Positions 1 through 64,000 of a stretch of 64,000 bases of DNA are shown piece by piece. The DNA lies in NCBI GenBank assembly GCA_902627735.1, contig CACOKI010000005.1, forward strand, positions 1 to 64,000, written 5' to 3'. The position numbers and the translations under genes were made by a program. Position 1 is the stretch's first letter. Every line of letters begins with the position of its first letter. This DNA comes from an uncultured Pelagibacteraceae bacterium. GTDB lineage: Bacteria > Pseudomonadota > Alphaproteobacteria > Pelagibacterales > Pelagibacteraceae. The notes under the pieces were generated by a model, which was given only the letters and a program-made list of their open reading frames with translations, did no database searches and had not been told where the DNA came from.

Positions 1-2
1 TT

Positions 3-212
3 ATATTTAAGATATTTTTATTAAAAAATTCTACATTTGATTTTGAAATGCCCAAGGTACTTGTTTTATTTATTTTAGTTTTTTTATGTTTAAAAAAAAA
101 ATCAACAAAAATACCCTGGTTCGCTAGAGTTTTGGCTAAAACTAAACTAATTAAATTATTGCCTAATATACAAACTTTCATAATAATTTTTAATTTTAAC
201 AATAAAAATTAG
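3..212 (+). CDS. C-terminal end of an unidentified, probably membrane-associated protein (partial)
   Basis: An open frame enters from the left edge and runs 69 codons to a TAG that directly abuts the ftsK ATG (TAGATG). That is the kind of junction seen between co-transcribed genes here, and so long an open frame is unlikely by chance in DNA this AT-rich. The visible tail has one hydrophobic stretch (VLVLFILVFLCL, about residues 19-30) followed by basic residues and a second hydrophobic run near the end. I do not recognise the family and assign no function. It could be chance open sequence; the missing 5' part would settle it. Confidence 0.45.
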   Translation: MFKIFLLKNSTFDFEMPKVLVLFILVFLCLKKKSTKIPWFARVLAKTKLIKLLPNIQTFIIIFNFNNKN

Positions 213-2336
213 ATGATACAAAGTGGTAAATTTGATTCATCAAATATGGATATAAAAAAATTAGCAAATTTAACATTAAATTTTCTTATAAATAGATTAA
301 TCGAAATTTTTGGGATTTTAATTTCAATATTTGGAATAATACTTTTTATTGCATTAATATCTTACTCACCTAATGACCCTAATTTTATATTTCCTGAAGA
401 AACAGAAATTAAAAATTTATTAGGATTTCATGGAAGTTATACAGCTGATTTTTTTTTTCAATCTTTCGGTTTTATATCTTATTTAATACCAATAACTTAT
501 TTTTTTACAGGATTAAATATTTTTAAAAAAAAAAAGCTATTCATAATTATTTCAAACACATTTTTTATAGTTCCTTACACTGTAATTGGATCAGTTTTCT
601 TTGATTTTTTTTATACCAATGCATTTGAACTTTATATAAATGGAAATGGAGGATTTGTTGGAAATTATTTTAACAATTCTTTTGTAAATAGTATTATAAA
701 CATAAATGGAAGTATCTTTTACTATATTCTTATTATTCTAATTATTTTTCTTTTTTTTATAAGTATTAATTTTAGTTTAAAAAATTTCATTTTATTTTTA
801 AATAAAGTTATTAATTTTATTTTTAAAAAAAACCAAAAAAATTATACAAATAAAGATGAGCTTATTAATGAATATATTCCTCAAGAAGAAATCAAAAATT
901 TAATCCAAGAAGATTTACCATTTATTAAAGCAGAGCAAAGTAATCGAATTAAAAAATCAAAATTTGAACTTCCATCTATTGATTTACTTAAAACTCCTTC
1001 TAAAAAAGAGAGAGAAAATAAAAATGAAAATACAAAAAATAATTCTGAATTTCTTGAAAAAATTCTTTTGGATTTTGGTGTAAATGGAAACATAAAAAAA
1101 GTCAGTCATGGCCCTGTTGTAACTCTAAATGAGTTTGAACCTGCGGCAGGTGTAAAAGTATCAAAAATTATTAATCTTTCTGATGACATTGCTAGAAATA
1201 CAAGTTCAGAATCTGCCCGTATTGCAACTATTCCAGGAAGCAACACAGTTGGTATTGAACTTCCTAACCAATTTAGAGAAAATGTTTACCTAAGTGAAAT
1301 ATTAAAACACCCAGACTTTAAAAAAAAAGACATAAAGTTACCAATTGCTCTTGGAAAAAATATTTCAGGATCACCTATTGTTAGTGATTTGACATCGATG
1401 CCTCATTTATTGATAGCTGGCACAACAGGCTCTGGAAAATCTGTTTGTATAAATACAATTATTTTGTCTCTTCTTTTTCGACATACTCCGGAGAAATGTA
1501 AATTTATTTTAATTGACCCAAAGATGCTAGAACTTTCTACTTATGAAGGCGTACCTCATTTACTTTGTCCTGTAATCACTGAGGCAAAAAAAGCTGCATC
1601 AGTTTTAGGTTGGGTTGTTAAAGAAATGGAGAGTAGGTACAGACTTATGACAAAAGAAGGAGTTAGAAATATAGATGGTTATAACCTTAAACACAAACTG
1701 CCAATGCCTTATATTGTTGTAGTAGTTGATGAAATGTCAGATCTAATGCTAGTCGCAGGTAAAGAAATTGAAAATTATATTCAAAAGTTATCTCAAATGG
1801 CTAGAGCTGCTGGGATCCACATTATAATGGCCACTCAAAGACCAAGCGTGGATGTAATCACTGGCACAATAAAAGCAAACTTTCCAACAAGAATATCTTT
1901 TCAAGTAACTTCAAAAATTGACAGTAGAACAATTTTAGGTGAACAAGGTGCTGAACAATTATTAGGTAAAGGAGACATGCTTTATATGTCTTCGGCAAAT
2001 AAGATCGTTAGAATTCATGCACCATTTGTAGCTGATAACGAAATAGAAAAAATAAATAATTTTTTAAGATCCCAAGAAGAACCAGATTATGTAGATGAAA
2101 TACTAAATTTTGCTGATGAAAAAGAATTTAATGAAAGTTCAAAAAGCCAAGGCGATAAAGATGAACTTTATCAAGAAGCAGTAAATATAATTAAAACTGA
2201 AGGTAAAGCCTCAACATCTTTTTTACAAAGAAAACTACAGATAGGCTATAACAGAGCAGCTAGAATTATTGACATGATGGAAGAAGAAGGAATAGTTAGT
2301 AAAGCAAATCATGTTGGCAAACGTGATGTTTTATAA
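213..2336 (+). CDS. ftsK: DNA translocase FtsK
   Basis: FtsK is a septum-anchored ATPase that pumps chromosomal DNA and helps resolve chromosome dimers during division. The 707-residue protein has about four hydrophobic spans in the first 200 residues, a short polar linker, and then the motor. The Walker A motif GTTGSGKS is near residues 403-410 and the Walker B run VVVVDEM near 501-508. The last 60 residues form the winged-helix gamma domain that reads KOPS sequences, with the typical ending GKRDVL. The linker is much shorter than in E. coli FtsK, as is usual in small genomes. The ATG at 213 sits directly after an upstream TAG; a second ATG at 246 would also keep all membrane spans. The stop overlaps the lolA start by one base (TAATG), so the two are probably co-transcribed. 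Confidence 0.96.
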   Translation: MIQSGKFDSSNMDIKKLANLTLNFLINRLIEIFGILISIFGIILFIALISYSPNDPNFIFPEETEIKNLLGFHGSYTADFFFQSFGFISYLIPITYFFTGLNIFKKKKLFIIISNTFFIVPYTVIGSVFFDFFYTNAFELYINGNGGFVGNYFNNSFVNSIININGSIFYYILIILIIFLFFISINFSLKNFILFLNKVINFIFKKNQKNYTNKDELINEYIPQEEIKNLIQEDLPFIKAEQSNRIKKSKFELPSIDLLKTPSKKERENKNENTKNNSEFLEKILLDFGVNGNIKKVSHGPVVTLNEFEPAAGVKVSKIINLSDDIARNTSSESARIATIPGSNTVGIELPNQFRENVYLSEILKHPDFKKKDIKLPIALGKNISGSPIVSDLTSMPHLLIAGTTGSGKSVCINTIILSLLFRHTPEKCKFILIDPKMLELSTYEGVPHLLCPVITEAKKAASVLGWVVKEMESRYRLMTKEGVRNIDGYNLKHKLPMPYIVVVVDEMSDLMLVAGKEIENYIQKLSQMARAAGIHIIMATQRPSVDVITGTIKANFPTRISFQVTSKIDSRTILGEQGAEQLLGKGDMLYMSSANKIVRIHAPFVADNEIEKINNFLRSQEEPDYVDEILNFADEKEFNESSKSQGDKDELYQEAVNIIKTEGKASTSFLQRKLQIGYNRAARIIDMMEEEGIVSKANHVGKRDVL

Positions 2337-2884
2337 TGAAAATTTTCATAATCCTTTTACTCTTGATTTGTAGTGCTTTTAAAACACTTGCATCAACAAA
2401 ACAAAATATTATTCAAAATCTAAAAGATACTCAAAATGTATCATTCAATTTTGAACAAAGCATAAATGGTAAAACTGAGAATGGTAATTGTAAGATTAAA
2501 TATCCAAAAAAGATATATTGCAAATATAATTTATTTAATAAAAAAATTTTAGTATCTAATGGTAAATCATTAGTGATTAAAACTTCTACTAGTTATTTCA
2601 TTTATCCGCTTGAAAAAACTTATTTGGATTTGATTCTAAATAAGAAATATTTGATAAAAAAAATTCATGACATGAATGAAAAAAAAATTAGTGAGGAACT
2701 AATTAATTTTAGTTTTAATGAAAACAATAATCAAATTATCATTTATTTTGATAAAAATACTTATAATCTAATTGGTTGGCAAACTTTAGATATTTACCAA
2801 AATTTAAGTATTACTTTTCTTTCATCCATAGTAAAAAACCAAAAGATAGATGACAATTTATTTAATTTACCAACTCAAGATTAA
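2336..2884 (+). CDS. lolA: outer-membrane lipoprotein carrier protein LolA
   Basis: LolA is the periplasmic chaperone that takes lipoproteins from the LolCDE transporter to the outer membrane. The 182-residue product starts with a clear signal peptide (residues 1-20, ending LAS). It then has the family's pattern of short beta strands, including a NVSFNFEQ segment, a KYPKKIYCKY strand and a YPLEKTYL segment. It lies directly after ftsK, and ftsK-lolA is a common alphaproteobacterial pair. Sequence similarity in this family is low, so the call rests on both pattern and context. Its 3' end overlaps the convergent acetyltransferase gene by four bases. Confidence 0.85.
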   Translation: MKIFIILLLLICSAFKTLASTKQNIIQNLKDTQNVSFNFEQSINGKTENGNCKIKYPKKIYCKYNLFNKKILVSNGKSLVIKTSTSYFIYPLEKTYLDLILNKKYLIKKIHDMNEKKISEELINFSFNENNNQIIIYFDKNTYNLIGWQTLDIYQNLSITFLSSIVKNQKIDDNLFNLPTQD

Positions 2885-3384
2885 ATAATTACAGACTCTT
2901 TTTTGAATATTTTCATACCTCTTGAAATATAATTTCTTAAGGCATTTTCATGGTCTAAAGAGCAAGTATGAAGCCAAACTCTTTTTGGTTTTTTCAAAAA
3001 AGATTTTTTAATCGCAAGGGATAACAAATGTGATCCTAATCCTTTATTATGATACTCCTCTAATAAACCAAAGTAAGCAATTTCTATTTCATTTAGATCA
3101 TCATGGAATAATAATTCAAAATAACCAACTAAGTCCTCTTTTTTTTTTAAAACATAAGTTTTAATGTTTTTGTTTGTAGTATAATCAATCCATTGTTTTT
3201 CATTCCATGTCAACCTATCAACCCAACGATGTTTTTTTCCAACATTTTTGTAAAAAAACTTATTTAGTTGAAAATTTGGAGGATGAAGCAATTCTATTTT
3301 AAATTCATTCGAAGGGCTATCTGACTCGATTAAATCGCCAAGTGAATATATTTCTAAATAGTTTCTTTCAATTTTTTTTTTCAC
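2881..3384 (-). CDS. GNAT-family N-acetyltransferase
   Basis: This is a predicted acetyl-CoA-dependent N-acetyltransferase of unknown substrate. The 167-residue protein has the GNAT acetyl-CoA-binding motif A at about residues 107-121, with the core HNKGLGSH. A following segment, LHTCSLDHENALRNYISRGM, matches the usual motif B region. The start is GTG at 3384 and overlaps the TGA of the upstream HIT gene (GTGA), which suggests translational coupling. It is the last gene of the minus-strand run that begins with hisB. Nothing in the sequence points to a particular acceptor. Confidence 0.85.
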   Translation of the reverse strand: MKKKIERNYLEIYSLGDLIESDSPSNEFKIELLHPPNFQLNKFFYKNVGKKHRWVDRLTWNEKQWIDYTTNKNIKTYVLKKKEDLVGYFELLFHDDLNEIEIAYFGLLEEYHNKGLGSHLLSLAIKKSFLKKPKRVWLHTCSLDHENALRNYISRGMKIFKKESVII

Positions 3385-3746
3385 TCAACCATTTTACCAA
3401 CTCTTTCACCTCCAAATAAATGAAAGTGTAAATGTGGTACCTCTTGGCCCCCATGGTCACTAATATTTGCTAATGCTCTATATCCTTTACCAGTGTCAAC
3501 TGATATACCCAATTTTTTTGCAACAATATTAATACCTTTTAGTAATCCTACCATTTCATCTGCAGATGCTTTTTCACTAAAATCATCAAGATCAATATAT
3601 TTGCCTTTTGGAATCACCAGGGCATGTATTTTTTTTTGAGGATTAATATCATGAAATGATAGCACATAATCATCCTCGTAAATTTTTTTACAGGGAATTT
3701 CACCTCTTAAAATTTTAGCAAAGATATTATTATTATCATAACTCAT
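3381..3746 (-). CDS. HIT-family nucleotide hydrolase/transferase
   Basis: HIT proteins hydrolyse nucleotide phosphoramidates and related compounds such as adenosine 5'-phosphoramidate. At 121 residues it is a typical single-domain HinT-like protein. The signature PHLHFHL is at residues 104-110, with H105, H107 and H109 forming the histidine triad. The N-terminal segment with IFAKILRGEIPCKKIYEDD is also typical. It ends in a four-base overlap with the acetyltransferase gene. Placement of a HIT gene behind the his genes is seen in other Alphaproteobacteria; a direct role in histidine synthesis is not implied. Confidence 0.93.
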   Translation of the reverse strand: MSYDNNNIFAKILRGEIPCKKIYEDDYVLSFHDINPQKKIHALVIPKGKYIDLDDFSEKASADEMVGLLKGINIVAKKLGISVDTGKGYRALANISDHGGQEVPHLHFHLFGGERVGKMVE

Positions 3747-3775
3747 GAAAATATTTTATTAGCTAAAAAATAACA

Positions 3776-3991
3776 CTATTTCTCTTCGAGTCCAAACTTT
3801 ATATATCTATACCATGCTCTTTCATGAAAATAATATAAAAACATTTTAGTTATAACTTCCATTCCAGCTATAGCTCCAGCCCAATTCCATTCACCTGTAA
3901 TAAACCAAGCAATTAAAAATGTATCTGTTGTGGCAAGAACTCGCCAAGTCAAAGTTTTAGCTATGTGCCTTTTTTTGGTTACATGCTTCAT
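3776..3991 (-). CDS. DUF2061-family small membrane protein
   Basis: A 71-residue protein matching the DUF2061 pattern: a basic N terminus (MKHVTKKRHIAKTLTWR), an ATTDTF motif followed by a hydrophobic segment, then a second hydrophobic segment and an FHERAWYRYIKFG tail. Two membrane passes are likely. The function of the family is unknown. It lies 12 bp downstream of hisE and 29 bp upstream of the HIT gene, so it is probably part of the same transcript. Confidence 0.85.
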   Translation of the reverse strand: MKHVTKKRHIAKTLTWRVLATTDTFLIAWFITGEWNWAGAIAGMEVITKMFLYYFHERAWYRYIKFGLEEK

Positions 3992-4003
3992 GCGTCATCC
4001 TTT

Positions 4004-4276
4004 CTATTTTCTCCTCTTTTTAAGTTCATCCATTACATCTTCAATTTTGATATCGTTCGCTTCAAGGTAAACGATAAGATGATAAAGAACGTCCGCACTT
4101 TCATGTATCTTATTGGTATCTTTTTCTGCTGATTCAATAAGTTCATTAATTTCCTCTAATACTTTTGCTTTACTTAAAGAATTATCTTTAAGTAATTTGT
4201 TTGTATATGAACCCTCAATAGGTTTTTCTTTTCTTTCTCTAATAAGTTTTATTAAATCATTTAGAGTATCAAGCAT
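4004..4276 (-). CDS. hisE: phosphoribosyl-ATP pyrophosphohydrolase
   Basis: HisE removes pyrophosphate from phosphoribosyl-ATP, the second step of histidine synthesis. The 90-residue protein is a stand-alone MazG-like all-helical domain. The metal-binding acidic residues sit in the EEINELIES and ESADVLYHL segments (about residues 41-49 and 58-67). It is not fused to HisI, which must be encoded elsewhere. It follows hisF by one base pair, within the hisB-H-A-F-E run. Confidence 0.95.
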   Translation of the reverse strand: MLDTLNDLIKLIRERKEKPIEGSYTNKLLKDNSLSKAKVLEEINELIESAEKDTNKIHESADVLYHLIVYLEANDIKIEDVMDELKKRRK

Positions 4277-4277
4277 A

Positions 4278-5033
4278 CTAAATCCTAACAGGAATTCCTT
4301 TGCTTTCCAAATATTCCTTAGCTTCTTTTACTGAATGTTTGCCGTAATGAAATATGGATGCAGCTAGAACGGCACTAGCTTTTCCCAATTTAATTCCATC
4401 GACAAGGTGATCCAAATTACCTACACCTCCTGATGCAATTACAGGAATATTAACTTTTGATGAAATTTTTGACATTAAATCAATATCATAACCAACTTGT
4501 GTTCCATCTCTGTCCATTGAAGTGACTAACAACTCTCCTGCACCATTTTTTTCCATTTGTTTTGCATACTCCAATGCATCGATACCACTATTATTTCTCC
4601 CTCCATGAGTAAATACTTCCCATTTATCTCCATTTTTTTTTGCATCAATTGCAACTACTATACATTGAGACCCAAATTTTTTTGAACTATCCATTACTAC
4701 TTTTGAATTTTCAACTGCAGCAGTATTAATTGAAACTTTATCTGCACCACAATTAAGTAATTTGTTAATATCCTCAACGCTTCTCACACCGCCGCCTACA
4801 GTTAAAGGAACAAAGCATTTTTTTGAAGTTTTCTCTACAACATCATAAATAGTATCTCTATTTTCATTTGAAGCAGTAATATCTAGAAAGCAGATTTCAT
4901 CTGCCCCACCATCACTATAAATTTTTGCTTGTTCTACAGGATCGCCTGCATCTTTTAGATCAACAAAGTTTATGCCTTTAACAACACGTCCATTTTTAAC
5001 ATCTAAACATGGAATAATTCTATTTTTAAGCAT
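4278..5033 (-). CDS. hisF: imidazole glycerol phosphate synthase, cyclase subunit
   Basis: HisF is the (beta/alpha)8-barrel synthase subunit that uses ammonia from HisH to close the imidazole ring and release AICAR. It has 251 residues, the usual length. Catalytic Asp11 lies in [14 protein letters not shown], and the second acid lies in [13 protein letters not shown] (about residue 130). The phosphate-binding loops VGGGVR and ASGGVG are present. The gene overlaps hisA by eight bases and is followed closely by hisE. Confidence 0.98.
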
Positions 5034-5742
5034 CTTCTTTCACTAATTCTTCTAATTTTATATCGCCATCATAGATAGCTTTACCAACTATTATACCTTC
5101 GACATTTTTTAAATTCTTTGCTTTTTTAATGTCATCTATTGATGAAACTCCACCAGATATAATCACAGGGCAATTTGATATCTCAGCAAGTTTTAATGTT
5201 TCGTCAAAATTTGGACTTTGTTTCATACCATCTCTATTAATATCAGTATAAATCAATCTACTTACACCATAATTATTAACTTCTTTTAAATAATCTAACG
5301 CTAACTGATTAGAGTTTTCTCTCCATCCAGATACTGACAAATACCCATCTTTAGCATCTAAACCTAAAGCAATTTTATCGACAAATTTTTCACACGCTTC
5401 TTTTAAAAAATTCTTATCTTTAATAGCAGCACTTCCTAAAATTACTTTCTCAACTCCAACATCGATATATTTTTGAATACTTTCTGGATTTCTGATACCA
5501 CCACCTACCTCAATCTTTAAATTAAATTTACCAACTATATCTTGAATAATATCTAAATTTACTGTTTCACCAGTTAAAGCTCCATCAAGATCAACAATAT
5601 GTAAATTTTTAAATCCATGATCTTTATATTTACCTGCTTGTTCAATTGGAGACATTTCATATTCGGTTTTATTGTCAAAATCCCCTTTGATTAGTCTTAC
5701 GCATTTTTTATCTTTAATGTCTATAGCTGGAAATATTTTCAT
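5026..5742 (-). CDS. hisA: ProFAR isomerase (phosphoribosylformimino-AICAR-phosphate isomerase)
   Basis: HisA catalyses the Amadori rearrangement of ProFAR to PRFAR, the substrate of HisF-HisH. The 238-residue barrel protein has the first catalytic Asp in [14 protein letters not shown] (Asp8) and the second in [10 protein letters not shown]. The phosphate loops EVGGGIR and ISGGVSS are intact. It starts with ATG directly next to the hisH stop and overlaps hisF by eight bases, so the genes are probably translationally coupled. Confidence 0.98.
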
Positions 5743-6369
5743 TTATAAATTTATAAAATTATTAATTATTTTAAGACCAATCTTATCACTCTTTTCAGGA
5801 TGAAATTGCGTACCAAAAATATTTTCTTTTTCAACGGAACAAACTATATTTGATGAATAATCTGTTGTTGACGATATCACATTTTTATCCTCTGGAATAA
5901 ATTCATAACTGTGAACAAAATACATATGAGAGTTATTGTTTATATCTTTAAAAATCTTACCATCCTTAACTATATTAATCTGATTCCATCCAATATGGGG
6001 AAGTTTAAATTTTCCATTTTGATTATCTATTTTTGAAACCTTACCTGAAATCCAACCTAATCCTTTAGTTTCAGTTTCTTCATAACCAATATCAGCAAAC
6101 ATTTGTAAGCCAACACAGATTCCAAGAAGAGGTTTTTTATTAATTATTGCAATTTCGTTAAGTGTATCTGTTAGGCCATCAATATTGTTTAAAGCATCTA
6201 TACAGCTTTTAAATGAGCCCTGCCCTGGTAAGACCACTTTATCGCTTGATTCAATTTTATTTAAATCTGAAGTAACTTCGATAGTCACCTTATCTTTGGC
6301 AACTTCTTTAAAAGAATTTATTACCGAGCTAATGTTGCCCGAATTATAATCAACAATTGTAACGTTCAT
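5743..6369 (-). CDS. hisH: imidazole glycerol phosphate synthase, glutaminase subunit
   Basis: HisH is a class I glutamine amidotransferase that supplies ammonia to HisF. In the 208-residue product the nucleophile is Cys85 in LLGICVGLQM. The partner His and Glu are in FGTQFHPEKS near the C terminus. The oxyanion-strand PGQGSF motif is at about residues 48-53. It sits five bases after hisB and directly before hisA. Confidence 0.97.
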   Translation of the reverse strand: MNVTIVDYNSGNISSVINSFKEVAKDKVTIEVTSDLNKIESSDKVVLPGQGSFKSCIDALNNIDGLTDTLNEIAIINKKPLLGICVGLQMFADIGYEETETKGLGWISGKVSKIDNQNGKFKLPHIGWNQINIVKDGKIFKDINNNSHMYFVHSYEFIPEDKNVISSTTDYSSNIVCSVEKENIFGTQFHPEKSDKIGLKIINNFINL

Positions 6370-6374
6370 TAAAC

Positions 6375-6965
6375 TTATAAAGAACCTTTTGTAGAAGGAA
6401 TTGTTTTTTTGTTCCTAGGATCTATTTCTAATGCAGTTCTTAATGATCTTGCTAATCCTTTAAAACAAGACTCAATAATATGGTGACTGTTATCACCATA
6501 AATATTTTCAACATGTAAGGTAATTCCTGCAGCCTGTGAAAATGCTTGAAACCATTCTTTAAACAATTCTGTATCCATTTCACCCAGTTTTTCTACCTTT
6601 AGCTTAACCTTCCAAATTAAATAAGGTCTGTTAGATATATCAATTGCAACACGTGATAAAGTTTCATCCATAGGTATCATTGCGTGTGCATATCTTCTAA
6701 TGCCAATAGATTTTTTCAAAGCTTTTTTTAATGCCTCTCCAATTGCAATTCCAGTATCTTCAGTCGTATGATGAAGATCAATATGAGTATCTCCTTTTGC
6801 TTTAATATTCATATCAATCGATGAATGCTTAGATAATTGTTCAAGCATATGATTAAGGAAACCTATCCCAGTATCGATTTTATATTTACCTTTTCCATCA
6901 ATATTTAAATCAACACTGATGCTTGTCTCTTTAGTTTTTCTACTAATTTTACCTTTACGTTTCAT
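6375..6965 (-). CDS. hisB: imidazoleglycerol-phosphate dehydratase (monofunctional)
   Basis: HisB dehydrates imidazoleglycerol phosphate to imidazole acetol phosphate using manganese. The protein has 196 residues and is the dehydratase domain only, without the histidinol-phosphatase domain of enteric HisB. Metal-binding motifs [15 protein letters not shown] and [17 protein letters not shown] are both present. It is the first gene of the minus-strand his run and is divergent from hslV, an arrangement common in Alphaproteobacteria. Confidence 0.97.
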
Positions 6966-6976
6966 AATTTAAAAGA

Positions 6977-7005
6977 GGTATACATATATTATCCAATTAT
7001 GGCAA
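6977..7005 (-). promoter_or_regulatory. possible housekeeping promoter for the his gene run
   Basis: On the minus strand a TTGCCA element (7000-7005) is separated by 17 bp from TATACC (6977-6982), ahead of hisB at 6965. The spacing fits a sigma-70 promoter but the -10 is imperfect. AT-rich DNA gives many chance matches, so this is tentative. Confidence 0.3.
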
Positions 7006-7021
7006 TAATACTAAACCTGGG

Positions 7022-7050
7022 CTTGAACTATTGAGATTAGTATCCATTTA
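7022..7050 (+). promoter_or_regulatory. probable RpoH (sigma-32) heat-shock promoter of hslVU
   Basis: CTTGAA (7022-7027) is followed by CCATTTA (7044-7050), with 18 bp between CTTG and CC. This resembles RpoH promoters, whose -35 is CTTG and whose -10 is rich in C then AT. The -10 ends only six bases before the hslV ATG at 7057, so the transcript may start at or next to the start codon. The sites before grpE and dnaK in this window have related sequences. Confidence 0.6.
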
Positions 7051-7056
7051 ATAACC

Positions 7057-7572
7057 ATGACAACAATAGTATTGGTAAGAAAAAATAATGAAGTAGTCGT
7101 AGCTGGAGATGGCCAAGTAAGTATGGGGAATACCGTTGTAAAAAGCACTGCTTCAAAAGTCAGAAAAATTGATAAGAGAGGAGTTGTTGCAGGATTTGCT
7201 GGATCAACAGCTGACGCATTAACTTTGTTTGAAAGATTAGAGGCAAAATTAGAAAAACACGCAGGTAACTTGTCACGAGCTGCTGTAGAATTAGCTAAAG
7301 ATTGGAGAACTGATAAATATTTAAGACGATTAGAAGCTCTAATGGCTGTTGGAGATAAAAATAATAGTTATATTATTTCTGGTACAGGAGATGTTTTAGA
7401 GCCCGAAGGAGATGTTATTGGTATTGGTTCAGGTGGAAATTATGCACTTGCCGCTGGAAAGGTTTTGATGGGAACTAATATGAATGCAGAAGAATTGGCA
7501 AAAAAAGCAATAGAGGTTGCGGCTGAAATTTGTGTTTTTACTAACAGCAATGTTAAAATAGAAAAAATATAA
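7057..7572 (+). CDS. hslV: ATP-dependent protease HslUV, peptidase subunit
   Basis: HslV forms the proteasome-like double-hexameric peptidase that HslU feeds with unfolded substrate. The 171-residue protein begins MTTIVLVR. Removal of Met exposes Thr2 as the catalytic nucleophile, with no propeptide, as is normal for the family. The conserved [14 protein letters not shown] and [10 protein letters not shown] segments are present. The start is fixed by the need for the N-terminal Thr. It overlaps hslU by one base (TAATG). Confidence 0.98.
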
Positions 7573-8945
7573 TGGATAAATCAAACGTTACAAAACTACA
7601 GCCAAAAGAAAAAGACCAAAAATCAGAGTCCACAGTTGGTAGCTCTCTTTCACCAAGAGAAATTGTTTCAGAACTTGATAGATTTGTAGTTGGTCAAAAT
7701 CAAGCCAAAAGAGCTGTAGCAGTTGCTTTAAGAAATAGATGGAGAAGACAAGCTTTAAAGGGTGAAATGAAAAATGAGGTCTTGCCAAAAAATATTTTAA
7801 TGATTGGACCAACAGGAGTTGGGAAAACAGAAATATCAAGAAGATTATCAAAATTAGCGGAAGCACCTTTCGTAAAAGTTGAAGCAACACGGTTTACTGA
7901 AGTTGGATATGTGGGAAGAGATGTAGAGCAAATTATTAGAGATTTGATTGAGATAGCAATTTCAATGGAAAAAGTAAAAAAGAGAAAAGAAGTGTTTGCT
8001 AAAGCTCAAAAACTTGCTGAAGAAAAAGTTTTAGATGCACTTGTAGGAAAAAAAGCAAGTTTAGCAACAAGAGAGAGTTTTAGAAAAAGATTAAGAAACG
8101 GTGATCTTGATGATAATGAAATTGAAATAGCTGTTAGTGATACAGGTGGAAACAGCACTTCGTTTGAAATTCCTGGTATGCCTGGGGCAAATGTAGGAAT
8201 GATAAATATTGGTGAAATGCTTGGTAAATCAATGGGTTCAAAAGAAAAAAAGAAAAAAATGACTGTAAAAGAATCTCATGAAATTTTAATAAATGATGAA
8301 TCAGACAAACTGATTGAACAAGATAAAATTATTAAAGCTGCTAAAACATCTACAGAAAATAATGGGATAGTCTTTTTAGACGAAATAGATAAAATTTCAG
8401 GAAGAACTGACAGGGTTGGCGGTGACGTATCTAGAGAAGGTGTGCAAAGAGATTTGTTGCCTTTGATTGAGGGAACAACTGTTAATACAAAATATGGTCC
8501 AATAAAAACAGATCATATTCTTTTTATTGCCTCTGGTGCTTTTCAGCTTGCTAAACCATCAGACTTATTGCCGGAACTTCAAGGAAGATTACCAATCAGA
8601 GTGGAATTAGAAGCTCTTACAAGCGATGATTTTAAAAGAATTTTGAAGGAACCCGATTACAGTTTAATTAAACAATATGTGGCATTATTAAAAACTGAAA
8701 ATGTCGATTTAGAATTTTCAGAAGACGGTATTGATACAATTGCTAAAATTGCTTCAGAAGTTAACTCAACTGTAGAAAATATCGGCGCTAGAAGATTACA
8801 CACTATTATCGAAAAAATATTAGACGAAATAAGCTTTACAGCAACTGACCGTGCTGGAGAAAAAATAATTATTAATAAAGAATACATTACAAAAAATTTA
8901 GATAACTTGGTAAAAGATACAGATCTTTCAAAATTTATATTGTAA
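7572..8945 (+). CDS. hslU: ATP-dependent protease HslUV, ATPase subunit
   Basis: HslU is the AAA+ unfoldase partner of HslV. The 457-residue protein has Walker A GPTGVGKT at residues 79-86, a Walker B FLDEIDK near residue 265, and the pore motif region with VGYVGRD near residue 113. The I-domain occupies roughly residues 110-240. The C-terminal DLSKFIL tail is the segment that inserts into HslV to activate it. A poorly conserved 25-residue extension precedes the usual start ([16 protein letters not shown]). Confidence 0.98.
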
Positions 8946-8968
8946 AAATCACAAATATCCCAATTCAA

Positions 8969-9382
8969 TTATTTTAACTTTTTTAAAAATATATAAAAAG
9001 CTCCTGATCCACCATCTTCAATTTTTGCATCTTCAATTCTATTAATTATTTGCATTAAACTTTTGTCATTTTTAATAAATTGAGGAACAGAGTGTTTTAA
9101 GATTCCCAAATCTTTAGAAACATATGGATCTTGCTCATTTTTTGAATGTAGACCTTTTCCTGTTACTACAATCAGTTTATTTATCTTATCTTTATATGCT
9201 TGATGTATAAAATCCTGAATTGTTTTATTTGCTTGATCAAGAGAGTATCCATGTAAATCAACAGATCTTGTTTGATAATTTCTTTTTTTTGAATATTCCA
9301 AATCCTTGTTATAGACACCTTCATCACTATTGATAAAATCTTTCCAGTCTTTTTTATCTTTATCTGAAATTTTACTATTCAA
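8969..9382 (-). CDS. Smr-domain protein
   Basis: A 137-residue protein with a C-terminal Smr (small MutS-related) domain. The DLHGYSLDQA motif (about residues 43-52) and the VVTGKGLH motif (about residues 72-79) are the family's signature. Stand-alone Smr proteins are linked to nuclease activity on nucleic acids, but the substrate of this group is not established. It lies directly after the Tim44-like gene, an arrangement found in other Alphaproteobacteria, where mltA often lies between the two; mltA is absent here. Confidence 0.88.
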   Translation of the reverse strand: MNSKISDKDKKDWKDFINSDEGVYNKDLEYSKKRNYQTRSVDLHGYSLDQANKTIQDFIHQAYKDKINKLIVVTGKGLHSKNEQDPYVSKDLGILKHSVPQFIKNDKSLMQIINRIEDAKIEDGGSGAFYIFLKKLK

Positions 9383-9979
9383 TTAAGTTAAAATATCTAC
9401 TAATTGCCAGTTAGGATTGCTTGACCTTGTATCTCTAGAAAAAACCCAAGTATCATAAATTTTTTTAATTTTTTCAGGATCTCCAGACACGATTTTTTTA
9501 TTCTTATCTCTTATACAAGTTATAACTTCACCAACAAAATCTACCGTTACTTTCAGTATACTATTTTCTTTTTTATGATTTTTAATATTTGCTGAATTGA
9601 CTCCAATAAAAGTGATCTCTGCAAAATGTCCTCTATTATTTCTTTCTTTTAGTGCTTCATTAAATTGATCATGAATTTTTTTGCTTAATAATGGCTTACT
9701 TTGAACAAGCTTATTATCATCATCACTAAAATCTGTAATTATAGTTTCATAAGCAATTTTTGCTCCTTTTAAGAACTCTTTTTGAGCACTTTCATCAAAA
9801 ATTAAATTTTGCTTAGTTTTAATTTTAGGGTCAACTTTTTTTAATATCTCTTGAAATTGTGGGGCTGCTTTACCCTCAAATCCTGTTCTTTTTCCAAGAA
9901 TACCTCTTAACCTCAAGAAAATAAACCCAGCAATCATTGCTAATAAAATAATATCTATATATTCAAAACTATAATTCAT
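9383..9979 (-). CDS. Tim44-like domain protein
   Basis: Bacterial relatives of the mitochondrial Tim44 C-terminal domain are membrane-anchored proteins of uncertain role. I choose the ATG at 9979 (198 residues) over an upstream in-frame TTG at 10015, because MNYSFEYIDIILLAMIAGF gives the family's usual N-terminal membrane anchor, followed by LRLRGILGKRTG. The C-terminal two thirds (about residues 55-198) is the Tim44-like domain, ending in WVFSRDTRSSNPNWQLVDI, a strongly conserved pattern. The gene is divergent from fxsA. Confidence 0.9.
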   Translation of the reverse strand: MNYSFEYIDIILLAMIAGFIFLRLRGILGKRTGFEGKAAPQFQEILKKVDPKIKTKQNLIFDESAQKEFLKGAKIAYETIITDFSDDDNKLVQSKPLLSKKIHDQFNEALKERNNRGHFAEITFIGVNSANIKNHKKENSILKVTVDFVGEVITCIRDKNKKIVSGDPEKIKKIYDTWVFSRDTRSSNPNWQLVDILT

Positions 9980-10037
9980 AAGGCTTAACTTAATTACTAT
10001 GTTGAATAATTTCAACTAACAATTACATTAAAGACAA

Positions 10038-10463
10038 ATGAACACAGCACTTTTAACGATAATTTTAGTTCCAATAATAGAAATTTATCTATTTATAAAG
10101 ATAGGTAACCAAATTGGAGCATTTAATACAATCTCTTTAATATTTATCACAGCTATAATAGGAGTTGTCTATGCTAGGTATGAAGGTTTAAATACTCTTA
10201 GATCTGGGTTTTCACAACTAATAAAAAATGAACTCCCAGCGTATGAAATAATCTCAGGTGCTGCAATTGCTTTTGCGGCTTTACTCTTAATAATACCTGG
10301 TTTTGCTACTGACTTAATAGGCTTTTTAATTATATTTCCCCTGACTAGAAAATTATTTTTTGGAAAATTTTTAAAAAATCACAAAAATACAAAAACTTCT
10401 AATAAACCATATATAGATGGAGAATTTGAAGATATAAAAGATGACGATGAAAGAAAATTATAA
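10038..10463 (+). CDS. fxsA: FxsA-family membrane protein
   Basis: FxsA proteins are small inner-membrane proteins; in E. coli overexpression of FxsA relieves phage T7 exclusion by the F plasmid. The 141-residue product begins with the family pattern of VPIIEIYLFIKIGNQIGAF, then hydrophobic segments and a PGFATDLIGF motif near residues 87-96. The tail is polar. It overlaps the start of secB by 23 bases. Confidence 0.88.
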   Translation: MNTALLTIILVPIIEIYLFIKIGNQIGAFNTISLIFITAIIGVVYARYEGLNTLRSGFSQLIKNELPAYEIISGAAIAFAALLLIIPGFATDLIGFLIIFPLTRKLFFGKFLKNHKNTKTSNKPYIDGEFEDIKDDDERKL

Positions 10464-10869
10464 GATTTTAGGAAAATTTATAAAAGACATGTCTAGTGAA
10501 ACACCTGATATTGAAACTTTTTTATTTGTTAAAGATAATATTTCAAAATATCACTTAAATATTGATATTAGCTCAAAAGCTCTAAAAGATAAATTGGTTG
10601 AAGTAAATACAACTCTCAGATTTGAAGATAAAAGTAATAATGAAAAAAAATCTTTATTCGAAATTATTTTTGCAACAATTGTAAAAATTGGAGAAGAAAT
10701 AAAAGAAAAGAAAGATTTACAAAAAATTCTTCTTTGCGATGTTCAAAAAGAAATTTATCCTAACTTAGAAACATCTTTTATAAATTTACTTCATGACTCT
10801 GGTTATCCTGGAATAAAATTTGAAAAAAAAATTGATTTTGAAAAGCTTTACAATGAAAAATTTAACTAA
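10441..10869 (+). CDS. secB: protein-export chaperone SecB
   Basis: SecB keeps secretory precursors unfolded and passes them to SecA. The 142-residue protein matches SecB across its length: an N-terminal KFIKDMSSETP strand, a central FEIIFATIVKI strand, an IYPNLETSFINLLHDSGYPGI region and an IDFEKLY ending. It is divergent in sequence from proteobacterial SecB but keeps the layout. ATGs at 10441 and 10447 are both possible starts; both lie inside the end of fxsA. It converges on dnaQ with a four-base overlap. Confidence 0.88.
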   Translation: MTMKENYKILGKFIKDMSSETPDIETFLFVKDNISKYHLNIDISSKALKDKLVEVNTTLRFEDKSNNEKKSLFEIIFATIVKIGEEIKEKKDLQKILLCDVQKEIYPNLETSFINLLHDSGYPGIKFEKKIDFEKLYNEKFN

Positions 10870-11528
10870 AAGAAATTTTTTTTTAATTCTGTTTTAAGAT
10901 ATTTTGAATGGTTTTGCTTTTCTTTATCTGTTAGTTTTATAACTTTCTTATAATACAAAACTTTTGTATCTGAAAACTCAATTATATTTTTAGACTCGTT
11001 ATTAAAGTTTAAAGTTGGTTCTTTTTGATCTATCAAATTAATGTAAACTTTTGATAACAAATCACAATCGATAAGGGCTGTATGTTGTGTTCTTTTAGAA
11101 TTATCAATTCTATACCTTTTACATAAAGCATCTAAACTAGTTGAAGAGCCTGGGAATTTATCCCTTGCTAAAATGAGTGTATCAATTATTTCATTGTCAA
11201 TTTTTTTTTTTCCAATAATTTTTAATTCATTATTTAAATGTGACAGGTCAAATTCAGCATTATGAATAATCAACCTTTTACCATCAATGAAATTTAAAAA
11301 CTCTTCAACTATTTCTTTAAATTTTTTTTTTGATGATAAAAATTCATCTGTATAGCCATGAACTTCTAAAGCTTTTTCTGAAACTTTTCTCTCAGGGTTT
11401 AAATAACAATGAAAAGTTTTTTTAGTTGGAATTAAATCATCTAACTCTATACAGCCTATTTCTACTATTCTATGACCATCTTTAACTGAAAGACCAGTCG
11501 TTTCTGTATCTAATATTATTTCTTTCAT
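10866..11528 (-). CDS. dnaQ: DNA polymerase III epsilon subunit (3'-5' proofreading exonuclease)
   Basis: DnaQ proofreads for the replicative polymerase. The 220-residue protein has the three DEDDh exonuclease motifs: Exo I DTETTG (residues 7-12), Exo II HNAEFD (near residue 94) and Exo III HTALIDCDLLSKVY (near residue 148). The C terminus that contacts the alpha subunit is short and lysine-rich. It is three bases downstream of coaE in the minus-strand run leading away from the proposed origin. Confidence 0.95.
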   Translation of the reverse strand: MKEIILDTETTGLSVKDGHRIVEIGCIELDDLIPTKKTFHCYLNPERKVSEKALEVHGYTDEFLSSKKKFKEIVEEFLNFIDGKRLIIHNAEFDLSHLNNELKIIGKKKIDNEIIDTLILARDKFPGSSTSLDALCKRYRIDNSKRTQHTALIDCDLLSKVYINLIDQKEPTLNFNNESKNIIEFSDTKVLYYKKVIKLTDKEKQNHSKYLKTELKKNFF

Positions 11529-11531
11529 TTT

Positions 11532-12098
11532 TTAAATTTTTTGTAAAATATGTTTAACACACTTTTTTATGCTTTTTTTATTAAAATTATTATTTATTAC
11601 AAAGTGAGATTTTTTTTTTTTAAAATCAAGTGATAGTTGAATATTTCGAAATTTTTTCGTTAATTTATAATTATAATTTTTTCTTTTTTTTAGTCTTTTT
11701 AACATCTCGCTTTTTTTACTTTTAACAAATACTAAAATATCACTTTTTTTATCTATTTTATTTTCCAATAAAAGCGGGATGTCTAAAATTACAAATTTTT
11801 TGTTTTTGTTTTTTTTTAAAAAAAAATTTAATCTTTTCTTAATTTCTAGATGCACAATTTTAATAATTGTTTTTAAATTTTGATGTTTATCCAGTATAGC
11901 TCTTGTAATATTTTCTTTATTAATTGAGGGTGTATCAAAATATTCTGGTAAAACTTTTCTTAATTTTAATAAAATTTTTTTATCTTTTTTATATAAATTA
12001 GCAACCTCCTGATCTGCATTAAACACAGGATAACCAAAGCATTTTGCTATGTATGATTTGCCTGATCCAATATCTCCTAAAATTCCAATTCTTTTCAT
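11532..12098 (-). CDS. coaE: dephospho-CoA kinase
   Basis: CoaE phosphorylates dephospho-CoA, the last step of coenzyme A synthesis. The 188-residue protein has the P-loop GDIGSGKS at residues 8-15, a NADQE motif that binds the acceptor, and an FVILDIPLLLE Walker-B-like strand. The composition is unusually lysine-rich, which reflects long A-runs in the gene. It overlaps aroE by one base. Confidence 0.94.
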   Translation of the reverse strand: MKRIGILGDIGSGKSYIAKCFGYPVFNADQEVANLYKKDKKILLKLRKVLPEYFDTPSINKENITRAILDKHQNLKTIIKIVHLEIKKRLNFFLKKNKNKKFVILDIPLLLENKIDKKSDILVFVKSKKSEMLKRLKKRKNYNYKLTKKFRNIQLSLDFKKKKSHFVINNNFNKKSIKKCVKHILQKI

Positions 12099-12889
12099 TA
12101 ATCTAAAATTTTATATACGCCCTCATCAATATTAGGATAAATGTTATGCCAAATTTTAAAAGAAGCAGCGGCCTGATAAATAAACATTTTTTTTCCATTT
12201 TCAGTCTTATTCCCCATTCCCTTAGCTTTTTTTAAAAAATTTGTCTCTTTTGGATTATAAATTACATCATAATAAAGTTTACCTTTCTCAACCTTTGAAA
12301 AATCTAAATTTATCTGATCTTTATTATCTAAACCTAGGCTAGTTGCATTAATGACCATGTCAAAATTAGGCACCTCTCCCCAATCAACTATTGATAAATC
12401 ATTAAAAATGTCTTTTAAACCCTCAGCTTTAGCTTTAGTTCTATTAGATATAATAATTTTTAATGCTTTCATCTTTTTTAAAGAAAATATAATAGATGGC
12501 ACCACTCCACCTGCGCCAAGAATCAAAATTTTTTTTCCTTTAACATCAAATTTTATATTTGTTAAAGAAAGCTGAAACCCATCCACATCTGTATTATGTC
12601 CTTTTACTTTATTATCATTCAGATAAATTGTATTTACCGATTGTGTATTTTCAGCCTCTAAACTTAATTCATCTAAATATGAAATAATTTCTTTTTTAAA
12701 TGGAACGGTTACATTTATTCCGTAAATCTCATTGGTTTTAACTCTTAAAATTAATTTTTCGAGATCATTACTATTTAATTTTTCTTTATCATAAGTTCCA
12801 TTAATACTATTTTTTTTTAGCCAATAATTGTGTAATTTGGGCGACAATGAATGACTTATAGGGTTTCCAATTACTAAAAATTTTTTCAT
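12098..12889 (-). CDS. aroE: shikimate dehydrogenase
   Basis: AroE reduces 3-dehydroshikimate with NADPH in aromatic amino acid synthesis. The 263-residue protein has the shikimate-binding NPISHSLSPKLHN (near residues 9-21) and NVTVPFK with the catalytic Lys (near residues 59-65). The nucleotide-binding motif GAGGVVPS follows, and NRT is present for NADP preference. Neighbours coaE, dnaQ and maf are the usual alphaproteobacterial companions next to the origin. Confidence 0.96.
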   Translation of the reverse strand: MKKFLVIGNPISHSLSPKLHNYWLKKNSINGTYDKEKLNSNDLEKLILRVKTNEIYGINVTVPFKKEIISYLDELSLEAENTQSVNTIYLNDNKVKGHNTDVDGFQLSLTNIKFDVKGKKILILGAGGVVPSIIFSLKKMKALKIIISNRTKAKAEGLKDIFNDLSIVDWGEVPNFDMVINATSLGLDNKDQINLDFSKVEKGKLYYDVIYNPKETNFLKKAKGMGNKTENGKKMFIYQAAASFKIWHNIYPNIDEGVYKILD

Positions 12890-12891
12890 CT

Positions 12892-13476
12892 TTATTTGTA
12901 ATTTTTTAGATATTCCTTAATCATTTTTATGGGAAGTCCCATTATAGTATTTTCATCTCCTTCAATATATGCAAATAATTTTTTTCCCTCACCTTCAATT
13001 TGGTAAACATTATAAGCATATAGTGCTTGATCTGATATTTTGGTTAAATATTTTTTCAACTCTTCATTGCTAAATTCTTTCATTTTTAAAACAGCTTTAT
13101 CTGTGTAATTCCAAATCATTTTTCCATTTTTAGAAATGCATACAGAACTAACAAGATTATGTTTTTTTCCATTCAATTTTTTTAAAATATCCAATGCTTC
13201 TTCTCTGTTTCTAGGTTTAGATATAAGTTCACCTTCTAGGTCTATTACACTGTCAGCTCCTAATACAAGGATATCAAAATTTTTTAAACTTACTTTGTTA
13301 GCTTTCAATTCAGCTAAATTTTTTGATATAATTGTTGGCGTTGCTCTTTCTTTTAACAAGCTTTCTTTAACAAAATCCTCATCAACATTTGAAGGCTCAA
13401 CTTTATTTAATATCTCATTTTTATCAAGTATCTCTTTTCTTACTTTACTTTTAGAAGCAAGGATTATTTCAACCAT
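12892..13476 (-). CDS. maf: Maf-family nucleotide pyrophosphatase
   Basis: Maf proteins hydrolyse non-canonical nucleoside triphosphates and are linked to septum control. I use the ATG at 13476 (194 residues) because MVEIILASKSKVRKEIL is the normal Maf N terminus; an in-frame TTG at 13494 would add six residues. Conserved ASKSKVRKE, a GADSVI segment and the KPRNREEA motif are visible. The start overlaps the end of the PPDK regulator gene by eight bases (ATGGTTGA). Confidence 0.92.
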   Translation of the reverse strand: MVEIILASKSKVRKEILDKNEILNKVEPSNVDEDFVKESLLKERATPTIISKNLAELKANKVSLKNFDILVLGADSVIDLEGELISKPRNREEALDILKKLNGKKHNLVSSVCISKNGKMIWNYTDKAVLKMKEFSNEELKKYLTKISDQALYAYNVYQIEGEGKKLFAYIEGDENTIMGLPIKMIKEYLKNYK

Positions 13477-14293
13477 TTTTTTTATATATCTCAAGAATTT
13501 TTATTATTGAAGCAGCTGTTTCTTCTACGGATTTTCTTGTTACATCAATCATAGGCCATTTATATTTTTTAAAAGTATTTTTAGCTTCTTCAACTTCTTT
13601 TTTTACTTTTTCTAGATCTGTATATGATTTGTTTTCAGTTTCTTTCAATGAATTCATTCTATTTTTTCTTATTTCACTTAATCTTTCAGCTTCTGTGCTC
13701 AAACCCACAACACATAAACTTTGAGGGTTTTCTTTTAAAAAGACTGGAATTGAATTCTCATTAATTAAAGGAATATTTGAAGTTTTAAACCCTTTGTTTG
13801 CTAAATAAATGGAAGTTGGAGTTTTGCTAGTTCTGCTGACTCCTAATAATATTATATCAGATTTTTCAATTTCTTTTACAAGATTTCCATCATCATGATT
13901 CATTGTAAATTGAATTGCTTCAATTCTTTTGTAATATTCTTCATTTAAAACATGTTGACCACTTGGTTGATGTGATGCTTTCTGATTTAATAGTTTAGAG
14001 AAACTCAAAATTAAATCTCCCAAAACTCCAAAACAAGGTATTCTTTTATCGCTGCTTGTGTTTGCTAAATATTTGGCTAAGTTGCTATCTACAATTGAGT
14101 ATAAAATTATAGAATTTGTATTTTTTTCTGCATCTGACAAAATTTTTAAGATCTGGTTTTCTGTTCGAGTAAAAGAGAACGTATGTACATTATATTCAAT
14201 ATTTTGAAATTGAGCTTTAATAGCAAGAAATATCCTATCAAGAGTTTCACCTGTAGAGTCCGAAATCAAATATATTTGATAAATATTATTCAT
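13469..14293 (-). CDS. pyruvate phosphate dikinase regulatory protein (DUF299 family, kinase/pyrophosphorylase)
   Basis: This family reversibly phosphorylates a Thr of pyruvate phosphate dikinase or PEP synthase to switch it off and on. The 274-residue protein has the N-terminal LISDSTGETL motif (residues 9-18) and the P-loop-like GVSRTSKTPT at residues 151-160. Both are diagnostic. In Caulobacter and Rickettsia the same gene (RP001/duf299) flanks the chromosomal origin opposite hemE, which is exactly its position here. Confidence 0.94.
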   Translation of the reverse strand: MNNIYQIYLISDSTGETLDRIFLAIKAQFQNIEYNVHTFSFTRTENQILKILSDAEKNTNSIILYSIVDSNLAKYLANTSSDKRIPCFGVLGDLILSFSKLLNQKASHQPSGQHVLNEEYYKRIEAIQFTMNHDDGNLVKEIEKSDIILLGVSRTSKTPTSIYLANKGFKTSNIPLINENSIPVFLKENPQSLCVVGLSTEAERLSEIRKNRMNSLKETENKSYTDLEKVKKEVEEAKNTFKKYKWPMIDVTRKSVEETAASIIKILEIYKKNG

Positions 14294-14573
14294 GTATTAA
14301 TTGTTAATAACTTTGTATTATTTAAATCATATTAAGTATTTTTAAAGTTTTAAAATTTATATTGTAAAACTAGGTTTTTATTAACATTATAAAACATGTG
14401 AATATAGTTTTTCACATTTTAAACAATTCATACATTGGCTCAATTTTACCTATTTATTTGAGTGTTTTTTGATACTAAATGTTAATAATTAGTTTAAAAA
14501 ATGTTAATTAAATTTAGTCCTCATTATTCACAAGCTATACTACAATTACAATTAATTATATTTAATTATTATT
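14294..14573. other. probable chromosomal replication origin (oriC)
   Basis: This is the longest gene-free gap in the window, at about 16% G+C by hand count. It holds three DnaA-box-like 9-mers: TTATTCACA at 14524-14532 (plus, one mismatch to TTATCCACA), TTTTTCACA at 14408-14416 (plus), and ATATTCACA on the minus strand at 14397-14405. The last two form an inverted repeat TGTGAA-8 bp-TTCACA. The gap lies between the DUF299 gene and hemE, where Cori of Caulobacter lies. Genes run outward on both sides, and parS and parAB are about 9 kb away. The hemE and DUF299 promoters must also be here. The call is inference from position and composition; no strand-skew calculation was done. Confidence 0.7.
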
Positions 14574-15575
14574 ATGTCTCCTATTCAAGAAGTAATTATT
14601 AATAAAAAAACAGATTTAAATCCTATATGGATTATGAGACAAGCTGGAAGGTATTTACCTGAATTTCGTGAGATAAGAGCAAATAATCCAGATTTTATAA
14701 AACTTTGTTTAAATCATAAACTTTCATCCGAGATTACACTTCAACCACTTAAGAGATATGATTTTGATGCTGCGATAATCTTTTCAGATATCTTAATGGT
14801 ACCATATGGGTTAAACCAAAAAGTTGAATTTAAAAAAAATTTTGGGCCACTTTTAGGAGATTTAAATTTAGATAATGCTTCATCAATGCAAGAAAATAAC
14901 TTTACAGAGAAACTTAAGCCTGTTTATAAAGCCTTAGAAATAGTAAGTAACAATAATTTAACATCGAATAAAAGCACCATAGGTTTTGTTGGCGCACCTT
15001 GGACCTTAATGGTTTATATGATAAACAAACAATCTCCCAAGCTGAAGCTAAAAAAAAATTTTTTCGATGATGAGTTATTAATTAAAAAGATTTTATTAAT
15101 TTTGGAAAAATTTCTAAAAATTCATATCAAAAATCAAGTAGATAGTGGTGCTCAAATTATTCAAATTTTCGATAGTTGGGCAGGACTATTAGAAGAAAAG
15201 GATTTACCATATTATATATATAACCCAACATTAAATCTGGTTAAATTTATTCAATCTTTGAATACACCTGTCATATGTTTTCCAAGAAATATTAAGGATT
15301 ATAAAAAATATTGTGATTTTATAAAACCTGACGCAATTTGTATTGATTATGAGATTGATCCACTAACAATTAGAAAAGATATAAAAATACCTATTCAAGG
15401 AGGAATGGACCCAAAGATTTTATTAACTGATAAGGAAAATATTAAAAAAGAGGCAAAAAGATACCTAGATATATTTAAAGATCATCCTTATATTTTTAAC
15501 TTAGGACATGGTGTCCTACCAGAGACAGACCCTGGTATGATGGAATACTTGGTAAAAACAGTAAAAGATTATTAA
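14574..15575 (+). CDS. hemE: uroporphyrinogen decarboxylase
   Basis: HemE decarboxylates the four acetate side chains of uroporphyrinogen III to give coproporphyrinogen III. The 333-residue protein has the signature PIWIMRQAGRYLPEFREIR near residues 17-35, with the substrate-binding Arg residues. The FSDIL motif and the C-terminal NLGHGV segment are also present. It starts the plus-strand heme run hemE-hemH-hemG and borders the proposed origin. Confidence 0.97.
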   Translation: MSPIQEVIINKKTDLNPIWIMRQAGRYLPEFREIRANNPDFIKLCLNHKLSSEITLQPLKRYDFDAAIIFSDILMVPYGLNQKVEFKKNFGPLLGDLNLDNASSMQENNFTEKLKPVYKALEIVSNNNLTSNKSTIGFVGAPWTLMVYMINKQSPKLKLKKNFFDDELLIKKILLILEKFLKIHIKNQVDSGAQIIQIFDSWAGLLEEKDLPYYIYNPTLNLVKFIQSLNTPVICFPRNIKDYKKYCDFIKPDAICIDYEIDPLTIRKDIKIPIQGGMDPKILLTDKENIKKEAKRYLDIFKDHPYIFNLGHGVLPETDPGMMEYLVKTVKDY

Positions 15576-15576
15576 T

Positions 15577-16689
15577 ATGATTTACACACACCCAAAAAGA
15601 AAAACAAAAGTTGTATTTGTACAACTAGGTTCACCATCTGAACCAACCACTAAAGCTTTAAGAAAATATCTTAGAAAATTTTTAGGAGATCCTAGGGTTA
15701 TTGATATTAATCCATGGCTTTGGAAAATAATCTTAAACTGTTTCGTGCTCCCCTTTAGACCACAAAAATCAGCCAAGCTTTACGCAAGAATTTGGGATGG
15801 AAAAAGTTTTCCATTAATTACTAACACCAGAGACTTTACAAAAAATGTTAGTGAGGAATTAAAAAAAATAGATCCCGAAGGATTTGTCGAGGTTAACCAT
15901 GCTTTTTTATTATCTCCCCCGTATGTAAATGAAGTTTATGATAGTTGGGAGGATGATTTGAAAAAAGGCGTTGGTGCAACAAAACTTCTTGTAATACCGA
16001 TGTTTCCACAATACTCCGAAAGCACAATAGCTTCAGGTATAGACGCTTTAGCAAAGGAACTATCTAAAAGAGTTAAAATACCAACGTTTGAGGTGATAAC
16101 AAATTTTCATAGAACACATGCATTTATAGATAATTCAGTTAACCAAGTTGATTTAAAATTAAATGAATTAACTAAACAAGGAAAAAAAATTGACAGTTTA
16201 ATAATAACTTTTCATGGAATGCAAAAGAGAAGAATTGTTAATAAGGGCGATGACTACTATCGTCATTGTTATGAAACGTTCTGTCTTATTACAAAAAATC
16301 TTAAAAATATAAAACCAGAACAATGCTTGATGAGTTTCCAAAGTCGTTTTGGATCTGAAGAATGGATAACACCTTATACTGAAGATGTAGTTAAAAAACT
16401 AATATTAGAGGGAAAAAAAGAAATAGCAATATATTCACCTAGCTTTGTTGCCGACTGTTTAGAGACAACAGATGAATTGGGTCATGAGCTGGTAAACGAA
16501 GCAAAAGAATTGGGTGGCAATATATACCCAGTGGAATGTTTAAATACTAATAAGAACTGGTGTAAAGATTTTGCAAAATATACTTTTACCCAAGCCGAGG
16601 GTTCTGCGCAGGATAAAGAGGATATAGAATATAAACTTGATAAAAAATATTATCAGGAGATGCCAAAACTAGAGATGAACAAATCATAA
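15577..16689 (+). CDS. hemH: ferrochelatase
   Basis: HemH inserts ferrous iron into protoporphyrin IX. The 370-residue protein has the catalytic His in LIITFHGMQKR (near residue 213) and the conserved YSPSFVADCLETTDELG segment with the second metal-site Glu residues. Length and motifs fit the bacterial membrane-associated type. It begins one base after the hemE stop and is followed by hemG at 9 bp, so the three are probably one transcript. Confidence 0.97.
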   Translation: MIYTHPKRKTKVVFVQLGSPSEPTTKALRKYLRKFLGDPRVIDINPWLWKIILNCFVLPFRPQKSAKLYARIWDGKSFPLITNTRDFTKNVSEELKKIDPEGFVEVNHAFLLSPPYVNEVYDSWEDDLKKGVGATKLLVIPMFPQYSESTIASGIDALAKELSKRVKIPTFEVITNFHRTHAFIDNSVNQVDLKLNELTKQGKKIDSLIITFHGMQKRRIVNKGDDYYRHCYETFCLITKNLKNIKPEQCLMSFQSRFGSEEWITPYTEDVVKKLILEGKKEIAIYSPSFVADCLETTDELGHELVNEAKELGGNIYPVECLNTNKNWCKDFAKYTFTQAEGSAQDKEDIEYKLDKKYYQEMPKLEMNKS

Positions 16690-16698
16690 CATTCTAAC

Positions 16699-17217
16699 AT
16701 GCATAGCACTTTAATAATTTATTCCAGTACAGATGGTCATACAGAAACTATTTGTAAGAGAATATCAAATTTTTTAGATAACAAGAATGAGATTAAAATT
16801 ATTGCTTTGAATGATGCTACAAAGCTTGATCTATCAATCTTTAATAAAATTATTATAGGTGCTAGTATTAGATACGGAAAACATTCTAAAAAACTTTATA
16901 AATTTATTACATTAAATAAAAAAGTATTAGATCAAAAACAAAGTATTTTTTTTTCAGTAAACGTAGTCGCTAGAAAATCAGAAAAAAATACTCCTGAAAC
17001 AAATCCTTATATTAAAAAATTTTTAAAAATTTCTAATTGGAGACCAAAAAAAATTGGAGTATTTGCTGGCAGAGTAGATTATCCAAATTATGGTTTTTTT
17101 GACAAATATGTTATTAAACTTATTATGTTTTTAACAAATGGTCCAACGGACACGTCCCAATCTTATGAATTTACAGATTGGTCAAAAGTTGATGAATTTG
17201 CAAAAGAATTAAGATAA
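16699..17217 (+). CDS. hemG: HemG-type protoporphyrinogen IX dehydrogenase (flavodoxin fold)
   Basis: HemG oxidises protoporphyrinogen IX with FMN and passes electrons to the quinone pool. The 172-residue flavodoxin-like protein has the FMN phosphate loop SSTDGHTETI (residues 9-18), an IIGASIRYGKH motif (near residue 53), and a C-terminal LTNGPTDTSQSYEFTDW segment, which is typical of HemG rather than of generic flavodoxins. It lies downstream of hemH, where the next heme enzyme is expected. In many Alphaproteobacteria the unrelated HemJ serves this step and lies near hemE and rho. Confidence 0.9.
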   Translation: MHSTLIIYSSTDGHTETICKRISNFLDNKNEIKIIALNDATKLDLSIFNKIIIGASIRYGKHSKKLYKFITLNKKVLDQKQSIFFSVNVVARKSEKNTPETNPYIKKFLKISNWRPKKIGVFAGRVDYPNYGFFDKYVIKLIMFLTNGPTDTSQSYEFTDWSKVDEFAKELR

Positions 17218-17277
17218 AAACACTGAAAAGCCACAAAAGACAAGTTTTTTAAGGTGTTTAAAAACACAGGAACACTC

Positions 17278-17305
17278 TTGTAAAAGTTGTAATAGTATAT
17301 ATATT
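17278..17305 (+). promoter_or_regulatory. possible promoter of rho
   Basis: TTGTAA (17278-17283) and TATATT (17300-17305) are separated by 16 bp in the 121-bp gap before rho. Both elements are close to sigma-70 consensus. The leader would carry the inverted repeat described separately. AT-rich background makes this tentative. Confidence 0.35.
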
Positions 17306-17311
17306 ATAAGC

Positions 17312-17331
17312 ATTATTAAGTCCTTAATAAT
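17312..17331. promoter_or_regulatory. perfect 9-bp inverted repeat just upstream of rho
   Basis: ATTATTAAG (17312-17320), a TC spacer and CTTAATAAT (17323-17331) form a perfect inverted repeat ending seven bases before the rho ATG. It overlaps the likely ribosome-binding region and follows a possible promoter. It could be a protein-binding operator, for example for autoregulation, but no regulator is identified. Confidence 0.4.
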
Positions 17332-17338
17332 TTAAATC

Positions 17339-18607
17339 ATGAATATTCAAGAATTAAAACTTAAATCGTCTGAACAGCTTATTACTCAAGCTGAAGAACT
17401 TGGAATTGAAAATGCGAGCACTTTAAGAAAGCAAGAAATTCTTTTTGCAATATTAAAAAAGGTAGCTGAAAAAGAGGAAATTACAGGAGCGGGTGTATTG
17501 CAGCTTCTTCAGGATGGATTTGGTTTCTTGAGAGCCATGGAGTCAAATTATTTACCTGGCCCAGATGATATTTATGTAAGTCCAACCCAAATAAGAAAGT
17601 TTGGATTAAGAACAGGAGACACTGTTGAAGGACCAGTAAGAGCGCCAAAAGCTGGAGAAAGATATTTTGCTCTACTTCAAGTAAGTAAGATAAACTTTGA
17701 GGAACCAGAAAAATCTCGACATAAGATTGCATTTGATAACTTAACGCCTTTATATCCTGACAAGCAATTGGTAATGGAAGTAGAGACTTCTAAACCTGAT
17801 AAAAAACAAGACTTAACGCCTAGATTAATTGATTTAGTGAGTCCAATAGGTAAAGGTCAAAGATCGATTATAATCTCACCTCCTAAAGCAGGAAAAACAA
17901 TGATTCTTCAAAGTATTGCAAACTCTATAGCTAAAAATTATCCCGAGTGCTATTTGATAGTTTTATTAATTGATGAAAGACCTGAAGAGGTTACAGATAT
18001 GCAAAGAACTGTAAAGGGTGAGGTTATCAGTTCGACTTTTGATGAGCCTGCTCAACGACATGTTGCAGTTGCTGAAATGGTTATAGAAAAAGCAAAAAGA
18101 TTAACAGAGCATAAAAAAGATGTAGTCATACTTCTAGATTCTATCACTAGACTTGGTAGAGCTTACAATGCTGTAATTCCCAGTTCTGGAAAAGTTTTAA
18201 CCGGTGGTGTAGATGCAAACGCATTACAAAGACCTAAGAGATTTTTTGGTGCAGCTAGAAATATTGAAGAGGGAGGATCATTAACAATAATTTCTACAGC
18301 ATTGATTGATACTGGAAGCAGAATGGATGAGGTGATTTTTGAGGAATTTAAAGGAACCGGTAACAGCGAAACAGTTTTAGATAGAAAAATAGCTGACAAA
18401 AGAATTTACCCTGCTATTGATATTACAAAATCAGGAACTAGACGGGAAGAGCTTTTATTTGATAAAAATGATCTTCAAAAAATGAATGTTCTTAGAAGAA
18501 TCATTGCTCCTATGGGGACCATGGATGCAATTGAATTTATAAGCTCAAAATTGAAAGATACCAAAAATAATTCTGAGTTTTTTAATTCCATGAATAAGCC
18601 CGCTTAA
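17339..18607 (+). CDS. rho: transcription termination factor Rho
   Basis: Rho is the hexameric RNA translocase that ends transcription at rho-dependent sites. The 422-residue protein is compact and lacks the long acidic or basic insertions seen in some bacteria. It has the N-terminal helical domain, the primary RNA-binding segment GFGFLRAM (near residue 61), the Walker A motif PPKAGKT (near residue 181) and the Walker [17 protein letters not shown]. The position after the heme genes and before mnmE is the conserved alphaproteobacterial arrangement, except for the glycosyltransferase that follows it here. Confidence 0.98.
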
Positions 18608-18614
18608 TTTTTAG

Positions 18615-20261
18615 ATGATCTTATCAACAGATCAGAAAATTAAATTAAAACAACTTTTTGAAAATAAAAAATTTTCAGAAATAGAATATTTTGTTGAGAG
18701 TTTGGGTGATATTAAAAAACTTCCTAGCAATATACTAAATATATATGCAACCTCTAAAGCTTTAAATCAAAATTCAAAAATTGATGATTATAAACTTTCA
18801 GCCTATTGCTTTGAGAAAATTTATTTAGAAAATAATTCTAACCGTGATGCTTTTTACAACCTAATAATAGTAAGTGTAAAAGCCACTTATTTTGATTATT
18901 TAGAAAAACATATAATTAAAGAATATAACCTAAATAATAAAGATCCAAAAATTTTGGAAGGTTTAGCAAAGATGCATTTCTTTTACAATAATATGGAGAA
19001 AGCTTCTTTTTTTTATGAGAAACTTTTGGAAATAAATCCAAACTTTAACAATGTTTGGTCAAGTTTTTTAGCCAGTTTAAATTATCACAGTAAATATGAT
19101 CAAAAAAAATATTTAGAATTTTGCAATAAATTTGATAAATTTTTAAAATTAGAAATAGCTGAATTTAGACCAAATATTAAAAAAAATAAAAAGATAAAAG
19201 TTGGATTTTTTTCAGCCGATTTTAAGTATCACTCTGTTTCTTTATTTTTAGATGACTTAATTAAAAAATTAAATAGAGAAGAATTTGAATTGTTTGCCAT
19301 AAGCAATTTAGAAAAGACCAATCATGATGAAATGACAAGTGATTTAAAAAATAATTTTGATGAATGGTATGATGTGAATAATATAAGTGATATTGAGTCT
19401 GTTAAACTCATCAGATCTCTAAACTTAGATATATTAATAGATCTCTCGGGATATACGTACAAAAATAGAGTAAGCGTGATGAAAGCCAGATGTGCACCAA
19501 AACAGGTATTATGGCTTGGTTACAACAACTCTTTGGGAGTAAAAAACATAGATTATATTATTGCGGATCCAAATTTAGTAAAAAAAGAGGAATATAATCT
19601 TTATAAAGAAAAAATTATTTTCATGCCGAAAATTTGGAATGCGTTGCCAAAACCAATAAATTTACCTGAAATAAACTTAAAACAAAAGAAAGATGATTGT
19701 TTTGTATACGGATCCTTCAACAATTTTCAGAAAATTTCATCCGAAACAATAAATACTTGGTCAAAAATATTAAAAGATGGTAATGCCAAATTAATATTGA
19801 AAAACTCTTCAAGTTTTGATGAAAAAAATTTAAATCAATCTTTAATTAATAAATTCAAAAAAGAAAATATCGAAGAAGATAAAATTGAGATATTAAGTAG
19901 AAAAAGGACTTATTCAGAGCATCTTGAGAGTTACAATAAAATTGATCTATCTTTGGATACATTTCCATACCCAGGAGTCACAACAACCTTTGAATCTCTT
20001 TCAATGGGAACTCCTGTTTTGACAATGAAAGGTTTTAATTTTAATTCAAGATGTGGCGAGAGTATTAATAAAAATTTAAATTTAAAAAATTTAATAGCGA
20101 ATAATGAGGATGAATATATTAATAAAGCCTTGTTAATTAAAAAAGAAAATAAAATAGACCAGAAATATAAACAAAATTTAAGATCAGAAGCTCTTAAATC
20201 CTGTCTGTTTGATACAGAAACGTTTGCAAAAGACTTTGGAAGCCTGTTAAAGTCTCTTTGA
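18615..20261 (+). CDS. GT41-family (OGT/SPINDLY-like) glycosyltransferase
   Basis: A predicted cytoplasmic O-glycosyltransferase related to O-GlcNAc transferase. The 548-residue protein has a helical N-terminal part (about residues 1-185) with one recognisable TPR-like stretch (AKMHFFYNNMEKASFFYEKLLEINP). The catalytic half begins near residue 193 with KIKVGFFSADFKYHSVS. Later motifs include DILIDLSGYT, a PKQVLWLGYNNSLG segment and the sugar-nucleotide site PYPGVTTTFESLSMGTPVL. Acceptor and donor cannot be read from sequence. It starts 7 bp after rho and overlaps mnmE by one base, so it is embedded in an otherwise conserved core cluster. Confidence 0.88.
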   Translation: MILSTDQKIKLKQLFENKKFSEIEYFVESLGDIKKLPSNILNIYATSKALNQNSKIDDYKLSAYCFEKIYLENNSNRDAFYNLIIVSVKATYFDYLEKHIIKEYNLNNKDPKILEGLAKMHFFYNNMEKASFFYEKLLEINPNFNNVWSSFLASLNYHSKYDQKKYLEFCNKFDKFLKLEIAEFRPNIKKNKKIKVGFFSADFKYHSVSLFLDDLIKKLNREEFELFAISNLEKTNHDEMTSDLKNNFDEWYDVNNISDIESVKLIRSLNLDILIDLSGYTYKNRVSVMKARCAPKQVLWLGYNNSLGVKNIDYIIADPNLVKKEEYNLYKEKIIFMPKIWNALPKPINLPEINLKQKKDDCFVYGSFNNFQKISSETINTWSKILKDGNAKLILKNSSSFDEKNLNQSLINKFKKENIEEDKIEILSRKRTYSEHLESYNKIDLSLDTFPYPGVTTTFESLSMGTPVLTMKGFNFNSRCGESINKNLNLKNLIANNEDEYINKALLIKKENKIDQKYKQNLRSEALKSCLFDTETFAKDFGSLLKSL

Positions 20262-21592
20262 TGACAATTTACGCTCTTTCGTCAGGTCCAGGTGTATCCG
20301 GGGTAGCCATAGTAAGAATTTCTGGTCCAGAAGCTTCTGAGATTATAAAATCCTTAACAGGAAAAAAAATTCCAAGTCCAAGATTAGCAACCCTTCGAAA
20401 AATAAACAATATCAACACTTCTGAGTTAATTGATGAAGGGATGATATTATGGTTTCCTGGTCCAGAGAGCTACACAGGTGAAGATATGGCTGAAATTCAC
20501 ATACACGGTGGTAAAGCGGTCATCCAGGCTCTATTAAATACAATTTCTAAAGTCAAAAACTGTAGATTGGCTGAACCTGGTGAGTTTACTAAGTTAGCTT
20601 TTCAAAATGGAAAAATTAATTTACTCAAAGCTGAAAGTATAGCTGATTTAATTTCAGCTGAAACTGAAATTCAAAGATTACAGGCAATCAAAATTATGAA
20701 AGGTAAATCTTCAGAGAAATTTAATGAATTAAGAGATAAATTATTAAAGATTTTATCTTTTGTTGAAGCTAAAATTGATTTTCCCGAAGAGGATCTACCA
20801 GATGAAAATATTAGAAAGATAAAAAAAGACTCAAATGATGTTTTGGTTGAAATAAATAAAATACTAAACGATCAAAAAGTTGGGGAGATTATACGTGAAG
20901 GTTTTAAAATTGCAATTGTAGGGCCAACTAATGCAGGCAAATCTAGCTTATTAAATAATTTATCAAAAAGAGAAGCTGCTATAGTTTCTGAAACAGCAGG
21001 GACAACGAGAGATGTAATTGAAACTCATTTAAATATTGATGGTTACCCTGTTATTATCTCTGATACGGCAGGTATAAGAAATTCAAAAGACGAAATAGAG
21101 AAGAAAGGAATTAAATTATCTCTTATTAAAGCTGAAAATGCAGATCTTAAACTAGTAGTGATTGATGCTAAAAGTGTTAATTTAAGCGGTTTTTTAAGTG
21201 ATTTGTTAAAAAAGAATGCAATATTAGTTGTAAACAAATCTGATTTGTTAGATGGAGAATTAAACTCAGAAATAACCAAACATGATCATGTTTTAACTTC
21301 ATTGAAAAATAATCACAACATAGACAAACTAATTATGAAAATAAAAGATAAGTTAAAAAATGAATTTATATCAAATGGAGATATTTTAATTACTAGAGAA
21401 CGACATAGACAACATTTGATTCAATGCGTTGAATACTTAAATAACTTTTCTGAAAAAAATGATAAAAAAGATTTCGATAAAGCTGCTGAAGATCTTCGTT
21501 TAGCGACTCGACATTTGGGTATGATTGTTGGAAAAGTTGATGTGGAGGAGATACTAGGTAGTATTTTCAACGATTTTTGCATTGGAAAATAA
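20261..21592 (+). CDS. mnmE: tRNA modification GTPase MnmE
   Basis: MnmE with MnmG adds the cmnm/nm group to U34 of certain tRNAs. I take the ATG at 20261, which overlaps the upstream TGA by one base (TGATG), giving MTIYALSSGPGVSGVAIVRISG, the usual start; an in-frame TTG lies one codon earlier. The 443-residue protein has G1 GPTNAGKSS near residue 221, G3 DTAG in the ISDTAGIR segment, and G4 NKSD. It ends in the conserved FCIGK with the functional Cys. Confidence 0.98.
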   Translation: MTIYALSSGPGVSGVAIVRISGPEASEIIKSLTGKKIPSPRLATLRKINNINTSELIDEGMILWFPGPESYTGEDMAEIHIHGGKAVIQALLNTISKVKNCRLAEPGEFTKLAFQNGKINLLKAESIADLISAETEIQRLQAIKIMKGKSSEKFNELRDKLLKILSFVEAKIDFPEEDLPDENIRKIKKDSNDVLVEINKILNDQKVGEIIREGFKIAIVGPTNAGKSSLLNNLSKREAAIVSETAGTTRDVIETHLNIDGYPVIISDTAGIRNSKDEIEKKGIKLSLIKAENADLKLVVIDAKSVNLSGFLSDLLKKNAILVVNKSDLLDGELNSEITKHDHVLTSLKNNHNIDKLIMKIKDKLKNEFISNGDILITRERHRQHLIQCVEYLNNFSEKNDKKDFDKAAEDLRLATRHLGMIVGKVDVEEILGSIFNDFCIGK

Positions 21593-21707
21593 CATCTATT
21601 TTGCTTAATTTTTAGCATATACATTCAATTTTTGTTGATAAATAAAGCCTATTTAGGGTAAAGAACTCTAATCTTGTAAATATTTTAATCGAATATAAAT
21701 TTACGTC

Positions 21708-23579
21708 ATGAAAAAAGAATTATTTTTTGATGTAGTTGTTATTGGAGGTGGACATGCAGGTTGTGAAGCTGCTGCAGCGTCCGCAAGACTAGGAGTTAAC
21801 ACTGCCCTATTTACTCACAATAAGAACACTATAGGAGAAATGTCATGTAATCCTGCAATTGGTGGTTTAGGAAAAGGTCATCTCGTTAGAGAAATAGATG
21901 CTTTGGACGGGGTGATGGGTGAGGTAGCTGACAAGTCGGGAATACAGTTTAGACTATTAAATAGAAGCAGAGGTCCTGCTGTAAGAGGCCCTAGAACTCA
22001 ATCTGACAGATCATTATATCGCAAATTTATGCAAGAAAAACTTGTAAACTATTGTAATTTAAGCGTTTTTTCTGATCCTGTAATAAAGTTTATTTTCAAA
22101 AAAAATGAGATAAGTGGATTTGTAACATCAAAAGACAATAAAGTAAGTTGTAACAAATTAATTTTAACAACCGGCACATTTTTGAATGGATTAATACATA
22201 TTGGTGATGAGAGAACACCAGCAGGCCGTTTTAATGAAAAACCAAGTACTGGTTTGAGCGAACAATTAAAGAAATATAATTTTAAAATAGGTAGATTAAA
22301 AACTGGGACCCCCCCAAGGTTAGATTCTAGAACCATTAATTTTAAAAATTTGGAGAAACAGTTTGCAGATGACGATCCATATTTTTTCTCTTTCTTAACA
22401 AAAAAAAATTTAAATAAACAAGTATCTTGTGCAATGACCTATACTAATGAAAAGGTTCATAAGATCATTGAAAAGAATATATCTAAAAGCGCAATGTATT
22501 CAGGTAGCATTCAAGGTGTTGGTCCAAGATATTGTCCTTCAATAGAAGATAAAATAGTAAAATTTGCTGAGAAAAGCAGACATCAAATTTTTTTAGAGCC
22601 AGAAGGTCTTCATGATCATACTATTTACCCTAATGGCATATCAACTTCTCTACCTGAGGTAGTACAAAAAGAAATAATCAACAATATCAATGGTTTAGAG
22701 AATGTAAAAATTATAAGACCAGGGTATGCTATAGAATACGACTATATTGATCCAAGAGAGCTTTTTTTAACATTAGAAACAAAAAAAATTAAAAATTTAT
22801 ATTTAGCAGGCCAAATTAATGGAACCACAGGTTATGAGGAGGCAGCAGCTCAAGGACTAATAGCTGGAATAAATGCTGCCCTATCAATTAAATCTATGGA
22901 ACCTTTTATTTTAGATAGGTCAGATGCTTATATAGGTGTAATGATAGATGATTTGGTTACCAAAGGAGTCGCTGAACCCTATAGGATGTTTACTTCTAGG
23001 GCTGAGTATAGACTAAGTCTTAGGTCTGATAATGCAGACTTGAGACTTACACATAAAGGAATTAAGATTGGGTTAATTTCTAGTTTAAGAAAAGACATTT
23101 TCGATGATAAATTTGCAAAATTAAGTAAAATATCTCTTCAAATGTCAAATTTAAACATATCTCCAACAAAAGCAGAAAAATTTGGCATAAAAATTGCAAA
23201 AGATGGTGTTTTTAGAACCGCTGAGGAAATATTAACGCAAAAAGATGTTAGTATGAAAAAAATTAGAGACATTTGGCCAGAAATTTCCAATCATGGAGTA
23301 GAGATTGATGAGCAATTAGAAATTAATTCTCATTACAGAGGATATCTAAAAAAGCAAAAAGCCGATATTTTGGCTTTTAAAAGAGATGAGAATTTAACTA
23401 TACCAGATAACATCGATTATGACCAATTTTCAGGCCTATCTAACGAGGTAAAGGCTAAATTTAAGGAAATAAGGCCCAAAACTATGGGTCAGGCACTAAG
23501 AATTGATGGAATTACTCCTGCTGCTGTATATATTTTGTTGTCACATGTCAAAAGAAAGTCTATTAAGCATATAGCTTAA
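21708..23579 (+). CDS. mnmG: tRNA uridine 5-carboxymethylaminomethyl modification enzyme MnmG (GidA)
   Basis: MnmG is the FAD- and NADH-using partner of MnmE in wobble-uridine modification. The 623-residue protein has the dinucleotide-binding [12 protein letters not shown] (near residues 11-22). The signature [11 protein letters not shown] (near residue 270) and the Cys-containing [15 protein letters not shown] loop are both present. A 115-bp gap separates it from mnmE, in which I see no clear terminator or gene. It overlaps rsmG by one base (TAATG). Confidence 0.98.
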
Positions 23580-24226
23580 TGGATAATGCAATTTTAAATT
23601 CTTACTCAAAAATTTCCAATTTAAATGTTTCACGTGAAACTTGTAATGAGTTTGAAAGTCTAATTTCAATGATACAAGAAAAAAATAAGAAAATTAATAT
23701 AATTAGTAAGAAAATGTCTGAAAAAGAGGCTATTAGAGAACGACATATAATAGATTCAGCGCAAATAATTGATTTTGTTGATTTAAATTGCAATACAACC
23801 TCAGATTTAGGAACAGGTGGTGGAATGCCAGGCTTAATTATTGCCATCGTAATGAAACATATGAAAAATAGTATGAAAATTAATCTTTATGAAAAAAGCT
23901 ACCATAAATGTGTTTTCTTAAAAGAAGTTTCAAAAAAATTAAATTTGAACACTGAGGTTATTCACAAAGATATTTTTGAAATTAAAAATGTTGAGACTGG
24001 AACAATAATGTCGAGAGCTTTTAAACCGTTGCCAGTAATTCTTAATTTAGTAAATGAAAATTTTAAAAAATATAAAAACATAATTTTATTTATGGGAAAT
24101 TCAGGTAGAAAAATATTGAGTGAAACTCTCAAAGAGTGGGATTTGGATTATGAGGAAAAAAAAAGTTTAACTGATAATAATTCATTTATATTAAATATAA
24201 AAAAAATTAAAAATAAAATCTCATGA
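23579..24226 (+). CDS. rsmG: 16S rRNA (guanine-N7) methyltransferase RsmG (GidB)
   Basis: RsmG methylates N7 of G527 (E. coli numbering) in 16S rRNA using SAM. The 215-residue protein has the SAM-binding motif DLGTGGGMPGLIIAI near residues 80-94 and the ERHIIDS segment common to the family. The N-terminal residues NVSRETC (16-22) are encoded by the parS site described separately, so this stretch serves both protein and segregation. It overlaps parA by four bases (ATGA). Confidence 0.96.
   Translation: MDNAILNSYSKISNLNVSRETCNEFESLISMIQEKNKKINIISKKMSEKEAIRERHIIDSAQIIDFVDLNCNTTSDLGTGGGMPGLIIAIVMKHMKNSMKINLYEKSYHKCVFLKEVSKKLNLNTEVIHKDIFEIKNVETGTIMSRAFKPLPVILNLVNENFKKYKNIILFMGNSGRKILSETLKEWDLDYEEKKSLTDNNSFILNIKKIKNKIS
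23626..23641. other. parS: parS centromere-like ParB-binding site
   Basis: The 16-bp sequence TGTTTCACGTGAAACT differs only at its last base from the parS consensus, which ends in A, and its 14-bp core is a perfect palindrome. It lies within codons 16-21 of rsmG, about 0.6 kb before parA and 9 kb from the proposed oriC. ParB would load here and spread along the DNA. Placement in rsmG is known from other bacteria. Confidence 0.95.
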
Positions 24227-25017
24227 AAATTATTTCTATTATAAATCAAAAGGGTGGGGTCGGTAAAACGACAACAGTTATAAATTTAGCTTCAGCGTTA
24301 TCACAACAAGGTAAAAAAATATTAGTTATTGATCTTGACCCACAAGGAAATGCCACTACTGGATTAGGATTATCTAATATGGAACAATCAAATCAAACAA
24401 TTTACGGAATTCTTAATGGGATGATGTCAATTTCCGATGTAATAAAAAAAACAAAATTTGAAAATTTAGACTTGATAACATCAAATGTAGATTTATCTGG
24501 TTTAGAGGTTGAAACTGCAGGAGATAGTGATAGGGCTTTCATTTTAAAGACTAAATTAGCCGCATATTTGAATGATTCTAGAGCATTATATGATTATATC
24601 CTTATTGATTGTCCTCCCTCTTTGAGTTTATTGACAGTAATGGCTCTTGTGTCATCTAATTCTCTATTGGTGCCACTACAGACCGAGTTTTTTGCTTTAG
24701 AAGGGTTAACTCAATTAATGAAAACTATTGAAAGGATTAAAATTAATTTAAATCCTAATCTTGAGATACAAGGAATTTTATTAACAATGTATGATAAAAG
24801 AAATAAGTTATCTTCACAGGTTGAGCAAGAAGCAAGAGATTATTTTAAAGATAAAGTTTATCAAACAGTAATTCCGAGAAATGTCAGATTATCCGAAGCA
24901 CCATCTCATGGTGTTCCAGTGCTTGTTTATGATAAAAACTGTCCAGGCAGTAAATCTTATTATAGTTTTACTAATGAATTTATTAATCAAGAAGACAAAA
25001 TTGGGAGTGCCGCATAG
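24223..25017 (+). CDS. parA: chromosome-partitioning ATPase ParA (Soj)
   Basis: ParA binds DNA non-specifically in its ATP form and moves ParB-parS complexes apart. The 264-residue protein has the deviant Walker A KGGVGKTT at residues 10-17, with the signature first Lys. It also has LDPQGNATTG (Walker A') and the DYILIDCPPSL Walker B strand. The lack of an N-terminal helix-turn-helix marks it as the chromosomal Soj type. It is coupled to rsmG upstream and parB downstream. Confidence 0.97.
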   Translation: MKIISIINQKGGVGKTTTVINLASALSQQGKKILVIDLDPQGNATTGLGLSNMEQSNQTIYGILNGMMSISDVIKKTKFENLDLITSNVDLSGLEVETAGDSDRAFILKTKLAAYLNDSRALYDYILIDCPPSLSLLTVMALVSSNSLLVPLQTEFFALEGLTQLMKTIERIKINLNPNLEIQGILLTMYDKRNKLSSQVEQEARDYFKDKVYQTVIPRNVRLSEAPSHGVPVLVYDKNCPGSKSYYSFTNEFINQEDKIGSAA

Positions 25018-25862
25018 TGAATTCAAAAATTAGAAAAGGTTTAGGACGAGGATTATCCTCTTTAATTGGTGAAACTAAAATAGAAACAGCTACAAATAAA
25101 GCTCTAATTGGTGAGTTAAGCCCAAACAAATTTCAGCCAAGAAAAAATTTTGATGAAGAAAGCCTTAATGAGTTAACTAATTCTATCAAAGAAAGAGGCG
25201 TTATTCAGCCCATTATTGTAAGAAAATCTTCAGACAATAAAACAAAATTTGAAATTGTGGCTGGAGAGAGAAGATGGTTAGCGGCACAAAGAGCTAAACT
25301 TCATGAAGTTCCTATTGTTATTACCGATATTGATGATTTGAAATCCTTAGAATTTGCTATCGTTGAAAACGTTCAAAGAAATGATCTCAATCCTTTAGAG
25401 GAGGCTCAAGGTTATAAAAGGTTAGTAGATGAATTTTCATACGATCAAGAAAAAGTTTCTAAATTTATAGGAAAAAGCAGAAGTTATATAACTAACTCAC
25501 TCCGTTTGCTTACTTTACCTGAAGAAATTTTTAAAATGATTGAAAAAAAACAGTTAACCCCAGGACATGCTAAAATTTTAGTTGGATTAGAAAATGCAAT
25601 TTTTATTGCAAATAAAATAATTGAAAAAAAACTATCTGTTAGACAAGCTGAAAAATTTGTAAAAATATTTAAACCAAAAAAACATAATCTTCCTAAATCA
25701 AAAGATTTAAATATTAAAGACTTAGAAATGTCTATATCATCTAAGATTGGATTAAATATTGATATTCAAAATAAGAAAAATAATAAAGGTAAAATATCTA
25801 TAGAATACAAGGATTTAGATCAATTAAATAAAATTATAGAAATCTTAAAAAATAATTATTAA
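25017..25862 (+). CDS. parB: chromosome-partitioning protein ParB (Spo0J)
   Basis: ParB is a CTP-dependent DNA clamp that loads at parS. The 281-residue protein starts with GTG, overlapping the parA stop by one base. The N terminus RKGLGRGLSSLIGE is the usual ParA-contact region. The CTP-binding motifs GERRWLAAQRA and ENVQRNDLNPLEEA are intact, followed by the helix-turn-helix (about residues 145-185) and a C-terminal dimerisation segment. It ends directly against the convergent holA gene with no spacer. Confidence 0.97.
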   Translation: MNSKIRKGLGRGLSSLIGETKIETATNKALIGELSPNKFQPRKNFDEESLNELTNSIKERGVIQPIIVRKSSDNKTKFEIVAGERRWLAAQRAKLHEVPIVITDIDDLKSLEFAIVENVQRNDLNPLEEAQGYKRLVDEFSYDQEKVSKFIGKSRSYITNSLRLLTLPEEIFKMIEKKQLTPGHAKILVGLENAIFIANKIIEKKLSVRQAEKFVKIFKPKKHNLPKSKDLNIKDLEMSISSKIGLNIDIQNKKNNKGKISIEYKDLDQLNKIIEILKNNY

Positions 25863-26849
25863 TTATACTTTTACAGTATAAAAAATAAAGTTAGTTAAAA
25901 TTTTTATTGAATTTTCAAAATTTTTTTTTATCAATAATTCATTATCATTTATAATTTCTAGTAAAGTCTCTATTTTTTTATCTGGCCATCTTGAAATTTG
26001 TTCTTTTATAATTTCTTTATCTTTCCAAAAAATTGTTGGCTTAAAAGTAGATATAGCTACGTCAATATTTTTACTATTTTTAATATGATCCTTTATTTTA
26101 ATCAATCTCTTAACTTTATTTAAAAAAGTTCTAATTATTAAAATTGTATCTTCATTAGTAAAATTATTTTCATTTAATATTAGGTTAATTTTATTCTCTT
26201 TTTTTGCTAAACAAAAATCCACAAGTTCTGAAATATTATTTTTTTCATATGTGTTAATTAATTTCAAAATATCATCTGAGTTTATTTTATCTCTAGAAAC
26301 GGTTAAATTTTCAATTTTTGATAACTCTTTTTTGATATTATACCTATCTGCGTTACCTCTCTGAATTATTGTATTTACAATTTCTTGAGATACTGAAATT
26401 TTATATTTTTTAAAAAAATCATTTATAAAAAATGTTAGTGTTTTTTGATCATCAGGATAAAATGCAGCACAAACGGTTTTCTTATTTTTTTCAAATAAAT
26501 TTCTAATTTTTGATTTTTTTTCTAAATTTTCAGATACAAAAACTATAGTTAAATCTTTAATTTCTCGTTTCAATATTTCTTTTGCTGTATCGTATAATTT
26601 ATCAGTAGTTCTGTATATAATTAATAATTTTTCATTATCAAAAAAAGAATGAGATAAAATTCTATCAAAAAAATCTTTTTCGTTTTTTAAAATTTCGCTT
26701 TCTTCGTAATTAAATACTTTGTTTAAATAATAAGGTTTGATTTTTTCGTCAATTATCTGATTAATTTGTGCAAGGTTATTTCCATAAAATAGAAAATTTT
26801 TAATTTTTTTATAATCAAATTTTTTTAACTCATAAGATTTGATAATCAT
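25863..26849 (-). CDS. holA: DNA polymerase III delta subunit
   Basis: HolA is the clamp-loader wrench that opens the sliding clamp. The 328-residue protein has the family layout of an N-terminal Rossmann-like domain with IKNFLFYGNN, an ILSHSFFDNEKLLII segment and an all-helical C terminus. Sequence conservation in this family is weak. The context parB-holA-lptE-leuS, conserved in Alphaproteobacteria, gives good support. It overlaps lptE by four bases. Confidence 0.9.
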   Translation of the reverse strand: MIIKSYELKKFDYKKIKNFLFYGNNLAQINQIIDEKIKPYYLNKVFNYEESEILKNEKDFFDRILSHSFFDNEKLLIIYRTTDKLYDTAKEILKREIKDLTIVFVSENLEKKSKIRNLFEKNKKTVCAAFYPDDQKTLTFFINDFFKKYKISVSQEIVNTIIQRGNADRYNIKKELSKIENLTVSRDKINSDDILKLINTYEKNNISELVDFCLAKKENKINLILNENNFTNEDTILIIRTFLNKVKRLIKIKDHIKNSKNIDVAISTFKPTIFWKDKEIIKEQISRWPDKKIETLLEIINDNELLIKKNFENSIKILTNFIFYTVKV

Positions 26850-27310
26850 TTAATTGTCCCTAAAAAACTATTTATTTCTACTATAATTTCATCTACTAAA
26901 TTATTTATTAAAACATTTTCATATTGTTTTAATTCAAATTTACTATCTAAATTATTATAATTTATATTTTTCTCAAATGTATTTGACTCAATATTTTGAT
27001 TATTTTCTGTGATATCTAATTTAACTTTTATTTTCATAGAGTAACTTGCATCCTCTCCGGCACTATTTTTGGATGTAACTTTTTTAGTAAAAACACTATT
27101 CAATTCAACATTAAATAGCTTTAATGGATTTTCTTTATCTTTAAATTTAGAAAAATATTTTTCTAGTCTATTATTTATTTTATCATTACCTATTGCATTT
27201 ATTTCTACTATTTCAAAATTAGTATTATCAATATTATTAAGTACCTTGTAACCACATGATGTAAGAACGATTAGATTAATTAAATAAAATAAAATTAATA
27301 TATTTTTCAT
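26846..27310 (-). CDS. lptE: LPS-assembly lipoprotein LptE
   Basis: LptE plugs the LptD barrel that inserts lipopolysaccharide into the outer membrane. The 154-residue protein begins with a lipoprotein signal ending in LTSC (Cys19), followed directly by GYKVL, the usual GY(x)P/L-like start of LptE. A beta-rich domain follows. Family similarity is low, but the position between holA and leuS is diagnostic. It overlaps both neighbours by four bases. Confidence 0.88.
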
Positions 27311-29862
27311 TTTACTATCAAATTTATAATTTTGTTTGGTACAAATATTTTCTTTATTATTTTTTTTCCTTTTATAAAATTTTGTATTCTATTATTAGTA
27401 TCTATTACTTCTAAAACCTCTTTCTCACTTATATTTTGTTTGATATTCAAAATTTCTCTTTTTTTACCATTTATTTGAACTACCAAATTTATATTTTCAT
27501 CCATCAAAAGTTTATCATTGATTTTAGGCCACGTGTCATAATTCTTAACTTTTGTAAGAGCATTTAATTGTTCTATACATTCTGATGTAAAATGAGGAAT
27601 AAAAGGACTTAATAAAATTAGAATTTTTGTATAATTTTCAATTAATATAGTTTTGCTGTAGGGTTTTTTAAGTTCTTTAGAAAAATAATTATACATTTCA
27701 TAAAAATTTGCGATTATTACATTGTATCTAAAACTTTCGATATTTTGAGTAATTTTATTAATTAAGTTATTTGTAAATTTTGAAATATTATCATCCACAT
27801 CTTTATTTTTATTTTTATCAGAATTAATTTTGTTTAAAAACGTATTATGTAAAGTCCAAAGTTTTTGTAAAAATTTATAGGAACCCTCCATACCAGTATC
27901 TGACCATTGAACGTCTTTTTCTGGAGGGCTATCAGACATAATAAAAAGTCTCACAGAATCAGCTCCGTAATTTTTAATTATTTTTTCTGGATCAATTGTA
28001 TTTTTTTTTGATTTAGACATTGATTCTGAGGGGCCAACGTTAACTGTCTCATTATTTTCCTTTTTGAAAAAGTTTTTACCATCAGATGTAACCTCATCTG
28101 GGCTAAGCCAATTATTATTAGTATCTTTGTATGTTTCATGACAAACCATTCCCTGCGTAAAAAGGCCATCGAAAGGCTCAGTTATATTGAACTTATCATT
28201 TTGATAATTTAGAGCTTGCATAAAAAATCTTGAATATAGAAGATGAAGAATAGCATGTTCAACCCCACCAATATATTGATCTACTGGCATCCAGTAGTTA
28301 ATATCTTCAACATCAAACCCATAGTCATTATTATTTGGTGAACAAAATCTCAAAAAATACCATGAAGAGTCCACAAAAGTATCCAATGTATCTGTTTCTA
28401 ATTTACATAATTCACCATTTATATTTATTTCTGACCATTTTTTTTGGTGATCTAAAGGATTACCCTTCGTATTTAAATTTATTTTCTCAGGCAGCGAAAT
28501 AGGCAACATTTTTTCAGGAACTTTTATAGGTTCGTTATTTTTATTATATGCGATAGGTATGGGACAACCCCAATATCTTTGTCTCGAAATTCCCCAATCT
28601 TTCAATCTAAAATTAACTTTTTTTTCACCTAATTTTTTTTCTTCAATTATTTTTATTGCTTCATTTATTGATTCCTCTGGAACTTTAAGATTATCCAAAA
28701 ATTTTGAATTATAAATTATACCTGGACCAGTATAGGCAGTATCTTTGATGGTAAATTCACCTTTATGGTCTAAAGGCTTTACAACAGGAATTATTTTTAA
28801 TTTATATTTTAATGCAAAATCAAGATCTCTTTGATCATGACCAGGGCATCCAAAAATAGCACCAAATCCATAATCCATTAATACAAAGTTTGCAAAAAAA
28901 ACTGGAACTTTAATTTTTTCGTCAAATGGATTTTTTGCAAAAAATTTGGTATCAAAACCTAACTTTTCTGCTTGAGCTAAAGCTTCCTCTGTTGTACCTG
29001 TTTTGGCACAATCGTTTTTAAATTTATTAAATTTAGGGTCTGATTTAAAAAGTTTCGATAATGGATGATCAATTGACAAAGCAAGAAATGAGCAACCAAA
29101 TAGGGTGTCTGGTCTAGTAGTAAAAATTTTTACTTTTTTGAATTCATCACAGTTTTCTATTTCAAAATTTACTTCACATCCAAAAGATTTTCCAATCCAG
29201 TTTTTTTGCATTGTTTTAACTTTGTTGGGCCACTTTTCTAATCTATCCAATCCACTTAATAATTTTTCTGAAAACTTTGTAATATTGAAAAACCATTGAT
29301 TTAATTTTTTTCTCTCTACAATTGCCCCAGATCTCCAACCTTTACCATCAATAACTTGTTCATTTGCTAAAACTGTTTGATCAATTGGATCCCAGTTAAC
29401 ATAATTTTCTTTTCGGTAAACTAACCCTTTATCGTATAACTCTAAAAAAAATTTTTGTTGGTGTTTATAATAATCTTTTGAACAGGTTGATATTTCCCGT
29501 CCCCAATCTATAGCTAATCCTAATTTTTTAAGTTGATTTTTCATCACTGAGATATTTTCTTCAGTCCATTTTTTTGGATCTAAATTATTTGCTCTCGCGG
29601 CATTTTCTGCTGGCATGCCAAATGAGTCCCATCCCATTGGATGAAGTACATTAAAACCCTGCAATTTTTTATATCTAGCTAGAACATCTCCAATTGCGTA
29701 ATTTCTAACATGACCCATGTGTATTTTGCCTGATGGATATGGAAACATTTCTAGGCAGTAAAATTTTTTTTTATTCTTATCTAAATTTGTTCTAAAAAAA
29801 TTATTTTTTTCCCAATAATCTTGCCATTTTTTTTCAACAATATTAAAATTATATCTATTCAT
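27307..29862 (-). CDS. leuS: leucyl-tRNA synthetase
   Basis: LeuS charges tRNA-Leu. The 851-residue class I enzyme has the HIGH-type motif HMGH at residues 48-51 and the KMSKS-type SMSKSKKN near residue 615. Between them lies the CP1 editing domain, with the TTRPDTLFG strand near residues 251-259. Length is normal for the bacterial form. It is followed by lptE and holA in a tight run and preceded by a 56-bp gap. Confidence 0.98.
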
Positions 29863-29918
29863 TTAAATTAAAGTTCTTTAAAAAAATATATTATTATAAT
29901 TAGTAGTAATTAGAATTA

Positions 29919-30506
29919 TCAATTTCTGATTTTTTTATTTTTGGTAGGATTTTTTTTTCTATATTCTTTACGTTTTTTTTCTGTTTCAATATTTTTATAA
30001 ATTGATGCTTTTTTTAAAATTGCCAATTTAATTTCTTCTGAAACATTGCCTTGATTGATATTTGTTCTACAATTATTTATTGTTTCACAATATTTATCGT
30101 AAACAACAACTTTAATCCCATCAGCACGAATTTCATTTGATAGAAATTGAACCATTATTTTGATAGCTTCTTTTTCATTTCCAACATCGTTGTACCAATC
30201 AGTTATTACTATTCCACCTCCATAATCTGCACTTGAAAGTGGGACGAAATCTAAAATTTCAATGGTTGCTCTCCACATTTCATTTGATGATGCAAATTCA
30301 AAATTGCCAGTCCCACCACCTTTACCAAGTTTTGAAAATTTAATTGCTCTACCTTCCTCAATATTTTTTGCAACTCTATCTTTTGCATTTACAGGCACTT
30401 TTCTCGCATCCGCTGGGTCCCAAATTCCGCATTGATTAGTAAAAAGAACTAATGATGCTAAAAAGGCAAATTTAAAAAATAATTTATGTAAATTATTGAA
30501 AATCAT
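29919..30506 (-). CDS. DUF3576-family envelope protein
   Basis: A 195-residue protein of the alphaproteobacterial DUF3576 family; the function is not known. It has an N-terminal hydrophobic signal (about residues 8-25). Cys26 lies in TNQCGIWDP, which could be a lipidation site, although the lipobox is weak. The conserved core includes NEMWRATIEILDFVPLSSAD and GGIVITDWY. The tail is strongly basic. It lies next to leuS, as in other Alphaproteobacteria, and is divergent from the porin gene. Confidence 0.85.
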   Translation of the reverse strand: MIFNNLHKLFFKFAFLASLVLFTNQCGIWDPADARKVPVNAKDRVAKNIEEGRAIKFSKLGKGGGTGNFEFASSNEMWRATIEILDFVPLSSADYGGGIVITDWYNDVGNEKEAIKIMVQFLSNEIRADGIKVVVYDKYCETINNCRTNINQGNVSEEIKLAILKKASIYKNIETEKKRKEYRKKNPTKNKKIRN

Positions 30507-30657
30507 AAGACAAACATGTATTTAAGTAGTAAGTGTCATAAATTCAATAAATAAAAGGGTTTTTTTGTGATATATATGCAACATATCATCAAAAAACACC
30601 TAAAATCATCAATTTTTTGAAAAATTCTCGTTTAATTTAGTTAAAAAACAAGTTCAT

Positions 30658-30675
30658 AATTAATTAATTAATTAA
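30658..30675. repeat. short AATT tandem repeat upstream of the porin start
   Basis: Four and a half copies of AATT lie just before the porin ribosome-binding site. The tract is fully AT and self-complementary. It may simply keep the leader unstructured; a change in repeat number would alter the promoter-leader spacing. I infer no function. Confidence 0.6.
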
Positions 30676-30679
30676 ACAT

Positions 30680-30685
30680 AAGGAG
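30680..30685 (+). promoter_or_regulatory. strong Shine-Dalgarno sequence of the porin gene
   Basis: AAGGAG sits eight bases before the ATG at 30694. Most genes in this window have no comparable purine motif at this distance, so it stands out and fits a highly translated gene. Confidence 0.85.
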
Positions 30686-30693
30686 TAATTATT

Positions 30694-31755
30694 ATGAATA
30701 AACTAACAAAAATTGGTGCTTCAGCATTAGCTGGTTCACTAGTTGCTACAGCTGCTTCTGCTGGTTCTTTATCAGTAGGTGGTACTTGGGAAGTAACTGG
30801 TGAGTACACTACTGGTTCTGGATCATCAACAATGATGGCATTAAGTAACAATGGTAACCCTTTTGGAAGTAAAGGAAACTTATCTTTCAGTGGATCAGGT
30901 GAAACTGATTGGGGTACTGCATCGTTCTTCATGTTTACTGCAGATGGTCAAGCATCTGTATCATCTCACTCACAAACTTTAGATATGGGTGATATGGGAA
31001 CAATCGGTTTTGACCAAGGTACTGGAGCATTCGGTCTTGGAACAATCGATGATAAAATGCCAACTGCATACGAAGAAGTATGGAATGGTACAACAGCTAC
31101 TAATACTGACATCTTAGATGGTAACGGTGGTTCTGCAGGTGTATTTGGTTACAAAAATACATTTATGGATACATTAGTTAACATCGAGTATGCACCTTCA
31201 GTAGGTTCAGGTGATGCTGGAGATGGTGGTAACAGTTACGTTGCTTCAACAGTTGACGGTACTTCACTAAACTTTGCACTAACTAACTCATCTTTAATGG
31301 ATGGTTTAACAGTTGGTTTTGGTCATGGTGAAACTACATACGACATGGCAGCAAGTAATGCTGATCAAATCGACACTGTATCAACTACAGGTTTCTTCAC
31401 TTACGCAATAGGTGCAGTAACTGTAGGTTACCAACAAAGTTACACAAGTGGTTCAGTAGGAACAGTATCTTCTGTAGGAAACAGAACTACTGGTGCTAAC
31501 GATGTTGAAATGTACGGTATTGCATTTAACGTAAATGATGCTTTATCTGTTTCGTACCAAGACTACGATAACACGTACAAGAAAAGAGGAAGTGAAACTG
31601 GAGATGGTATAACTCAAAATGCAAGCGGTATTCAAGCAGCTTACACTATGGGTGGTGCTACTCTAAGAATTTCCGATGTTTCTGTAGACAACTCTGGTGG
31701 TACATCAGGTGACTCAGAAGATAGAACAGAAATTAGTTTGTTAATGGCATTCTAA
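30694..31755 (+). CDS. outer-membrane porin, probably a major surface protein
   Basis: A 353-residue beta-barrel porin of the alphaproteobacterial type. A signal peptide (residues 1-23, cleavage after AASA) is followed by GSLSVGGTWEVTGEY and many alternating strands. The protein ends in Phe (ISLLMAF), as BamA substrates do. It is rich in Gly, Ser and Thr and nearly Lys-free in the strands. Codon use differs from its neighbours, with many TTC, TAC, AAC and ATC codons, which suggests selection for high expression. It has a strong Shine-Dalgarno sequence and its own intrinsic terminator, so it is a single-gene transcript. Pore selectivity cannot be read from the sequence. Confidence 0.9.
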   Translation: MNKLTKIGASALAGSLVATAASAGSLSVGGTWEVTGEYTTGSGSSTMMALSNNGNPFGSKGNLSFSGSGETDWGTASFFMFTADGQASVSSHSQTLDMGDMGTIGFDQGTGAFGLGTIDDKMPTAYEEVWNGTTATNTDILDGNGGSAGVFGYKNTFMDTLVNIEYAPSVGSGDAGDGGNSYVASTVDGTSLNFALTNSSLMDGLTVGFGHGETTYDMAASNADQIDTVSTTGFFTYAIGAVTVGYQQSYTSGSVGTVSSVGNRTTGANDVEMYGIAFNVNDALSVSYQDYDNTYKKRGSETGDGITQNASGIQAAYTMGGATLRISDVSVDNSGGTSGDSEDRTEISLLMAF

Positions 31756-31779
31756 TTTAGTTTTATACTAATATTTATT

Positions 31780-31814
31780 AAAACGGCCCTTTTTTAAAAG
31801 GGCCGTTTTTTTTT
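31780..31814 (+). terminator. rho-independent terminator after the porin gene
   Basis: A 14-bp perfect stem (AAAACGGCCCTTTT paired with AAAAGGGCCGTTTT, 31780-31793 and 31796-31809) with a nominal two-base loop runs into a tract of nine T. The GC core CGGCCC/GGGCCG is striking in this AT-rich DNA. It lies 24 bp after the porin stop. Confidence 0.95.
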
Positions 31815-31858
31815 ATATTCAATTTTATAATTTTTAAATTTTTGTTATCTTTATATTT

Positions 31859-33268
31859 ATGGACCAAGAAAAAATTACTCGTTTTTTTAATGAAGGTAAT
31901 TATTGGGAAGCCTTAAATTATTTAAAAGAAAATTCTAAACAAGAAAAGCATATTTTATCTGATTGGTATTTAGGAAACGTTTATTTTAAGTTACACCAAT
32001 ATAGTAAAGCGTTAGAACACATTTTAAATTTCATTTCAGTTAAAAAAAAAGACCCGCTAAATTTGAATTTTTTAGGAGAAATTTATCTTGAAATGAATCA
32101 TTATAAAAAGGCAAATGAAGTTTTTAATGAAATCATAAAAATCGAACCTACCAATAAAGCTGCCTTATTAAATTTGGCAAAAATCAATTTGAATATTGGC
32201 AATTTAGAGCAAAGTGAAAATTTTTATAAAACAATTTTTGAGAATGATCAAAAAAACTTAAGTTATATTTATTCTTTATCCAGAATAAATAATGAATATT
32301 TATCTGATGAAATATTAAACAAAATAGAAAAAAAAAATTTAACTTATATCAATCAAATATATTTAAAGCTTATCTTAGCCAGGAAATTTGAATTAAACAA
32401 AGACTATAAAAAAGAAATAGAAAATTTATCGGAAGCTCATCGAATTTATTTGTTAAATAAAGAAAAAGCTCTTAACCAACAATTTAATTTTCATAGTAAA
32501 TTATTACCTGAATTTATGGATAAATTGAAATCTTCTAAAGTTAATTCATTTAAAGGTTTTAAACCGATCTTTATTACTGGACTTCCAAGATCTGGTACCA
32601 CATTAGTTGAAAGGATAATTGTTTCAGGAAAAAAAAATATACAAAGTTTAGGAGAAACGGATGTATTTGATAAAGTTTTTTTTTCAAACCAGATTATAAA
32701 GAATCAAAAAAATATTTTACAATCAAATTTTAATTTTTTAATCGAAAAAATTTTAAATCAATATAAGGAGCAAGGTTTAAATAACCAAAATGATTTATTT
32801 ACTGATAAATCGATTACAAATTTCTTATATATAGAATTGATAAACAAAATTTTTCCTAATGCTAAATTTATTTACTGTTCTCGTAATCCGCTAGCAAATA
32901 TCATTGGTATTTTTCGAAGTTTTTTACCTAGGGTCTATTGGAGTCATTCTTTGGAAAAAATTTTCTCAATCTCAGAACTTTATTTAAATAGATTAAATAA
33001 TTTAAAAAAAGACAATTTGAAAAATCTTTTAATAATTAATTTAGAAGATTTAACAAACGATCCAATAAATGTTTCGAAAAATCTATATAAATTTTTAAAT
33101 TTAGATTGGTCTAAAAAATGTTTAGAAAGTAATAATAAAAATTTAATCATTAAAACTGCAAGTAATTTACAAGCAAGAAATGAAATTAAAAAACATGATT
33201 TAGATTATATTAAATCTTATTCAAAAATTCTTAAAGAATTAGGTTTTAAAAATAAATTGCTAATTTAA
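31859..33268 (+). CDS. TPR-sulfotransferase protein (first of a convergent pair)
   Basis: A 469-residue protein with tetratricopeptide repeats in roughly the first 135 residues and a sulfotransferase domain from about residue 235. The 5'-phosphosulfate loop GLPRSGTTLVERI is near residues 240-252. A typical 3'-phosphate-binding strand follows as IYCSRNPLANIIGIF, where CSRNP carries the usual Arg. The family transfers sulfuryl groups from PAPS, usually to sugars, peptides or small molecules; the acceptor here is unknown. It ends in a nine-base overlap with the second, related gene on the other strand. Confidence 0.85.
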   Translation: MDQEKITRFFNEGNYWEALNYLKENSKQEKHILSDWYLGNVYFKLHQYSKALEHILNFISVKKKDPLNLNFLGEIYLEMNHYKKANEVFNEIIKIEPTNKAALLNLAKINLNIGNLEQSENFYKTIFENDQKNLSYIYSLSRINNEYLSDEILNKIEKKNLTYINQIYLKLILARKFELNKDYKKEIENLSEAHRIYLLNKEKALNQQFNFHSKLLPEFMDKLKSSKVNSFKGFKPIFITGLPRSGTTLVERIIVSGKKNIQSLGETDVFDKVFFSNQIIKNQKNILQSNFNFLIEKILNQYKEQGLNNQNDLFTDKSITNFLYIELINKIFPNAKFIYCSRNPLANIIGIFRSFLPRVYWSHSLEKIFSISELYLNRLNNLKKDNLKNLLIINLEDLTNDPINVSKNLYKFLNLDWSKKCLESNNKNLIIKTASNLQARNEIKKHDLDYIKSYSKILKELGFKNKLLI

Positions 33269-34816
33269 TTTTTCTAAAATTTCATAAATCTCTAAGAGTT
33301 TATTTTCATAAAATTGAGATGAATTAATTGACGATTTATAAATTGGTTTATTTGCTTGATTTATACTTAAAGTTTTAATTGGATTGGTATTTTTATGATG
33401 GTTTAAACATTTTTCGTCCCATTCGAGTCCACAAAATTTTATTAGATCTTTTATTTTTGAATCTTTATTATTTATTAAATTTTCATACTCTGAATTATAA
33501 ATTTGATTTGGAAATAATTTGTTCCAAAATTTCATCAAATCATGATAAATTAAATAATACTCACCCATTTCGTTTTGATCATAAAGCCATTTCTCTCCTG
33601 TTGTATCTGGAAATAGATTTTTAAAAATTGAAAGACAATTGTCTTTTGGATTTCTATAGGAGTGTATTATTTTTGAATTTGGAAAAAAAATTTTTATAAA
33701 ACCTATATACCAAAAGTTTGTTAAAGTTTTATCTAATATGAATTTTTTTTTAATATTAAACTGTTTTAGGAAATTGTCATATTCACTTCCAAAATTAGAA
33801 TTAATAAATTTAGTTATTTGATTTTCGTTAATTTTTTTATCAATAATTATATTTTTATCAATATGATCATATAAATAACCAATCTCACTTACGGACCCAA
33901 CTTTTGAATGTGAAGATATAATTTTTTCTAAAAGAGTGGTTCCTGACCTTGGCAAACCTAGAATAAAAATCTTATTATTATCAGAATTTTCATCATTTTT
34001 CTTAAATTGAATTTTTGAAAAATATTTTTTTATATCTTCTGCTTTTTTTTTATAAAAATTTATTTTAGAAGATAACTTTTCTTTTTTTAGGTTATTCCCT
34101 TGTTCGAAATGTTTAAATGATTCTTCGTAATTTTTTTTATCCTCAAAAGCCTTTCCTAAACCAAAATGTAATAAAATTTTATTGTCTCTATCTAACTTTG
34201 TATTTTGAAGTTTATCAATCATTGATGATAAATGTTTATCATTAATACTATCTTTATAATTGAGTAACATACTCAAATTTTGATCAGCTTTACAAAAATC
34301 GTTTCTAAGTTCGAGCGCTTTAAACAAATGATTTTTCGCTAAATCCATCTCATTTTTTACTTGTAAAATATTAGATATATTAAGATGTAGTTCAGGTAGA
34401 TTTTCATCAATTTGTAGAGCTTTCTTGTAGTTTGATAATGCATCCTCAAAGAAGTACGTGTCTTTTTTTAAATTAGCTATATTTACAATAGCGTTTATGT
34501 AATTTTCATTTTCTAGAATGAGATCTTTGAAAATTTTTTCAGCTTTTGAGTATTCTCTTATTGATTTATAAGAAATTCCAAGATTATTTTTTGCAGAAAT
34601 ATTTTTTGAATTGTTTTCAATTGCATTTTGAAATGATGTTATAGCTTTAAGGTGATTTCCAACTCTCTGAAAACATAAACCTGCTAAATTCCATAAAAAA
34701 TCATTATTTGGATTTTTTTTTAACAGAGAAGAACATTTATTTAAAATTTCATTATAGTCTCCAAATTTATATTTATTAATAAGTATTTGTATTTCTTCAT
34801 TAATTTTTTGATTCAT
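33260..34816 (-). CDS. TPR-sulfotransferase protein (second of a convergent pair)
   Basis: A 518-residue paralogue of the preceding protein. The TPR region is longer (about residues 1-205, with repeated NxxA/N-LGxxY patterns). The sulfotransferase loop LPRSGTTLLEKI is near residues 285-296, followed by a 3'-phosphate motif IHSYRNPKDNCLSIF. Domain order is the same as in its convergent neighbour, so the pair probably arose by an old duplication, but the two sequences are far apart. It lies seven bases downstream of the ThiE-like gene and may share its transcript. Confidence 0.85.
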   Translation of the reverse strand: MNQKINEEIQILINKYKFGDYNEILNKCSSLLKKNPNNDFLWNLAGLCFQRVGNHLKAITSFQNAIENNSKNISAKNNLGISYKSIREYSKAEKIFKDLILENENYINAIVNIANLKKDTYFFEDALSNYKKALQIDENLPELHLNISNILQVKNEMDLAKNHLFKALELRNDFCKADQNLSMLLNYKDSINDKHLSSMIDKLQNTKLDRDNKILLHFGLGKAFEDKKNYEESFKHFEQGNNLKKEKLSSKINFYKKKAEDIKKYFSKIQFKKNDENSDNNKIFILGLPRSGTTLLEKIISSHSKVGSVSEIGYLYDHIDKNIIIDKKINENQITKFINSNFGSEYDNFLKQFNIKKKFILDKTLTNFWYIGFIKIFFPNSKIIHSYRNPKDNCLSIFKNLFPDTTGEKWLYDQNEMGEYYLIYHDLMKFWNKLFPNQIYNSEYENLINNKDSKIKDLIKFCGLEWDEKCLNHHKNTNPIKTLSINQANKPIYKSSINSSQFYENKLLEIYEILEKLN

Positions 34817-34823
34817 TGTTAAT

Positions 34824-35360
34824 TTAATATTTGAAATAACTTATAGATGCAAATCCATTCGTATTTATCAGTTTTAAAAGTTTCAAATTTATTTTATTTA
34901 TACCACCTAGTGCTATATTTGGTAATTTTGTAAGATTTGCTAGTAAGTTATATCTATACAATCCAAGAGGTTTATTTGAACCCTTTTTTTTAAATAAAGG
35001 TGAAAAAAAAATTAATTGAACTTTTTGCATTTCCTTAATCCTAATTTGTTTTAAGTTATGTGCGGATCCAATGATTATGAATTTTTTTTTATTTTTTTTG
35101 ATTTTATAATTTTTTTTTGTATTAAATGATGGAATATATAGTCCATCCAAATTATGTTTTATAGCAATATCTGGATAATTACTTATAAGAAATTTTACAT
35201 TATTATTTTTACAATATTTTTTAAATTTAATAATGTCTTGATCATTAGGTTTTTTTTCGTAATTTCTATAAATTAAAACTATATTTTTATTAAGTTTATT
35301 TATATTTTTTATATTTAAATTATCTATGAAATGATAAAATTTTGGTAAATATTTATGCAT
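34824..35360 (-). CDS. ThiE/TenI-like protein (thiamine phosphate synthase superfamily)
   Basis: A 178-residue barrel protein of the TMP synthase/TenI superfamily. The C-terminal half has the family's pattern: IIGSAHN, FFSPLFKKKGSNKPLG and IALGGINKIN. The N-terminal half is diverged, with VLIYRNYEK where ThiE usually has its QLREK-type substrate loop. It may therefore be a true synthase of a diverged type or a relative with another role. I use the ATG at 35360; an in-frame TTG lies one codon upstream. Its ATG shares the palindrome ATGCAT with the divergent YggS gene. Confidence 0.72.
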   Translation of the reverse strand: MHKYLPKFYHFIDNLNIKNINKLNKNIVLIYRNYEKKPNDQDIIKFKKYCKNNNVKFLISNYPDIAIKHNLDGLYIPSFNTKKNYKIKKNKKKFIIIGSAHNLKQIRIKEMQKVQLIFFSPLFKKKGSNKPLGLYRYNLLANLTKLPNIALGGINKINLKLLKLINTNGFASISYFKY

Positions 35361-35999
35361 CAATCAGTAAAAAATTTAATTTCAATTAAAAAAGAGTTAG
35401 AGTCAATTAGTAATAAATTACCATCAATAATTGCAGTAAGCAAAACATTTTCAATATCAAATATTTTACCATTGATTGATTATGGTCATGTACATTTTGG
35501 TGAGAATAAAGTTCAAGAAGCTTTAGAAAAATGGAAAAATATTAAAGAACAGTTTAGCCAAATCAAGTTGCACATGATAGGAAAATTACAAACAAATAAA
35601 GTAAAATTTGCTTTGCCGCTTTTTGATTTTATTCACTCTTTAGATAACGAAAAACTTGCAAAAAAAATAGCTACTGAGCAAACTAAATATCAAAAAAAAC
35701 CTAAAATTTTTATTCAAGTAAATATAGGTGATGAAAATCAAAAATCAGGAATAAATAAACATGATTTAAAAAATTTTTATAATTATTGTAATGAGTTAAA
35801 TTTAGATATTATTGGATTAATGTGCATACCTCCTGCAGATGTAAAAACTGATACATTTTTTAAAGAAATGAGTTTTCTGAAAAATGATTTAGCACTTTCT
35901 GATTTGAGTATGGGAATGTCATCAGATTATCTTGATGCTACAAAAAATTTTTCGACTTATGTTAGAATAGGATCTAAAATTTTTGGAAAAAGATCTTAA
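35355..35999 (+). CDS. YggS/PLPBP-family pyridoxal-phosphate-binding protein
   Basis: This family binds PLP without known catalysis and keeps vitamin B6 and amino acid pools in balance. The 214-residue protein has the PLP Lys in IAVSKTFS (near residue 30). FGENKVQEALEKW, an LHMIGKLQTNK segment and the C-terminal LSMGMSSDY and VRIGSKIFG motifs are all present. It is divergent from the ThiE-like gene with overlapping start codons, and it converges with the L,D-transpeptidase gene with a four-base overlap. Confidence 0.95.
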   Translation: MHQSVKNLISIKKELESISNKLPSIIAVSKTFSISNILPLIDYGHVHFGENKVQEALEKWKNIKEQFSQIKLHMIGKLQTNKVKFALPLFDFIHSLDNEKLAKKIATEQTKYQKKPKIFIQVNIGDENQKSGINKHDLKNFYNYCNELNLDIIGLMCIPPADVKTDTFFKEMSFLKNDLALSDLSMGMSSDYLDATKNFSTYVRIGSKIFGKRS

Positions 36000-36487
36000 T
36001 TAATTAAAATCTTTGTTCTTTTATTGATTAATTTTAACATTATTAAAAAATCTTTTTTTTTAAGAGCAATACAACCATTTGTAGGTTTATAATTTTGTGT
36101 CAAATGAATAAATATACAACTTCCAAGACCTTTTTTAGGTTTATTAAAATTATATTTTATCGGTATTAATAAATCGTATTTATTATCATTACGGAATAAT
36201 TTTTCATGCTTAATGTTTTTTTTTATTTTAATCATTTTGTTATATTTCTTATTTAAAACATCATCACACCAACCCATATTTTTTTTTATTTCTTTACATT
36301 TAAGTTTTGTCAAAAATTTTTTGATTTTATCTTTTCTAAAATATAACTCTCCAATATTATAAAGACCTTTAGGAGTTTTTTTATCGCCCTCAATTTTTTT
36401 ATAGCTAACACCGCCTTTTCCAACGCAACAATCAAATAAAAAATCTCCTACCTTAAGAGAATGTTTATTTTTTAAGTAAATTATCAT
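35996..36487 (-). CDS. L,D-transpeptidase (YkuD)-like protein
   Basis: YkuD-domain enzymes cross-link peptidoglycan or attach proteins to it using an active-site Cys. The 163-residue protein has FIHLTQNYKPTNGCIALK near the C terminus, with a His and the Cys in the NGC motif where the family has HGC. The start MIIYLKNKHSLKVGDFLFDCCVGKGGV matches the family's first strand. I see no signal peptide, so export is unclear. It is 13 bp from the divergent winged-helix gene. Confidence 0.82.
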   Translation of the reverse strand: MIIYLKNKHSLKVGDFLFDCCVGKGGVSYKKIEGDKKTPKGLYNIGELYFRKDKIKKFLTKLKCKEIKKNMGWCDDVLNKKYNKMIKIKKNIKHEKLFRNDNKYDLLIPIKYNFNKPKKGLGSCIFIHLTQNYKPTNGCIALKKKDFLIMLKLINKRTKILIN

Positions 36488-36500
36488 ATCTTGAATATAT

Positions 36501-37064
36501 ATGATTATTCAAAATTTATTAATTTATGATTTTGATGAATTATTTGAAATATTAATAGAAATTGAAAAAGAAATTAATTACAAAGTTTTAAAAATATCGG
36601 AAAAAGATTTATCTAAAATAGTTGAAAATTATGGTGAAAATTATCTTTTGATAACAAATAAAAAAAAAACTGAAATTAAAAATCAACTTTTGGTAGAAAA
36701 TAGACCAATTAAATTAAATAAATTAATAGAAAAAATTAATATTGCTTTTTTAAAATTAAACTTCAATCAGCAATCAGAGAAAAAAATAGGTAAATACTCA
36801 ATCGATATAAATTCAAGAGAGTTAAAATTTAATAAATCATCTTTAAAATTAACAGAAAAAGAATGTGATTTAATAATCTATCTATTTGAAGCAAAAAAAC
36901 CTATTTCAATTAAAAATTTACAATTGAGTGTATGGGGCCATCAATCAAAATTAGAAACCCATACAGTTGAAACTCATATTTATAGACTTAGAAAAAAAAT
37001 ATTAGAAACATTTAAAGATGAAAATTTTATTGTGAGTAAAAAAAATGGTTACAAGATTAATTAA
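36501..37064 (+). CDS. winged-helix (OmpR/PhoB-type) regulator with degenerate N-terminal domain
   Basis: A 187-residue protein whose C-terminal 90 residues form an OmpR-type winged helix. LTEKECDLIIYLFE is helix 1 and the region before the recognition helix; HTVETHIYRLRKKI is the recognition helix; VSKKNGYKIN is the wing. The N-terminal 90 residues have receiver-like spacing but I see no phospho-acceptor Asp in the usual setting, so it probably does not respond to a classical kinase. No sensor kinase gene is nearby. The ArfA-like gene overlaps its end. Confidence 0.82.
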   Translation: MIIQNLLIYDFDELFEILIEIEKEINYKVLKISEKDLSKIVENYGENYLLITNKKKTEIKNQLLVENRPIKLNKLIEKINIAFLKLNFNQQSEKKIGKYSIDINSRELKFNKSSLKLTEKECDLIIYLFEAKKPISIKNLQLSVWGHQSKLETHTVETHIYRLRKKILETFKDENFIVSKKNGYKIN

Positions 37065-37170
37065 AAAAAAAAACATTATTGCAAAAGACTTATTTAGCAG
37101 AAAATATAAACCAAGAATAATTAAACCAAAAAAAGGTAAAGGAAGCTTTAAGAGAATTAAAAAAGCTTAA
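37045..37170 (+). CDS. arfA: ArfA-like alternative ribosome-rescue factor (41 residues)
   Basis: A 41-codon gene starting at the ATG at 37045, inside the last 20 bases of the winged-helix gene, and ending at TAA 37168-37170. The product is very basic. It contains the pattern AKDLFSRKYKPRIIKPKK then GKGSFKR, which matches the core of ArfA (in E. coli, DPLFRQRV then KKGKGSY). ArfA recruits release factor 2 to ribosomes stalled on mRNAs without a stop codon. A normal stop codon is present. Its end overlaps the convergent adenosine kinase gene by four bases. The family call is from motif recall only. Confidence 0.72.
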   Translation: MVTRLIKKKNIIAKDLFSRKYKPRIIKPKKGKGSFKRIKKA

Positions 37171-38096
37171 ATTCTTGCTCCAAATTGTTGAATAATTTTT
37201 GAGGATAAATCAGTTCCTTTTTCTAAACATTCCCTTTGTGTAAATTGATTTATGTAACCATGCAGATAACCTGCTGCAAATAAATCTCCTGCTCCAGTTA
37301 AATCGATTATTTTAAGGTTTTTTTTAGCATCAATTTCAATTACTTTATTGTCATGAATTGAGATTGCTCCTTTATCACCTCTAGTTATTACTAAATGTCT
37401 TTTTAATTCTTTACCAAATGAAATAACTTCATCAAAATTTTTTGCCTCAATTAATGAAGTTATTTCTCCTTCATTGGCAAATATTATATCTAATTTATTT
37501 TTTACTAGATTTAAAAAATGTGGTTTATGTCTATCAACACAAAATTGATCAGATAAAGACATAGCAATTTTTTTTGAATGATTGATTGCTTTATCAAAAG
37601 CTTTTTTTGGATCACCTTCATCCCATAGATACCCTTCTAAAAAAATTATTTCACTCTCTTTAATTTTTTTTATGTCCAAATCATCCGCATTAATTTTTCC
37701 TGCAGTTCCTAAGTAGGTACACATAGTTCTCTCTGAATCTGGTGTAACTAAAATCAAGCAAGTTCCAGTAGGCAAAATTTCTTTTTTTTTAGAGTAACAA
37801 AAATTTACATTTTCATTTTTTAAACCTTCTTCGTATTTTAAACCAAAATCATCATCAGAAATTTTTCCAATAAAACCAACATTATTTCCTAATTGAGATA
37901 AACCTACGATAGAGTTTGCAACTGATCCTCCAGACACAGTTTTTTCAACATTAAGACCTGATAATAATTTATCAAATTCATTTTGATCAAATATTAATTT
38001 CATTAATCCTTTTGTGAGATTGTTATGAGATAAAAAATTGTTATCAACCTTACAAATTACATCAACAATTGCATTTCCTATTCCAATAATTTTCAT
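37167..38096 (-). CDS. PfkB-family carbohydrate kinase, probably adenosine kinase
   Basis: A 309-residue ribokinase-like kinase. The N-terminal IGIGNAIVDVIC and the VSGGSVANSIVGLSQLG motif (about residues 55-71) form the sugar site. The C-terminal LTGAGDLFAAGYLHG carries the catalytic Asp and the anion hole. Best resemblance is to alphaproteobacterial proteins annotated as adenosine kinase, but substrate choice within PfkB proteins is hard to read. It overlaps nth by one base. Confidence 0.88.
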   Translation of the reverse strand: MKIIGIGNAIVDVICKVDNNFLSHNNLTKGLMKLIFDQNEFDKLLSGLNVEKTVSGGSVANSIVGLSQLGNNVGFIGKISDDDFGLKYEEGLKNENVNFCYSKKKEILPTGTCLILVTPDSERTMCTYLGTAGKINADDLDIKKIKESEIIFLEGYLWDEGDPKKAFDKAINHSKKIAMSLSDQFCVDRHKPHFLNLVKNKLDIIFANEGEITSLIEAKNFDEVISFGKELKRHLVITRGDKGAISIHDNKVIEIDAKKNLKIIDLTGAGDLFAAGYLHGYINQFTQRECLEKGTDLSSKIIQQFGARI

Positions 38097-38749
38097 TAAG
38101 CTTTTTGAGTTTTAATAGGTTTTTTTCTTTTAGGATAGCAAGTAGTACAAATTTTACAAGTTATTCCATAGCAATCTCTGGCTTTGCAATATTCTCTCCC
38201 ATAATAAATTATTTGAAGATGAAGTTTATTCCAACTTTTTTTTGGAAAAAGTCTCTTTAAATCTTTTTCAGTTTGTATAACATTTTTACCGCTAGTAAGA
38301 CCCCATCTTTGAGCTAATCTATGGATATGAGTATCAATTGGGAAAGCAGGGAAACCAAAGCCTTGAGACATGACTACACTTGCAGTTTTATGACCAACTC
38401 CAGGTAATTGCTCTAACTCTTCAAAAGTTTTTGGCACTTTCCCACCATACTTTTCAAGCAGTATTTTTGATAAATTATAAATACTTTTTGCTTTAATTCT
38501 AAATATGCCAATTCTTTTAATTAATTTTTCAATTTTTTTTCTTCCTAATTTTACAAAATGTTCTGGTTTATAATATTTAGGATAAATACTTTTGGTTACA
38601 TTATTGACATTTACGTCAGTACATTGTGCAGAAAGTAGGACAGATATTAATAAGGTAAAGACGTTCCTACTATTTAGAGGAACAACTATATTTGGATAGA
38701 TTTTGTTAAGAGTTTTGTTAATTACTTTTGCCCTTTGAATTTCATTCAT
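38096..38749 (-). CDS. nth: endonuclease III (DNA glycosylase/AP lyase)
   Basis: Nth removes oxidised pyrimidines. The 217-residue protein has the helix-hairpin-helix LEQLPGVGHKTA with catalytic Lys121 and the catalytic Asp139 in FPIDTHIHR. The C-terminal iron-sulfur region has five cysteines: C188, C193, C198, C201 and C204. Compared with the usual C-X6-C-X2-C-X5-C, three positions match (188, 198, 204), but residue 195, where the second ligand is expected, is Gly. C193 or C201 may replace it. It overlaps dapB by one base and precedes the adenosine kinase gene. Confidence 0.95.
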   Translation of the reverse strand: MNEIQRAKVINKTLNKIYPNIVVPLNSRNVFTLLISVLLSAQCTDVNVNNVTKSIYPKYYKPEHFVKLGRKKIEKLIKRIGIFRIKAKSIYNLSKILLEKYGGKVPKTFEELEQLPGVGHKTASVVMSQGFGFPAFPIDTHIHRLAQRWGLTSGKNVIQTEKDLKRLFPKKSWNKLHLQIIYYGREYCKARDCYGITCKICTTCYPKRKKPIKTQKA

Positions 38750-39525
38750 TATTTGAAATTCATAAGATCTCTCATTGAATAAAGACCTGGCTTTTTATTA
38801 ATTAACCATTTAGCAGCTGATAATGCACCTTCAGAGTATAAAGCTCTGTCAAAAGCCTCATGATTAAGAGTTATTATTTCTTTGCCACTTGAAAATTTTA
38901 CTTCATGCTCACCTATAATCTCACCTTTTCTAACAGAATTGAAATTTATTTTTTTTCCATAAGGAAATTTTTTTTTATTTAAATATTTATTTCCAATTAA
39001 ATTATAAAAATTCATATTTTTACCATGTGCGATACCTTTACCTAACATTAACGCAGTTCCAGATGGATAATCTTTTTTATGTTTATGATGAATCTCATAA
39101 ATTTTACTTAAATAATTTTTTCCAAGAGAGGCAGCAGTTATTTCTGTTAGATACATTAAAAGATTAATGCCTAAACTCATATTTCCAGCTTTCAAAATTG
39201 GAATTTTTTTTGAGAATTTTTTAATCAAATCCTCTTCTTTTTTAGTAAATCCAGTAGTGCCAATGACTACTCTTTTTTTCAATTTAGCTGCAATCTTTAA
39301 AACTTCAAAAGTACATTTTGGGACTGTGAAATCTATGATTAAATTTATATCTTTAAATATTTTTTCAGAATTAAAACTTGGTTTGATACCATAGATCTTT
39401 TTATTAATTGTTCTATTTTCAGTTAAAGCCACAAGTTTAAATTTTTTATCTGATTTTACAGACTTTATTATTTGTTGACCCATACGACCCATACATCCGG
39501 TTACTAATAAGTTTATTTTTTTCAT
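38749..39525 (-). CDS. dapB: 4-hydroxy-tetrahydrodipicolinate reductase
   Basis: DapB makes tetrahydrodipicolinate for lysine and peptidoglycan. The 258-residue protein has the Rossmann motif TGCMGRMGQQI (residues 9-19) and the GTTGF motif. The catalytic EIHHKHKKDYPSGTA segment contains the HHxHKxDxPSGTA signature. Its 3' end overlaps the start of nth by one base. A 79-bp gap without obvious features separates it from dnaJ. Confidence 0.97.
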   Translation of the reverse strand: MKKINLLVTGCMGRMGQQIIKSVKSDKKFKLVALTENRTINKKIYGIKPSFNSEKIFKDINLIIDFTVPKCTFEVLKIAAKLKKRVVIGTTGFTKKEEDLIKKFSKKIPILKAGNMSLGINLLMYLTEITAASLGKNYLSKIYEIHHKHKKDYPSGTALMLGKGIAHGKNMNFYNLIGNKYLNKKKFPYGKKINFNSVRKGEIIGEHEVKFSSGKEIITLNHEAFDRALYSEGALSAAKWLINKKPGLYSMRDLMNFK

Positions 39526-39604
39526 ATTTGTTCTTAGTTTAGTTAATTATTAGGATAAGTAAAATTTTATTTACAAATACGATCAATAATAGAAAATTTT
39601 TTTA

Positions 39605-40735
39605 TCAACTATTCCAAAAATCTTTAGCTTTTTGAAAAAACTTTTTTATACTAGGATTTGATTTTTCATTTTCTATTTTTCTAAATTTTTCTAATAATTC
39701 TTTTTGTTCTTTATTTAAAAAAATAGGAACTTCAGTTTTAACCTGAACATATAAATCCCCATAATCTCCTCTTCTCATGAAAGGCATGCCTTTACCCTTA
39801 AGTCTAAATTGTTTTCCGTTTTGTGTTCCATTTGGAATTTTTATCTTAGCTTTTCCTCCATCAATGGTTGGTATTTCAATAGATGTACCTAAAGCCGCAT
39901 CTGCTAATGATATTGGAAATTCAAAAAAAAGATTAACGTCTGATCTTTTAAAAAGTTCATGACTCTTAACATTTATAAAGAGATATAAGTCACCACTTCC
40001 ACCACCTCTTGTGCCAGCCTCACCTTTTCCTGCAAGTCTTATCCTTGTTCCATCATCTACACCTTTTGGAATAGTTACTGATATTTTTTTTGATGATTGT
40101 TTATTACCTTGACCATTACAATCATTGCAAGGATTAGTAATTTCTTCACCGCTTCCTGCGCACTGTGGACATGTTTGTTGTACAGTGAAGAAACCCTGAT
40201 TTGTTCGAACTCTTCCATTTCCCCCGCAATAAGTACATCTATCTGGACTTGTACCTGGCTTTGAACCATTTCCCTTACAGGTATTACATTTTTCTGTAGT
40301 AGAGAATTGTATATTTTGTTTTTTACCAGTGTACGCTTCCTCTAAAGATATAGATAAATCATATCTTAAGTCAGAGCCTCTATTATTACTTTTCCTTGAA
40401 CTTCTTCTACTTCCACCACCAAAGTCTCCAAAAAAGTCTTCAAATATATCTGAAAAATCTGCACCACTAAAACCTCCAAAACCTCCAAAGCCCCCACGAC
40501 CACCACCATTTTCAAATGCTGCGTGACCAAAATTATCATAATTTTCTTTTTTTGATTTATCTGAAAGAATACCATAGGCTTCACTTGCCTCTTTAAATTT
40601 ATCTTCAGCAACTTTGTCTCCTGGATTTTTATCAGGATGATATTTTACAGCTAATTTTCTGTAAGCAGATTTTAATTCGTCGGGAGTTGCGTTTTTATTA
40701 ACGCCAAGGACATCATAATAATCTCTTTTAGCCAT
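39605..40735 (-). CDS. dnaJ: chaperone protein DnaJ
   Basis: DnaJ delivers unfolded clients to DnaK and stimulates its ATPase. The 376-residue protein has the J domain with the HPD motif in KYHPDKNPG (near residues 32-40). A Gly/Phe-rich stretch spans about residues 74-112. Four zinc-finger repeats follow: [24 protein letters not shown] and CNDCNGQG. C-terminal substrate-binding domains complete the type I architecture. It follows dnaK after a 26-bp gap, probably in the same transcript. Confidence 0.98.
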
Positions 40736-40761
40736 TTGTTAGTATGGACAAATGATGTCAG

Positions 40762-42687
40762 TTAAGCGCTTTTTTCTTTATTCTCGTCTTTTACTTCTTC
40801 AAAATCCGCATCAACAACATTATCGTCTTTTTTTCCTTTATTATCATTTCCATCGTCTTTACCAGACGCAGGTTTTGTATTTTGTTGTGATTTATATATA
40901 GCTTCTCCGAGTTTCATTGAGGCTTGGACTAAAGCTTCTGTTTTTTTCTTGATATCTTCAACATTCTCACTTTTTAAAGCTTCTTTTAATGCTGAAGAAG
41001 AGTCTTCTATAGCTTTTTTTTCAGCATCTGAAACTTTAGATCCGTGTTCTTTTAAATTTTTGTCTGTTGAATGTATTAAAGTGTCTGCTTGGTTTCTTAT
41101 ATCTACAGCTTCTCTTTTTTTCTTATCGGCATCTTTATTTGCTTCAGCATCTTTAACCATTTTTTCTATTTCTTCATCACTTAGGCCACCTGATGCTTGA
41201 ATTTGAATTTTTTGTTCTTTACCAGTTCCTTTATCTTTAGCTGATACATTTACAATCCCATTTGCATCTATATCAAAAGTCACCTCGATTTGTGGAACTC
41301 CTCTTGGAGCAGGTGCAATCCCTACTAATTCAAAGTTACCTAATATTTTATTGTCAGACGCCATTTCTCTTTCACCTTGAAGCACTCTAATAGATACAGC
41401 CGGCTGATTATCCTCCGCAGTTGAAAATACCTGACTTTTTTTGGTTGGAATAGTTGTATTTTTTTCGATTAATTTTGTTGAAACTCCACCTAAAGTTTCA
41501 ATACCAAGAGATAATGGGGTGACATCTAACAGCAACACATCTTTTACATCACCTTGTAGAACTCCAGCTTGTATTGCAGCACCCATAGCCACAACTTCAT
41601 CTGGGTTAACACTTTTATTTGGATCTTTGCCAAAGAAATTTTTAACTTCTTCGATAACTTTTGGCATTCTAGTCATACCTCCAACCATAACCACCTCATC
41701 AATTTCACTTGCAGTGATTCCCGCATCTTTTAAAGCAGTTTTACAAGGAGGCATAGTTCTAGCAATTAAATCTTCAACTAATGCTTCAAGTTTTGCTCTA
41801 GTCATTTTTAAATTAATATGTTTCGGACCTGTTTTATCTGCTGTAATAAAAGGTAAATTTATATCTGTTTGTTCTGCGGATGAAAGTTCAATTTTAGCTT
41901 TTTCAGCAGCCTCTTTTAATCTTTGTAAAGCAAGTTTATCTGATTTAAGATCTATACCATTATCTTTTTTAAATTCAGAAATTAAGTAGTCAACAACGGC
42001 ATTATCAAAATCCTCACCACCTAAAAATGTATCACCATTAGTTGATTTAACTTCAAACACCCCATCACCTAATTCTAAAATAGAAACATCAAATGTTCCA
42101 CCACCTAAATCATAAACAGCGATTTTTTTATTTTGTTTCTTATCTAAACCATAAGCTAGTGATGCTGCTGTTGGTTCATTAATAATCCTTAAAACTTCTA
42201 GTCCAGCTATTTTTCCTGCATCTTTTGTTGCTTGTCTTTGTGCATCATTAAAATATGCTGGAACAGTAATTACTGCTTTCGTTACAGATTGACCTAAATA
42301 TTTTTCTGCAGTTTCTTTCATTTTTTGTAAAATAAATGCAGATATTTGAGAAGGAGAATATTTTTCACCTTTTGCTTCAATCCAAGCATCGCCTTTTTCA
42401 GAATTAACTATTTTGAAAGGTGCTGCCTCCACATCTTTCTTTACAGTTGGGTCATCAAAATTTCTTCCAATTAATCTTTTAACAGCAAATATTGTATTTT
42501 CTGGATTAGTAACAGCCTGTCTTTTTGCAGGTTGACCAATTAATTTTTCATTCTCGTCTGTGAATGCAACAACTGATGGGGTTGTTCTTGCTCCTTCAGT
42601 ATTTTCTAAAACTTTAGCTTGTGTTCCCTCCATTATGGCAACACATGAATTAGTCGTTCCTAAATCTATTCCAATAATTTTACTCAT
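40762..42687 (-). CDS. dnaK: chaperone protein DnaK (Hsp70)
   Basis: DnaK is the major ATP-dependent folding chaperone. The 641-residue protein has the N-terminal [13 protein letters not shown] phosphate loop and the adenosine-binding motifs [10 protein letters not shown] and VGGMTRMP. The linker [13 protein letters not shown] and a substrate-binding domain follow, ending in an acidic tail ([14 protein letters not shown]). A heat-shock-type promoter lies just upstream, separating it from grpE. Confidence 0.99.
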
Positions 42688-42710
42688 AAAATTTACTTAT
42701 CTGAGACTTC

Positions 42711-42738
42711 ATATAGGGTTTAATTGCAAAACTACAAG
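42711..42738 (-). promoter_or_regulatory. probable RpoH (sigma-32) promoter of dnaK
   Basis: On the minus strand CTTG (42735-42738) is followed after 16 bp by CCCTATAT (42711-42718). This is close to the alphaproteobacterial RpoH pattern of CTTG, a 16-18 bp spacer and a C-rich then AT-rich -10. Transcription would begin about 15-20 bases before the dnaK ATG at 42687. It is the best heat-shock promoter match in the window. Confidence 0.7.
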
Positions 42739-42750
42739 TTGATCGCATAA

Positions 42751-43416
42751 TTATTTATCCTCTTTATTTTCGTCATTATTTTCCTCATTTTCACTAGTTT
42801 TTTCCTCTTTTTTAATAACTTTTTTTGATACTCCAACCAAAGAAGGTCTAAGCAGTCTGTCTTTTATAGTAAAACCTTTTTGAATTTCTTGTATAATTGT
42901 TCCTGGCTCTTTTGTATCATCTTCTATCTCTATCATTGCTTGGTGAAAATTTGGGTCTAGTTTCTTATTAAGGCTATCGATAGGTTTGATATTATTTTTT
43001 TCAAATATTGAAATTAAATCTTTTTTTATAATATCTAAATGGTCTAATATTTTATTTAAGGCATCTGTTTCTTTTAGTTTATCATCGCTTTCAAGAACTT
43101 GTTTAGAGCGATCAAGGTTATCAATTAAATTGAGAGCTTCTTTAGCAAAGCTATATCCACCATATTCAAAAGCATCTTCTTTTTCTTTTTCAAATCTTCT
43201 TCTTTGATTTTCCATTTCAGCAAAAGTTCTTGCAACTTTGTCCTCGAGTTCAACAATTTTTTCTTCTGGTGTGGGTTCTTTAATTTCTTCTTTAGGAGCT
43301 TTATCTTCCTCTTGTTTATTTTCTAAATTTAAACTTTGATCAGTTTCTACACTTTCTTTAACCGTATCCTGATTTTGTTCTATAGAACTGCTTTTTTGGT
43401 TTTCTTCTTTTTCCAT
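42751..43416 (-). CDS. grpE: nucleotide exchange factor GrpE
   Basis: GrpE releases ADP from DnaK. The 221-residue protein has an acidic, Gln/Glu-rich disordered N terminus (about residues 1-55). A long coiled coil follows with the conserved ENQRRRFEKEKEDAFEYGGYSFAKE-type region near residues 67-92. The C-terminal beta domain contains PNFHQAM and IIQEIQKGFTIKDRLLRPSLV. It lies directly upstream of dnaK but with its own promoter candidate. Confidence 0.97.
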   Translation of the reverse strand: MEKEENQKSSSIEQNQDTVKESVETDQSLNLENKQEEDKAPKEEIKEPTPEEKIVELEDKVARTFAEMENQRRRFEKEKEDAFEYGGYSFAKEALNLIDNLDRSKQVLESDDKLKETDALNKILDHLDIIKKDLISIFEKNNIKPIDSLNKKLDPNFHQAMIEIEDDTKEPGTIIQEIQKGFTIKDRLLRPSLVGVSKKVIKKEEKTSENEENNDENKEDK

Positions 43417-43423
43417 AGCTTTT

Positions 43424-43452
43424 TATATGGTAAGGATTTTGATAATTTCTAG
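43424..43452 (-). promoter_or_regulatory. possible RpoH-type promoter of grpE
   Basis: On the minus strand CTAG (43449-43452) is followed after 18 bp by CCATATA (43424-43430). The layout equals that before hslV (CTTG, 18 bp, CCATTTA), with one mismatch in the -35. The -10 ends seven bases before the grpE ATG at 43416, so the leader would be absent or very short. The -35 abuts the divergent rdgB start codon at 43453. Confidence 0.45.
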
Positions 43453-44055
43453 ATGTCTAAACAAAAAATTTATAAATTACTTATTGGAACTAATAATAAG
43501 GGTAAATTGCGTGAAATTAAGAGTTTATTACCAAAAAACATTAAGATTTATTCAACATCTAAATTTAACCTTAAAAGTCCAGTTGAAAATGGTAAGACAT
43601 TTAAAGAGAACTCATTAATTAAATCTAAATATTTTTCAAAAAAATCAGGATTAATTTGTTTGGCTGATGACTCAGGTCTAGAAATAGATTTTTTAGACAA
43701 AAATCCTGGAATTTATTCTGCTAGATGGGGCGGAAGACATGGCGATTTTAATAAAGCAATAAAGAAAGTTTATAGAGAGTTGAAAAAAAAAGATAAACAT
43801 TGGAAAAATAAAAAGATTAAAGCTAGATTTATCTGCGCTTTGTCTATTTCATATTTAAATAAAAAAATTGTCTGCGTTTCGGGAAAAGTTGAAGGTCAAA
43901 TATCACATAATCCAAAAGGAAAAAATGGTTTTGGGTATGATCCAATATTTATACCAAATAATAAAAATAAAACTTTTGGTGAAATGAAACCATCATATAA
44001 ATATAAAATTGATCATCGGTTTAAAGCTTTTAAAAAAATTAGAAAATTTTTTTAA
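43453..44055 (+). CDS. rdgB: RdgB/HAM1-family non-canonical purine NTP pyrophosphatase
   Basis: RdgB removes dITP, XTP and similar nucleotides from the pool. The 200-residue protein has the N-terminal GTNNKGKLREIKSLLP (near residues 12-27), the ADDSGLEIDFLDKNPGIYSARWGG-type active-site region near residues 74-97, and GFGYDPIFIP near residues 160-169. All are diagnostic. It is divergent from grpE with a 36-bp gap and overlaps the convergent LpoA-like gene by 17 bases. Confidence 0.96.
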   Translation: MSKQKIYKLLIGTNNKGKLREIKSLLPKNIKIYSTSKFNLKSPVENGKTFKENSLIKSKYFSKKSGLICLADDSGLEIDFLDKNPGIYSARWGGRHGDFNKAIKKVYRELKKKDKHWKNKKIKARFICALSISYLNKKIVCVSGKVEGQISHNPKGKNGFGYDPIFIPNNKNKTFGEMKPSYKYKIDHRFKAFKKIRKFF

Positions 44056-45196
44056 GAAGTCCCTCATTAATTTGGTAAAAATTTAATTTATGATTAATTT
44101 TGTTATTTTCTATTTCAAAAATACCAATTTTTCCTTTAAATGAACTTTTTTTCTTAAATATTTTATTTATATCAATGAGTTCATTGTTTAATGAAAGATA
44201 ATAAATTAATCCAATTAAATCGTAACTAAGCAACGCTAAATAATTAGGGTATTCGTTAAACTCTGAATGATATTTTTTTTTAAAATTTTCCAAATTTTCT
44301 TTATCAATTGAAGGATAATAAATAGGTTGAATTGTTTTTTCTTCTAACAAACTTTCATCAAACCATTGATTAAAAGTTATGATAAATTTTTTTTTGGGCG
44401 ATACATCAGTGTAAAGAAGAGATGTAATAACACTTTTTAAACTTTCATCAAAGTCTGAGATAATTACGGAGTCAAAATTTACATTTCCAATTGTGTATCT
44501 TTTATTCAATTTTTCTAATTGTTTTTCTTTGTCTATAAGTTCAGAATTTTCTACTCTTTTTATCTCGTCAGCTAAATTTTGTTTTCTAACTTTATAATTA
44601 GTAATTTTTTCAATCTGGGCTGTTAACTTGGTTGGTTCTATATCGTAAATATGATATTTTGAAATTTTAATCTTTGATTGTTTAATTGCCTTTTTAATTT
44701 CTGGTTCATAATCGATTTTAGGAGCTAAAAAAATAGTTTTTTTAATTTCACTTAATTCTAGAAATTCTTTTATCGCATTTAATTGTGAAGTGGCATTTAC
44801 ACCTCCACTTAAAACATTTTTTGGTAGATTTAGCGTCTTGTTTGTTAATGATACAAATGTTAAATCTTCAATTTCATTTAAATATTCCAAGTTGCTATAA
44901 AAAACAGGCCCAATTATTATTTTGATTCCCATTTCTTTTAATTCGTATGCAGATTTAATTGCTTGCTTCGGGTTTGATTTAGTGTCCTTGGGATAAATTT
45001 CTAAATTATTTGAGTTTATATCTTTTAAAGCAATTCTTGTTGACTTTATTATTTGTTGACCAATATCCTTATCTTTTCCAGTCATAGGAATCAATAAACC
45101 TATCTTGATTTTTTCTTCAGCAAAAGAAACCGTTAATGGATTGAGATAAAAAAAACTAATTATTATCCAGACAAAAACTTTAAAATATTTATACAT
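44039..45196 (-). CDS. LpoA/LppC-like periplasmic-binding-fold protein (possible PBP activator)
   Basis: A 385-residue protein with a signal peptide (residues 1-26, ending SFA) and a type 1 periplasmic-binding fold (KIGLLIPMTGKDKDIGQQ at the first strand). In Alphaproteobacteria proteins of this kind are annotated as penicillin-binding protein activators because they resemble the C-terminal domain of E. coli LpoA. Divergence from rsmI, as for lpoA in E. coli, supports that. A ligand-binding receptor of an amino acid transporter is the alternative, but no transporter genes are nearby. Confidence 0.75.
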   Translation of the reverse strand: MYKYFKVFVWIIISFFYLNPLTVSFAEEKIKIGLLIPMTGKDKDIGQQIIKSTRIALKDINSNNLEIYPKDTKSNPKQAIKSAYELKEMGIKIIIGPVFYSNLEYLNEIEDLTFVSLTNKTLNLPKNVLSGGVNATSQLNAIKEFLELSEIKKTIFLAPKIDYEPEIKKAIKQSKIKISKYHIYDIEPTKLTAQIEKITNYKVRKQNLADEIKRVENSELIDKEKQLEKLNKRYTIGNVNFDSVIISDFDESLKSVITSLLYTDVSPKKKFIITFNQWFDESLLEEKTIQPIYYPSIDKENLENFKKKYHSEFNEYPNYLALLSYDLIGLIYYLSLNNELIDINKIFKKKSSFKGKIGIFEIENNKINHKLNFYQINEGLLKKIF

Positions 45197-45229
45197 TGTA
45201 AATGATATTATATTATTTTATTAAAAATT

Positions 45230-46090
45230 ATGGTTAGAAATTTGAAGATAAATAGCCAAGAATTAAAAAGGGGTCTTTATGTAGTATCGACGCCAATAGG
45301 AAATTTGGGTGATATTACATTAAGAGGTTTAGATATATTAAGAAATTCGAACTATATATTATGTGAAGATACAAGAAATTCTAAAATTTTATTAAATAAA
45401 TATGAAATTAAATCTAATTTAATTGCATATCATAAATTTAATGAGAAAAAGGTTTTATCTAAAATATTAGAGCTTTTAAAATCTGGAGCAATTATATCTT
45501 TAATTTCAGATGCTGGCACCCCTGGTATTTCTGATCCTGGTGCAATTTTAATTAATGAGTGTATTAAAAATAAAATTCAAATTATACCTGTTCCAGGACC
45601 CTCATCAGTTATTTCTGCAGTTTCTGTAAGTGGTTTTTCAAATCAATTCTTTTTTTATGGATTTTTTCCTGAAAAAAATAATCTTTTAAATGATTTAAAA
45701 AAATTATCACAATTAAATTCGTCAATAGTATTTTTTATATCTCCAAAGAAAATAAATAAAATTATACCAATTTTGAAAGAAAATTTTAATGGTAGAAAAA
45801 TTCTTATTTGTAAAGAAATGACAAAATATTTCGAAAATTTTGTTTATTTAGATATTGAAAAACTTGAAAAATTTGATTTTGAGTTAAAGGGCGAATTAAC
45901 ATTAGTAATATCTGAAAAAAAGGAAAATAAAAAAGATTCACAAAAGTTAAGTGAATCAGATAAAAGAATAATAAATAAATTAATTAATAAGTTAAGTATA
46001 AAAGAAATAACAAACTTGATTAATGAAAAAAATAATATTTCAAAAAAAGAAATTTATAATTTTTGTTTAAAAATAAAAAATGAAAAATAG
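45230..46090 (+). CDS. rsmI: 16S rRNA (cytidine-2'-O) methyltransferase RsmI
   Basis: RsmI methylates the 2'-O of C1402 (E. coli numbering) in 16S rRNA. The 286-residue tetrapyrrole-methylase-fold protein has LYVVSTPIGNLGDITLRGL near residues 17-35, the CEDTRNSKILLNKY segment, and SDAGTPGISDPG near residues 97-108. These are strong family signatures. The gene overlaps the BON lipoprotein gene by 11 bases. Confidence 0.97.
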   Translation: MVRNLKINSQELKRGLYVVSTPIGNLGDITLRGLDILRNSNYILCEDTRNSKILLNKYEIKSNLIAYHKFNEKKVLSKILELLKSGAIISLISDAGTPGISDPGAILINECIKNKIQIIPVPGPSSVISAVSVSGFSNQFFFYGFFPEKNNLLNDLKKLSQLNSSIVFFISPKKINKIIPILKENFNGRKILICKEMTKYFENFVYLDIEKLEKFDFELKGELTLVISEKKENKKDSQKLSESDKRIINKLINKLSIKEITNLINEKNNISKKEIYNFCLKIKNEK

Positions 46091-46673
46091 ATTTTTATTA
46101 ATAACTTTTTTGGTTTTAATTCTTTCTGGGTGTGCAGGAGTTTCTTCAAAAGGAGTTTTTGGCACAGGTGTGAGTGTAGCATTTGATCCAAGATCTGTGG
46201 GGACTCAAATTGATGATTCAATAATGCAAAAGAGTTTATCTACAAAAATTGTCCTACTAGATAAAAGTTACTTTTTATCAGTTAAATCAAAAGTATTAGA
46301 TGGAAGAATTTTTTTGACTGGCAAGGTGGATAATCCAGAGGAAAAATTGAAATTAACTAAATTAGCATGGGAAATACAAGGGGTCAGATCAGTAAGAAAC
46401 GATATTAAAATTAAGGAAGAATTTAGCTTCAAACAATCTGCAAAGGATCTATTGATAACTTCTCAATTAAGAACAGCTTTAGTTATTAATAAAAAAATTA
46501 AATCTTCAAATTATCAAATTGATACTTATAAAAGAAAAATTTATCTCTACGGAATATCAATGAGCGAGGAAGAGAAGGATCTTGTTTTAGATGAGGCAAA
46601 ACAAATAACAGATGTTGATGATGTTGTCGCTAGTATTCTTCTTGTTGAGGATTTGAGAATACAAAAAAATTAG
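46080..46673 (+). CDS. BON-domain lipoprotein (DolP/YraP-like)
   Basis: A 197-residue predicted outer-membrane lipoprotein with lipobox LSGC (Cys18) and two BON domains, at about residues 60-115 (VLDGRIFLTGKVDNPEEK) and 125-190 (YKRKIYLYGISMSEEEKD). E. coli DolP has the same layout and supports outer-membrane integrity and BAM function. The order LpoA-like, rsmI, BON lipoprotein parallels the E. coli lpoA-rsmI-yraN-diaA-dolP locus, but yraN and diaA are absent. It converges on maeB with a four-base overlap. Confidence 0.87.
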   Translation: MKNRFLLITFLVLILSGCAGVSSKGVFGTGVSVAFDPRSVGTQIDDSIMQKSLSTKIVLLDKSYFLSVKSKVLDGRIFLTGKVDNPEEKLKLTKLAWEIQGVRSVRNDIKIKEEFSFKQSAKDLLITSQLRTALVINKKIKSSNYQIDTYKRKIYLYGISMSEEEKDLVLDEAKQITDVDDVVASILLVEDLRIQKN

Positions 46674-48955
46674 TTTTTTTTATAATCAATAACATCAGCT
46701 GAGTAAGCAGCAATTGATGCTAAGTTAATAATTTCAGAAGTTGAACTCCTTAATGGTGCAATTTCAATTGGCAAACCTAAACCAATTAATAGAGGGCCTA
46801 TTACTTTGGCTCTACTCATTGATTTGATCATTTTATAAGATATTGCAGCGCTATGTTGACTTGGCATTATCAAAACATTTGAATTACCTACGATTTCTGA
46901 AAATGGGTATAATTCTTTATATAGTTCTTCGAGAGCTACATCTGGCTGCATTTCTCCATCAAATTTAAAGTTAACTTTTTCTTTTTTCAAAATTTTGACA
47001 GCATCGCTTAATCTTTTTGTTCTATCAGTTGCTGGTTCACCGAAAGTTGAGTGGGATAAAAAAGCAACTTTGGGATCAAAACCAAAAAGTCTTACAACTC
47101 TCGCTGCTGATTTTGCCATTTCTGCTAATTGTTTTGAGTCTGGATATTCAATAACAGATGTATCACATATAAAAATTGTTTTACCTCTATTGACTATTAA
47201 GTTTAAACCAAACATAATTTCCCCAACTCTTGGCTCCACAACTTGTGTAATTTTTTCAAGAGATGCAGAATATCTTCTTGTATTACCTGTAACCATCGCA
47301 TCAGCGTCTCCACAAGCTACCATGCATGATGACCAAATCACTCTATCATTTCTAATAAGTCTATCACAATCCCATTCCAACATACCTTTTTGTCTTTGAA
47401 GTTTTTCAAATAAATATTTTACATATTTTTCTCTTTTATGTGTATCTTTTGAATTTACGATTTGGATATCGAAGTTTTGATTATAGCCAATTTTTTTAAT
47501 TTGTTTTTTTATTAGTTCTTCTTTTCCAACCAAAATTGGTATTCCTAATTTTGAGTTTTTAAAAGCTATAGCAGCTTTCAGTGTATTTTCATCCTCACCA
47601 TCTGCAAATACAACTTTTTTTTGTTTTTTTTTAATATAATTATGAATACCCTGCATAATTGTTACAGTAGGATCTAATCTTTGTTTAAGTTGATCTTTAT
47701 ATAAGTCAAAATCTTGAATTTTTTTTCTTGCAACACCTGTATCAATTGCAGCTTTAGCTACAGCAGTAGGAATTACACTTATTAATCTTGGATCAAATGT
47801 TGATGGAATTAAATAATTTTTACCATAGTGTGGTCTTTCCCCACCCATTGCAGCAACAACCTCGTCTGGTACATCTTCTTTTGCTAAATTAGCTATTGCT
47901 TGAGCTGCTGCAATTTTCATTTCCTCATTAATTGTTTTAGACCTGACATCTAATGCTCCTCTAAAAATATAAGGAAATCCAATTAAGTTATTCACTTGAT
48001 TGGGATAATCTGACCTTCCAGTTGCGATAATTGCATCATTTCTTATTTCCTCAACTTCCTCAGGCGTAATTTCTGGGTCAGGATTAGCACAAGCAAATAT
48101 AATTGGATTTTTAGCCATTTTTTTTACCATCTCTTTTTTTAGAGCACCTTTTGCAGATAGACCTAAAAATACATCAGCATTTTTAATAGCATCATCTAAA
48201 GTTCGATTCTTTGTTTGAATTGCATGACTTGATTTCCACTGATTTAAGTTTTCTCTTCCATGATATATGACACCAGTTCTATCGACCATTGTTATATTTT
48301 CTTTTGGTACTCCAGTTCTTTTAAATAAATTAGTACAAGCCATTGCTGAAGCACCAGCACCATTTACAACTATTTTTACTTCGTTAATTTTTTTTTTAGT
48401 AATATCTAGAGCGTTAATTAATGCTGCAGTTGTTATAATAGCTGTACCATGCTGATCATCATGAAACACAGGTATATCTAAAATTTCTTTAAGCTTTTCC
48501 TCAATTATAAAACAATCTGGTGCCGCAATATCTTCAAGATTTATACCACCAAAACTAGGAGCAAAATTTTTTATACTGTTTATAATTTCATTAGGTTCAG
48601 AAGAATCTATTTCAAGATCGATTGAATCTATGTCTGCAAATCTTTTAAATAATACAGCTTTTCCCTCCATAACTGGTTTAGAGGCTAATGCACCTAAATT
48701 TCCCATTCCTAAGATTGCTGAACCGTTACTTATAACTGCAACTAAGTTACCTTTACTAGTATAATCAAATGCAGCTTCAGGATTTTTACTTATAGCTCTT
48801 ACTGGTGCTGCAACTCCTGGAGAGTATGCTAAAGCAAGATCTCTTTTAGTTGTCATATTTTTTGAGGAAGAAATTTCAATCTTTCCAGGTTTTTTATGAC
48901 TGTGAAATTCTAGTGCTTCTTTATCAGTATAATGATCAACTTTTGTTTTTTTCAT
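46670..48955 (-). CDS. maeB: NADP-dependent malic enzyme (with phosphotransacetylase-like domain)
   Basis: MaeB decarboxylates malate to pyruvate, making NADPH. The 761-residue protein has the malic enzyme domains in the first 420 residues, with the SPGVAAPV motif, the metal-binding DDQHGTA and the nucleotide fold VVNGAGASAMA. A C-terminal phosphotransacetylase-like domain (about residues 440-761) follows, which in this family acts as a regulatory acetyl-CoA sensor rather than an enzyme. It is divergent from murJ with a 50-bp gap. Confidence 0.95.
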   Translation of the reverse strand: MKKTKVDHYTDKEALEFHSHKKPGKIEISSSKNMTTKRDLALAYSPGVAAPVRAISKNPEAAFDYTSKGNLVAVISNGSAILGMGNLGALASKPVMEGKAVLFKRFADIDSIDLEIDSSEPNEIINSIKNFAPSFGGINLEDIAAPDCFIIEEKLKEILDIPVFHDDQHGTAIITTAALINALDITKKKINEVKIVVNGAGASAMACTNLFKRTGVPKENITMVDRTGVIYHGRENLNQWKSSHAIQTKNRTLDDAIKNADVFLGLSAKGALKKEMVKKMAKNPIIFACANPDPEITPEEVEEIRNDAIIATGRSDYPNQVNNLIGFPYIFRGALDVRSKTINEEMKIAAAQAIANLAKEDVPDEVVAAMGGERPHYGKNYLIPSTFDPRLISVIPTAVAKAAIDTGVARKKIQDFDLYKDQLKQRLDPTVTIMQGIHNYIKKKQKKVVFADGEDENTLKAAIAFKNSKLGIPILVGKEELIKKQIKKIGYNQNFDIQIVNSKDTHKREKYVKYLFEKLQRQKGMLEWDCDRLIRNDRVIWSSCMVACGDADAMVTGNTRRYSASLEKITQVVEPRVGEIMFGLNLIVNRGKTIFICDTSVIEYPDSKQLAEMAKSAARVVRLFGFDPKVAFLSHSTFGEPATDRTKRLSDAVKILKKEKVNFKFDGEMQPDVALEELYKELYPFSEIVGNSNVLIMPSQHSAAISYKMIKSMSRAKVIGPLLIGLGLPIEIAPLRSSTSEIINLASIAAYSADVIDYKKN

Positions 48956-49005
48956 TTATGCTAATTAGGTGTACAAATGGGGTAAAATTAAGACTAATAT
49001 GATTT

Positions 49006-50535
49006 ATGAATTTAATTAAGTCAACAGGGACATTTGGTTTTTATACAATAATTAGCAGAATACTTGGTTATTTAAGAGATATCTTAATCGCAATCTTTCT
49101 TGGAACAGGTTTTATAGCTGATGCTTTTTTTGTTGCATTTCGAATTCCAAATACGTTTCGTCGATTATTTGCTGAAGGAACATTCAACGCTGCTTTTGTA
49201 CCAAGTTACACCTCAGAACTGGCAAAAAGCAAATTAAATTCTTCAAAGTTTGCAGGTGAAATTTTTAATTTATTATTTTTAGGGTTGTTTTTCTTGGTTT
49301 TATTAATCGAAATTTTTATGCCCTATTTTGTAAGTTTAATAGCGCCTGGCTTTGTTGAAGATGATAAAAAAATTGAACTTGCAACTTATTTGACAAGAAT
49401 AACATTCCCATTTTTAATGTTTGTAAGTCTTTCTTCTTTTTTTTCAGCTATTTTAAACTCACATAATAAATTTGCAGTCGCATCAGCAGCACCAATAATT
49501 TTAAATGTAGTTTTAATTATAATTTTATTATTTGGAAAAATTTTGAATGATAAATTAATTGTTTATTTATCATATGGAGTTTCAATTGCAGGTTTTTTAC
49601 AATTAATTTTTTTATACAAGTTTGTTACCAAGTTTTACTCAGTAAAATTTAATTTTAATTTTAAATTAGGCAAGTCTGTTAAGATTTTTTTTAAAAAACT
49701 TTTGCCAAGTATATTTTCTTCAGGTGTTACACAAATTAATATTTTAGTTGGAACTATTATTGCATCATTCCAAGCGAGTGCAGTATCCTATCTTTATTAC
49801 GCAGATAGAATTTATCAAATCAATTTAGCTATTGCAGGTATTGCAATTGGTGTAGTTGTATTACCTCAACTTTCACGGCATGTTCAATCTAAAAATAAGA
49901 GCAAAATTTTACTAATTCAAAACAAAGCATTAGAGTTAAGTATGTTTTTGAGCTTGCCAGCAACAGCAGCATTGTTGGTTGGATCTGAACAAATAATTTC
50001 ATCGTTATTTGGATACGGTGCTTTTAGTAATGAGGCAGTAATAAATTCTTCTAAAGCACTATATTATTTCGCTTTAGGATTACCAGCATTTGCATTGATT
50101 AAAATTTTTTCAAGCTTTTTTTTTGCAAACCATGATACCAAAACACCTTTTTATATTTCATTATTTTCAGTAGCTTTAAATATTTTGATTAGTTTGTATT
50201 ATTTCAGATATATCGGCTTTATAATTATACCTATAGCAACAACAATTTCATCTTGGTTTAATTCTATTGTCTTATTTATTTATTTAATAAATCGAAGTCT
50301 ATTTAGATTTAATATTACTTTCACATCCAAATTTTTGAAAATTATTTTTGCATCAATTAGCATGGGTTTATTCTTTAAATTTTTGACTACTTTTTTTGTG
50401 AATCAGCTTGCATATTATTATGAATATAAAATTTTGTTTTTATTTTTATGTGTTATTTTGTGTGTAGTATTTTACTTTTTGATATCTATTTTGATCAAAG
50501 CTTTTAATTCTAAAGATCTTAAACTAAAGTATTAA
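49006..50535 (+). CDS. murJ: lipid II flippase MurJ
   Basis: MurJ flips lipid-linked peptidoglycan precursor across the inner membrane. The 509-residue protein has about 13-14 hydrophobic helices and the MOP-superfamily N terminus [21 protein letters not shown]. Conserved charged residues follow in [26 protein letters not shown], a very characteristic segment that spans about residues 44-69. It begins the plus-strand run murJ-trpS-nfuA-bax. Confidence 0.97.
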
Positions 50536-50537
50536 AT

Positions 50538-51539
50538 ATGAATAAAAAAATTTTTTCAGGTGTTCAACCTACTGGAAATTTGCATTTGGGAAATTATTTA
50601 GGTGCAATAAAAAATTTTGTGAGCTTAAACAATGATAAAGAAAATAAATGTGTCTTTTGTGTAGTCGATCTTCACGCAATTACAACTAAACAAGATCCAA
50701 AAGAACTTAAAAATAATATAAGAGAAACAGTAGCAACATTTGTTGCAAGTGGAATCGATCCAAAAAGAAGTATTATTTTTAATCAATCCCAAGTGAAAGC
50801 ACATTCCGAAACAGCTTGGATATTGAGTTGCGTTGCAAGAATGGGTTGGTTGAATAGAATGACGCAATTTAAGGAAAAAGCTGGAAAAGATAAAGAGAAA
50901 GCAAGTGTGGGATTATATTCCTATCCAGTTTTAATGGCAGCAGACATATTACTTTATGATACAAGTCATGTTCCAGTTGGAGAAGATCAAAAGCAACATT
51001 TGGAGCTTTGTAGAGATATAGCCCAAAAATTTAACAATGATTTTGAAGTAATAGATTTTTTTAAAATACCTGAGCCTTTGATACAAAAAGAATTTTCAAG
51101 AATTATGAGCCTTAAAGATGGTTCAAGAAAAATGAGTAAATCTGAACCTTCAGATTTGAGTAGAATAAATTTAACTGATGATAAAGATCAAATTATAAAT
51201 AAAATTAAAAAAGCCAAAACAGATACACTCCCTTTGCCTTCTAATGAGGAAGAATTGAAAGATAGACCAGAAGCAAAAAATTTATTAGGAATTTATTCAA
51301 GCTTAACAAATACTTCTTTAGATAAAAATATAAATAATTTTTCAGGTAAAAATTTTTCAGAATTCAAAGAAGATTTATCACAAGCTCTAGTTGATAAAAT
51401 ATTGCCTATTTCAAATGAAATTAAAAAGCTTTTAAATGAAAAAAAGTATTTAGATGAAATTCTTTTGAATGGTTACGAAAAAGCTAATGAAATTGCATCG
51501 AAAAAAATAAAGAAGATACATGAAATTGTGGGTTTTTAG
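50538..51539 (+). CDS. trpS: tryptophanyl-tRNA synthetase
   Basis: TrpS charges tRNA-Trp. The 333-residue class I enzyme has [16 protein letters not shown] (HIGH-type, near residues 8-23) and KMSKSEPSD (near residue 198). The [15 protein letters not shown] segment is typical of the bacterial enzyme. It starts two bases after the murJ stop. The pairing murJ-trpS is seen in other Alphaproteobacteria. Confidence 0.98.
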
Positions 51540-51593
51540 AAAAAAGTTTAATTAACAAGTTTTAATTTTTTAATTATTCACTATATATAAAAT

Positions 51594-52133
51594 ATGTTTG
51601 TGCAAACTGAAATTACACCAAATCCAAATTCTTTAAAATTTTTACCAGGCAAAACTGTTTCAAATAATGGATCTTTTGAAGTCACAAATAAGGATGAAAC
51701 AAATAATGAGTTAATTAGAAATTTGTTATCAATTAATGGAGTGCAAGGAATTTTTTTAGGAAAAAATTTTATATCTGTAAATAAATATGAAAATACTAAA
51801 TGGGAGGAAATAAAACATATAGTAATTTCATTAATTAATGATTTTTACTCAAATGGAAATGAGATAGTGATAGATAAAGACTTGAATGAATCTAATTCAA
51901 ATTTAAAAGATATAGAAAAAAAAATTGTACAAATCTTAGACCAGAAAATTAGACCAGCTGTAGCAAAGGACGGAGGTGATATTAAGTTTAAAGAATTTAA
52001 AGATGGTATTGTTAAAGTTCAATTACAAGGCAGTTGTTCTGGTTGTCCAAGTTCAACTATGACTTTAAAGCAAGGAGTACAAAATCTTTTATGTCATTAT
52101 ATTCCAGAGGTTAAGCAAGTAGAGGCTATTTAA
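51594..52133 (+). CDS. nfuA: Nfu-type iron-sulfur cluster scaffold/carrier protein
   Basis: Nfu proteins carry iron-sulfur clusters to target enzymes. The 179-residue protein has an Nfu_N domain (residues 1-87, starting MFVQTEITPNPNSLKFLPG). The C-terminal NifU-like domain has the cluster-binding CSGCPSSTMTL (near residues 148-158). A 54-bp gap upstream contains a TATATA box-like run that may be its promoter. It is followed by the Bax-like gene after two bases. Confidence 0.95.
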   Translation: MFVQTEITPNPNSLKFLPGKTVSNNGSFEVTNKDETNNELIRNLLSINGVQGIFLGKNFISVNKYENTKWEEIKHIVISLINDFYSNGNEIVIDKDLNESNSNLKDIEKKIVQILDQKIRPAVAKDGGDIKFKEFKDGIVKVQLQGSCSGCPSSTMTLKQGVQNLLCHYIPEVKQVEAI

Positions 52134-52135
52134 CT

Positions 52136-53212
52136 ATGAATAAAAAAATTTTTAATAACAAATTAAAATTCTTTAAATTTTTTGATCAAAAAAACTTAGG
52201 AAGCATCCCTAGAACTTTATTATGTTCATTTGCAGTAATTTTATTTTTTTACTCAATGCCTTTAATAATTGATTACTCAGAAATTAAAAATTCAGAATTT
52301 CAAAATAAATCAAGAAATGTTTTAGTTTATACTTTAAATAATGGTCAAAAACCTAAAGATTTAGATAATAAAATTTTAAACGAAAATGATTTATTAGTAG
52401 ATATTTTTAGTTTGAATGATTTAGAAACTGATACTGTAAGATTAAACGCATCAACAATAGAACAATTATTTGAAGATACTGGATATAGTTTAAAAGAAGT
52501 AAGGGAAAAAAAGTTAGTTAAGCCTGTAGCTTTAACATTACTTCCTAATGAAATTAGAATGATTGAAAATACTAAAAAAAGAAAAGAATTTTTTATACAA
52601 ATTGTTTTACCATTAGTTCTACAAGAAAATAATAATATTAGATTAGATCGAAAAAGGCTTTTTACAATAATTAATAAAAATAATAATTCAAACTTAGAAA
52701 AAAAGTGGTTACAAAAAAAATATAAACAGTACGGAGTTCCATCAAAAGATTTATCAATTTTAAAAATTAGAATGGATGAAATACCTGTTTCATTAGCTAT
52801 TGCACAAGCAGCAAAAGAAACAGGTTGGGGAACTTCTAGATTTGCGTTAGAGGGAAATGCTTTATTTGGACAATGGACTTGGTCTGGTGAAGGTCTAAAA
52901 CCTAAAGACGCTGACAAGGATGAGGGTCATAAAGTTATGAAATTTAATGTATTACAAGCATCAGTAAGAGCTTATCAAAGAAATATTAACACTCATTCAA
53001 CTTACAGAGGTTTTAGAGAAGCTAGAGCAAAACTAAGGGATAAAGGTGAGCCATTAGACAGTTTAATTCTTGCAGAATATTTAAAAGAATATGCTGAGAC
53101 AGGTAGTCAATATGTTGAAGTTCTTCAAAAAATTATTAAACAAAATAACTTAAAAGATTTTGATGATGTAAAACTACTTCCATCAAGCATTGAATTAGAA
53201 AGTTTGATTTAA
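52136..53212 (+). CDS. Bax-like protein with glucosaminidase domain
   Basis: A 358-residue inner-membrane-anchored protein. The N terminus has one hydrophobic segment (LLCSFAVILFFYSMPLII, about residues 28-45). The C-terminal half is a mannosyl-glycoprotein endo-beta-N-acetylglucosaminidase-like (GH73-type) domain. In it IPVSLAIAQAAKETGWGTS holds the catalytic Glu, and FGQWTW and YRGFREAR follow. It probably cuts peptidoglycan glycan strands in the periplasm. It converges with the polysaccharide deacetylase gene with a four-base overlap. Confidence 0.88.
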   Translation: MNKKIFNNKLKFFKFFDQKNLGSIPRTLLCSFAVILFFYSMPLIIDYSEIKNSEFQNKSRNVLVYTLNNGQKPKDLDNKILNENDLLVDIFSLNDLETDTVRLNASTIEQLFEDTGYSLKEVREKKLVKPVALTLLPNEIRMIENTKKRKEFFIQIVLPLVLQENNNIRLDRKRLFTIINKNNNSNLEKKWLQKKYKQYGVPSKDLSILKIRMDEIPVSLAIAQAAKETGWGTSRFALEGNALFGQWTWSGEGLKPKDADKDEGHKVMKFNVLQASVRAYQRNINTHSTYRGFREARAKLRDKGEPLDSLILAEYLKEYAETGSQYVEVLQKIIKQNNLKDFDDVKLLPSSIELESLI

Positions 53213-54270
53213 TTTTCAGTTATAACAAATTGAGTCCCAAACCATCGCCATTTACCACCATCGTTTAAAGAACAATTAACTCTACCTCTTCTTGGAAGAA
53301 ATTTTTTATCAAAATTAATAGTTAATATGTTGTTTAAAAATTCTAAATTAGGTTTTTTCCAAGTACCACCATCATTTGAATAGCAATTAATATTTTTAAT
53401 ATTTTTTTGGTTTTCAAAAAATTCAATAATTACTTGAGGAGGATTATTTTTGTCATTAATTTTTTTTTCAATCGGTTTTAAATTTTTGTATTCAAGTGGC
53501 ATATAATTTATTAGCGAATTAAATCTCTTTAAATCACCATATTTTTCATTTATTGGAAATCTAGGAAGTTCAAACTTATCTTTATTTATGTCAATAATTC
53601 CAGAATGTTGACCAAATGCAATTTTAAAATTTTTAGAAATATAATTTTTCATGAATAGAGAATATTCACCAAAAGGATATGAGAATATTTCTGGGACATA
53701 CCCAAGTTTCTCTATAAAAATTTTATTTGCTATTTCTATATCATCTATAAATTCCGAGTCACTCATTTCAATAAGATATTTATGAGTATGTGAATGATGT
53801 CCTATATAGCCAAATTCTGATTCTTCAATTTCTTTTATTTCATCCCAATTCATATATCCATTGTTTCCCACTGGTTCTGTGGAAACAAAAAGTATAAATG
53901 GAATTTTATTTTTTTTTAGATAAGGCCAGGCTTCATCATAAAATGATCTAAAACCGTCATCTATAGTGATTAAAATTTTTTTTTTATTTTTAATTTTGTC
54001 AAATTCTTTAACAAATGTTTTAGCGTTATAAAACTCATAATTTAGTTTTTTTATGATTTTCATATGTTCATCAAAAATTTCCATTCTTATATTAGTTGAT
54101 GGATATTTATTTTCATTAAATCGATGATACATTAGTGATAAAATACCATGATCATTTGAAAAATTTTTGTTAATATTTTCATCTGAAATAGAATTTGAAA
54201 GAAAAATTATTTGAATTATGAATAAGCTAATAATTGATGCTACAAAAGATAAAATTTTTTTAATGATCAT
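53209..54270 (-). CDS. secreted polysaccharide deacetylase (NodB/CE4 domain)
   Basis: A 353-residue exported protein. A signal peptide (about residues 1-29) precedes a NodB-type domain. The LSLMYHRF strand, the catalytic TIDDGFRSF with the DD metal ligand, and the GHHSHTHKYL metal-binding His motif are present. A C-terminal region (about residues 270-353) has two repeated NCY/SxNDGGxW units, a Trp-rich pattern I do not recognise. The substrate may be peptidoglycan or another glycan. The ATG lies 53 bp inside the divergent tsaB gene; no other Met would keep the signal peptide. Confidence 0.87.
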   Translation of the reverse strand: MIIKKILSFVASIISLFIIQIIFLSNSISDENINKNFSNDHGILSLMYHRFNENKYPSTNIRMEIFDEHMKIIKKLNYEFYNAKTFVKEFDKIKNKKKILITIDDGFRSFYDEAWPYLKKNKIPFILFVSTEPVGNNGYMNWDEIKEIEESEFGYIGHHSHTHKYLIEMSDSEFIDDIEIANKIFIEKLGYVPEIFSYPFGEYSLFMKNYISKNFKIAFGQHSGIIDINKDKFELPRFPINEKYGDLKRFNSLINYMPLEYKNLKPIEKKINDKNNPPQVIIEFFENQKNIKNINCYSNDGGTWKKPNLEFLNNILTINFDKKFLPRRGRVNCSLNDGGKWRWFGTQFVITEN

Positions 54271-54604
54271 AATAAATGATAGTAAACATTATATAACACA
54301 TGAAAATAGCAAAAGTAATTATGAAAAGTTAATCTTGCTTATAAATGAATTATTAAAGACAAGAAATTTGGAATTAAAAAAGATTCAAAAAATTTATATA
54401 AATAGGGGACCTGGTAGTTTTGCGGGTATTAGAAACTCATTATCAATCGTTAAAGCATTATATCTAACTAATAAAACTGACTATTATTGCTTCAGTTTTG
54501 ATGATTTTATTGGTGAAAATGAGATTAAATATGAAAATATACCAAAACTCTGTGAAAAATTTAAAGTTAAAAAAAATTTGATTAATCCTATTTATATGAG
54601 TTAA
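54218..54604 (+). CDS. tsaB: shortened TsaB, tRNA threonylcarbamoyladenosine (t6A) biosynthesis
   Basis: TsaB supports TsaD in forming t6A37 on ANN-decoding tRNAs. The product has only 128 residues; TsaB is normally about 210-230. The N-terminal ASKHA-type lobe is intact, with MNKLIIDATKDKIFL and the signature GPGSFAGIRNSLS near residues 64-76. The protein ends in NPIYMS, which looks like the PxYL tail of full-length TsaB, so the loss appears internal. No frameshifted remainder follows: fur starts 9 bp later. Its start lies inside the divergent deacetylase gene. Confidence 0.82.
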   Translation: MNKLIIDATKDKIFLMIIINDSKHYITHENSKSNYEKLILLINELLKTRNLELKKIQKIYINRGPGSFAGIRNSLSIVKALYLTNKTDYYCFSFDDFIGENEIKYENIPKLCEKFKVKKNLINPIYMS

Positions 54605-54612
54605 AATTATTT

Positions 54613-55023
54613 ATGTCAGAAACTATAGAGCAAAAATGTTTAGCAAAGGGAGTAAAACTAACTGATCAAAGACGAATAATTGCCAGGGTTATGTCAGAAG
54701 CAAACGATCATCCCGATGTAGATGAATTATATATGAGAGTCTCAAAAATAGATCCTAAGATAAGTATTGCAACAGTCTATAGGACCGTAAAATTATTTGA
54801 AGAATCTGGAATTTTAACTAAGCATGAATTTAAAGGGGGCAAAGCGAGATATGAGGAGTTGAATGAAGGACATCATGATCATTTAATTGATGTAAAAACT
54901 GGAGAGATTATTGAATTCGTAGATGATGAAATTGAAAAACTTCAGAAAAAAGTTGCTGAAAAATATGGCTATGAATTAGTAGACCATAAGCTTGAATTGT
55001 ATGGTGTTAAAAAAAATAAATGA
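54613..55023 (+). CDS. fur: Fur-family metal-responsive regulator
   Basis: A 136-residue ferric-uptake-regulator-type repressor. The winged helix spans about residues 1-85, with the recognition helix region SIATVYRTVKLFEESG. The HHDH metal motif is at residues 87-90 and is followed by LIDVKTGEIIEF. The CxxC structural zinc pair of E. coli Fur is missing, as in many alphaproteobacterial Fur/Mur proteins. Whether it senses iron or manganese cannot be told. It is placed between tsaB and miaB, the usual alphaproteobacterial site. Confidence 0.93.
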   Translation: MSETIEQKCLAKGVKLTDQRRIIARVMSEANDHPDVDELYMRVSKIDPKISIATVYRTVKLFEESGILTKHEFKGGKARYEELNEGHHDHLIDVKTGEIIEFVDDEIEKLQKKVAEKYGYELVDHKLELYGVKKNK

Positions 55024-55054
55024 AAATAGAAGTCATCAAATCTTTTCACTATAA

Positions 55055-56386
55055 ATGCAAAATAAAAAAATTTTCATAAAAACTTTTGGATGTCAAATGA
55101 ATGAATATGACTCTAATCGTATTCTAGATACAGTAAAAAAAATTGGTTTTGATAAAACTCAAAATATAGATGATGCAAGCTGTTATTTGCTTAATACTTG
55201 CCACATTAGAGACAGAGCTAAAGAAAAGGTTTATCATGAAATTGGTAGAGTAAAAAAAATTTTTGAATTTAAACAAAAGCCCTTAGTAATTATTGCAGGA
55301 TGTGTTGCACAAGCTGAAAATGAGGAAATGTTAAAAAGAGAACCTTACATCGATTTAGTTATTGGCCCACAATCTTATCATAAATTAAATGATAAAATTA
55401 ATGAATATATAAACAAACAGAAAAGGTTAGAAGAAACAGAGTTTGATGCTGTTTTGAAATATGATTATTTAAATAAAATAAAAAATTCATCATCAAAAGT
55501 ATCATCTTTTTTGACTATCCAAGAAGGTTGTGACAAGTTTTGTCATTTTTGTGTAGTGCCTTATACAAGAGGTCCAGAATATTCAAGACCTTTAAAAGAA
55601 ATTATAAATGAAACAAAAGAACTTGTTAAAAATGGAGCAAAAGAAATTATTTTGTTAGGGCAAAATGTTAATGCTTATAAAAATGAAAAATATAGATTGT
55701 CAGATTTAATTATTGAAATTGAAAAAATTCCTCAGGTTAAGAGAATAAGATATACCACATCACATCCTAGAGATATGACAGATGATTTAATCAATGTTTA
55801 TAGTTTTTCAAAAAAATTAATGCCCTTAGTTCATTTACCTGTGCAAAGTGGATCAGATAAGATATTAAAATTAATGAATCGTAAACATTTAATAAGTGAT
55901 TATATTAAAACATATAAAAAATTAAAAAAAATCAATCCTCTAATCAAATTTTCAAGTGATTTTATAATTTCTTATCCTGGTGAAGATAGTGATGATTTCG
56001 ATGCTACATTTAATTTAATAAAAAAAATGAAATTCATAAATTCTTTTTCATTTATTTTTAGTCCAAGGCCAGGTACCGTTGCGTCAAAATTAGATACTAT
56101 TAGTAGGGAGATATCTGTTAATAGGCTAGAAAAAATACAGAGACAACTGTTTGATAATCAAATCGAAATGAATAAATCATTAGAAAATAAAGAAATTAAT
56201 GTTTTGGTGGAAAATAAAACACTTGAGGGTAATAAATATTTTGGTAGATCTGAATATATGACTTCAGTTATACTTGACGGTAGTGATACAGATATAGGCA
56301 ATATAGTAAAAGTGAAAATAAATAATAGTAATCAGAATACTTTGTTTGGCAAAGTTGTTGATAAATCAGAGCAAAGAGTAGCATAA
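55055..56386 (+). CDS. miaB: tRNA-2-methylthio-N6-dimethylallyladenosine synthase MiaB
   Basis: MiaB is a radical-SAM methylthiotransferase acting on i6A37 of tRNA. The 443-residue protein has the UPF0004 domain with Cys in TFGCQMNEYDS, in LNTCHIRDRAKEK and in AGCVAQAE. The radical-SAM CxxxCxxC follows in EGCDKFCHFCVVPYTRG, with a C-terminal TRAM domain (about residues 380-443). It is followed by phoH two bases later. Confidence 0.97.
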   Translation: MQNKKIFIKTFGCQMNEYDSNRILDTVKKIGFDKTQNIDDASCYLLNTCHIRDRAKEKVYHEIGRVKKIFEFKQKPLVIIAGCVAQAENEEMLKREPYIDLVIGPQSYHKLNDKINEYINKQKRLEETEFDAVLKYDYLNKIKNSSSKVSSFLTIQEGCDKFCHFCVVPYTRGPEYSRPLKEIINETKELVKNGAKEIILLGQNVNAYKNEKYRLSDLIIEIEKIPQVKRIRYTTSHPRDMTDDLINVYSFSKKLMPLVHLPVQSGSDKILKLMNRKHLISDYIKTYKKLKKINPLIKFSSDFIISYPGEDSDDFDATFNLIKKMKFINSFSFIFSPRPGTVASKLDTISREISVNRLEKIQRQLFDNQIEMNKSLENKEINVLVENKTLEGNKYFGRSEYMTSVILDGSDTDIGNIVKVKINNSNQNTLFGKVVDKSEQRVA

Positions 56387-56388
56387 TT

Positions 56389-57390
56389 TTGAGCAATACA
56401 TTTAAAAAAAATCTTCAATCTGAATTAAAATTTGTTTACTCAGAAAATAATTCATTAAGCGTAATTTTTCATGATAACGATTTGTTAATGGGTGTGGTTG
56501 GGGAATTTAATAAAAATTTGAAAGAATTAGAGAAAATTACTGGTGCCAATCTTTATTCAAGAGGTAATTCTATTTTGATCAAATCTTCGCCCGAAAAAAA
56601 TGAAATTTTGAAGAATGCCATTCAATTTCTTGTAAATCAGTTTAATAATAATGGAAGTATAGAGTCAGAGGATATCTTATCTTCTGTAGATAAATTCATG
56701 ATTAACGAAAAAGTTAAAAATACAAATGTTACAGACATAATTAAAACTCCAAAAAAATCTATTATACCAAGATCTGAAAAACAAAAAGAATATGTGAGAG
56801 CACTAAGGCAAAATGAAATAATTATTTCTGCTGGACCTGCTGGCACAGGAAAAACTTTTTTGGCAGTTGCAGTAGGATTAACAATGTTATTAGAAAAAAA
56901 AATTGAGAGAATAATATTATCAAGACCAGCTGTTGAAGCTGGTGAAAGGTTAGGTTTTTTACCAGGGGATATGAAAGAAAAAGTTGATCCATATTTAAGA
57001 CCTTTATATGACTCTCTTTATGATCTTTTTCATTTTGAAAAAATTCAAAGAATGATTGAAATTGGTGATATTGAAATTGCTCCATTAGCATTTATGAGAG
57101 GAAGAACTTTAAAAAATTCATTTGCTATTCTTGATGAAGCCCAAAATGCAACAGATACTCAAATAAAAATGTTTCTGACTAGAATTGGTGAAAATTCTAA
57201 AATAGTTGTTAATGGAGATCCTACTCAGATAGATCTACCTAATAAAAAGATGTCAGGTTTAGAAAGATCTAAAAAAATCTTATCTCATTTAAATGAAATC
57301 GCTGTTGTAGATTTTGATCATTCTGATGTTGTAAGACATCCACTAGTATCAAAAATTGTTAAAGCGTATAACAATAATGATCAAAGTTAA
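56389..57390 (+). CDS. PhoH-like ATPase
   Basis: PhoH/YbeZ proteins are P-loop ATPases linked to RNA handling and to YbeY. The 333-residue protein has Walker A GPAGTGKTFLA near residues 150-160 and an AILDEAQNAT Walker B near residue 247, plus the PAVEAGERLGFLPGD segment. The only plausible start is a TTG at 56389; the first internal Met would remove the N-terminal KH-like part (SLSVIFHDNDLLMG). It overlaps ybeY by 14 bases. Confidence 0.93.
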   Translation: MSNTFKKNLQSELKFVYSENNSLSVIFHDNDLLMGVVGEFNKNLKELEKITGANLYSRGNSILIKSSPEKNEILKNAIQFLVNQFNNNGSIESEDILSSVDKFMINEKVKNTNVTDIIKTPKKSIIPRSEKQKEYVRALRQNEIIISAGPAGTGKTFLAVAVGLTMLLEKKIERIILSRPAVEAGERLGFLPGDMKEKVDPYLRPLYDSLYDLFHFEKIQRMIEIGDIEIAPLAFMRGRTLKNSFAILDEAQNATDTQIKMFLTRIGENSKIVVNGDPTQIDLPNKKMSGLERSKKILSHLNEIAVVDFDHSDVVRHPLVSKIVKAYNNNDQS

Positions 57391-57838
57391 TGTTTTTTCA
57401 GAGGAAAAATCTTGGTCAAAAAAGTTAAAAAAAAAAGAAATTTTTTTTAACCAAATTTGTAAACATTTTCCAAAAAAATTTAGATTTATAAATAAAAAAG
57501 TTTATCTAACGTTATTACTCTCAAATAATAAAAAAATAAAAATTTTAAACAAAAAATTTAGGAATAAAAATAAACACACAGATGTTCTTTCTTTTCCATT
57601 TGATCAAGAAAAACAAATGTCAAAAGAAGTTTATTTAGGTGATATCATAATTAGTTTTAATTATATAAATAAGCCTAAAAATTTGACCAATAAAGTTTTT
57701 AAAGAAAAAACCATAAAAATTTTCATACATGGTTTTTTACATTTATTAGGTTATGACCATATAAAAAATAAAGATTATGAAAAAATGTTTATCAAAGAAC
57801 AAAAAATATTTAATTCTCTAAAAAAGATACTAAATTGA
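57377..57838 (+). CDS. ybeY: endoribonuclease YbeY (rRNA maturation)
   Basis: YbeY is a zinc-dependent RNase needed for 16S rRNA 3' processing and ribosome quality control. I use the ATG at 57377 (153 residues); an in-frame TTG at 57356 lies further inside phoH. The zinc motif HGFLHLLGYDH (H-x3-H-x5-H) is near residue 122, and the RNKNKHTDVLSFPF strand is typical. The coding sequence is extremely A-rich and the protein Lys-rich. It overlaps lnt by four bases (TTGA). The corC gene that often follows ybeY in Proteobacteria is absent. Confidence 0.94.
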   Translation: MIKVNVFSEEKSWSKKLKKKEIFFNQICKHFPKKFRFINKKVYLTLLLSNNKKIKILNKKFRNKNKHTDVLSFPFDQEKQMSKEVYLGDIIISFNYINKPKNLTNKVFKEKTIKIFIHGFLHLLGYDHIKNKDYEKMFIKEQKIFNSLKKILN

Positions 57839-59376
57839 AAAAAAAATTTATAATCGAAAATTTTGTATTATTTATTCTAGGAGTTTTTTCTTCGTTTAGT
57901 TTACCACCATTTAACTTTTTCTTTATAAATTTTTTTACTTTAAGTATTTTTTTTATTTTTTTAGTTAAAAGACTTAAAAAAGAAAAAAAAAAATTTTTCT
58001 TTTTTTATGGTTGGTTTTTTGGTTTTGGTTATTTTTTGACAAATTTATATTGGATTACAATATCTTTAACTTTTGATGAAAATTTGAATTTTTTGATCCC
58101 ACTTGCTTTAATTTTAATTCCATCTTTTTTAGCTCTATTTTATGGCTTAATCACATTTTTATTTTATCTTTTAAATCCAAAAAATCTTTTATGCGCATTT
58201 TTTATTTTCTCTCTTTTATTTGGTGTTATGGAATATATTAGAGGAACAATTTTGTCAGGTTTTCCTTGGAATTTGTTTGTTTATAGTTTTTCTGAAAATT
58301 TAAATTTTATAAGTATTCTATCTTTAATTGGCACATATTCATTAAACTTATTTGTTATAAGTTTATTTACAGCACCAGCTATATACATTTTAAAAAGATC
58401 AAAGATAGATATATTTGTATGTATTTTGATATTCCTTTTACCTACCTTTTTTTTAATCTACGGGACACTTCAAAAGCAAAAGTTTTTAAATAAAGATGAA
58501 ATAGAAATTCCATATACAATTAGAATTATTGGATCAAATATAAGTTTAGAGAAATATTACGATAGTGCTAGCACTAAGAGTGTTATTGAGGAATTAATTT
58601 CATTAAGTTCGCCAACAAAAAATAAAAAGATATTTTTTTTATGGCCAGAGGTAATTATACCAAATACTTATAGAGATGAATTGTATCTTTATAATGAAAT
58701 TTTCAAAAAAAATTTTAATGAAAACCACATAATTGGTTTGGGCATTATAAGTCGAGAGCTTATTAATAATGAATATAGTTTTTATAATTCTTTTTCAATA
58801 TTTGATAAAGATTTAAACTTAATTGAAAATTACGATAAAAATAATTTAGTTCCGTTTGGTGAATTTATCCCTTTTGAAAATTTATTAAATAAAATTGGTT
58901 TAAAAGTAATTACAAACAATTTTGGATCTTTTTCAAAAGGTAAAGAAAGAAGAATTATTGACATAAAAGATAATTTCGAGAATTTTAAATTTCTACCACT
59001 TATTTGCTATGAAATTATTTATAGTGGAAATTTATCAAAAAATTTTGATTTTGATTTTATTTTTAATATTTCTGAAGATGGATGGTTTGGAAAATCTATT
59101 GGGCCCAAACAACATTTTACTCATAGCATATTTAGAGCGATAGAAAATGGTAAATATGTTATTAGATCCGCTAATAATGGCATGGCCGGAGTAATTAATC
59201 CACTAGGAGAAATTGAGCAAAAAATAAACTTTGGGGAAGATGGTTATATTGATTTTAATAAGAGAAAGAATGTAGATAAAACAATTTTTTCTACAATTGG
59301 AAATTTAATATTTGTATTTTTAATTTTGTTGTATATTTTTCTTATATTTTCATTTAATAGGATCAAAAATGAGTAA
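57835..59376 (+). CDS. lnt: apolipoprotein N-acyltransferase
   Basis: Lnt adds the third acyl chain to lipoproteins in the inner membrane. The 513-residue protein has about six to seven N-terminal membrane spans, including the [11 protein letters not shown] motif. The periplasmic nitrilase-like domain (about residues 220-475) has the catalytic Glu in WPEVIIPN and Cys in [12 protein letters not shown] final membrane span follows. The start is TTG at 57835, overlapping the ybeY TGA. It overlaps metK by eight bases. Confidence 0.96.
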
Positions 59377-60538
59377 TTTAAGAGATTTTCTTTTTACTAG
59401 TGAGTCTGTATCAGAGGGACATCCAGACAAAGTCTCAGATAGAATATCTGACATGGTAGTTGATACTTATATTTCTGGTGATCCTTACTCAAGAGTAGCT
59501 TGCGAAACTCTTACAACAACTAATAAAGTTGTATTAGCTGGTGAAGTTAGAGGACCTGAAATTAATAAAGAAGAACTTATTTCCAAAGTAAGAAATTGCA
59601 TTAAAGATATAGGTTATGACCAAGATGGTTTTACCTGGAAAGAGGCCACAAAAATAGAAAGCCACTTACACTCTCAATCAAAAGATATTGCCATGGGTGT
59701 AGATTCTGCTGGTAATAAGGACGAGGGGGCTGGCGATCAAGGGATAATGTTTGGTTATGCTTGTAATGAAACAGACGTATTGATGCCTGCTCCAATTCAT
59801 TATTCTCATAAAATACTTAGATTGATGGCGGAAGATAGAAAATCAGGAAAATTAAAAAATATTGAACCAGACTCAAAAAGCCAGGTAACATTTGAGTACA
59901 TAAATGGAAAACCATTTAAAGTTAAATCTGTTGTAATTTCTTCTCAACATTCTGCAGATGTGAATCAAAAAGATGTTAAAGAATTATTAAGACCTTATAT
60001 GTTAAATTCTATTCCAAAGGAGTTTATGAAGGGATTTAAAGAAGAAGAATTTTATGTAAATCCAACAGGTAATTTTGTTATAGGAGGGCCTGATGGAGAT
60101 TGTGGGTTGACTGGTAGAAAAATTATAGTTGATACATATGGGGGAGCTGCACCACATGGTGGCGGAGCATTTTCAGGCAAGGACCCAACAAAAGTAGATA
60201 GATCAGCTGCTTACGCAGCAAGATATATTGCAAAAAATGTTGTAGCTTCAAAATTAAGTAATAAGTGTTTAATTCAATTAGCTTATGCAATTGGAGTATC
60301 AAAACCTTTATCAATCTATGTTGATCTTTTTGATAATGATATCGAAAAAAATAAATTTGTAGTTGAACAGATTAAAAAGAATTTTGATTTAAGCCCGAGG
60401 GGGATAAGAGAGATGTTAAATTTGAATAAGCCAATTTATGAAAAAACAGCCTCCTATGGTCATTTTGGTCGTTCGCCAGAAACTGATGGAGCATTTTCAT
60501 GGGAAAAAACAGACAAAACTAATGTTTTTTCAAAATAG
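59369..60538 (+). CDS. metK: S-adenosylmethionine synthetase
   Basis: MetK makes SAM from methionine and ATP. The 389-residue protein has [13 protein letters not shown] near residues 16-28, [12 protein letters not shown] near residues 118-129 and the phosphate loop [19 protein letters not shown] near residues 265-283. Lnt-metK adjacency is common in Alphaproteobacteria. A terminator follows, separating it from nusA. I see no SAM riboswitch before it, because it starts inside lnt. Confidence 0.99.
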
Positions 60539-60594
60539 TTACTATTGAATATTTAAAAAACTCTAATATATTCCAAGTACATTGTTGAATTATC

Positions 60595-60621
60595 AAAATG
60601 GGCTGTTGCCCATTTTTTTTT
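60595..60621 (+). terminator. rho-independent terminator after metK
   Basis: AAAATGGGC (60595-60603) pairs perfectly with GCCCATTTT (60608-60616) across a TGTT loop, then runs into T to 60621. It lies in the 98-bp gap between metK and nusA, 15 bp before the nusA ATG. It should end the upstream transcript; because it lies so near the nusA start it could also act as an attenuator for nusA-infB. Confidence 0.9.
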
Positions 60622-60636
60622 GGAGCAAACAAATAA

Positions 60637-62190
60637 ATGTTAAATAAAAGAGCTGATAAATTAGAATTACTTAGAATTGCTGAAGCGGTAGCTTTAGAAA
60701 AATCAATTGATAAAGAATTAATTATATCTTCGATGGAAACTGGAATAGCTAAGGCAGCAAAATCAAAATTTGGACAAGATAATGATATAATGGTTTTAAT
60801 AAATCGTGATAATGGAGATATTGAAATTTTTAGAAAATTGATAATTTCACAAAATCCAGAGAACTCAAATACAGAAATCAAACTAGAAGATGCAATAAAC
60901 TTAAGTGAAATTAACAAAGGTAAAAAGATTGGAGATGAAGTTTTACAACCCTTACCATCCTTTGATTTTGGGAGAATAGCAGCTCAAACTGCAAAACAAG
61001 TAATAAATTTTAATGTTAGAGAAGCTGAGCGTGAAAGGCAATACAATGATTTTAAAGATAAAAAGGACACAATTTTAAGTGGTATAGTAAAAAGATTAGA
61101 ATTTGGAAATGTTATTATTGATCTAGGTAGAACAGAAGCCTTACTTCAAAAAAACGAATTAATCCCCCGAGAAAACATAAAAGCAGGCGATAGAATCAAA
61201 GCTTATTGTTATGACGTTAGACGAGAACAAAGAGGACAACAAATATTTTTATCAAGAGCACATCCTAAATTTATGGAGAAACTTTTTATACAAGAGGTAC
61301 CAGAAATATATGATGGTTTGATTGAAATAAAATCTTCATCAAGAGATCCTGGTAGTAGGGCAAAAATTTGTGTTAAAGCAGTCGACACATCTTTAGACCC
61401 TGTTGGAGCGTGTGTAGGTATGAGAGGCTCAAGAGTTCAGGCAGTTGTAAATGAGTTACAAGGAGAAAAAATTGATATTGTAAATTGGTCTGAAGATCCT
61501 GCTGTTTTAGTTTCTAATGCTTTATCACCAGCAGAAGTTCAAAGAGTGAATGTAGACCTCGAGAGAAAAAAATTAGATGTTATTTTAAGTGAAGAAAATT
61601 TAAGTAAAGCTATAGGCAGAAGAGGTCAAAATGTTAGATTAGCAACCAAGCTTTTAAATTATGAAATAAATATTATGACTGACCAAGAAGACTCGGAGAA
61701 AAGACAATTAGAGTTTAAAGAAAAAACAGAAAACTTTGTTAAGAATTTAGAGCTTGATGAGACATTGGGTCAATTATTAGTTGCTGAAGGTTTTTCAACC
61801 ATTGATGATATAAAAGATAGTTCTATAGAAAATTTGTCAAAAATTGAAGGAATTGAAGAGGATACGGCAAAGGCATTAATTGAAAGAGCAAAAGAATTTC
61901 ACTTAAAAGATCAAGAGGATATATCTCAAAGAATCAAAGAATTAGGCTTAGCGGATGATTTAATTAATTTAAAAGGTTTAACTCCAGGAATGTTAGTTAC
62001 TCTTGGTGAGCAAAAAATATTAAATTTACAAGATTTTGCTGATTTGGCGTCAGATGAATTGACAGGTGGTTTTGATATGATTAAAGGAGAAAAAATTAAA
62101 ATCCAGGGATTTTTAGAAGATTTTGCTTTATCTAAAAATGAGGCAGATGAATTAATAATGTCAGCAAGAAAAATTATTTATAAAAATTAG
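60637..62190 (+). CDS. nusA: transcription termination/antitermination factor NusA
   Basis: NusA modulates RNA polymerase pausing, termination and antitermination. The 517-residue protein has the N-terminal polymerase-binding domain and an S1 domain (about residues 135-205). Two KH domains follow (about residues 230-345) with GACVGMRGSRVQAV and AIGRRGQNVRLA motifs. C-terminal helix-hairpin-helix-type acidic repeats (about residues 360-517) complete it. It is followed by infB after ten bases; rimP upstream and ylxR between, common in related genomes, are absent. Confidence 0.97.
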   Translation: MLNKRADKLELLRIAEAVALEKSIDKELIISSMETGIAKAAKSKFGQDNDIMVLINRDNGDIEIFRKLIISQNPENSNTEIKLEDAINLSEINKGKKIGDEVLQPLPSFDFGRIAAQTAKQVINFNVREAERERQYNDFKDKKDTILSGIVKRLEFGNVIIDLGRTEALLQKNELIPRENIKAGDRIKAYCYDVRREQRGQQIFLSRAHPKFMEKLFIQEVPEIYDGLIEIKSSSRDPGSRAKICVKAVDTSLDPVGACVGMRGSRVQAVVNELQGEKIDIVNWSEDPAVLVSNALSPAEVQRVNVDLERKKLDVILSEENLSKAIGRRGQNVRLATKLLNYEINIMTDQEDSEKRQLEFKEKTENFVKNLELDETLGQLLVAEGFSTIDDIKDSSIENLSKIEGIEEDTAKALIERAKEFHLKDQEDISQRIKELGLADDLINLKGLTPGMLVTLGEQKILNLQDFADLASDELTGGFDMIKGEKIKIQGFLEDFALSKNEADELIMSARKIIYKN

Positions 62191-62200
62191 TGGATGAAAA

Positions 62201-64000
62201 ATGGAGAACAAAAAAACAAAACTTACTATCTCTGGAAATCCAAAAAGATCTTTTAAAAAATTTGAGACTAATAAATCACAAGGAAAAAAAACTGTTGTAA
62301 TAGACAAACAAAGAGGTGGATACACAAACAAAGGAAGTTTTTACAAACAATCTTCATCAAAATTACCACCATCAAGTTTTAAAAAAGATAAAAATTTTAA
62401 GTCGGGTTTTAACTTAAAAACACCTACTACCCCAACAGATTTTGAGAGACGTAAGTTAGCAGAACAAAGAGCAACCAAAAGACTTAAAGAAGATACTGAT
62501 GGCAAAGATAGAAAATCAAAATCTGGTACTAAAAAAAGAGAAGTTAAACTAACAGTTTCAAGAGCGTTAAGTGACGAGATTGAAACAAGAGAAAGAAGTC
62601 TTGCATCAGTTAAACGAGCAAGACAAAAAGAACTTAAAAATGCAAATAAAGAGGATAATAAAGAAAATACAAAGCCTATCAAAAGAGATGTAAATATTCC
62701 AGAGGCCATAACAGTAAGAGAGCTTGCTAATAGGATGGCCGAACAATCTAGCAATGTAATTAAACATTTATTTGGTATGGGGGTAACAGTAACAATTAAT
62801 CAAACTTTAGCTGCAGATACAGCTGAGTATTTAGTTAAAGAATTTGGTCATAATCCAATTAGAGAGGAAAAAGCTGAGGAAATAATTAAAAAAATAAAAG
62901 ACTCTCGAACCGAAAACTTAAAGAATAGGGCTCCAATAATAACAGTTATGGGACACGTTGATCATGGCAAAACCTCAGTGCTTGATGTTCTAAGAAGCGC
63001 CAATGTTGTATCTGGAGAATTTGGTGGAATAACTCAACATATAGGTGCTTATCAAATTGAAAATAAATCAAGTAAATTGACATTTATTGATACACCTGGA
63101 CATGCAGCTTTTACTGAAATGAGAGCAAGAGGTTCAAAATTGACTGACATTGTTGTATTAGTTGTTGCAGCCGATGATGGAGTAAAACCTCAAACAATAG
63201 AGTCCATCAAGCATGCTAAAGCCGCTAATGTTCCAATCGTAGTTGCAATTAATAAATGTGATTTACCGGAGTCTGATTCAAAAAAAGTAAAAAATCAATT
63301 ATTAGAACATGAATTAATTTCTGAGGATTTGTCTGGTGATACATTGATGGTAGAAATTTCAGCAAAAACAAAATTAAATTTAGATAAACTAATTGAAGCA
63401 ATAATTCTTCAAGCTGAAATATTAGATTTAAAAACTGATTTTGAGTCAAAAGCTACAGGTATTGTCTTGGAATCAAAAATAGATATTGGAAAAGGTCCCG
63501 TTGCAAATGTGATTGTGACGTCAGGAACTTTAAAGAAAGGTGATTATTTTGTTTGTGGTGTGAGATGGGGTAAAGTAAGAGCTATTGTAAATGATAAAGG
63601 AAAAATCATAAACGAGGCATTGCCATCTACCCCAGTAGAAATTTTAGGGATCAATGGTGCAGCAAAATCAGGAGATGATTTTATAGTTTTAGATAGTGAA
63701 AAAGAGGCTAAATCATTAAGTGAAAGTAGAGCTCAAGAAATAAAAGAAATTAAAAATCCTTTAACTCTTGCGACTCAGGAGTCAGCATTTTCAAATAACT
63801 CATCCGAAGAATTAAATTTGATAATAAAATCAGATGTTCATGGATCATCCGAGGCAATTAAAAATGCAATAAGTCAGATCAAACATGATGAAGTTAAGCC
63901 AAAAATAATTTTGGCTGATATAGGGATGGTAACAGAAACAGATGTAAATTTGGCAAAGGCTTCGAATGCTGTTTTAGTTGCTTTTAATGTCAAACCTAGT
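62201..64000 (+). CDS. infB: translation initiation factor IF-2 (3' end cut by window edge)
   Basis: IF-2 is the GTPase that brings fMet-tRNA to the ribosome. The frame starts at ATG 62201 and stays open for 600 codons to the window edge. The N-terminal region is Lys-rich and low in complexity (about residues 1-160), shorter than in most bacteria. A conserved IF2N-like segment follows ([20 protein letters not shown] near residue 173). The GTPase domain has G1 GHVDHGKTS near residues 250-258, G3 DTPGHAAF and G4 NKCD. Domains IV and V are partly or wholly outside the window. Confidence 0.97.

Follow-up and report, generated by a model that had tools for sequence, protein, structure and literature searches.

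The 280-bp gap between a DUF299 gene and hemE at positions 14294 to 14573 is in all likelihood the chromosomal origin of replication (oriC) of this bacterium (probability about 0.93), as the initial annotation had proposed. The proposal is upheld by the gene context, which is that of alphaproteobacterial origins, by the conservation of an AT-rich cluster of DnaA-box-like sites, by a sequence model (R1) whose only strong match in the genome lies here, by a switch in GC skew at this site in complete relatives, and by the position of a nearby parS-like site. The best overall explanation, an oriC with the mechanism of DnaA loading and strand opening outlined below, is highly likely. The location is ordinary for the class and the type of origin already known; what the analysis adds is the conserved anatomy of the origin and a testable class-wide departure from the DnaA-trio consensus, and the gap supplies a conserved anchor.

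Gene context and the DnaA-box cluster

The window, meaning the whole stretch of 64,000 nucleotides that was analysed, covers contig C5 from its start to 64 kb. The contig is 82,916 bp long and belongs to a 1.03-Mb genome assembled in 38 contigs with an estimated completeness of 88%. The best hemE match among named records (within the best 80 of 181 matches) shows 89% identity and comes from the Pelagibacteraceae; the nearest named records being of this family, the source is therefore a SAR11-like alphaproteobacterium. The gap and its boundary genes are as follows.

14294–14573, no strand: gap, very probable oriC; 280 bp, 16.4% G+C as against 27.9% in contig C5
13469–14293, minus strand: DUF299/COG1806 gene, left boundary, start at 14293; Pfam PF03618 (Kinase-PPPase), 298 bits
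14574–15575, plus strand: hemE, right boundary, start at 14574; Pfam PF01208, 275 bits

The length of 280 bp and the G+C content of about 16% given earlier agree with these measurements, and the two genes run outward from the gap as described. The gene order by Pfam scan is maf-DUF299, gap, hemE-hemH-rho-mnmG, and some 65 kb separate the gap from dnaA (C5:79857-81266). DUF299 and hemE are adjacent in all 60 gaps compared within the genus, and a frame with the hemE motif RQAGR[YH]L is found within 1.5 kb in 30 of 30 loci of the class, these being the top 30 from 100 DUF299-bearing genomes. An Rfam scan of positions 12000–17000 gave no match reaching its gathering score. ARAGORN found no tRNA gene in window positions 1–64000.

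The comparison with Caulobacter and Rickettsia made by the initial annotation is borne out by the available part of PMC1914354, where the origins of Caulobacter and R. prowazekii have the same boundary genes, hemE and COG1806. Caulobacter crescentus Cori and the predicted origins of Rickettsia and Wolbachia share with this gap the boundary genes, an AT-rich gap and several DnaA boxes, except that Wolbachia keeps hemE alone of the boundary pair. The gap here is shorter, 280 bp as against more than 400 bp in Caulobacter and R. prowazekii (PMC1914354, same part). Unlike Cori, it contains neither TTAA-N7-TTAA nor GANTC, and no CtrA was found among the proteins scanned (see below). The oriC of Candidatus Pelagibacter ubique HTCC1062 was 'manually identified' according to a figure legend in a 2014 paper (PMC4033161).

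The DnaA-box-like sites of the gap are listed below, with the number of aligned gaps (of 60) that match TTATNMACA with at most one mismatch.

14302–14310, minus strand: box A, TTATTAACA; 44/60
14378–14386, plus strand: box B, TTATTAACA; 50/60
14397–14405, minus strand: box C, ATATTCACA, left half of an inverted repeat; 31/60
14408–14416, plus strand: TTTTTCACA, right half of the inverted repeat, non-conserved; box-like in 13/60
14480–14488, minus strand: box E, TTATTAACA, first of three tandem boxes; 42/60
14491–14499, minus strand: box F, TTTTAAACT, degenerate in this genome; 29/60
14502–14510, minus strand: box G, TAATTAACA; 34/60
14524–14532, plus strand: box H, TTATTCACA; 56/60, and within one mismatch of TTATNCACA in 51/60

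Three of these 9-mers had been noted before and are present as described: ATATTCACA at 14397–14405 (minus), TTTTTCACA at 14408–14416 (plus) and TTATTCACA at 14524–14532 (plus). Three further TTATTAACA sites, at 14302, 14378 and 14480, had been missed, and the description of the boxes as few does not stand, as seven positions are conserved, most of them TTATTAACA-like, with one (box F) degenerate in this genome. The inverted repeat TGTGAA-8 bp-TTCACA that had been pointed out exists here but is not conserved; such a repeat is present in one of the 60 aligned gaps. Boxes E, F and G share one orientation and are spaced at an 11-bp pitch.

The gap has six sites within one mismatch of TTATNCACA (mean of 0.99 in dinucleotide shuffles, with 0 of 500 reaching six) and four exact TTATNMACA sites (0.21 in shuffles). 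A rival gap with clustered boxes, which the initial annotation would have counted against an origin here, did not appear on the 82.9-kb contig: no other 280-bp segment, the dnaA region included, has more than three near-boxes, a count that covers one of 38 contigs in an assembly estimated to lack about 12% of the genome. There is no excess of sites within one mismatch of the box across the window (83 compared to 106 expected) and none of TTWTNCACA across the genome (131 compared to 121 for the reversed pattern); therefore, clustering alone carries the signal.

Conservation, GC skew and parS in related genomes

A DUF299 protein search gave matches in 62 of 121 genomes, every one of the same genus. 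Sixty gaps were aligned, that of the window's genome included; G019 and G069 were left out since DUF299 is cut at a contig end. Gap length is about 261–292 bp in all 60, with lengths perhaps a few bases off in six loci (L021, L028, L036, L045, L049 and L052) where the DUF299 start was set at the match edge. No 9-mer window of the gap carries more information than box H (1.41 bits per column), which is followed by the other six conserved boxes (0.74–1.05), the 14408 site (0.43) and columns outside boxes (0.39), a comparison in which box positions were chosen post hoc from the alignment and the 60 genomes are close, non-independent relatives.

R1, a sequence-only model of the right 105 bp built from the 60 gaps (the window's own sequence among them), matches 14472–14572 with an E value of 1.9e-15; the next match in the genome has an E value of 0.027. 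This second match (G000:C1:40677-40717) corresponds to the tandem-box part of the model and is either a chance match or a secondary DnaA site. Across the order, R1 matches 154 of 197 genomes at E <= 0.1 under stricter search filters; matches in the same genus are mostly strong and, outside it (other genera, family f2), mostly weak. Many of the matches outside the genus are probably due to chance, as are, probably, the weak and mostly partial matches in family f2 (E 0.001–0.1). No match was obtained in at least five genomes of the same genus and in 23 further genomes.

Since the window's genome is too fragmented (38 contigs), GC skew was analysed in five complete genomes of the same genus by fitting sampled stretches with an origin and a terminus opposite it; of the five, only G012 is among the 60 genomes used for R1. 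The R1 site is a GC-skew switch in these five relatives: pooled skew is positive in the half circle after the site (weakly in the first tenth, +0.010) and negative in the other half. The R1 site was unbeaten by any grid point in G012 (269 points), G127 (292) and G130 (288), and ranked 35th of 240 in G122 and 37th of 262 in G126, where the best points were 118 and 124 kb off. The skew test suggested by the initial annotation thus favoured the site in three of five genomes and a point 118–124 kb away in the other two. Block-permutation P values at the R1 site in the five genomes are 0.0065, 0.0255, 0.0037, 0.0497 and 0.0057, and Fisher's combination over them is 2e-6, which assumes independence of genomes that are in fact related. 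Gene direction explains most of the skew (r = 0.95 in G012), and once this is corrected for, the residual that G012 shows at the site falls short of significance (P 0.105). When the terminus is left free, the G012 fit favours placing the origin at 134 kb. The skew profile of the window was rejected as evidence, since the sign change at 14 kb is only one of several.

One parS-like site accompanies the gap.

23626–23641, no strand: parS-like site TGTTTCACGTGAAACT, lying 9 kb from the gap in the reading frame that comes after mnmG

The site is one mismatch from the parS consensus TGTTTCACGTGAAACA. The frame following mnmG is a putative rsmG, and the two frames at 24223–25862 (plus strand) are putative parA and parB genes. 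In many bacteria parS lies near the origin, and the par genes of Caulobacter are on the hemE side. A single site is weak evidence, since chance would give the window 0.63 such sites at a tolerance of three mismatches. In eight of eight genomes, however, parS-like sites with no more than one mismatch are confined to a distance of 6.8–9.6 kb from the R1 site, toward hemE; G128 carries a pair of them separated by 332 bp. With two mismatches, further sites turn up outside this region in four of the eight (G123, G126, G127 and G128), and the reversed parS pattern, used as a control at up to two mismatches, matches in two of the eight (G127 and G130).

The divergent orientation of DUF299 and hemE, together with ten promoter-like matches in 14200–14700 (4.8 expected, sd 1.9), would suit a gap that is merely the shared regulatory region of the two genes, with promoters and leaders, and with boxes that are AT-rich noise or DnaA-controlled promoters. 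This is very improbable given the six near-boxes (0.99 in shuffles, 0/500), a skew switch and a nearby parS that are unexpected of a promoter, and four family-f2 loci that have maf instead of DUF299 and yet keep the hemE-side box and repeat. In many bacteria oriC adjoins dnaA, which here is found on contig C5 at a distance of about 65 kb, and an origin at that or another place could also account for the top skew point lying 118–124 kb off in two of five genomes. However, the other 280-bp segments of the contig, dnaA region included, hold at most three near-boxes as against six in the gap, and no point on the skew grid beats the R1 site in three of the five genomes, which makes an origin elsewhere very improbable.

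A CtrA-controlled origin of the Caulobacter type is suggested by the common gene context and by the 11-bp pitch of the tandem boxes, which resembles TTAA-N7-TTAA, but is extremely improbable. The gap is without TTAA-N7-TTAA and without GANTC; the missing TTAA-N7-TTAA is not decisive because some other predicted origins of the type are also without it (PMC1914354, available part). Four OmpR-type proteins were scanned, three from the complete genome G012 (where four were found) and one from the window's genome (where three were found); all fell below the cut-off of the CtrA model, the best listed score being 133.5 of 350 bits with a model whose short name is RespRegCtrARhodob and which may not cover all CtrAs. 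Tandem boxes E–G as CtrA sites were rejected on the motif absence and these scores. Pelagibacter has been reported to be without ctrA (PMC2877005, in the part available), and in PMC3973325 the SAR11 clade is singled out, in a garbled wording ('do have'), as not following the conservation of CcrM.

A candidate unwinding element beside box H

On its hemE side, the oriC gap contains a repeat of three bases in a fixed position relative to box H.

14533–14536, no strand: 4-bp spacer from box H to the 3-base repeat; register kept in 51/60 gaps
14537–14554, minus strand: candidate DnaA-trio array, top strand ATA CTA CAA TTA CAA TTA, which is six 3'-NNT-5' on the bottom strand
14537–14573, no strand: putative unwinding region (DUE), with a strand bias of C versus G

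The top strand has A at 14539, 14542, 14545 and 14548 in 93, 100, 100 and 95% of the 60 gaps. At least four consecutive NNA follow box H at a spacer of 4 in 51 of 60 gaps, compared to 0, 0, 0, 3, 0, 3 and 1 of 60 at spacers of 0, 1, 2, 3, 5, 6 and 8; at a spacer of 7, which is the same register as 4, they are found in 41 of 60. From 14536 on, the top strands of the 60 gaps contain 227 C versus 21 G, and the rest of the gap 1169 C versus 1291 G. The arrangement shares with the basal unwinding system (BUS) of B. subtilis a DnaA box, a short spacer (4 bp here) and a 3-base repeat in one register (PMC8287927, part available), and box H with its 4-bp spacer lies inside the BUS limit of 16 bp between DnaA box and trios. 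It differs from the BUS in that the middle adenine is inconstant and the third base (T on the bottom strand) is the most constant. Box H and the 3-base repeat together probably form an unwinding element.

The trio rule as given in the available part of PMC8287927 calls for at least three consecutive NAN within 16 bp; after the window's box H the longest run is two. Such runs follow box H in the spacer-4 register in 26 of 60 gaps and in any register in 40 of 60. The rule was rejected as a detector: with any box, 59 of 60 genus gaps pass, as do 58 on the other strand and 52.5 in shuffles, and among class loci 11 of 30 pass, compared to 12 and 7.1. A cleaner array, CAACTACTACTACTA or CATAAACAACTACAA and similar, is found 2 bp past CACAGG in the four family-f2 loci (L185–L188), where the gap is bordered by maf and the hemE-side box and 3-base repeat are kept. 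A single-protein search found no DUF299 relative in family f2.

In the proposed mechanism, DnaA would load on boxes A–C, on the tandem boxes E-F-G, which are spaced by one helical turn, and on box H. A DnaA filament may then reach from box H across the 4-bp spacer to the bottom strand of the repeat at 14537–14554 and grip it as single-stranded DNA in three-base steps. The AT-rich stretch up to the hemE start codon would melt, and helicase would be loaded there. Control of the origin would rest on DnaA itself because no CtrA was found and the gap contains no GANTC.

The class-wide repeat and DnaA residue 187

The repeat was sought in the class in 30 loci, the highest-scoring ones from 100 genomes with a DUF299 match; the array counts that follow leave out L355 and L356 (genus g6, no hemE motif) and L341, L344 and L346 (same genus). 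Of the 30 class loci, 21 have a five-unit C-N-A array with a score of at least 8/10 on the hemE-sense strand (other strand, 2; shuffles, 2.9 with a maximum of 6), and nine loci reach a score of at least 9 (other strand, 0; shuffles, 0.2). The array is also found in 8 of 14 loci of the family's other genera (other strand, 0; shuffles, 0.7), in 10 of 11 of family f2 (0; 0.33) and in 13 of the 60 genus gaps (0; 2.0). The middle base of the array played no part in selection. In class arrays the top-strand middle base is A 0.30, C 0.38, G 0.02 and T 0.30 (background 0.24, 0.27, 0.25 and 0.24), so that 30% have adenine on the bottom strand; the corresponding f2 values are A 0.56 and T 0.44. In the genus the top-strand middle base is T in 0.62 (45 of 60 gaps, score of at least 7), by unit 1–5 0.95, 0.80, 0.62, 0.90 and 0.35.

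In B. subtilis, Asn187 of DnaA contacts the middle adenine, and G or T at this place impairs the origin, with C tolerated (PMC10721633, part available). Compared to the B. subtilis protein, the DnaA of this genome has Tyr for Asn187, Lys for Arg202 and Val for Ile190, with Ile193 and Glu228 unchanged. Residue 187 is Tyr in 27 of 29 class DnaAs (one Phe, one His) and Ala (16), Gln (12) or Thr (2) in 30 outside the class, with Gln in E. coli, and Lys replaces Arg202 in all 59. The class set is the best 30 of 143 genomes, of which 29 were usable (L394 gave none by pattern), and the outside set the best 30 of 150 genomes of a phylum sample. Since Asn187 is missing outside the class too, Tyr is not the sole departure.

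The correlation of Tyr187 with the middle base of the array suggests, from sequence comparison, a changed trio code. Tentatively, alphaproteobacteria including SAR11 may use a trio code of 3'-GNT-5' (3'-NNT-5' in SAR11), read by a Tyr187 DnaA, in which the outer G and T have taken over recognition from the middle adenine. In SAR11 an adenine in the middle position remains common, so this reading is weaker there. The published trio is 3'-GAT-5', and the part of PMC8287927 available voices the suspicion that trios without the middle adenine exist; the changed code, if true, would be an example. If the trio result holds, it ties a single DnaA residue, testably and across the class, to a single base in the repeat of the origin, and it would account for the poor performance of the middle-adenine rule as a detector there.

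The gap might instead be an origin whose repeat beside box H is no DnaA-trio but a hemE leader element or the site of another protein. Three observations fit this: the adenine in the middle of the trio, which Asn187 reads in Bacillus (PMC10721633, part available), is not constant, the array of the window stops 19 bp short of the hemE start, and 10 of the 21 class loci have no [CA]ACA in the 24 nt ahead of the array. Yet [CA]ACA is present there in the other 11, 8 of the 30 class loci have a DnaA box with at least three CNA no farther than 16 bp from it (other strand, 0; shuffles, 0.1), the 4-bp register behind a DnaA box is fixed in 51 of 60 gaps, and class arrays begin at no fixed distance from hemE (115–201 bp before the RQAGR codons), so that this alternative is judged unlikely.

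A literature search for DnaA-trio with Caulobacter or alphaproteobacteria, judged by titles, found no title on alphaproteobacterial DnaA-trios. In word-start searches of main texts, 'alphaproteobacteria' and 'Caulobacter' are absent from those of PMC8287927 and PMC10721633, and 'proteobacteria' and 'Caulobacter' from that of PMC6669920; one figure of PMC8287927 spans five proteobacterial classes. Trios are labelled by the Ori-Finder 2022 software (PMC10225481, part available).

Several minor observations concern single loci. An OmpR/PhoB-type DNA-binding domain is encoded at 36840–37055 of the window in a 189-aa frame, in which response-regulator models match mainly the C-terminal part. In the single-contig genome G121 (G121:C1, genus g6), DUF299 and hemE are far apart (140546 and 718082) and R1 has no match. 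Its hemE scores 188 bits, and that of G124 (also g6) 190 bits, compared to 253–306 in the others apart from one split gene; in G121 either the origin context is broken or hemE has been replaced. The split hemE (G225:C1:358209-359176) is in two overlapping pieces, one with two internal stops, and is either a broken gene or a sequencing error.
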